IMG/VR virus record: IMGVR_UViG_3300046690_000425
Span: 1-28,411 of that record
Length of the DNA stretch: 28,411 bases
Reading direction: 5' to 3' (one strand)
DNA from: a virus
Shown here: positions 1-28,411 of the stretch, piece by piece
How positions within the stretch are numbered: position 1 is the first letter of the stretch
Layout: every line of letters starts with the position of its first letter
Made by a program: the position numbers and the translations under genes
The notes under the pieces: model-generated
The model's database searches: none
The model's input: the letters and a program-made list of their open reading frames with translations, nothing else
What the model was told of the DNA's origin: nothing

Positions 1-96
1 CCGTTGAAAAAGATTTTCCCCCGCGCACGATTTCAGTTGACTGTGTAGTTTGGCCACGATTTCAGGCACTTACGACCCGCACGAAACCCGCAAGCC
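1..96 (+). promoter_or_regulatory. Leader region upstream of the late/packaging operon
   Basis: This non-coding leader precedes the first packaging gene. It is AT-richer than the genes around it and carries an 11-base direct repeat, CACGATTTCAG, at 26-36 and 55-65. A TTGACT (37-42) could act as a -35 element, but no convincing -10 lies at the right distance, so the promoter is not located. TTGAC (37-41) followed by TTGGCCA (50-56) loosely resembles motifs at 26874-26890 in the other control region. The repeat could be an operator, a packaging recognition site, or chance. Confidence 0.35.
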
Positions 97-753
97 ATGC
101 CGCAATATCAAAACGCGCTCAAAAAACGGCTGCGCACCACGACCATCAAAACCGAGGGTCAAAGACTCTTACTCGCCGTGCCCGGCACGATCCAATCGCA
201 AGCCACGGCCTACGGCACCAAGAATCTAGTTTCTATTTACGAGTGGCGCGACGGCCGCAAGTTGCCGAGCGCGGCGGCGCGCGCGCGCATGCAATCGGCG
301 TTCGGGATCCCGCCCGAGGCGTGGGATTGGCCGCCGGCTACGCTCGCGAGCGTGGTAGCCAATGCCGCGCTTGTGTCGCGTGGTAACGGCACGCCCGCGC
401 CCGGTGCCAAGCCTGTACGGCCCACGCTGCCGGCGGATCCGCCGCCGGCAGCTGCGCCCGATGGCCCGCGGCCGTCCTCGCTAGAGCACACCTACGCGCT
501 TCTGGACTCGATACGGCGGCAACGCGAGGCACCGGGCCTCACGGCCGGCGAGCGCAACAAGATCACACAGAACGAAACGCACGTGCTCGCGTTGCGAGCT
601 CGGCTCGAGTCCGCGGCCGAGCTATCGGAAGATCGATACGTGCGTGAGCACCCGGCTTGGATCAAGCTGCGCACCGCGCTGATCGCCACGTTGCTACCGC
701 ACCCGAAAGCCGCGCAAGCCGTGGCCGACATGCTTAGCAAGTTGGGGATGTAA
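97..753 (+). CDS. Probable small terminase subunit with N-terminal helix-turn-helix
   Basis: Inferred DNA-recognition subunit of the packaging motor, which would bind the packaging site and load the large terminase. The 218-residue protein has an N-terminal helix-turn-helix-like segment at about residues 20-79 (S46-IYEW-RDGRK, then ARARMQSAFGI and WDW). A proline/alanine-rich linker follows (about 100-128), then a charged helical C-terminal half (about 130-215) that could form the oligomerisation core. Its stop overlaps the large terminase start by one base, which suggests translational coupling. The ribosome site is weak. The call rests mainly on position, size and the DNA-binding domain, because small terminases diverge quickly. 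The domain is closely echoed by the small protein at 2423-2647. Confidence 0.7.
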   Translation: MPQYQNALKKRLRTTTIKTEGQRLLLAVPGTIQSQATAYGTKNLVSIYEWRDGRKLPSAAARARMQSAFGIPPEAWDWPPATLASVVANAALVSRGNGTPAPGAKPVRPTLPADPPPAAAPDGPRPSSLEHTYALLDSIRRQREAPGLTAGERNKITQNETHVLALRARLESAAELSEDRYVREHPAWIKLRTALIATLLPHPKAAQAVADMLSKLGM

Positions 754-2438
754 TGGGCCGCGCGCCCGGGCCCACGATCACGTTCGAGCCGGCGGCGCGG
801 CCGTCGCGCCTTTCGCGTGCCGCGCAACGGTCAAGCTACGTGTTTGATTTCCGCGAGAAGTTTTTGCACGAGTTGATGCTGTCTACGCGCGTGCGGTTTC
901 CCTCGCCTAAGTACCGTGACGATCCCTTGGCGTTCTTTCGTGAGATCCTAGGTGTCGAGCCATGGTCGCGTCAGATCGATATCATCGATGCCGTGCGGAC
1001 GTATCCGCGCGTAGCCGTGTGCTCGGGCCACAAGGTTTCGAAATCCCACACGGCGGCCGGCTTGGCGCTTTGGTATTTCTGCAGCTACGAGGACGCGCGC
1101 GTGGTGATGACCTCGACCACGTCACGCCAAGTCGATCAAATACTTTGGCGTGAGCTGCGCATGATGCGCGCGCGCGCCGGCCGGTGCGTGACGTGCAAGC
1201 GCGACGATCCCGATGGGTTAGTGATCGCGCGGCCGTGCGCGCACTCGGCGCTGATCGAGGGCGAGCAAGGCGACCTCGCACGCACCGGACTCAAGACGCC
1301 GGACTTCCGCGAGATCTTCGGATTCACCGCGCGCGAACCCGAGGCCGTGGCCGGTATCTCGGGCCGTCACGTGCTCTACGTCGTGGACGAAGCCTCGGGC
1401 GTGGCCGATGAGATCTTCGAAGCCATGGAGGGTAACGCAGCCGGCGGCGCGCGCTCGGTGTACTTCTCAAACGGCACGCGTAACGAGGGCGCGTTTTTCG
1501 AGGCGTTCTATGCGAAGGCCGAATTCTACAAGACGCTGCGCATATCGTCCGAGGAAACGCCGAACGTGATCGCGGGCGAGGTCGTGATCCCCGGCCTCGC
1601 TACGCGCGATTGGATCGAGGAAAAAAAGCGCGAATGGGGCGAGGACTCGGCGTTGTACAAGGTGCGCGTCAAGGGCGAGCACGCGCTAGCGGAGGAGGGT
1701 CGGATATTCACGATCCACATGATCGGCGAGGCCGAAGCGCGATGGTCTACCACGCCCGATGCGGGCCGCTTGTACATCGGAGTCGATCCCGCGGGCGAGA
1801 CGGCGGCGGGTGATGAGACTGTGTTCGTTGCGCGGCGTGGTTTGAAAATGATCGGCATGTGGTCGCATCGCAACAAGAGCGAGGCCGCGATCGTAACGTT
1901 GCTCGCGCAACTGATCGACTCGATCAAGCTGCCGCGCGAAACGCCCGTGGTCGTGGTCGACATCGAGGGCGCCGTTGGCGCGACCGTGCTCGGCGCGTTG
2001 CGTGAGCACGTGCGCGCCGAGCGCGCGCGCACGCAAGTGGATCCGTTCGAGCTTGTGACGATCAAAGCGAGCGGCGCGCCGATGCGGCAGCCGAACACGT
2101 TCGGCCGCTTGCGCGATGAGCTCTGCCAAAACCTTTATCTATGGTTCAAAGATGGCGGCGCGATCATCGAGGACACCAAGCTTGCGCAAGAGCTGCATAC
2201 GCTCGAGTGGTTCGAGGACACCAAAGGCAAAAGCAAGGTCACGCCGAAAGATGACATTCGCAAAGCGCTCGGCGGCCGCTCGCCGGACCATTACGACGCA
2301 CTTGCGCTTTCGGCGTGGGAGCCGCAATCGCTGCGCGCCGAGGCCGAACCGAAAGCGCCGCCGCCGCCGGCTGCACTCGAGCACGCCGAGCGCGTGATCG
2401 ATCCCTATGGAGCAATGGACGCATGGCGCAACGAATAA
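753..2438 (+). CDS. Terminase large subunit (packaging ATPase/nuclease)
   Basis: Motor that translocates phage DNA into the prohead and cuts it. The 561 residues have the usual two-domain layout. The ATPase domain shows a deviant Walker A, SGHKVSKSHT (about 91-100), and Walker B, VLYVVDEAS (207-215). The RNase H-like nuclease domain shows acidic motifs in YIGVDPAG (D345), VVVVDIEG (D403) and SPDHYDALALS (D512, D515). The C-terminus is proline- and charge-rich. An unusual Cys-rich insertion (C145-x2-C148 and C162-x-H164) sits between Walker A and B. The ATG overlaps the upstream stop by one base. Length and motif order fit the family well, so this call is secure; whether it makes cohesive ends or packages headfuls cannot be told. 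Confidence 0.95.
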   Translation: MGRAPGPTITFEPAARPSRLSRAAQRSSYVFDFREKFLHELMLSTRVRFPSPKYRDDPLAFFREILGVEPWSRQIDIIDAVRTYPRVAVCSGHKVSKSHTAAGLALWYFCSYEDARVVMTSTTSRQVDQILWRELRMMRARAGRCVTCKRDDPDGLVIARPCAHSALIEGEQGDLARTGLKTPDFREIFGFTAREPEAVAGISGRHVLYVVDEASGVADEIFEAMEGNAAGGARSVYFSNGTRNEGAFFEAFYAKAEFYKTLRISSEETPNVIAGEVVIPGLATRDWIEEKKREWGEDSALYKVRVKGEHALAEEGRIFTIHMIGEAEARWSTTPDAGRLYIGVDPAGETAAGDETVFVARRGLKMIGMWSHRNKSEAAIVTLLAQLIDSIKLPRETPVVVVDIEGAVGATVLGALREHVRAERARTQVDPFELVTIKASGAPMRQPNTFGRLRDELCQNLYLWFKDGGAIIEDTKLAQELHTLEWFEDTKGKSKVTPKDDIRKALGGRSPDHYDALALSAWEPQSLRAEAEPKAPPPPAALEHAERVIDPYGAMDAWRNE

Positions 2439-2647
2439 CGATGACGCGAGGGCGCCGCTCGCTACTCGCGCTCTTACAGCTCGCCCGCGCGCTCGACGTA
2501 GCGGCGCGCTGCCGTGTGTCGCATCAATCTGTTAGCGATTGGGCAACGGGGATCAAGCGGCCGGACGCGCACGCGCGCGCTGCGCTACAACGCACCTACG
2601 GCATCACCGCGACCGATTGGGATCTAGACTACAGCCGGCGCGCGTAG
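2423..2647 (+). CDS. Small helix-turn-helix protein, paralogue of the small terminase DNA-binding domain
   Basis: This 74-residue protein is essentially a lone helix-turn-helix domain. A helix with VAARCRV leads to a turn and a recognition helix, SHQSVSDWATGIKRPD, followed by ARAALQRTYGI and WDL. The ATG at 2423 is preferred because GGAG lies ten bases upstream; it overlaps the end of the large terminase gene in another frame. A later ATG at 2441 lacks a ribosome site. Its arrangement matches residues 20-79 of the upstream small terminase: G-x-R-x-LLA, S-x3-W-x2-G-x-K-x-P, ARA-x2-Q-x3-GI and WD line up. It could be a second packaging-site binder, a competitor of the small terminase, or a late-operon regulator; the sequence does not decide between these. 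Confidence 0.65.
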   Translation: MAQRITMTRGRRSLLALLQLARALDVAARCRVSHQSVSDWATGIKRPDAHARAALQRTYGITATDWDLDYSRRA

Positions 2648-2694
2648 TTCCGTTGCCGCCCTAACGCACAAAACGTTGTGTCACACGTTCACGC
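2648..2694. promoter_or_regulatory. Short intergenic inverted repeat before the portal gene
   Basis: The 47-base gap holds a small dyad, CACAA-AACG-TTGTG, at about 2667-2680, followed by GTGTCACAC just upstream of the portal GTG start. No Shine-Dalgarno sequence is evident. The dyad could be an operator or a weak translational hairpin. Its size makes chance a real possibility. Confidence 0.25.
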
Positions 2695-4125
2695 GTGGCG
2701 AGTCTCACACAACGGATCTCACAAGCGGCCCGCTCGGCGCTGCTGGGGATCTCGACATACGCGCTGCCCGATCAGCCTGCGTATCTGTATGACATCGACT
2801 CGCCGAACGTGCAGCAAATGCGCGAGATGTTGGGCGGGCAACTCGTGCCCGCCACGGTTAGCAAAGTTCGTTGGTACATGGCGGATCTCGAATCCGCCGA
2901 GCGCTCGGCCGATACCGGCGACCTCACGGGCCCGGGCATGCTCATGCTTGCCGCGCGTAAAGACGGCCACTTGTCCGGCGTTCTCTCGACACGCACCGAT
3001 GGCCTAGTCCGTTTGCCGAAACGTTTTAGGGGCGATGCCGAGGTCGTGGCCGAGCTCGAGGCCGGGCACGAATCGGTGCGCTCGACGTTCGATGACATGT
3101 TCCCGCCGCAGGAACTAGCGTTGTTAGCAGCGGACGGGATCTTGTGTGGTGTTGGCATCGCCGAATTGCTGCCCGTCGAGGGGCGTGCGTTCCCCGTATT
3201 GGTGCGGCTCGATCCGCAATATCTACAATACGTATGGTCTGAAAACCGCTTCTATTACCGCTCGGCCGTGGGCCGGCTGCCGGTGTTTCCGGGTGACGGT
3301 CGATGGATCTTACACGTGCCCGGCGGCCGTGTAGCGCCATGGCAAACGGGCCTTTGGCGTGCAGTGGGCCGCGCATACATTCGTAAGGAGCACGCGAATT
3401 GGCACAAGGACAATTGGGAAGCCAAGTTAGCGAACCCCGCACGCGTTGCCATGGCGCCGCAAGGCTCGACCGAAGCGCAACAGCAAAGTTTCTTCCAGCA
3501 GATCATGGCGTGGGGCGTCAACTCTGTGTTCGGCATGACGCCCGGGTATGAGGTCAAGCTGATCGAAAGCAACGGGCGTGGGTTCGAGTCGTTCAATCAA
3601 ACGATCGAGCAACAGAACAAAGAATTTCAGATCGCGATCGCGGGACAGACCGTCACGACAGACGGCGGCGTGGGTTTCTCGAACAAAGACATTCACCAGT
3701 CGATCCGAGCCGACCTCATACAGTCCACTGCGGACGCGCTCGCTTACACAGTCAACACGCAAGGGATCCCGGTATTCGTCGCGCTGAAATACGGCGAGGA
3801 CAAGATCCTAACCAAACTGGCAGCGATGGAATGGGATGTCACGCCGCCACAAGATCGCGCGGCCGCGGCTAACTCGGTGCTCACGCTCGCAAACGCCATG
3901 ATCCAGATGACCGCGGCGCTCGGTGCGCACGGCATGCAGCTCGACGTGGCCGCACTCGCGCAACGCTACGGCGTACCGATACGCGGCGATTTCGATGGTG
4001 ACGGCGTGCCCGATGTCACGAGCACGCCCGCGGCAGCGCCCGGCGGGCAAGTGGTGCCGATCAAACCGGCGCCGGGCCCTACGTCCACGCCCGCGGCCGC
4101 GCCCGCGCAAGAGGCCGCAGCATGA
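2695..4125 (+). CDS. Portal protein, Mu gp29-like (DUF935 type)
   Basis: Dodecameric portal through which DNA enters and leaves the capsid, and the docking site for the terminase. The 476 residues fit the Mu gp29/DUF935 family in length and organisation. An N-terminal alpha/beta region (about 30-200) is followed by the WRAVGRAYIRKEHANWHKD helix region, the NPARVAMAPQG segment, and the long helical stem and crown (about 260-420). The start is a GTG at 2695 with no obvious ribosome site; coupling to the upstream gene is possible. The C-terminal tail is Pro/Ala-rich and contains DFDGDGVPD (432-440), a DxDxDGxxD calcium-loop pattern not expected in a portal. The stop overlaps the protease start. 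No gpF-like minor head gene follows, unlike Mu. Confidence 0.88.
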   Translation: MASLTQRISQAARSALLGISTYALPDQPAYLYDIDSPNVQQMREMLGGQLVPATVSKVRWYMADLESAERSADTGDLTGPGMLMLAARKDGHLSGVLSTRTDGLVRLPKRFRGDAEVVAELEAGHESVRSTFDDMFPPQELALLAADGILCGVGIAELLPVEGRAFPVLVRLDPQYLQYVWSENRFYYRSAVGRLPVFPGDGRWILHVPGGRVAPWQTGLWRAVGRAYIRKEHANWHKDNWEAKLANPARVAMAPQGSTEAQQQSFFQQIMAWGVNSVFGMTPGYEVKLIESNGRGFESFNQTIEQQNKEFQIAIAGQTVTTDGGVGFSNKDIHQSIRADLIQSTADALAYTVNTQGIPVFVALKYGEDKILTKLAAMEWDVTPPQDRAAAANSVLTLANAMIQMTAALGAHGMQLDVAALAQRYGVPIRGDFDGDGVPDVTSTPAAAPGGQVVPIKPAPGPTSTPAAAPAQEAAA

Positions 4126-5618
4126 GCGCGCACGCACGAAACGCCTACGAGCGGCGCGGCATTCTCGCGATATGGCCCGATGCACTCGCCGAGATGTTCG
4201 GTAGCAGCGCGCCGGAAAACGTCGAGGCCGGCGATGCGGTGATCGTGGACATTCGCGGGCCACTCGAGCAACACGCCCACCCGTGTTTCGATAGCTTCGA
4301 AGCGATCACCGCGCGTGTAGCGGCGGCTTGCGGCTCCAGTGCTCGTGCGGTGATCCTTCGATTTGATTCGCCCGGCGGCGAAGTGTCCGGCTGTTTTGAG
4401 TGCGCGCGCGCGCTGCGTGCGATGTGCACCGCGGCCGGGAAGCAAATGCACGCCTATGTCGAGGGCGATTGCTGCAGCGCGGCGTACGCGCTCGCGAGCC
4501 AATGCGACACGATCACGCTTAGCGAGACATCGCTCATAGGCTCGATCGGGATTTTCTTTTGTCGCGAGGACATCACCGCGGCGAACGCTGCGCGCGGCTT
4601 GCGTGTGGCGGTGATCACGAGTGGCGCGCGCAAGGCCGATGGCCACCCTATGGCGCCGCTCACCGATGCCGAGGTCGCGGCTACGCAAACGATCGTGGAC
4701 TCGATGGCCGGTGTGTTTTTCGAGCTCGTAGCAAGTGGTCGAGCGGCGCGCGGACTCACGGCCGAAAGCGTGGCGCAGCTCGAAGCCAAAGTGTTTCACG
4801 GCGCATCGGCCGTGGTTACAGGACTCGCCGATCAGCTCGGCGCTCTAACAACCGTGCTCGCGACGATCGCGAGTCCAGTGATCGCGACGAAAGGAATGAC
4901 AGCCATGGCTGCCGATAAATCACCGTATGAGACTGCGCGCGCGGCGTTAGAGGAAGCCGCGAAAGGCGAGGACGCAAACGCCGCTGCAGCTAAGCGCGCA
5001 CTCGCCGCGCTCGACATGCAACCCGATGGCGATGAGCCCAAGAAGAAAGATGCGCCGGCGGGCGATGACGATGCCGCTGCCGCCGCCGCCGCTGCCGGCG
5101 ATGACGATGACGATGACGCGAAAGCCGCGGCCGCCGCCGGTGCCGAACCGGATGGTGATGAGCCGCCGAAAAAAGAGGGGCGAGCTGCAGCGGCGTACCG
5201 CATCGCGCTCGCCGCGCAAAAGCAAACCGAAGCGCTACGCGCCGAGCTCGCTAAGCGTGACGTGGCGGCCGAGCGTGTGAAGCTGATCGCCTCACGGCCT
5301 GATCTCACGGCCGAGATGCGCTCACTACTCGAGCGCGCGCCCATGACGCTAGTGCGCGAGCACATCGCCGCGATGCCGAAGCTAACCGGCACGCTCGGCA
5401 ACAATCCACTCGCCACAAGCGCGGGCGTAGGTGGCACGCGCGGTGAGTCGCAAGGCTCGGGCGAAGTGTCGCACTTGCCGCCGGGTGAAAAGCAAGCCCT
5501 CGACGCACGCATGGGTTTGCTCGGCTCGGCTACGGGCGTGCACTCGACCGAGCACAAACTAGAGCTCGGCGTTTCGAAGTTCGTAGCCGCTGCAACCAAA
5601 GTTCCCAACGGGGTTTGA
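4122..5618 (+). CDS. Capsid maturation protease (S49/SppA-like) fused to scaffold domain
   Basis: Protease-scaffold polyprotein for prohead assembly. The N-terminal half (about 35-250) is an S49-family serine protease: substrate-strand motif DSPGGEVSG (82-90), likely nucleophile S119 in GDCCSAAYALAS, and likely general base K171 in SGARKADGHP. The second half (about 262-498) is low-complexity acidic Ala/Asp-rich sequence (roughly 297-350), then a helical, coiled-coil-prone segment (about 355-425) and a Gly-rich tail, as expected of scaffolds. It starts four bases inside the portal stop (ATGA). An internal start at 4905 probably makes scaffold alone, as in lambda C/Nu3. Protease identity is confident; the scaffold role is inferred from position and composition. 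Confidence 0.9.
   Translation: MSAHARNAYERRGILAIWPDALAEMFGSSAPENVEAGDAVIVDIRGPLEQHAHPCFDSFEAITARVAAACGSSARAVILRFDSPGGEVSGCFECARALRAMCTAAGKQMHAYVEGDCCSAAYALASQCDTITLSETSLIGSIGIFFCREDITAANAARGLRVAVITSGARKADGHPMAPLTDAEVAATQTIVDSMAGVFFELVASGRAARGLTAESVAQLEAKVFHGASAVVTGLADQLGALTTVLATIASPVIATKGMTAMAADKSPYETARAALEEAAKGEDANAAAAKRALAALDMQPDGDEPKKKDAPAGDDDAAAAAAAAGDDDDDDAKAAAAAGAEPDGDEPPKKEGRAAAAYRIALAAQKQTEALRAELAKRDVAAERVKLIASRPDLTAEMRSLLERAPMTLVREHIAAMPKLTGTLGNNPLATSAGVGGTRGESQGSGEVSHLPPGEKQALDARMGLLGSATGVHSTEHKLELGVSKFVAAATKVPNGV
4905..5618 (+). CDS. Nested in-frame scaffold protein (internal start of the protease gene)
   Basis: Inferred 237-residue product that starts at codon 262 of the protease-scaffold gene and keeps its frame. 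AAAGGA (4890-4895) lies nine bases before the ATG at 4905, the same spacing seen before the decoration protein gene. A nearer in-frame ATG at 4896 is too close to that site to use it. The product would contain the acidic low-complexity region, the coiled-coil-prone helix and the C-terminal tail, without protease. Lambda Nu3 and other phages with C-type proteases use this arrangement to make excess scaffold. The ribosome site is directly visible; expression is inferred. Confidence 0.6.
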   Translation: MAADKSPYETARAALEEAAKGEDANAAAAKRALAALDMQPDGDEPKKKDAPAGDDDAAAAAAAAGDDDDDDAKAAAAAGAEPDGDEPPKKEGRAAAAYRIALAAQKQTEALRAELAKRDVAAERVKLIASRPDLTAEMRSLLERAPMTLVREHIAAMPKLTGTLGNNPLATSAGVGGTRGESQGSGEVSHLPPGEKQALDARMGLLGSATGVHSTEHKLELGVSKFVAAATKVPNGV

Positions 5619-5669
5619 CCCGTTCCCACGCGCACCTAACAAGCCCTCTCGACACAAGGATACAACGCT

Positions 5670-6077
5670 ATGGAACGGATGATCACCGAGGCCCATTGGG
5701 GCTATTACAGCTTTGCGCCCAAAACCGGCGAGGTTTGCGAGCGCGGCAAGATCGCCGCGTTCGATACCACGGACGGCAGCGTCATCAACGCAAAGACCGC
5801 GACCACGTTGGTACCGATCGGTATTTGGCATGAGTCCAAAACAGCCGATGGCGTCATCAAGGTGCAAGTGAAGCTGTGGAAGGAAATACAGCTCACGTGG
5901 TGGGTCAATGACACGGTCGCGCCAATCGCGATCACCGATCGCGGCAAGGTGTGCGCGGTCAAGGATAACCAAACCGTGTCGATCGATGCGACGGGCCGAA
6001 GCAAGGCCGGCATGATTTTCGACGTTCAAGCCGCTAAGGGCGTGCTCGTTTATTTCAACTACGACACTGCGCCGTGA
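5670..6077 (+). CDS. Probable head decoration/capsid-stabilising protein
   Basis: Probable capsid accessory protein that would coat the mature head. The 135-residue protein lies between the protease/scaffold and the major head protein, where decoration proteins (lambda D and analogues) are usually found. It appears beta-rich, with alternating hydrophobic strands such as GVIKVQVKLW, IQLTWWV and KGVLVYFNYD, and no long helices. AAGGA stands nine bases before the ATG, a strong site fitting high expression. The gap before it carries a CACCTAA motif shared with other late leaders. The function is inferred from position and size; no diagnostic motif is seen. Confidence 0.65.
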   Translation: MERMITEAHWGYYSFAPKTGEVCERGKIAAFDTTDGSVINAKTATTLVPIGIWHESKTADGVIKVQVKLWKEIQLTWWVNDTVAPIAITDRGKVCAVKDNQTVSIDATGRSKAGMIFDVQAAKGVLVYFNYDTAP

Positions 6078-6118
6078 GCGCGGGCCGCACTCCTAACACC
6101 GAAAGGACCTAAACAGTC

Positions 6119-7153
6119 ATGCCCGCGATTACCCCGTCATTTGTGTTTGATCTCGAGTCGAATATGCGCGTCATCACTGCGCGCGAATACGAACGGCTGC
6201 TCTCTAAACTGTGGTGGAACAAGATCGCCAAAACCGGGCCTAACAGTGGCGCGAAACGTGAGCGCGTTTCGTGGCTGCTAGACACTGCGCGCATCCAGCA
6301 AACCGGCCGCGGCGGCAACGTCGAATTCGAGGACATCGTTTCACAGACCACCGAGGTCGAGCACATCAACGCAGCCGCCGGCCTCAAGATCAAGAAAGAA
6401 CAATTCGAGGACGTTGACGGCAACGGCATCGACTATGCGACCCATTGGTCTCGGCAAATGGGCGCCTATGCTGCGTATTGGCCCCAAAAAATGGTAGCGC
6501 GCTCGATCTTGGCGAACGGCCTCACGTATGACGGGCAAGCCATGTTCAGCGCAGCGCACCCGGTCAACCCGTTCAACACGGCCGCCGGCACGTTCGCGAA
6601 CATCTTTACCGGCGCGGCCGCGGGTGCATACCCGGGTGCGGTGCCGATCGATGGCTCGGTGACGGTCGAGACGGCCGTAGCGAACATCGCTAAGGCGATC
6701 GCATACGTCGCATCGATCAAGATGCCGAACGGCGAGGACCCACGCTTTTTGCAGCTCGCGCAGATCATCGTGCCGCCGGCATTGGTGGCGCGCGCGCAGC
6801 AAATCACGAACGCGAAATTCATCGCGCAAGCCATCAACGCTAACTCGGGTGGTAGCGGTGACATCGAGGCCGTGGTCCGTAACTTCGGCCTAGGTCAACC
6901 CATCGAGGCCGCCGAGCTCGGCTCGGCATTCGGCGGCGATGACAAGACCTATTACCTCGCCATGGAGGAGATCACCAATAACGAGCTCGGCGCGTTTGCA
7001 TATATCAATCGAGACCCGTTCTCGGTGCTCTACTACGGCCCGCAAAATTCAGCGCAGCTCGCTCGAATCCGTGAGTATCAGTGGCTTACCGAGGGTCGCA
7101 ACTCGGTGCTCAATGGTCACCCGTACTTGCTTTTCAAGTGCCCGGGAACCTGA
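6119..7153 (+). CDS. Major head protein, Mu gpT-like
   Basis: Main capsid shell subunit. The 344 residues match the length and pattern of the Mu gpT major head family: an N-terminal helix with AREYERLLSKLWWNK, a central GLTYDGQAMFSAAHPVNP segment typical of the family, then a core ending in an FKCPGT tail. GAAAGGA precedes the ATG by about a dozen bases, with the recurring ACCTAAA motif between them. Upstream are protease/scaffold and decoration genes and downstream a gp36-like neck gene, the standard head order. No proteolytic cleavage site can be assigned. Recognition rests on the FSAAHP-type motif, size and context. Confidence 0.87.
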   Translation: MPAITPSFVFDLESNMRVITAREYERLLSKLWWNKIAKTGPNSGAKRERVSWLLDTARIQQTGRGGNVEFEDIVSQTTEVEHINAAAGLKIKKEQFEDVDGNGIDYATHWSRQMGAYAAYWPQKMVARSILANGLTYDGQAMFSAAHPVNPFNTAAGTFANIFTGAAAGAYPGAVPIDGSVTVETAVANIAKAIAYVASIKMPNGEDPRFLQLAQIIVPPALVARAQQITNAKFIAQAINANSGGSGDIEAVVRNFGLGQPIEAAELGSAFGGDDKTYYLAMEEITNNELGAFAYINRDPFSVLYYGPQNSAQLARIREYQWLTEGRNSVLNGHPYLLFKCPGT

Positions 7154-7265
7154 ACACGGTAGCCGCACGCGCGCGCTTGATCGACATCACCGATCGCACG
7201 CGTGCGGCTTGTTACGTCGCGCCACGTCCGCACGCCACGTCACCCGTACGCCCGCAGCCGCCGCC
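7154..7265 (+). other. Intergenic gap after the major head gene
   Basis: This 112-base non-coding stretch is GC-rich and holds CGCACGCGTGCG-type self-complementary segments near 7196-7207. No terminator with a T-run and no ribosome site directly before 7266 is visible. The next reading frame is open through the gap, so an upstream non-ATG start for the neck gene cannot be excluded. Confidence 0.4.
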
Positions 7266-7760
7266 ATGCCCACGATCGCATATCTCACACTCACCGAGTT
7301 TCGTCTGGCTACAGACATGCCGGCGACGTTCGTGGATGAGATCGAGGCGCGTACGCCCGGCTGGTTTGATCAAAGACTCTTGCTCGAGTCCGCGAACATC
7401 GATGCACGGCTGTGCAAGCGCTATGACGCGCCGTTCAAGCTGCCGTATCCGATCATGGTGCATCGCTGGCTTACGGATCTCGTGACCATGCGCGCGTGGC
7501 TCAAGCGCGGCGTGCACTCGCTCGATGAGCAGATCGCCGAGTACAAGAAAGCGGCCGATGGTGCCGATCGCGATTTGCTCGAAGCCGCGAATTCCAACAC
7601 GGGTTTGTTTGATCTACCGCTGCGCGCGGACACAGACGCGAGCGGTGTTACGCGCGGTTTCCCGCGTGGCTACACCGAAGCTTCGCCCTACGTATGGGCC
7701 GACGTTCAACAAGTCGCCGGGCAATCCGAGGACGAATCGGGATCGGGGACATTCTCATGA
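7266..7760 (+). CDS. Mu gp36-like neck protein (DUF1320 type)
   Basis: Head-tail connector protein, 164 residues. It begins with the typical short lead (MPTIAYLTLTEF), then FVDEIEARTPGWFDQRLLLESANIDARLCKRYDAPF split by short loops, matching the helical gp36/DUF1320 family that follows gpT in Mu-like modules. The C-terminal third is Gly/Ser-rich and acidic. The frame is open far upstream, but the ATG at 7266 gives the normal family N-terminus. The upstream ribosome site is poor. Its stop overlaps the next start by ATGA. The family assignment is by pattern and position. Confidence 0.75.
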   Translation: MPTIAYLTLTEFRLATDMPATFVDEIEARTPGWFDQRLLLESANIDARLCKRYDAPFKLPYPIMVHRWLTDLVTMRAWLKRGVHSLDEQIAEYKKAADGADRDLLEAANSNTGLFDLPLRADTDASGVTRGFPRGYTEASPYVWADVQQVAGQSEDESGSGTFS

Positions 7761-8182
7761 CCGTCGCGCCGGAAAATGTGGCGGCGATGTCCACGGTCGA
7801 TAGCTGGATCCAGCGCATCCAAAAGCTTTCGGATTTGCCCGTCGATGCCGCGCCCGATGTCGCGGCGGCGATGCGCGCCGAGACTCACCGCACGATCGCG
7901 GCGAGCACCACGGCCTACGGCCAAGCGTGGAAACCAAAACAAGACGGCGGCAAGCCGCTCGAGCACGCCGCGAAAGCCGTAGGCGTTGCCGCAGTAGGCG
8001 ACACGATTGTGATGCGCGTGATCGGCATCGAGGCACGGCACCACAAGGGAACAGTGCGCGGCAAGGTCGCGCGGCCGATCATTCCTATCAACGGCTTGCC
8101 AGGCCGTATGAGCGATCAGATTCGAGCGGTGTTTGAGAAACACTTCGGCGATCTCATGAGTGGCAAGGACACGCCGCCATGA
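7757..8182 (+). CDS. Head-tail completion / virion morphogenesis protein
   Basis: A 141-residue basic protein in the neck-gene position. The true start is the ATG at 7757, which overlaps the preceding stop (ATGA); the open frame extends further upstream without meaning. The C-terminal half has RPIIPINGLPG and a KHFGDLMS ending, which resembles gpG/HK97 gp10-like tail completion proteins and their RPFLG-type motif near the end. It would join the head connector to the tail terminator. Assignment is by position plus this weak motif, and the exact family is unsure. Confidence 0.6.
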   Translation: MTVAPENVAAMSTVDSWIQRIQKLSDLPVDAAPDVAAAMRAETHRTIAASTTAYGQAWKPKQDGGKPLEHAAKAVGVAAVGDTIVMRVIGIEARHHKGTVRGKVARPIIPINGLPGRMSDQIRAVFEKHFGDLMSGKDTPP

Positions 8183-8751
8183 TCTTGCTCGGCCTCGAAA
8201 GCCTATACCTCGGCGTCATCGCGCAATTCGCCGTCGATGGCATGTCGAGCGTGCCGAACCTTTTTGGGTGGCGCGTGCCCGGGCAGCACATGGAAACGAC
8301 GTCCCGCATTGCGTGGGTGCCCGGCGACCCATCGGGAAATATGGGCTACACGCTGCCGGCACGAAACCCGGGCGGCGCACCGCGAACGATCGCCGTGCTC
8401 GATGAGCTCTTTACTGTCTACATCACAGGTCAAGACCCGAGCGATCCCGAGAACGAGCTCAAGCAGTACCACGCCACGCGCTTGCTTCGTGATGCGTGGC
8501 ACCGCGCCGTGTATCTGCGCGCGCACGGCACGTTTTTGATTCGCACCGAAGGTTGGGCCGTCGAAAAACTCGAGCGGCGATGGGGCGGCACGATCCGCAT
8601 TACCGCGACCATTCAATCCCCCGTGTGGGATGCGATCGGCGACTCCGATGTCATTGACGCCGTCGATGACGCGATCGCCGCCGGCACGCACGTTTCGTCT
8701 GACATTGACGTCTCACTACTCGACGTAACCGAAGGGAACATCACGCCATGA
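8179..8751 (+). CDS. Probable tail terminator/neck protein
   Basis: A 190-residue protein between the completion protein and the sheath, the usual place of the tail terminator that caps the tube and joins it to the head. It has a compact alpha/beta look, with a long helix through YHATRLLRDAWHRAVYLRAH, then FLIRTEGWAV and a strand-rich tail (GTIRITATIQSPVWD), as in Mu gp37 and lambda gpU-type proteins. ATGA overlaps link it to both neighbours. No sequence motif clinches the family. A general neck protein is the alternative. Confidence 0.6.
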   Translation: MILLGLESLYLGVIAQFAVDGMSSVPNLFGWRVPGQHMETTSRIAWVPGDPSGNMGYTLPARNPGGAPRTIAVLDELFTVYITGQDPSDPENELKQYHATRLLRDAWHRAVYLRAHGTFLIRTEGWAVEKLERRWGGTIRITATIQSPVWDAIGDSDVIDAVDDAIAAGTHVSSDIDVSLLDVTEGNITP

Positions 8752-10187
8752 CACAACCGTCCGTTATCATCACCGAGCTCGACGGCGCACTCGGCGTGCT
8801 CCCGCCCAGTGCCGGCCGCTTGCACGCCGTAATCGGCTGTAGCAGTAGCGGGCCCGTGGCCGTGCCGGCGACGTTCGGCCGCATCAAAGATGCGCAAGCA
8901 ACATACGGCATCGGGTCCATGGTCGAGGCCGCCGCGCATTACATGGCGCTCTACGGGCGGCCCGTGCTTTTCGTGCGCGCAGCATCGGCGACGGCCGGTG
9001 TGCTCGGCACCGTGACCAGCACCGCGACGGGCACCACGGTCGTAACGGCAACGGGCGTGCCGCTCGATGACTATGAGGCCGTCATCAAATTCAAAAAGGG
9101 CGGAACGATCGCCGCGGCCGGGATCACGTATGTCTATAGCCTCGATGCGGGCCGCACGTTCTCACCCGAGATCGCACTCGGTGTTGCCGTGGTCGCGGTG
9201 CTCGGCGATTCCGGCATCACGTTCGATTTCGCCGCCGGCACGGTCGTAGCCGGCGACGTTCACACGGTGCACGCCACGGGCCCGCTCTGGGATGCCACGG
9301 GGCTGCAAGCCGCGCTCACCGCGCTCGGCGCATCGGCCACGCTTTGGGAGCTAGTTCAGATCGTGGGCCCAATGGACGGCGCGGCGAGCGATGCGTGTGA
9401 CATCGCCATGGCCGGCATGGCGGCCGCGGGCAAGTACCGCGCGTGGGTCGGCGGCACGCGCATACCGACCATCGGCGAGACCGAGGCCGCATACAACACG
9501 GCCATGGGCGTGATCTCGGCAGCGCACTCGAGCAAATACGGATCGTTCTACTCGGGCGGCTGCAAGATCTTGTCCTCGATATCGGGCCGGCAGTATCGGC
9601 GCAGCCCAGCGATCGCCGCCGCCGCGCGTGAAGCCAACGTCTCGCAAGAGATCGACATTGCGGACGTGAACCTAGGCTCGCTCGAAGGCGTGACCATTCG
9701 TGACGTCAACGGCAATCCCGATGAGCATGACGAATCACTCAACCCGGGTTTGGATGATCTGCGCTTTGCGGTGCTGCGCACTTGGGACGGCGTGGGCGTG
9801 TATGTGAATCGCCCGCGCGTGTTCTCACCCACGGGATCGGACTTTCAATTGCTGCCGCATCGGCGCGTGCTCAATCTCGCCCACGAGACCGTGCGCGCGT
9901 ACTTCATACTGCGGCTAAACAAGCCGATTTTGGTCAACAAGACCTCGGGATTCATCCTCGAAACCGAAGCGCTCGAGATCGAGGCCGGCGCGAATGCGCA
10001 GCTGCGCGCGGTGCTGCTTTCGAAGCCAAAAGCCAGCGATTCGACGTTCGTGCTTTCGCGCACGGACAATCTTTTGAGCACGCGCGTGCTCACGGGTGAT
10101 CTGCGCGTGGTGCCGCTCGCATATCCCGAGACGATCCAAATTTCGGTTGGATTCACAAACCCAGCGCTGCAGCTAAGAGCGGCATGA
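8748..10187 (+). CDS. Contractile tail sheath protein (DUF2586-like)
   Basis: Subunit of the contracting sheath around the tail tube; its presence makes this a myovirus-like phage. The 479 residues start with the sheath-type MTQPSVIITELDGAL lead. Variable beta-rich insertions follow (about 80-200). The conserved C-terminal domain has YGSFYSGGCKILSSISG, a TWDGVGVYVNRPRVFSP segment (about 345-362), a subunit-linking VRAYFILRLNKPI helix, and a final strand of the RVVPLAYPETIQISVGFTNP type. It is followed by a tube gene, as expected. ATGA-coupled to the neck gene. The assignment is firm; DUF2586 is my best family placement. Confidence 0.88.
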   Translation: MTQPSVIITELDGALGVLPPSAGRLHAVIGCSSSGPVAVPATFGRIKDAQATYGIGSMVEAAAHYMALYGRPVLFVRAASATAGVLGTVTSTATGTTVVTATGVPLDDYEAVIKFKKGGTIAAAGITYVYSLDAGRTFSPEIALGVAVVAVLGDSGITFDFAAGTVVAGDVHTVHATGPLWDATGLQAALTALGASATLWELVQIVGPMDGAASDACDIAMAGMAAAGKYRAWVGGTRIPTIGETEAAYNTAMGVISAAHSSKYGSFYSGGCKILSSISGRQYRRSPAIAAAAREANVSQEIDIADVNLGSLEGVTIRDVNGNPDEHDESLNPGLDDLRFAVLRTWDGVGVYVNRPRVFSPTGSDFQLLPHRRVLNLAHETVRAYFILRLNKPILVNKTSGFILETEALEIEAGANAQLRAVLLSKPKASDSTFVLSRTDNLLSTRVLTGDLRVVPLAYPETIQISVGFTNPALQLRAA

Positions 10188-10220
10188 CGCGCACGCGCGC
10201 CACCTAAGGAGATCACGAAT
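10188..10220 (+). promoter_or_regulatory. Short leader with CACCTAAGGAG before the tube gene
   Basis: This 33-base gap contains CACCTAAG (10201-10208) merging into AAGGAG, nine bases before the tube ATG. The ribosome site is strong, fitting an abundant structural protein. The CACCTAA part recurs in other late leaders at 5633, 6107 and 10741. Confidence 0.5.
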
Positions 10221-10700
10221 ATGGGCGATCAAATCCGCGTGAATGGGAATCAGTTCAGCTGGGGTTCCATCATTCTCAAAGTGAAAAGCGAGCGCATATA
10301 CGGCCTGACCTCGGTCGCATTTGCCGATAAAAGAGAGAGATCTTACGCCTACGGCATGGGCCGGCATCACGGCCCACGCGGCCGATCGCTCGGCAAGTAC
10401 ACGCCCGATCCTGTGAAGCTCGGCGGCTGGAAACGCACGATCCAAGACATTCGCGAGCTGCTAGCAAGCGCGTCACTCGTGGGCGAGACCGGCTACGGGG
10501 ACACGCAATTCGAGGTCGATGTCCAATACATCGAGCCGGATGAAGCCACGATCCAAGTCGTGATCGAGGGCTGCGTGTGGACGGGTAGCACCACGTCTGA
10601 CGAGGAATCGCCCGATCCACTCAAAGAGGAATTCGAATGCAGCCCGATGCTCATCCGGCGCAACGGTCTCGTGTTGTTTGATCCACGTGACGCGATCTGA
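10221..10700 (+). CDS. Tail tube protein
   Basis: Subunit of the inner tail tube through which DNA is delivered. The 159 residues start with the tube-like lead MGDQIRVNGNQFSWGSIILK. The sequence is strand-rich with a central KYTPDPVKLGGW segment. It contains TQFEVDVQYIEPDEATIQVVIEGC, written here in two parts: TQFEVDVQYIEPD and EATIQVVIEGC. The length and its place directly after the sheath and before the assembly chaperone match contractile tails. Strong AAGGAG ribosome site. Assignment is by context, length and beta pattern. Confidence 0.8.
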   Translation: MGDQIRVNGNQFSWGSIILKVKSERIYGLTSVAFADKRERSYAYGMGRHHGPRGRSLGKYTPDPVKLGGWKRTIQDIRELLASASLVGETGYGDTQFEVDVQYIEPDEATIQVVIEGCVWTGSTTSDEESPDPLKEEFECSPMLIRRNGLVLFDPRDAI

Positions 10701-10765
10701 TCGCGCGCGCGCGGCCGGCCACTAACCGCCACGTTCACCGCACCTAAAACCGCAAGGACACAGTC

Positions 10766-11218
10766 ATGAGTGAACCCGAATTGACCGAGGCCGCGAAACA
10801 GCTACGCGCGCTGCGTGCGCAACGCGCCGAGCTGCAAGCCGCACGTGAAACGCTCGCGAACGATGCCGATGAGGCCGCCGCCATCGAGCGTGAGCAACGC
10901 GCACTCGCCGATGAGCAAGCGCTCGGGCGCTTGGTCGCAGAGCATGGCGCGATCGGTGTGAAGCTACAGACCATCGAAACCGATCGGGGCTTGGTCGTGG
11001 TGCAACGCCCGCACGCGCTCAAATGGCGGCGCTTCCAAGATCGTGGATCGTTCACGGTCGATGACGTCACCGCGCTAGTGCGTCCGTGCGTGGTGCACCC
11101 ATCGCTCGCCGAATTCGATCTGCTACTCGATGAGCTGCCGGCCACGCTTTCGCGCATCGCATCGGCCGTGGTCGAGCTCGCCGGACATCGCACCGGGGAG
11201 GTTTCAAAAAAATCGTAG
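10766..11218 (+). CDS. Tail assembly chaperone, short form (gpG-like)
   Basis: Chaperone expected to coat the tape measure protein during tail assembly. The 150 residues begin with a long charged coiled-coil-like helix (about 5-65: LRALRAQRAELQ, AAIEREQRALADEQ), followed by a compact domain. AAGGA lies seven bases before the ATG. The last codons contain the heptamer A-AAA-AAA in slip phase (11206-11212), six bases before the stop. That is the arrangement used to make the longer gpGT product. Sitting between tube and tape measure genes, this is the standard chaperone pair. The short form ends at TAG 11216-11218. Confidence 0.82.
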   Translation: MSEPELTEAAKQLRALRAQRAELQAARETLANDADEAAAIEREQRALADEQALGRLVAEHGAIGVKLQTIETDRGLVVVQRPHALKWRRFQDRGSFTVDDVTALVRPCVVHPSLAEFDLLLDELPATLSRIASAVVELAGHRTGEVSKKS

Positions 11219-11397
11219 AGCTGCGGGCGAAATCACGCACCGATGACGCGGTCGCGTGCCGGTGTTTGCTCGCGGCTTTGGGCGTGCGTGAGAGCGAGCA
11301 CGATAACGAGCTCGCACGCCAATATGTGGGTGCGGCTCAAATTCTCGAGTTTTTCATCGACCTCAAGATCATTCGCAAAGCTCTTACGAAAGCGTGA
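10766..11397 (+). CDS. Tail assembly chaperone, long form by -1 frameshift (gpGT-like)
   Basis: Inferred fusion made when ribosomes slip back one base on A-AAA-AAA (11206-11212). Reading resumes at 11212 and stays open for 61 codons to TGA at 11395-11397, giving about 210 residues. The extension begins IVELRAKSRTDD and includes ACRCLLAALGV and QYVGAAQILEFF. It has no start codon of its own nearby and fills the only gap between chaperone and tape measure. GGGGAGG (11195-11201) just upstream is a Shine-Dalgarno-like stimulator. Small hairpins at 11222-11239 and 11238-11264 lie downstream. Lambda G/GT-type slippage is well established for this gene position; efficiency is unknown. Confidence 0.8.
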
Positions 11398-11406
11398 CGC
11401 GCACCC

Positions 11407-13350
11407 ATGGCCGCCGACAACACCGCCGAGTTTCTGCTCAAGCTCAAAGATGAGATGAGCGGCAGTGTTGAGTCCGCGACACAGGCGCTGAAAAAACTGC
11501 AGACCGAGATCGTCAACGAGGGTAAAGCGCTCGCCGATATGCAAAAGGCGATGCGTAATCTGAAGGCCGCCGGGCAAGAAAATACCGATCAGTTCAAGTC
11601 GCTGAAAGCTTCGATTGACGCAAAAATCAGCTCGATCGGCAAACTACAATCCGCATACGTCGAGCTCGGCGGCAAGTTCGGCAGCGCGGGCACCGGCGCC
11701 AAAAGCCTAAAGCAACGCATGGCCGAGCTCGTGAGCGAGTCATCGAAGCTGCCCGGGCCGCTCGGGCAGATCGGCTCGGCTGTCAGTAGCTTGATCACTA
11801 AGATGGGTGGCCTAGGCCCGGCCGTGGTCGCGGCCGGGTTTCTCGCGATCGGTGCTGCGGCCGTGGTCGCCACGGGCGCGCTCTTGTCATACGGCGTAGC
11901 GGTGCAAGACACACGGCGCGATGAGCTTTTGCAGCTTGAGGGAATGACTAAGCTTCGCAGCATGTGGGGATTCGCGGGCGGCAACGCTAAGGAAATGCAA
12001 GACTCGCTCGATGAGGTCGCGGCGTCCTCGGCGCTCGGGCGCGATGAGCTCGCCGGCTTACAGAAAGAACTGTATGGCCTAGGGCTACGCGGCGGGAATC
12101 TCTCGAGCGCGTTGCAAGGCGTAGCGATCAAGACATCGACGCAAGGCAAAGCGGCGGGCGCAGCATTCGCGCAAATGGCGGCCGGCGCGAATTTGATGGG
12201 TCAATCGGTCACGAAAATGACTGATCGCGTCAAATCGCAGCTCGGCGGCCTCGCCCAAAAGCAAATGCTGTCGCTCACGGTGCAAGCCAAAAAACAGAAG
12301 GAAGCCTACAACTCGCTATTCGGTAACATCAAGATCGAGCCTTTTCTTGCCGCACTAAAGATGGTGCTCGACTTGTTTGGGCAAGGCACCGCGGCCGGGC
12401 GCGGCTTGAAAGAAGTGATCACGGGTTTGTTGCAACCGTTGCTCGACGGCATCACCAAGCTAGCGCCGCAAGCGCGGGCGTTTTTCGATGGCCTAGTGCT
12501 CGGCGCGCTCGATGTTGAGTACGCGTTCATACTGCTAGGCAAGTGGTGGGATCACACGTTCGGCGATGACAAAAAGCATCAAGTCGAGACGTTCGAGGAC
12601 ACTTTTGATCTAGCGGCCGATGCCGTCAAAGGGATCACGGGCGCGCTCACTGCGCTCGGTGTTTTGTTCGCGGGAAAGTTCGCGCTCGATGTGCTCGGCA
12701 CGCTCGGCAAGATGCAAATGAGCATGCTGAAATTTGTTGCCAAAGCAGTGATCGCCGGTGCCGAGACTGCCGTTGCGTGGGCGCCCGTGGTCGCCGAATT
12801 CGCGCTTATGGCGCTGCCGTGGATTCTCGCGGCGGCGGCGCTTTGGGGTTTTTGGCAAATTTTGAAGCTCGTTTACACGATTTGGGATCAGCTCGATTGG
12901 ACGGACATCGGTCGCAACCTATGGAAGGGGATCGTTGACGGCATCACGGCCGGCTACACGGCGATCAAGAATGCCGTTAGTGGTTTGGCGAAAGCCGCAA
13001 TGGACACGCTCAAAAGCGTGTTGGAGAGTCATTCGCCGTCCAAAGTGTTCGCGCGCATCGGACTCGAGATCCCGGCGGGCGTCGAGCAAGGCATAGACCA
13101 GGGCGCGCCGGCCGTGAGTGACGCGGCCGCCGACCTCGTGACGGTACCGTCCGCACCCGCAGCGGCGGGCGGCGGCGGGCGCGCAGCCGGCGGCGGCGTG
13201 ACCATCACCATCGGCGAGATCGTGATCCAAAGCGCCACGGACAAGCCGCGTGATCTCGCTATGGCGTTTCGGCGTGAGCTTGAGTCCGTGCTCGAGTCCG
13301 TGGCGCTGCAGCTCGGCGCGCCCGCGGCCGGCACACCGGCGGGAGCGTAA
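11407..13350 (+). CDS. Tail tape measure protein
   Basis: Sets tail length, fills the tube and is ejected with the DNA. The 647 residues begin with coiled-coil helices (about 10-115). Hydrophobic segments at about 137-167, 410-428 and 455-492 look membrane-spanning, and the Gly/Ala-rich C-terminal region carries the common tape-measure motif SHSPSKVFARIG-LEIPAGVEQGI. A Gly-rich linker (GGGGRAAGGG) precedes a final beta/helix segment. It is short for the family, implying a short tail, around 90-100 nm if the usual 1.5 angstroms per residue holds. It begins nine bases after the frameshifted chaperone stop. No lysozyme or peptidase domain is seen inside it. Confidence 0.9.
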   Translation: MAADNTAEFLLKLKDEMSGSVESATQALKKLQTEIVNEGKALADMQKAMRNLKAAGQENTDQFKSLKASIDAKISSIGKLQSAYVELGGKFGSAGTGAKSLKQRMAELVSESSKLPGPLGQIGSAVSSLITKMGGLGPAVVAAGFLAIGAAAVVATGALLSYGVAVQDTRRDELLQLEGMTKLRSMWGFAGGNAKEMQDSLDEVAASSALGRDELAGLQKELYGLGLRGGNLSSALQGVAIKTSTQGKAAGAAFAQMAAGANLMGQSVTKMTDRVKSQLGGLAQKQMLSLTVQAKKQKEAYNSLFGNIKIEPFLAALKMVLDLFGQGTAAGRGLKEVITGLLQPLLDGITKLAPQARAFFDGLVLGALDVEYAFILLGKWWDHTFGDDKKHQVETFEDTFDLAADAVKGITGALTALGVLFAGKFALDVLGTLGKMQMSMLKFVAKAVIAGAETAVAWAPVVAEFALMALPWILAAAALWGFWQILKLVYTIWDQLDWTDIGRNLWKGIVDGITAGYTAIKNAVSGLAKAAMDTLKSVLESHSPSKVFARIGLEIPAGVEQGIDQGAPAVSDAAADLVTVPSAPAAAGGGGRAAGGGVTITIGEIVIQSATDKPRDLAMAFRRELESVLESVALQLGAPAAGTPAGA

Positions 13351-13355
13351 CCGCC

Positions 13356-13883
13356 ATGCCGTGGAATCCCATTACGCAATGGCAGGATGACTGCAATCTC
13401 GGCGGGCACACCGTGCCGGGGATTTGCGAGGTCGTAGGCGCCGGCTCGCCGCGCCAATGGGATGAGCAAAAAGGCCCGGGCATGTCCGGCGCGTTTGTCG
13501 TGTTTCACGGCAAAAAGCTCGCGCATTTCTCGATCAAAACTCGGCTGTATACCGTCGAGGATTGGAACGAATGGGATGCGTTCAAGCCATTCATCGAGGC
13601 GATCCCGCTCGGGCGCTTGCAAGGCGCATTCGACATCACGCACCCGATCACGGCCGCCGTGAACATTCGCAGTGTGGTGATCGAGGAAATACTCGCACCG
13701 ATCCAAACGGGTGACGGCGAGTGGACGATCGAGATCAAGCTCATCGAATTCCGCAAGCCGAAGCTATCGATTGCCAAGCCGGACGGCGCGCAAGCCGAGA
13801 AAAAAGATCCCGAAGAACTCAAACGCGAGGCGAAGCTTGACGCCGCGCGCCTACGCAATGAGGCCGCACGGGCGCAACCATGA
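13356..13883 (+). CDS. Probable baseplate/tail protein between tape measure and hub
   Basis: A 175-residue protein in the position of small baseplate hub-associated proteins. The first two thirds look like a compact beta fold, with GTPxxxxVVGAGSPRQWDEQKG-like turns and strands AFVVFHGKKLAHFSI and EWTIEIKLIEF. The C-terminal 35 residues are highly charged and helical (EKKDPEELKREAKLDAARLR). GGGAG lies nine bases before the ATG. ATGA overlaps couple it to the hub gene. The charged tail could contact the tape measure. I do not recognise the family; a LysM-less gp53-type baseplate adaptor is one possibility. Confidence 0.6.
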   Translation: MPWNPITQWQDDCNLGGHTVPGICEVVGAGSPRQWDEQKGPGMSGAFVVFHGKKLAHFSIKTRLYTVEDWNEWDAFKPFIEAIPLGRLQGAFDITHPITAAVNIRSVVIEEILAPIQTGDGEWTIEIKLIEFRKPKLSIAKPDGAQAEKKDPEELKREAKLDAARLRNEAARAQP

Positions 13884-15070
13884 CCGCGCTCATCACACTC
13901 GATGGTCACGATGTGCGCGCGGTGACGCTACGCGTGGGCAATGTCGGCCCGTGGGTCGCCGAGGTCGAGCTCACCGATGCGCCCGCGCTCACGGGCCCGT
14001 GCACGCTCACGATCGGCGCGGCGTCATTCGTGGGCGCCGTAGTGACGTCACAAGCCGGCGCGTTCGTAGGCTCGCGCAAGCTGCGGCTAGTCGGCGGCGC
14101 GGGCGGGTGGAGCCGCACGCTGCCCGCGCTCGACTACCACAACGATGCCGGGGTAAAGGCGCAGCTAGTGGCGGCCGATGCCGCGCGCCAAACCGGCGAA
14201 ACGCTCGGCACATTCGCGCCCGCGGCCGATCGGCTCGGGCCGGATTTCGTGCGCAGCGCCGAGCTCGCGAGCGGCGTACTCGAGCGCGTGGCCGGCGGCG
14301 TGACGTGGTGGGTTGACTACGCGGGCGTTACACACGTAGGCCCGCGCCCGGCCGTGGCCGTGCACGCCGCGGACTATGAGTTGCTCGGCTACGATCCCGC
14401 CTCCCGCGTGGTGCTCTTAGCGGCCGATGACATCGGCAAGCTGCCGATCGGCGCGACGATCACCGATGCGCGCATCGAAGGCCCGCAAACCGTGCGGGAT
14501 CTTGAGTACGTGGTCGAGCGCGACAAGCCGCCGCGCGTGATCGCGTGGTGCGGCGGTGATGCGAGCTCGGCGAGCCGGCTCGCTACAGTGCTACGTGCCA
14601 TCGTCGAGCGGTGCACGGACGCGCCGCTGTATGGCGTCTATCGCTATCGCGTCGTGTCACAGAGTGGCGGGCGTTGCGACTTGCAGGCCGTGCGCAAACA
14701 AGCCGGCTTGCCCGATCTGCAGTCGATCACGCAATGGCCGGGCGTGGCCGGTGTGGCGAATCAGCTTTCACCCGGTGCCGAGGTCATCGTGCAATTCATC
14801 GAGGGCGATCACGCGCAGCCCATACTCACGCACTACGCGGGCGTGGGTGTGGCGGGATTCTCGCCCGTGCACATCACCATCGGCGATGAGGCCGGGCAGC
14901 CGGCGGCACGTCAAGGCGATCCTGTGAGCGTGTCACTACCGCCGGCCGTGTTTAGCGGGACGATCATCATGGGCGGCGTGCCGTCGCCGGCTACGGGCGT
15001 GCTCACGTTCTCGCTCAATGAAACATCGGGCGTGATCACGGGCGGCTCGGGAAAGGTCTCGATCGCATGA
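13880..15070 (+). CDS. Baseplate hub/spike protein with OB-fold-like C-terminal region
   Basis: Probable central baseplate protein. The 396 residues hold a hub-like N-terminal region (about 1-260, gpD/gp44-type position and beta-rich make-up). A segment around 299-325, EVIVQFIEGDHAQPILTHY, matches the OB-fold signature of gpV/gp5 spike proteins (V-x-F-x2-GD-x2-P-x-V/I). The last 60 residues are Gly/Ser/Thr-rich beta sequence, as at the base of a spike. This suggests hub and spike in one chain, or a spike whose hub partner is the previous gene. No metal-binding spike tip (HxH) is visible. ATGA overlaps on both sides. Confidence 0.7.
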   Translation: MTALITLDGHDVRAVTLRVGNVGPWVAEVELTDAPALTGPCTLTIGAASFVGAVVTSQAGAFVGSRKLRLVGGAGGWSRTLPALDYHNDAGVKAQLVAADAARQTGETLGTFAPAADRLGPDFVRSAELASGVLERVAGGVTWWVDYAGVTHVGPRPAVAVHAADYELLGYDPASRVVLLAADDIGKLPIGATITDARIEGPQTVRDLEYVVERDKPPRVIAWCGGDASSASRLATVLRAIVERCTDAPLYGVYRYRVVSQSGGRCDLQAVRKQAGLPDLQSITQWPGVAGVANQLSPGAEVIVQFIEGDHAQPILTHYAGVGVAGFSPVHITIGDEAGQPAARQGDPVSVSLPPAVFSGTIIMGGVPSPATGVLTFSLNETSGVITGGSGKVSIA

Positions 15071-15591
15071 CCGTTGCAACCCTAGGCAACTTGACGATCG
15101 GCGAGACGATCCCGGCAGCTACGGTCGCGGCCGCGGCGGGCGTGGCCGGCATCAACGGCGCGCTGCCGGACATCGAGGCACGGCTAGACGCGCTCGCCGG
15201 TTTCGCACCACAACCGATCGACTTTGCGGCGCAGCTCGCGCAAGCGCAGCAAATCGTGTTCGGCGTGCAGCTCGGCATCACGCTCGGGCTGCCCGTGCCG
15301 TCGATGAGCGCGCAGATCGCCGCCGTCGCGGCGCTAATCGCGAATCTCGAGCTGCAAGTAGCGGCCGTGAACGCGAACCTTGAGATCATCGTCGCGTTTC
15401 AAGGCTTGCTCGCTACCGCGGGCGTGCGGCTCTACGCGTTCGATGGTGCGGCGGGCGCGCTCGGCACCGAGCTCGATGCCGCGATCGCCGCCACACCGAT
15501 CAGTGGCGGCACGCACGCGAACGCGCTCGCTCTAGTGGTGCTCGATCCCGCGGCGTGGGCTGCGTTTTCTCAAGTGTTCAAGGTGTTGTGA
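15067..15591 (+). CDS. Alanine-rich structural protein of unknown function
   Basis: A 174-residue, strongly hydrophobic Ala/Leu/Ile/Gly-rich protein located inside the baseplate gene cluster and coupled to the hub gene by ATGA. It has helical stretches (GINGALPDIEARLDALAG and MSAQIAAVAALIANLELQV) and almost no charged residues in its first 60 positions. No signal peptide or clear membrane segment is certain. Position suggests a baseplate component or hub chaperone. I do not recognise a family. Confidence 0.6.
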   Translation: MTVATLGNLTIGETIPAATVAAAAGVAGINGALPDIEARLDALAGFAPQPIDFAAQLAQAQQIVFGVQLGITLGLPVPSMSAQIAAVAALIANLELQVAAVNANLEIIVAFQGLLATAGVRLYAFDGAAGALGTELDAAIAATPISGGTHANALALVVLDPAAWAAFSQVFKVL

Positions 15592-15593
15592 CT

Positions 15594-16073
15594 ATGAACG
15601 CGATCGTAACCAACGACCTCGAAACGCAGATCGCGACGATGCAACGCGTGCAAATCACGCCCGAGCCGCCGCTAGGCTTCGGCCGGGATCTGTCATGCGT
15701 GCAGGACATGACAGAAAACTTCGACGAAACGGATCCCGATAGCGCCGAGGGGATCGCCGAGGCCGTGACCCGTCGCTTGACGTGTCCGCGCGGTGGCTTG
15801 CTCGACGATCCCAACTACGGGATCGACCTCAAGGCGTATTTGAATCACGGCAGCACATTCGGCGATCTGCGCACGCTCGAGACCCGATGCATCAATGAGG
15901 CGAGCAAAGATGAGCGCGTAGGCGCTGCCGAGATCACGATCGCGAGTGACGCGCTCGGGAGCGAGCTCACCGTGAGCGTGTCGATCACGCCCTACGATCC
16001 CGCGCTGCGTCCGTTTCAATTCGTGTTCGCCGTCACCGATGCGGGCGTGCTCATTCAAACGATCGGGGGCTAA
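15594..16073 (+). CDS. Baseplate wedge protein, gp25/gpW-like
   Basis: Wedge component that links the sheath to the baseplate and helps trigger contraction. The start is the ATG at 15594, three bases after the previous stop; an earlier in-frame start is overlapped by the upstream gene and unlikely. The 159 residues carry the family pattern: GFGRDLSCVQDM near the start, GIAEAVTRRLTCPRGGLLDDPNYGID in the middle (the RL-x-CPRGGL-DDPxYG motif of T4 gp25/Mu gp46 relatives), and a strand-rich end. It directly precedes the J-like gene as in Mu and P2. Assignment is strong. Confidence 0.88.
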   Translation: MNAIVTNDLETQIATMQRVQITPEPPLGFGRDLSCVQDMTENFDETDPDSAEGIAEAVTRRLTCPRGGLLDDPNYGIDLKAYLNHGSTFGDLRTLETRCINEASKDERVGAAEITIASDALGSELTVSVSITPYDPALRPFQFVFAVTDAGVLIQTIGG

Positions 16074-16076
16074 CAC

Positions 16077-17255
16077 ATGGCGCTTTTTTCACTCGACGAT
16101 CTCACCGAGCCGGCATCACGCGATGAAGTTCAAGCGGCGATGTATCGCATCTACGCAACGCTCGGCGTGAGCACCACGTCGTGGGCCGCGGGCGCGATCG
16201 TCCGCACGGTGAGCGTGGCCGTGTCTGCGATCTTGAGCTCGTTCTCGGTGCTGCAAGCCGAGATCGCGGCATCGGGATTCATGGAACTAGCGGAGGACGA
16301 TTGGCTCACGCTATGCGCGCGCTACGTCTATGGCGTCGAGCGCATCGATGCGACTTTCGCGACGGGTAAGATCACGCTCACGAACGGCGGCGGCGGCGTG
16401 TTCACGCTCGATCCCGATGACCTGATTGTCTCGAGTCCGAGCACGGGTAAGTCATACCGTAACACCGCGGCGATCTCGCTCGGCGCGGGCGTGACGCTAA
16501 CCGACGTCCCGATCCAAGCCGTCGAGGCGGGCAACACGAGCACGGCCGGGCCGGATACGATCACCGTACTCACGACGTTTCTGATTCAAGTGACGTGCAC
16601 GAATCCCGCCGCCGTGGTCGGTAGCGATGCCGAGTCCGATGCGGCGCTGCGCGCGCGCTGCCGTGAAAAGCTCGGCTCGCTCTCACCCATGGGCCCGTGG
16701 GATGCGTACGCGTACGCCGCGCGGATTTCGGAGCGCGCGCCCGGCGAGAACATCGGGATCACGCGCACGCGCGTGCTCAAGGATGGCTACGGGCACGTCA
16801 CGCTGATCGTGGCTGATCCCGATGGTGTGGTCGCGCCGAGTGACGTCGATATCATCAATGAAAATATTCAGCGCGAGGCTACGCCGCTCGCCGTCTCGAG
16901 TAGCACCGAGTCCGCGGTGCCCGTGCCGTTCACGGTCTCGTATGAAGCATGGGTCTACAACACAAGCGGCAACAATGATGACCAGATCCGCGATCTGATT
17001 CGGCTGCGTGTCGCGAACTTTTTTGCAGCGCAACCGATCGGCGGGAACCTGCTCACGCCCACGCCGCCGGGATTCATTTTTCAGGATGCGATACGTGCGG
17101 CCGTAGCCGCTGCGCTGCAGCCACAGATCTTTCACGTGCTCGTGTCATCGCCGGCGAGTGACACAACGCTCGCGACAACCGAAGTTGGCGTGCTCGTGGC
17201 GTTCGGCACCGAGGTCATTCACCAGGTGCCCGTGCCCGAGGGAGCTTCGCTATGA
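16077..17255 (+). CDS. Baseplate J-like protein (gp47 type)
   Basis: Wedge protein forming the baseplate ring. The 392 residues fit the baseplate J family: an N-terminal helix region ending near GFMELAEDDWLTLCARYVYGVER, a central beta domain (TGKITLTNGGGGVFTL, VTLTDVPIQAVEAGN), and DAALRARCREKLGSLSPMGPWDAY split across the typical R-x2-C-x2-R motif. The long C-terminal domain includes GYGHVTLIVADPDG. It lies between gp25-like and tail protein I-like genes, the expected order. A G-run sits ahead of the ATG. ATGA coupling follows. Confidence 0.9.
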   Translation: MALFSLDDLTEPASRDEVQAAMYRIYATLGVSTTSWAAGAIVRTVSVAVSAILSSFSVLQAEIAASGFMELAEDDWLTLCARYVYGVERIDATFATGKITLTNGGGGVFTLDPDDLIVSSPSTGKSYRNTAAISLGAGVTLTDVPIQAVEAGNTSTAGPDTITVLTTFLIQVTCTNPAAVVGSDAESDAALRARCREKLGSLSPMGPWDAYAYAARISERAPGENIGITRTRVLKDGYGHVTLIVADPDGVVAPSDVDIINENIQREATPLAVSSSTESAVPVPFTVSYEAWVYNTSGNNDDQIRDLIRLRVANFFAAQPIGGNLLTPTPPGFIFQDAIRAAVAAALQPQIFHVLVSSPASDTTLATTEVGVLVAFGTEVIHQVPVPEGASL

Positions 17256-17938
17256 GTAGCGATGCGGTTTACGTCACGCCTACGTTTCGCGATCGGCTGC
17301 GCCAAAGCTGCCCGCCGTGGCTGCGTATTGGGTGGGCCGAGAAGTACCTTTACCCGTTCGGCTTGTTGTGTGACGCGTTCGGCGATGCGCTCACGGCGGG
17401 CGTCAAGTTCCGGTTTCCCGGCTACTACGCGCCGGACTCGCTCGCGGTGATCGGTCGCGAGCGGCGGATCTCGCGTGGCCTAAGCGAGACCGATGCGACG
17501 TACGCAGAGCGTTTGACGATCTGGCTTGACGGCCATCGGCACCGCGGCGGGCCTTACGCGATGCTCGCGCAAATCTACGCGTACTACGCGCCCAACAATT
17601 TCCCCGTCGCGCTCATCTACCGAAACGGTAGGCGGTTCGATATGGACGTGGACGGCGTCATCACGCGTAGCGATTCGAGCTTTTCACCCGATGGCCGGCC
17701 CGATCAGTGGGCCCGATGGTGGCTCTTTTACTATACGTCTGTGTTCGCATCGCCCACGCCCGAGCAAGTGGCCGAGCTGCGGCTCATTCCAAACGAATGG
17801 AACGCCGCGCACTGTCAAGGGAAGCTCGTGGTGCTCGCACCGGGCGGCGAGCTTTGGAATTTCCCCACGGGTGACGTCTGGGATGACCTCGGCAAGCTTT
17901 GGGATATCCCGGGCGCCGTCACGATCGATATTCACTGA
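17252..17938 (+). CDS. Probable tail protein I-like baseplate wedge/fibre attachment protein
   Basis: Occupies the slot after baseplate J where P2 gpI or Mu gp48-type proteins sit, which connect wedges to tail fibres. The 228 residues are rich in Trp/Tyr/Phe (WLRIGWAEKYLYPFG, RWWLFYYTSVF), with a helix following the GLSETDATYAERLTIWLDGH region that resembles the wedge proteins' loading helix. The C-terminal end has two similar short repeats, ELWNFPTGDVWDD and KLWDIPGAVTI. ATGA overlaps the J gene. The functional call depends on gene order more than on sequence. Confidence 0.65.
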   Translation: MSSDAVYVTPTFRDRLRQSCPPWLRIGWAEKYLYPFGLLCDAFGDALTAGVKFRFPGYYAPDSLAVIGRERRISRGLSETDATYAERLTIWLDGHRHRGGPYAMLAQIYAYYAPNNFPVALIYRNGRRFDMDVDGVITRSDSSFSPDGRPDQWARWWLFYYTSVFASPTPEQVAELRLIPNEWNAAHCQGKLVVLAPGGELWNFPTGDVWDDLGKLWDIPGAVTIDIH

Positions 17939-17971
17939 CTTGTGTCACTGCGTGCACGGAGAAAACCAGCC

Positions 17972-19105
17972 ATGATCGACCTCACCGAAGCCGCGACATT
18001 CGACACGCCGATAACGGTCCCCGAGGGTACCGATACGCACGACCTCGCCGCCGAGAATGTTCAGGACATCGCGCAACGGCTCGCGAACCGCACGGCTTAC
18101 CTAAAGGCGCGCGCAGACAACGCAGCGCAGCTCAACGAGGACAACACGTTCACGGCCGCGCCACAACGCGTTGACAGTGCGGACAATGGCGTAGCGTTGT
18201 GGGAGTCGCCGGGCCACGCGGGCGGCGGGATAGGCCCGTGGAAACTGGTTTTAGACTACAAAGCCGATGCGTCGCGCTGGGTGCGCTTGTTTACCGGCAT
18301 CGATGACGTACTCGGGCACTTGGCGATCACGCTCAATGCGCGCTGGCACATATCTGACAGTAAATGGCGGCCCGATAACAGTGCTTATGACAGCTTCGGG
18401 CTGTTTGTTATTGACGAGACAATGGTTATCCGGCGGCAGCCGTCCGGGGTGTTTGATTGGGCTACGTGGCCCGCAAACGAGGGCGATATTCTCGCCGGCA
18501 ACGCAGTTACGGCCACAACGATCACTGCAGTGGCGAACGTCAACGCGTTCGGTGACTGTAACGTAGCGGGCAACGTGGTTCTCGCGGGCGAAGTTGTATA
18601 TCCGCTCGGCGGCGCTACGCCCGGATTCAAACAACGCGTCTCACTGATCCCGCTCGTAAGTGTGATGACGGCTAGCGCTAACAGTCCGCTCATAAACTCT
18701 GCTGGTAACGTCGAGTCCGCGAACGCTGGCGGGTTTCACTGGTGGCCGATCGAGCTGCCGCGCGGTGCGCAGCTGCAAAAAATCGAGTGGATCATCTATC
18801 AGTTCAATGCGGGCGCGGCGAGTTCGTGTGACGGCCAGTCTCGGCCGGCCGCGGACTACAGCACCACAACGCCGCCACTACCTGTGTTCACGTCGATCGC
18901 CGGCGGCGCGTCCGGCCCGGCGGCGAGCGGCTTTCGCTTGATCACGAATGACTACACGCCGCCGGCCTACCCGGGCGCGCCGATTATCATCGATCCTAAC
19001 GTCGAGTACCGAGCGCTATGGCTGCCGGGCACGGCCGGGCCGGGCAAAGATGCCGTAGGGCAGATCCGTATAACGTTCCTCGATCCCGGGCCGCGTAACA
19101 ATTGA
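17972..19105 (+). CDS. Tail fibre/appendage protein
   Basis: A 377-residue structural protein directly after the wedge genes. The start at 17972 (MIDLTEAATF) is preferred to a GTG at 17942 because GGAG lies ten bases ahead of it. The first 55 residues resemble the attachment segment of phage fibres: TPITVPEGTDTHDLAAENV, then AQRLANRTAYLKARAD, the LaNRTxYLK pattern. The middle (about 60-230) is beta-rich with aromatic residues, and the end (about 255-377) looks like a separate beta-sandwich. Parts of 18290-18780 are less GC-rich than the baseplate genes. A receptor-binding role is inferred. Confidence 0.65.
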   Translation: MIDLTEAATFDTPITVPEGTDTHDLAAENVQDIAQRLANRTAYLKARADNAAQLNEDNTFTAAPQRVDSADNGVALWESPGHAGGGIGPWKLVLDYKADASRWVRLFTGIDDVLGHLAITLNARWHISDSKWRPDNSAYDSFGLFVIDETMVIRRQPSGVFDWATWPANEGDILAGNAVTATTITAVANVNAFGDCNVAGNVVLAGEVVYPLGGATPGFKQRVSLIPLVSVMTASANSPLINSAGNVESANAGGFHWWPIELPRGAQLQKIEWIIYQFNAGAASSCDGQSRPAADYSTTTPPLPVFTSIAGGASGPAASGFRLITNDYTPPAYPGAPIIIDPNVEYRALWLPGTAGPGKDAVGQIRITFLDPGPRNN

Positions 19106-19114
19106 GGTCATACG

Positions 19115-20599
19115 ATGAGCTTTCTAGACAACGTTCTAAGCGGCCTCGCATATCGGCTCAAAACGCTATCGGGCGTGGTCGATGTGTCCGAAGCGCCCGC
19201 GCCCGAGCCGGGGCAAGTGCTTACCGCGCTCGATGCCACACACGCCGAATGGCTCGACCCTACCGGCGGCGGCGATCCCGGCGGCGGCACGGCCGATCAA
19301 GCGAACGCACTCACGTGCACGGGCGGCGATCCTATCGACGTGAGCGGCGCGGCACCACCCACGGCCGGGCAAGTGCTCACCGCGCTCGATGACTTGAACG
19401 CCGAGTGGCGTGATCCCGTGCTCCCGCCGGACATATTCGACACGGCCAACACAGTGCTCTGCGCGCTCGACGGCGACGGCGGCCTCGGGCCCGTGCCCGT
19501 GTTTATGCCGCCGTCCACGGCGCTTATGCGCGCCGATACGGGTGACATCTTTGCGGGCACTGGAGCGGACCTCGCGGCTCTCATTGGGCCGGTGAGCGGA
19601 ACGGATTCGACCGCGCGCGCTGCAGCTGCGGCCGCGCAAGCGACGGCCGATGCTGCCGTGCCCGCTGCATTGTTCGACGCGAACACAGTGATCGCCGCCG
19701 ACGTCGACAACACACCGCACGCGATCACAATGCCGCCGTCGACTGTGCTAGTGCGGCTCGCGAGTGGCGCGATCAAGGCGGGGACCGTCGCGGAGCTGCA
19801 AGCCCTGCTAGGGATTGCGCCGGCCGCGTCCGGCAGCGCGCCGCTTTGGCAACAGCCAGCATTGCCACACACAGACGATGTTGAATTCACATCGACTCCG
19901 ACTGGGTTTGATTGTCGCGTTCAATCAACAGCGGGCGCGAGCCAAGCGATGACACTTGGCACTGCGGCACCCGATGCGTATGCACGTCTATCGCAAGGTG
20001 TCGGTAACGTTGTATTCAACACGCAGCGCGCAAGTTGGATGCACTTGCATAGCTGGAATACCAACGTTGCAAACAATCCCAACCCGGCTGTGTATTGCAA
20101 GCCGCTGACAGCGCCAGCTACTAACATGTTTGTTTGGACACGACTTGGCGTGTTCAAGCCGAACGTTGGATATACGGGTGATGAGTTTTTCGGGATCTGT
20201 ATGGCCGCGGACACTGGTGGCCATCCTAACCCCACGCTATTTGTGTCGACTGCTTTGGGAAATTATGCGGGCGGCTGCGTGTTTCAAGGTCAATCATTCG
20301 ACGGCGGCGGGACTGGCTTGACTGTGATACCTAACAACGCGTCCGGCGTTACGTTTCAATCGACATGTGCACCATACGAATATGTAGCGGTGCACAAGCG
20401 CGGAACTGTCTATCACTTTTGGTTGTTCAATGACGCGGGACAAAGATTGCATCTTGGCTCGATCACGCTGGCCACGTTCGCGCCGGCATGGTTCGGCTTT
20501 CAATGGCGATGTAACAACGGTTCACTAGTGCAACCCGGTACGCCTGTTTACTGTGCGGATTTTCTGCGCCGGATCGATACCGCCACCTTTCCGTTTTGA
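19115..20599 (+). CDS. Modular tail fibre protein with internal repeats
   Basis: Probable fibre of 494 residues. The N-terminal 235 residues are built from repeats: GQVLTALDATHAEWLD (33-48) recurs as GQVLTALDDLNAEWRD (85-100). A longer unit with MPPSTALMRADTGDIFAG (131-148) recurs as MPPSTVLVRLASGAIKAG (206-223). Alanine-rich helix at 168-186 may trimerise the chain. From about residue 245 the sequence becomes an aromatic, Asn/Thr-rich beta domain ending in CADFLRRIDTATFPF, and DNA composition becomes distinctly less GC-rich, as expected for an exchanged receptor-binding head. GAGG lies seven bases before the ATG. Confidence 0.75.
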   Translation: MSFLDNVLSGLAYRLKTLSGVVDVSEAPAPEPGQVLTALDATHAEWLDPTGGGDPGGGTADQANALTCTGGDPIDVSGAAPPTAGQVLTALDDLNAEWRDPVLPPDIFDTANTVLCALDGDGGLGPVPVFMPPSTALMRADTGDIFAGTGADLAALIGPVSGTDSTARAAAAAAQATADAAVPAALFDANTVIAADVDNTPHAITMPPSTVLVRLASGAIKAGTVAELQALLGIAPAASGSAPLWQQPALPHTDDVEFTSTPTGFDCRVQSTAGASQAMTLGTAAPDAYARLSQGVGNVVFNTQRASWMHLHSWNTNVANNPNPAVYCKPLTAPATNMFVWTRLGVFKPNVGYTGDEFFGICMAADTGGHPNPTLFVSTALGNYAGGCVFQGQSFDGGGTGLTVIPNNASGVTFQSTCAPYEYVAVHKRGTVYHFWLFNDAGQRLHLGSITLATFAPAWFGFQWRCNNGSLVQPGTPVYCADFLRRIDTATFPF

Positions 20600-20614
20600 A
20601 AGGCTCCCACACCC

Positions 20615-20965
20615 ATGCCATCAACATCAGTCAGTCAGTATTTTCAAGGCCAGCACCAAGCCGGTAGTGAGGGCGTGTTGCTCGCCGCCGACATCGTGTG
20701 CCCGGGCCCGTGCATGCTGCAATGCGTCGCAGGCTACAACGCGGCCGCGGGGCTGCTCTACGTGCAGCTATTCGACAAAATCACGGCGCCCGTAGCGGGT
20801 GACGTGCCCGAGATGGTGATCCCGGTGCCCGGCGGGCGTACGCCGTTCTCACTGTCGATCCCTTACGTGTTTACGCTCGGGTGCTCGATCGGGATCAGTA
20901 GCACCGAGCTCACTTACACGGCCGGCGGCGCATCGCTCTTGTACATCGCCACGGTGCAGTCATGA
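20615..20965 (+). CDS. Small beta-rich tail-associated protein
   Basis: A 116-residue protein right after the fibre gene. It appears wholly beta-stranded (MLQCVAGYNAAAGLLYVQLFD, split by turns; GRTPFSLSIPYVFTLGCSIGIS), like small capping or head domains that decorate tail appendages. GAAAGG lies about eleven bases before the ATG. Its last base-pairs overlap the next gene (ATGA). Function is unknown; an accessory receptor-binding or fibre-tip protein is a guess from position. It may share its fold with the two halves of the next protein. Confidence 0.6.
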   Translation: MPSTSVSQYFQGQHQAGSEGVLLAADIVCPGPCMLQCVAGYNAAAGLLYVQLFDKITAPVAGDVPEMVIPVPGGRTPFSLSIPYVFTLGCSIGISSTELTYTAGGASLLYIATVQS

Positions 20966-21729
20966 GTAACGATGACAAGTTCTATGGTGGGCTGCGCGTA
21001 GGCGCGGCGGGCAGTGGTGGCGGCGCGTCTAACATTGTCGAGCCGCCGCGAACCGGTATGATCTTCGCACGTGTTGCGAATGGAGCATCGGCAACGATTT
21101 GCCCGGCGCCGCCGGCCGGATATATGAATTTGGCAACGTTCGCGGGACATAACGCCGATGCGGCACTGACACTGCTATTTCGCGCCCACGATGCGGACGG
21201 CGATCACGTTGCCAATGGCGCAGCACCGATCGCCGCGCTTGGCGATGCGTTTCCCGTCAATTCTGGCTTCCCATTGTTACTAACTACTGACTTGGTTGCG
21301 GTAGTCAGTGGCGGAACGGGCGGCACACCATGCGAGTTCCGTGGGAATTATCAGCAAGTGCCAATTCCGACAGGAATCATGCGCGCGGCCGTTGTTTTGA
21401 CAACGGCTTACCAAGCCATTCCAATCGTTCCGGCTAGCGGTCAAATGGTGGGCCTAAGCCTCATTCCAGATCTGCAGAGCGGAAATCAGGGGATTCTAAT
21501 TTTCAATGGCGACACGGCCACGGCAACGGTGAACTTTCGACTCACGCGCGGTGCAACCATTTTCTTGTGGAACACTACAGTCTCGGGCCCGCCGATACGC
21601 TCGGCACCGTTTCCGGTAGTCCCGATACTTCCGGGTGACGTGTTCGAGGTCAAACTAGCCGCGCCGCCCGCCGTTCCCGGGACAATCATTTTTCGCGCAA
21701 ACTATGTGCCGGCCACGCTGGCACAATGA
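20962..21729 (+). CDS. Tail appendage protein with two similar beta domains
   Basis: A 255-residue protein coupled to the gene before it. After a Gly-rich lead (GAAGSGGGASN) it seems to contain two related domains of about 105 residues. The first ends GTPCEFRGNYQQVPI and the second GTIIFRANYVPATL; both begin with strands after a proline-rich turn and contain a hydrophobic LTLLFRA / TVNFRLT strand in the middle. The fold is probably a jelly-roll or similar beta sandwich. The second half is less GC-rich. A receptor-binding or decoration role fits the position after the fibre genes; no family recognised. Confidence 0.6.
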   Translation: MSNDDKFYGGLRVGAAGSGGGASNIVEPPRTGMIFARVANGASATICPAPPAGYMNLATFAGHNADAALTLLFRAHDADGDHVANGAAPIAALGDAFPVNSGFPLLLTTDLVAVVSGGTGGTPCEFRGNYQQVPIPTGIMRAAVVLTTAYQAIPIVPASGQMVGLSLIPDLQSGNQGILIFNGDTATATVNFRLTRGATIFLWNTTVSGPPIRSAPFPVVPILPGDVFEVKLAAPPAVPGTIIFRANYVPATLAQ

Positions 21730-21935
21730 CCCGCACCGCGCACGCGCTCGCCGTCGCGCTCACGCTCGCCGCGTGCGCGCCCGAATTCGCGCTGCAGCGG
21801 CCCACGACCATACGGTGCACGTGCACGTGTGACCACGAACGCAAGCCGTGCACGGCGCCCGAGGCCGCGCCTACGCGCGCGCCGGCCCGTGCCACGCCCG
21901 CGCCCGCGCCGCCGTCACCTACGCGCGTGCCGTGA
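21726..21935 (+). CDS. Small proline-rich lipoprotein (outer-membrane spanin candidate)
   Basis: A 69-residue protein with a lipoprotein signal peptide: MTRT lead, hydrophobic AHALAVALTL, and lipobox LAAC with Cys17 as the lipidated residue. The mature part (about 53 residues) has several extra cysteines (CTCTC and C39 region) and a Pro/Ala-rich end (TPAPAPPSPTRVP). Small, proline-rich lipoproteins at the end of late operons are typical of Rz1-like outer-membrane spanins, which fuse the two membranes at lysis. No inner-membrane spanin, holin or endolysin is recognised next to it, so this remains a candidate. ATGA overlap links it to the late operon. It implies a Gram-negative host if correct. 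Confidence 0.55.
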   Translation: MTRTAHALAVALTLAACAPEFALQRPTTIRCTCTCDHERKPCTAPEAAPTRAPARATPAPAPPSPTRVP

Positions 21936-21938
21936 ACG

Positions 21939-22217
21939 TCACGCGCCCGCGCTGCGTGCCTTGCGGCGTAGGCGCGCGTAGATTTTTGCTAGGTCTTTCC
22001 ATTCAGGGTGTGTGCGTAGGAAAGCAAGCACGTTATCGCGCGGCACACGATCGCCCCGCACGCGTTTTTTGACGCACGTGATTAGTGCGATCGCAATGGT
22101 AAGCACGCGCGCTTGCTCGACGATCGCGAGATCATGCTGACTAAGAGCCATAAACACCGCGTCCACGGCGCTAGCCTCACGCCCAATCGGCACGCGCTCA
22201 CGCACACGCTTGCTCAC
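21939..22217 (-). CDS. Uncharacterised small basic protein, end of minus-strand operon
   Basis: A 92-residue protein, last gene of the minus-strand block and tail-to-tail with the lipoprotein gene, with only three bases between stops. Helical prediction by eye: a hydrophobic stretch EQARVLTIAIALITCV is followed by a basic region (KKRVRGDR) and a positively charged end (KDLAKIYARLRRKARS). The start is a GTG overlapping the previous stop (GTGA). It might bind nucleic acid or membrane, but no family is recognised. No terminator hairpin is seen between it and the convergent operon. Confidence 0.55.
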   Translation of the reverse strand: MSKRVRERVPIGREASAVDAVFMALSQHDLAIVEQARVLTIAIALITCVKKRVRGDRVPRDNVLAFLRTHPEWKDLAKIYARLRRKARSAGA

Positions 22218-22543
22218 GCGCCGCCCGCCCGCGTAGCTTCATAGTGTGCCGTTTGCGCCATGATCACGGTAGCGCGGCCGCTCACGGCCACGTCTAACGC
22301 TTTCAGAAACGCGCTGCCGGCAGCGTTGCCCGCGATCGTCTCGAGCCACTGTGCGAGCGCGCCGATGATCATGGTTCCATCGTCGGTATGCCAATGCAGC
22401 TTCGGCACTTGGTGAGGCCCGGGCCCGGGCGCGGCGTGGCCGCAGTGCTCGGCGTACCACTTGACGGCGGCGGCGATCATCGTGTCGAGGTCGTGGCCGT
22501 AGCCGCGGTAGTAAGCCGCGTCGGTTTCGTGGTCGGTTGTCAT
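22214..22543 (-). CDS. Uncharacterised 109-residue phage protein
   Basis: Starts at the ATG with complement at 22541-22543, with AAAGGA ten bases upstream; a longer open frame upstream is overlapped by the previous gene. It opens with an acidic, aromatic region (DAAYYRGYGHDLDTMI), then a His-rich patch (CGHAAPGPGPHQ and LHWHTDD) and a helical C-terminal half (LAQWLETIAGNAAG, KALDVAV). Clustered His and Cys could bind metal, but spacing fits no motif I know. ATGA and GTGA overlaps join it to both neighbours. Function not recognised. Confidence 0.6.
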   Translation of the reverse strand: MTTDHETDAAYYRGYGHDLDTMIAAAVKWYAEHCGHAAPGPGPHQVPKLHWHTDDGTMIIGALAQWLETIAGNAAGSAFLKALDVAVSGRATVIMAQTAHYEATRAGGA

Positions 22544-22986
22544 ATGTCCCCAATCCTTTCGACGCCGCGCAACACGCGCTCGGCGAGTGACACTGCGGCG
22601 AGCTCGCGTTGTGAGCGCGTCACGATGTGCGGCATCTCGCGAATATCGCGGTGCCATATGCAGTGACGGCTGTATGTGTAGGCCACGTTCTGTAGCCCGC
22701 ATGCCGTGTCATTGAATCGCCGCTCGGTCTCGAGCACCCACGCGCGCTCATCGGCTGTGAGTGTCATAGGCTGCCGCCCCGCATCGTCATCGTGCAAGTT
22801 GTTAGCGGCCTCTGTGATGATCCTAGCGACCTCAAGCGCCATGCTTTTGTCGAAACCGATCCATTCAATCGCCTTGCCGAAATCGATGATAACCGTGTTG
22901 GTTTTCTTATGAGCGCTCACGCGCACGGCTAACGCGCCGCCGTCATTCTCGGCGATCTTGCCGCGCGGATATTGTGGATCGGTCAT
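22540..22986 (-). CDS. Uncharacterised 148-residue phage protein
   Basis: The ATG ending at 22986 is chosen over a TTG further upstream because GAGGA lies seven bases before it and it overlaps the preceding stop (ATGA). The N-terminal half has a beta pattern (ALAVRVSAHKKTNTVIIDFG) followed by a helix (MALEVARIITEAANNLH). The rest is helical and charged with LTADERAWVLETERRFND and IVTRSQRELAAVSLAERVL. Two cysteines lie in the middle. Nothing matches a known enzyme motif. The context suggests an early or accessory role. Confidence 0.6.
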   Translation of the reverse strand: MTDPQYPRGKIAENDGGALAVRVSAHKKTNTVIIDFGKAIEWIGFDKSMALEVARIITEAANNLHDDDAGRQPMTLTADERAWVLETERRFNDTACGLQNVAYTYSRHCIWHRDIREMPHIVTRSQRELAAVSLAERVLRGVERIGDI

Positions 22987-23189
22987 GGTTGTGTCCTCAC
23001 GCGCCAATGCGAGCCACGCAGCCGGCGCCGGATAGTGCGTGGTGCCACGCCGAGCTTGCGTGCGAGTCCGGCGATCGTGATCTCGCCCGCGCGCACGCGA
23101 TCGATGTCGCGATCGGGAATGGTTAGTAGCGGCCGGCCCATACGTACCCCGGGCCGGCGCTGCGCTTTTGTGGTGATTTGATCTTGCAT
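22983..23189 (-). CDS. Small helix-turn-helix protein (resolvase-type HTH)
   Basis: A 68-residue probable DNA-binding protein. The basic N-terminus (QRRPGVRMGRP) is followed by DRDIDRVRAGEITIAGLARKLGVAPRTIRRRLRG, given here in two parts: DRDIDRVRAGE and TIAGLARKLGVAPRTIRRRL. That is the classical helix-turn-helix at the C-terminus of Hin-type resolvases and Fis-like activators. The ATG ends at 23189 and overlaps the upstream stop by one base. AAGGGG lies six bases before it. It is the only clear regulator in the minus-strand block, so it may control this operon or the late genes. The GRP box resembles an AT-hook minor-groove binder. Confidence 0.7.
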   Translation of the reverse strand: MQDQITTKAQRRPGVRMGRPLLTIPDRDIDRVRAGEITIAGLARKLGVAPRTIRRRLRGSHWRVRTQP

Positions 23190-23671
23190 CAGTGTCCCCT
23201 TGGCATCGCGCGCGCCGTGATGATCGCGACGGGCGCAGCCCCTTGCATGTGTCCTACGATCTCGCCGTGTGGCTGCCGAGCGATGAGCCGCTGCAGCTCG
23301 GGATCCCACGGGCCCGTTGACCCCTCGGTCATGTGGTAGTGCACCACTTCGCCGAGCGTGTATCGGATGACGGCTTGCGCGTTGTAGATCTGGTAGAAAT
23401 CCGTGCTTTCGAGCGCGAAATAAACACGCTCATGCATGAAATACCCGGCTTGCCATACGCGGCCGTTCGCCTCGACCCACGCGTGCACGTAGGGCGCGTG
23501 CGTGTCGTTTCCAATGCAGATCCCGTGCACCACGCGAAACCGATCGCGGAACGCGGGATCACGCAGCTTGCGGACACCAGCGTCGGAAAGCGCGCGCGGA
23601 AAAAACTCGAGCGCGTCATCAAAGCACGTATCGGTCGGCTCAATGACCGGCGGCGGGTGCGCGTGCGGCAT
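23189..23671 (-). CDS. Uncharacterised 160-residue phage protein with HAW motif
   Basis: An alpha/beta-looking protein with RFRVVHGICIGN (44-55), VHAWVEANGRVWQAG (62-76) and aromatic segments DFYQIYNAQAVIRY. A Cys after HGIC and the HAWVE-NGxVW pattern loosely recall transglutaminase-like or papain-fold proteins, where a His-Ala-Trp precedes a conserved acidic residue. The Cys-His-Asp triad cannot be confirmed by eye. GAGG lies eight bases before the ATG. A 1-base overlap joins it to the HTH gene. I would call it hypothetical, with a possible cysteine-peptidase fold. Confidence 0.6.
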   Translation of the reverse strand: MPHAHPPPVIEPTDTCFDDALEFFPRALSDAGVRKLRDPAFRDRFRVVHGICIGNDTHAPYVHAWVEANGRVWQAGYFMHERVYFALESTDFYQIYNAQAVIRYTLGEVVHYHMTEGSTGPWDPELQRLIARQPHGEIVGHMQGAAPVAIITARAMPRGH

Positions 23672-23673
23672 GG

Positions 23674-23997
23674 CTAATACCTCACGTGTTCGGTTGCGGG
23701 ATCACCATCCGTGCGGCGCCGGCCCGTGAGCGGGTTACGGTGCCACCCATCGAGTGGATCGCCGTCACCCGTCCACGCCTCGGCGGCCTCGATCGCGCGC
23801 GCGTGGGTCGCGTAGCAGAACGCGTCTATGATGTCCGCGTACTCGCCCGGTTCGCAGTAGCACACGCGCGCTTTGCCGAACGTCATCGGATACACAACGA
23901 TCTGATAGTCGTCCTCGACCACGCGGTGATACAGCGCGCCGTCAAATCTAGTTACGTCCGGCGGCGCGGCGGCGGGCGCTGCAAGTGGCGGCCTCAC
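23674..23997 (-). CDS. Uncharacterised 107-residue phage protein
   Basis: A small acidic-to-neutral protein with a Pro/Ala-rich lead, a beta segment (YHRVVEDDYQIVVYPMTFG), a Cys-rich turn (ARVCYCEPGEYADI), a helix (ATHARAIEAAEAWTG) and a basic end (WHRNPLTGRRRTDG). The start is a GTG overlapping the upstream stop (GTGA). The stop lies two bases ahead of the next start. No family recognised. The compact mix of strands and one helix would suit a small regulatory or inhibitor protein, but this is a guess from shape. Confidence 0.55.
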   Translation of the reverse strand: MRPPLAAPAAAPPDVTRFDGALYHRVVEDDYQIVVYPMTFGKARVCYCEPGEYADIIDAFCYATHARAIEAAEAWTGDGDPLDGWHRNPLTGRRRTDGDPATEHVRY

Positions 23998-24278
23998 GCA
24001 GCACCTACTTTCAATCGGTCGCGCAACGCAATCGCCTCGCGCAACGCGAGTGCGTAGAGCTGCAGCGGGCGCGCGCCGTCGAGTATCGCCGCGCGGTTTT
24101 GTGTGCGGTAGCGGCCCACGATCCCGATGTGCCCGTGTCTATCGACCATCACGAGCACCGCATCACCGTCGATGTCGACAAACACAGGCGCCGGCATGTG
24201 GTCACGTAAATCGCGCAACCCGAGCTCGGCCTCGGCTGCGCGCGCGATGCGTGACAAACGATCGTAATTGCATTCCAT
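23994..24278 (-). CDS. Uncharacterised 94-residue phage protein
   Basis: A small protein with an excellent ribosome site (GAAAGGGG, then ATG ending at 24278). It has an N-terminal charged helix (DRLSRIARAAEAELGLRDL), a beta-hairpin (PVFVDIDGDAVLVMVDRHGHIGIVG) described here as two strands around VFVDIDG and VLVMVD, and a C-terminal helix (YALALREAIALRDRL). The strand-turn-strand between two helices suggests a compact alpha/beta domain. Function unknown. It starts a coupled run that continues leftwards; 58 bases separate it from the gene before it. Confidence 0.6.
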   Translation of the reverse strand: MECNYDRLSRIARAAEAELGLRDLRDHMPAPVFVDIDGDAVLVMVDRHGHIGIVGRYRTQNRAAILDGARPLQLYALALREAIALRDRLKVGAA

Positions 24279-24336
24279 AACTACCCCTTTCGTTTTGGTT
24301 AGTGTGGCGGGTGCTACGGGTGCTGCGGGGTTACGA
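24279..24336 (-). other. Intergenic gap in minus-strand block
   Basis: This 58-base gap includes the ribosome site of the following gene. It also has a short near-repeat, GGGTGCTACGGGTGCTGCGG, around 24308-24327. No hairpin with a T-run is seen, so transcription probably continues through it. Confidence 0.35.
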
Positions 24337-25185
24337 CTAGGGAAGCTTGTCTGACTCGATCTCCGCCGTCACGGCCGCGACCATGCGCGCGTGCCCGGCG
24401 ATGGCTTCGGCCTCGGTGTGGTAGCGCTCGCACTCGCCGCCGCGCCGATAGGGATCGACACCATAGAAAACCATGGTTTCGAAAATCAGCGGTAGCGAGT
24501 CCGGCCACCACGCGTGATCGATGCCGAGCCAAACGGTAGACACGAGTATGCGTTCGTCTAGTTGGGTTTGTGCGAGTTGTTGGTAGCTGCGATCGGACAC
24601 AAGCGCGGACCAAGTCTCGAGCGTGATCGGCTGCCCGGTGCGATCGTAGTACATCGAGCGGCGGCCACCACGGCGAGCGCTCGGCGCTTCGGCCGCGGCT
24701 ACCGCGCTCGGCGCTTCGGCCGTAGCTACCGCGGTAGCCGCCGCCGCACGCTCGCCTTGCAGGTGATCCAGATACCCGGCCGTCACCACGAGAATGTCCG
24801 GCACACCGGGCTTGTATATGTCGCGAAAGGCGCTTTCTACAGCGGCCTCGCGCGTGGGGAACAGGTCATGCAACGGCGGCAAGCCGTCGAGCTCGCCGGC
24901 CCGCTCACGCGCTTGTACGCGCTCGACACGCCGCGCGGCGAACACGCGCGCGCGTGCCTCGGTGAGGTCGACAAAGATCCGATCGCCTACGGCCGGCACG
25001 TGCAGCGGCGCGTACGTTGAATATTCATCCGAAGGCTCGGCAAGCTCGCCCGAGCGTGACGTCACCGAGGACGGCGTGTAGCCGTCGCGACTATTCCAGA
25101 TGACCTCACGCTCACCCGTCGCACGCACTACGTACGGGATCAGCATGTACGCCTCAAGGTAGCGGAATAGCTGCGCGCGCGTCAC
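24337..25185 (-). CDS. Two-module phage protein with MYYDRTG-type C-terminal domain
   Basis: A 282-residue protein that looks like a fusion. Residues 1-145 form one module (PYVVRATGEREVIWNSRDGY, DRIFVDLTEARARVFAARR). Residues 146-177 are an Ala/Glu/Pro linker. Residues 178-282 begin MYYDRTGQPITLETW and contain VSTVWLGIDHAWW, a pattern I recall from stand-alone small phage proteins of unknown function, especially in actinobacterial phages. A 27-base tandem repeat lies in the linker. An internal ATG at 24654 could also start the C-terminal module alone. The start overlaps the previous stop (GTGA). Function is unknown for both parts. Confidence 0.7.
   Translation of the reverse strand: MTRAQLFRYLEAYMLIPYVVRATGEREVIWNSRDGYTPSSVTSRSGELAEPSDEYSTYAPLHVPAVGDRIFVDLTEARARVFAARRVERVQARERAGELDGLPPLHDLFPTREAAVESAFRDIYKPGVPDILVVTAGYLDHLQGERAAAATAVATAEAPSAVAAAEAPSARRGGRRSMYYDRTGQPITLETWSALVSDRSYQQLAQTQLDERILVSTVWLGIDHAWWPDSLPLIFETMVFYGVDPYRRGGECERYHTEAEAIAGHARMVAAVTAEIESDKLP
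24677..24730. repeat. Two-copy 27-base tandem repeat in a linker
   Basis: GCGCTCGGCGCTTCGGCC plus nine more bases occurs at 24677-24703 and again at 24704-24730, differing at two adjacent positions. Being a multiple of three it keeps the frame and adds nine residues containing AEAPSA to the linker of the minus-strand two-module protein. It looks like recent slippage or unequal recombination. Confidence 0.85.
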
Positions 25186-25484
25186 GACTTAGGCCCGCGG
25201 TCGATTCGTTCCGAGTGCACGTGCCCGGCGATGCTCTGCCCGGCATCGATCAGTTTCTGTAGCCGCACGGCATCGGCCGTGAGCATGGCGGCGCAATCGC
25301 ACAATCGATCGGCGACCGTAAGCAGGTTCGCCACGCACTCGCGATCTTTGTCGGACGCGATTTGCTGCAGCGCGAAACCGCTGCCGGCATCGCCTCCAAT
25401 GATGAGCACGAACGCCACTCGCGCATCGGCCGCGTCACGCACTTGCGTGCACAAGTCATCGTACCTACCCGGCCCGTTTGGCAT
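25182..25484 (-). CDS. Uncharacterised 100-residue helical phage protein
   Basis: A mainly helical protein with an N-terminal charged helix (DDLCTQVRDAADARVAFVL), a Gly-rich turn (GGDAGSGFAL) and a long C-terminal helix region (RECVANLLTVADRLCDCAAMLTADAVRLQ, described as RECVANLL, DRLCDCAAML and DAVRLQKLI). Four cysteines are present. AAGGGGG lies about six bases before the ATG. It is the first gene after the intergenic dyad at 25518-25549, so it may have its own promoter. The GTGA overlap couples it to the two-module gene. Family not recognised. Confidence 0.6.
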   Translation of the reverse strand: MPNGPGRYDDLCTQVRDAADARVAFVLIIGGDAGSGFALQQIASDKDRECVANLLTVADRLCDCAAMLTADAVRLQKLIDAGQSIAGHVHSERIDRGPKS

Positions 25485-25506
25485 GCAATCCCCCTTGACA
25501 CTTGCC

Positions 25507-25536
25507 CCAATACGACACGAGCCGAACCACGGTCAA
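25507..25536 (-). promoter_or_regulatory. Candidate minus-strand promoter inside a dyad
   Basis: Read leftwards, TTGACC (complement of 25531-25536) and TATTGG (complement of 25507-25512) lie 18 bases apart, giving a plausible sigma70-like promoter. Transcription would begin near 25500 and give a short leader with AAGGGGG before the ATG at 25484. The -35 lies in the loop of the 11-base dyad, so a bound repressor could block it. The -10 match is weak. Confidence 0.35.
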
Positions 25537-25549
25537 GCGGTTCGGCTCG
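25518..25549. repeat. Perfect 11-base inverted repeat, operator candidate
   Basis: CGAGCCGAACC (25518-25528) and GGTTCGGCTCG (25539-25549) form a perfect dyad around a 10-base spacer. No T-run follows on either strand, so a simple terminator is unlikely. GGTCAA occurs in the spacer (25531) and again just beyond the right arm (25550). Position between two minus-strand genes and overlap with a possible promoter make an operator the best guess. Confidence 0.6.
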
Positions 25550-25652
25550 GGTCAATGCACTAGAGCTGCATTACGTGCGCTGTAGCGCGCGGCGTATAGT
25601 CTCGCTAGGTCACGTTATGGCGTGCGCGTGGGGCGTGAGGCACTATCGGCCG

Positions 25653-25741
25653 CGCCAACACGCGGCGTAAACGCTCGGCTGCAGCATGATCAATCCGAGT
25701 CTGGCGCTTGATCACCGCCCCAAAAGCGCCGCGTGTTGGCG
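25653..25741. repeat. 15-base perfect inverted repeat with 59-base spacer
   Basis: CGCCAACACGCGGCG (25653-25667) is exactly complementary to CGCCGCGTGTTGGCG (25727-25741). The right arm ends three bases from the stop of the minus-strand 308-residue gene. In RNA the arms could close a large stem around the spacer, which itself holds two TGATCA-like half sites. It may protect the 3' end of the transcript, attenuate transcription, or be a recombination site. No T-run is present. Confidence 0.7.
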
Positions 25742-25744
25742 TTC

Positions 25745-26671
25745 TCATTCGCTCGCCGCCGCCGCCGTGAGCTTCACAGTCTCGCGATCGATCGCGGCGT
25801 CGAGCACCGCACGCGCGTGCGTGTAGGCCGCGCATTGCTTCGCATCGGCTGCAGCCGCAGCTGCGCCCGCCGCCGTGAGCGACGGCCACCACTCGGTTTC
25901 CCATGACGTCCACGTGGCTTCGGCGTCTGGCATGTCGCCAAATTTGCTCATCCACACTTCCACGAGCTGCGCCGTTGCACCGGCCGGCTTGCGATACCCG
26001 GCCTCGCACTCGATCTCCCATTGGCTCGGGCGATGTCCGGCGATGCGCTCGGCCATGCGTTCGCGGCCGTCGAGTAGCCGGCAGTGCGTGGACACGAAAA
26101 TCATGGCGGCCCAATTCGCGCGCGCCCACGTGTGTGCCTCGCGCATGACCGCGGATAGCGCAACCGGGTGCGCGTGCGCGTAGCACTTGGCGCGCAGCTC
26201 GGGCGAGGCCGCCCACGCGATCGCAGCTTCTTTCGGGTGCGCGGCTACGGCGGCGTCTACCGCGCGATCTTCGAGCGTGAGCGGCGCAGCTGCCGGCGGC
26301 GGCGCGGCCGCGGCTACGGGTGCGGTGTTGGTAGCGGTGATGGGTGCGGCGGTCGCGGGCGTGGCGCCCACGAGCTCGGCGGCCTCTTGCGCGCGCACCG
26401 TGCCGGCGGCGGCGAGCGCGGCAAGCAAGAGCACCGAAACGATCCCGTGACGCATGCGCGCGCCGAATGACTCCCACGCCTTGACGGTCGCGCCGTCCCG
26501 CACGTGGTGCGCACGGTCGCCTACGATGAGGCACGGCTCGCCGGCCCACACGGCTACGAGACTGCCGTCACGCGGGCACGCTGCGGCCGCATCGGCCTCG
26601 GTCTCATGCACCGATGCGATCGTCGCACGCGCCGGGCCCACGTCACTCAACACAACCCATTGACTAGCCAC
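25745..26671 (-). CDS. 308-residue protein: small N-terminal module fused to secreted or anchored domain
   Basis: First gene of the minus-strand block. The GTG start ending at 26671 is backed by AGGAG six bases ahead. Residues 1-70 look like a small separate protein (WVVLSDVGPARATIASVH, VAVWAGEPCLIVGDRAHH). Residue 73 is a Met followed by a textbook signal or anchor (RHGIVSVLLLAALAAAGTVRAQ). Then comes an Ala/Pro-rich stretch and a Trp-rich helical domain with two or three cysteines (MIFVSTHCRLLD, EIECEAGY, WETEWWPSL). Either it is one anchored protein with a cytoplasmic head, or a second start at 26455 makes a secreted protein. GGGAG lies fifteen bases before that internal ATG. Function not recognised. 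Confidence 0.6.
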   Translation of the reverse strand: MASQWVVLSDVGPARATIASVHETEADAAAACPRDGSLVAVWAGEPCLIVGDRAHHVRDGATVKAWESFGARMRHGIVSVLLLAALAAAGTVRAQEAAELVGATPATAAPITATNTAPVAAAAPPPAAAPLTLEDRAVDAAVAAHPKEAAIAWAASPELRAKCYAHAHPVALSAVMREAHTWARANWAAMIFVSTHCRLLDGRERMAERIAGHRPSQWEIECEAGYRKPAGATAQLVEVWMSKFGDMPDAEATWTSWETEWWPSLTAAGAAAAAADAKQCAAYTHARAVLDAAIDRETVKLTAAAASE

Positions 26672-26724
26672 TGTTCTCTCCTACTGCTTTCCGCGGGCCG
26701 GTACTCGGCCGCAGTAGCAATAAT

Positions 26725-26730
26725 AATATA
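26725..26730 (-). promoter_or_regulatory. Candidate -10 element of minus-strand operon
   Basis: Read leftwards this is TATATT within an AT-rich island (26718-26730) in otherwise GC-rich DNA, 54 bases before the GTG start at 26671. No good TTGACA lies 16-18 bases further upstream, so it may need an activator. AT-richness is the main evidence. Confidence 0.35.
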
Positions 26731-26749
26731 GCGGGCGGCCTACAGCTAC

Positions 26750-26763
26750 GGCCCGGCCGGGCC
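26750..26763. repeat. 14-base perfect palindrome
   Basis: GGCCCGGCCGGGCC is exactly self-complementary and lies about 20 bases upstream of the AT-rich -10 candidate for the minus-strand operon. It could be an operator for a dimeric regulator. In high-GC DNA such palindromes also arise by chance. Confidence 0.5.
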
Positions 26764-27019
26764 CGCCGTCCGTTTGGCATACGATTTTTGGGTGAGCACA
26801 AAACCACCGTAAAATGCAGGCTTATCTCATTCTGCGCGTTATTCCACCATGGACTTTATTGCTCTAACCAAGGTTGACCAAAGTTGGCCATCGTTGAAAG
26901 GATTTCGCGGCCTTAGGTACCATGCAAGGCGCGCGTATTTGTCGAGAAAAGCCAGCATTGGACGGGCTTATTGACGCCCGGGCGTACGTCACGCTTGCGC
27001 CACTGTTACAGATCCCGCA

Positions 27020-28330
27020 GTGTCTGGCATGGCCGCAAGCCGATCAACAGCCCACGTAGCCGCCGACTCACACTCGACGAATCCCCCCAAACGCTCGCCA
27101 CGCTCGCCGCACCCGGGCGTGGTGCTGATCCCGCCGCACCCAACACTCGCCCGCCGCCGTGTGTGGTCGATGCGCTGGTACGATCCCGACACCAAGGTGC
27201 GGCGCGCACAGCGCATACCTACGGCGCATGACACGGTCGCCGGCCAAAAGGTCGCGCTGAAAGTCGCGATCGACAAATCGAACGCGATCGCCACGCGTGC
27301 GCTTGAGCTGCAGCTCGGCGCTGAACCCGAGCTCGGGCACACCGTGGTGAGCGAGATCGCGATCTATTTGGACGAAGCGCGCCGCACCGTAGACAAACAC
27401 GGCCGACTCACATCGCCGATCACGATCGCTCGCTACACCGTCGCGCTCGAGACGTTCCGCGCGTGGCTCGCCGCGCAGCGCATCTATCGTCTCAAACAGA
27501 TCAAACACACGGACGTGTCGGGCTTTCGCGCATCGCGCATCGCGGTGCGTAAGCGCGACGGCAGCGCGCGCAAAAACTCGACTATCAATCAGGACTTCAA
27601 AGCCGTAGGACAAATGCTGCGCCAAGCGCAAGCGCGCGGCCGGTTGACCACGCTCACACCGGCGCAGCTCGCGGGCGGATTGGAACGCTTGACCGAGCCG
27701 GACCCTAACCCGCGGTGCCTCACGCCCGAGGAAATCCGCGCGACGCTGCGCGCTGCCGTTGCGTACGATGACGCCGCGCGGCTTGGTCAAGCGCGCATGG
27801 CGCCCGTGATCGCTGTCGCGTTGCTCGGCAGCTTTCGCCGCGGCGAGCTCGCCGAGATGCAAGTCGGCCACGTGCTACTCGACACGACCACGCACGGCGA
27901 GCGCATGGATCTGATCGATCTGCCAAAAGAAATCTCAAAAACCGGTAAGCAACGTGACGTGCCGGCCACGGGTTACTCACCGCGCCTAGCCGAATTGTTG
28001 CGCGTGCTCGTGAGCGATCGCGAGCCGGACGAACGGCTACTCGATGCCGAGTACGATGCGATCGGCTGCGCCATGGCGGGCCTGATCGAGCTCGGCGCGC
28101 CCGCCGACCTCACGACAAAAACGCTGCGCTCGACGTGTTGTAGCTACTGCCTACCGCTGCCCGGCGACCTCAAACGCAAAGCTGCGCGCGCCGGCCACAC
28201 GCTCGCAATCGCCGAACGGCACTACCTAGCGCTACCCCGCGGCATCGTCGCGAGCGCGCCCTCGCTCGAGATCGCCATGGAATGCGATGCCGAGCTAGCT
28301 ACGCTGATCGATCGGGCGCGCACGCGCTAA
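27020..28330 (+). CDS. Tyrosine site-specific recombinase (integrase)
   Basis: Integrates and excises phage DNA at attachment sites, so the phage is probably temperate. The 436 residues comprise a possible arm-binding N-terminal region (about 45-105, RRVWSMRWYDPDTKVRRAQR), a SAM-like core-binding domain (about 108-210), and a catalytic domain (235-405). Catalytic residues visible are R273 in LLGSFRRGELAEM, a lysine near K307-K310 (ISKTGKQRDVP), K367-T-L-R370 replacing the usual HxxR, H393 in AGHTLAIAERHYL, and nucleophile Y402. The GTG at 27020 and ATG at 27029 are both possible starts; neither has a good ribosome site. No excisionase is recognised nearby. Confidence 0.9.
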   Translation: MSGMAASRSTAHVAADSHSTNPPKRSPRSPHPGVVLIPPHPTLARRRVWSMRWYDPDTKVRRAQRIPTAHDTVAGQKVALKVAIDKSNAIATRALELQLGAEPELGHTVVSEIAIYLDEARRTVDKHGRLTSPITIARYTVALETFRAWLAAQRIYRLKQIKHTDVSGFRASRIAVRKRDGSARKNSTINQDFKAVGQMLRQAQARGRLTTLTPAQLAGGLERLTEPDPNPRCLTPEEIRATLRAAVAYDDAARLGQARMAPVIAVALLGSFRRGELAEMQVGHVLLDTTTHGERMDLIDLPKEISKTGKQRDVPATGYSPRLAELLRVLVSDREPDERLLDAEYDAIGCAMAGLIELGAPADLTTKTLRSTCCSYCLPLPGDLKRKAARAGHTLAIAERHYLALPRGIVASAPSLEIAMECDAELATLIDRARTR

Positions 28331-28411
28331 GAGCCAATCCAGAACAGCCGTGGGGGGGGCGCGCGCCCCCCCCCCCCCCCCCCCCCCCCCCCGGGGGAGA
28401 CCAACACAACA
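28331..28411. other. Terminal low-complexity G/C run, likely assembly artefact
   Basis: After the integrase stop comes 21 bases of ordinary sequence, then G8 (28352-28359), CGCGCG, 27 consecutive C (28366-28392) and G5. The G8-CGCGCG-C8 portion is a perfect 22-base palindrome. Such homopolymers at a sequence end usually come from poly-G sequencing artefacts or misassembly, so the true right end and any attachment site here cannot be read. Confidence 0.7.

Follow-up and report, generated by a model that had tools for sequence, protein, structure and literature searches.

A conserved −1 frameshift site predicted to yield a gpGT-like extended tail assembly chaperone in Mu-like contractile-tailed phages

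In phage lambda, the tail chaperones G and GT are produced by a frameshift (Levin 1993; Xu 2004, 2013, 2014, as reviewed in PMC5009743). Tail chaperones made by frameshifting are widespread, but not all phages shift the same way (−1, −2 or +1): Mu uses −2 (PMC5009743). A −1 site of another kind is that of E. coli dnaX, where the slip site A_AAA_AAG is followed by a stem-loop; the spacing of stimulatory Shine-Dalgarno sequences is 9-14 nt for −1 sites and 3 nt for +1 sites (PMC5009743).

The window analysed here, the whole stretch of 28411 bases, is a virus contig with a Mu-like gene order: portal (Portal_Mu), S49 protease, Mu-like gpT capsid, DUF2586 sheath, putative tube, chaperone, tape measure and baseplate J. 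The chaperone slot is flanked by the tail tube and sheath genes on one side and by the tape measure gene on the other. As judged from the sequence of this slot and of its relatives, a −1 programmed frameshift very probably yields, besides the short tail chaperone, an extended gpGT-like form. The features concerned are the following:

8748-10187, plus strand: contractile tail sheath (DUF2586; PF10758, E 5.8e-18; PHROG 907, E 2.7e-21)
10221-10700, plus strand: putative tail tube protein, from its position after the sheath; kept in relatives
10766-11218, plus strand: 0-frame short form, putative tail assembly chaperone (gpG-like) of 150 aa; an ORF with a same-slot homologue in 54 loci and a predicted C-terminal fold
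11195-11201, plus strand: GGGGAGG, Shine-Dalgarno-like, of doubtful role; 4 nt from the heptamer, the motif standing at 9-14 nt in 3/42 relatives
11206-11212, plus strand: slippery heptamer A AAA AAA in −1 phase, from the sequence and the heptamers of relatives
11212-11397, plus strand: −1 frame extension of 61 codons plus TGA, putative T-like domain; kept in 42 distinct relatives, with dN/dS and AlphaFold evidence
11216-11218, plus strand: 0-frame stop TAG; directly 3' of the heptamer in 35/42 and one codon further on in 7/42, the window among these
11216-11280, plus strand: predicted downstream stem-loop, 11216-11231 with 11265-11280 (region z −2.56; helix scan z 6.6; slide control)
11407-13350, plus strand: tape measure protein, the gene after the chaperone (PHROG 58, tail length tape measure, E 1.9e-21)

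Like lambda G/GT, this arrangement occupies the gene directly 5' of the tape measure, has its −1 shift shortly before the upstream ORF ends and continues in an extension that lacks a start codon. It differs from lambda in that the family has no detectable sequence similarity to annotated chaperone families, belongs to a contractile-tail, Mu-like context, ends its 0-frame at the heptamer or one codon later, and has a conserved downstream stem. Phage Mu resembles the window in the gene slot and in the order of the head and tail genes (Pfam matches to Portal_Mu and Mu-like gpT); however, the shift is −1 in the window and in the other loci read, but −2 in Mu. With E. coli dnaX the site shares an A-rich slip sequence and a stem-loop a few nucleotides downstream, whereas dnaX relies on an upstream Shine-Dalgarno sequence (9-14 nt, against 4 nt in the window) and the product of its shift is the shorter one. 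The first-pass annotation had assigned the locus to the lambda G/GT kind of mechanism, with which gene slot, in-phase heptamer, startless extension, conservation and predicted chaperone fold all agree.

The ORF 10766-11218 ends in frame as TCA AAA AAA TCG TAG, and A AAA AAA at 11206-11212 fits the canonical heptamer pattern X XXY YYZ in exact −1 phase; its sequence, phase and coordinates had been read correctly in the first-pass annotation. That the heptamer lies near the stop also held, but the distance of six bases did not: three bases (TCG) separate the two, and six bases reach the end of the stop. Across the 23 window genes (6938 codon positions), in-phase X XXY YYZ heptamers with Y = A or T occur 12 times, and in-phase A AAA AAA a single time, at the chaperone end. 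From 11212 the −1 frame reads ATC GTA GAG CTG and so on, and direct reading confirmed the earlier claim that it stays open for 61 codons and closes at the TGA at 11395-11397, nine bases before the tape measure ATG at 11407. The predicted frameshift product is thus 149 + 61 = 210 aa long. Beyond several window genes that do not overlap the next gene, the −1 frame was closed after 7-23 codons; in GC-rich DNA an open −1 frame of 61 codons is by itself no more than suggestive. A 71-aa ATG-initiated ORF in the third frame (11243-11458) was ruled out as a gene because relatives have the stop of that frame at unrelated places.

Since a direct tblastn search with the chaperone against phage records gave no match, relatives were collected with the sheath gene (8748-10187) as query, which yielded 60 viral loci; the chaperone alone as query retrieved a single identical contig, L002 (IMG/VR). 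Our counts cover the 54 loci with a readable chaperone end, window included, which correspond to 42 distinct fusion proteins. In 54/54 loci the 0-frame ends at the heptamer or one codon after it and is followed by a −1 extension of 59-71 codons that runs to about the tape measure start. Loss of the heptamer or of the extension in relatives, named beforehand as grounds for rejecting the frameshift, was not seen, both being kept in 42/42 distinct relatives. The two-frame arrangement is also found in independent relatives, L065-L069 from bacterial genomes and the cultured phage Mx4 (L062). A sequencing error, a pseudogene or a chance open frame could be suspected, homopolymer runs being error-prone and long open frames being common in GC-rich DNA, but this explanation is refuted, its probability negligible, by the identical sequence in contig L002, by the two-frame layout in 42 distinct proteins from diverse contigs and by purifying selection on the extension.

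Some relatives show further variation in the tail module. L044 (6960-7935) and L050 (6455-7030) carry extra DNA, roughly 1 kb and 0.6 kb, with little or none in other relatives, in the tube-chaperone and sheath-tube intervals, respectively. In L051, L054 and L061 the main sheath match does not begin until residue ~56-81, at locus position 5502-5580 (sheath about 5001-5580), suggesting an insertion of ~110 residues near the N-terminus of these sheaths. L066 and L067 are two closely related copies of the tail module on separate contigs of one deltaproteobacterial MAG (UWPOB_DELTA5).

The letters of the heptamer vary among relatives, but an A-rich YYY core is retained. The A7 of the window is a minority version of the conserved site, because most of the distinct sequences have GGGAAAA (27/42); AAAAAAA is found in 7, GGCAAAA and GGAAAAA in 2 each, and GGGAAAG, CGGAAAA, GTCAAAA and CTCAAAA once each. 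Heptamers of the XXXYYYZ type or near it are thus present in 38/42 and imperfect ones in 4, and poor re-pairing of the P-site tRNA is expected for 4/42 (GGCAAAA twice, GTCAAAA, CTCAAAA); it may also be poor for a fifth, CGGAAAA. Contigs from bacterial genomes add L065 and L069, a Sorangium cellulosum prophage (both GGGAAAA), L066 and L067 (both GGGAAAG), and L068, which reads GCG GGG AAA TAG and whose heptamer was called as GGGGAAA by script. Lambda's heptamer is GGGAAAG, which is also the version in the relative L046 and in the held-out loci L066 and L067. Imperfect heptamers (GTCAAAA, CTCAAAA, GGCAAAA) stand beside a conserved extension at L041:2467-2473, L049:7040-7046, L014:4855-4861 and L043:7387-7393; that of L041 differs from the GGGAAAA of its near-identical relative L032. 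To judge from their heptamers, such loci may shift via the A-site AAA only.

The same variation bears on transcriptional slippage, in which RNA polymerase would insert an extra A at the A7 run and part of the mRNA would itself encode the fusion. An A7 run is present in the window and in six relatives, an A8 run in Mx4; polymerase slippage is documented, for example in Thermus dnaX (PMC5009743), and could contribute at the window site. However, most relatives read G GGA AAA, with runs of three or four identical bases, and have the same extension, while the phase of the heptamer and the adjacent stop suit tandem tRNA slippage. As the source of the fusion, transcriptional slippage is therefore very improbable.

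We next consider the two products of the proposed ribosomal frameshift. Against Pfam and PHROGs the window chaperone gave nothing significant; PHROG 5128, whose function is unannotated, was matched by 14/41 members of the chaperone family. The short form and the extension were folded as two separate models. In that of the short form (mean pLDDT 82.5) a long N-terminal helix precedes a C-terminal domain (residues ~60-147), for which the top PDB matches were 3fgx (Z 8.4), 5ir0 (Z 5.9), 3klu YqbN (Z 5.7) and 2ob9, the HK97 tail assembly chaperone (Z 5.7). The Z values are middling and mutually consistent, and the gene position agrees; the model thus resembles tail chaperones of solved structure.

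The extension evolves as protein-coding sequence in the −1 frame, as the comparison of relatives indicates. An alignment of 40 extensions, in which the others are 25-57% identical to that of the window, has nearly invariant residues I1, L4, A16, L19, R36, G40 and A41. In close pairs the third positions of the −1 frame change most and dN/dS is 0.04-0.30, indicating purifying selection. Together with the heptamer and extension found in all 42 distinct relatives, this supports the original proposal of a gpGT-like chaperone made by −1 frameshifting. AlphaFold predicted the extension to be all helical, with three helices (mean pLDDT 95.8). Nothing recognisably related to it turned up in Pfam, PHROGs or the PDB, so that its putative role as a T domain rests on position; neither its model against viral and PDB structures nor its profile against PDB sequences gave a convincing match.

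Which elements might stimulate the shift? The motif GGGGAGG is present at 11195-11201 as the first-pass annotation stated, but it is not placed as a stimulatory Shine-Dalgarno sequence should be, its 4 nt spacing misfitting the 9-14 nt rule for −1 sites (PMC5009743). In relatives the distance from such a motif to the heptamer is mostly 4-8 nt, and six lack it. Among 30 representatives, upstream anti-Shine-Dalgarno pairing is mildly stronger than in synonymous shuffles (−8.2 vs −7.2, sd 0.43). Given the spacing and the mild enrichment, a role of GGGGAGG as a −1 stimulator is doubtful.

The motif could instead serve re-initiation near the chaperone stop at a non-canonical codon, the extension being then a separate small protein and no fusion being made. 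Consistent with this, GGAGG stands 10 nt 5' of the ATC in the −1 frame, upstream pairing is mildly above the shuffles, and the Mx4 counterpart p58 is annotated as an ORF of its own. However, the extension frame of the window has no ATG, GTG or TTG in its first 18 codons, that is, ahead of codon 19, which bears out the earlier claim that it lacks its own start; only 11/42 relatives have a start codon within the first 13 codons, and re-initiation would give the conservation of the heptamer no reason. We consider it even less probable than transcriptional slippage.

The −1 frameshift would more plausibly be aided by structure on the 3' side. Two hairpins, 11222-11239 and 11238-11264, had been suggested; both pairings exist but neither is more stable than shuffles (z −0.85 and −1.18), and the conserved structure is instead a longer stem, 11216-11231 with 11265-11280. 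This stem of 16 pairs accounts for the fold z of −2.56 of the 98 nt after the heptamer; its family core comprises ten pairs, 11218-11227 with 11269-11278, and it starts 3-5 nt 3' of the heptamer. In 30 representatives under 60% identity, aligned in ungapped family coordinates, the core formed 213/300 possible pairs, against 173.6 (sd 5.9) in synonymous-codon shuffles, and was, against such shuffles, the best of 1596 helices in a register scan (z 6.6; spread of the scan 1.65), where a second register (sum 63) also scored high, probably through shared GCTC repeats. A stem of this kind was present in the minimum free energy (MFE) structure of 20/30 representatives (8.5 expected, null maximum 13). 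In a slide control, 73% of cells were paired in register and no more than 54% once the partner was moved; covariation was 0.257 in register and did not exceed 0.144 after the move.

The stem was first noticed on the same sequences on which it was tested, and L065-L068 and Mx4 served as held-out loci. Out of ten core pairs, L065 forms 9, L066 and L067 8 each, L068 4 and Mx4 3; L069 forms 4/10 but is not independent, its extension being identical to that of L060 of the first set. The MFE structure lacks the stem in about a third of representatives. RNAalifold found no consensus structure on the junction, probably because about a third of loci leave the register, and Rfam gave no match. All together, the comparisons indicate that across the family the stem is selected over and above what the encoded protein demands, as a common element; it is not a universal one, since it is not seen in Mx4 or in about a third of loci.

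Mx4 (OK085710) has the same chaperone and extension as p57 and p58, with an A-rich −1 site (GAA AAA AAA GAC CTC TGA; both parts at L062:6877-7424); p58 is the −1 extension of p57 and matches the family extension profile. Unlike in the window, the family stem is not evident there, and the two are annotated as separate hypothetical proteins; the Mx4 genome paper makes no mention of a frameshift. In Meiothermus phage MMP7 (L063:7150-7331) and Thermus phage Riverbug (L064:7145-7315), whose sheaths are homologous, an extension lies in the +1/−2 frame, beside GAT TTT CGG and CGA TTT CTG, respectively; in MMP7 it is annotated as a separate ORF. When only three sequences were searched with the family profile, these extensions gave E 9e-6 and 4e-6. 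The shift direction thus appears, from these reading frames, to have switched within one sheath family, because the homologous extension of MMP7 and Riverbug sits in the +1 (or −2) frame. For a joint reading the balance is even: that a long stem-loop (~10 core pairs, ~40-nt loop) within the extension codons is the main stimulator, and that the direction switched between soil and myxobacterial phages (−1) and Thermus and Meiothermus phages (+1, or −2, at UUU-C) with a homologous extension.

The sequences show the site and its phase, a conserved heptamer, stop and extension, purifying selection on the extension, a predicted chaperone-like fold and selection on the stem; that shifting takes place, how efficient it is and what the stem and the individual protein domains do we infer. 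The majority of ribosomes would translate 10766-11218 and stop at the TAG, making the short, gpG-like chaperone. In a minority, tRNA-Lys on AAA AAA of A-AAA-AAA would slip one base back, probably aided by the stem-loop that starts 3-5 nt downstream, with slow decoding close to the stop as a possible further help, and these ribosomes would read 61 further codons to 11397, producing the gpGT-like fusion of 210 residues. By analogy to lambda, many short chaperones and a few fusions would coat the tape measure protein, the helical extension recruiting tail tube subunits.

The general mechanism is itself textbook and of the kind known from lambda G/GT; the frameshift was previously unannotated and lies in an unstudied phage group related to a Myxococcus virus. 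It adds a well-conserved case to the Mu-like contractile phages, with a cultured relative in Mx4, suggests a function for the unannotated family PHROG 5128 and reveals a second product that had been missed. It also offers a natural comparison between −1 and +1 solutions to one tail-assembly problem.
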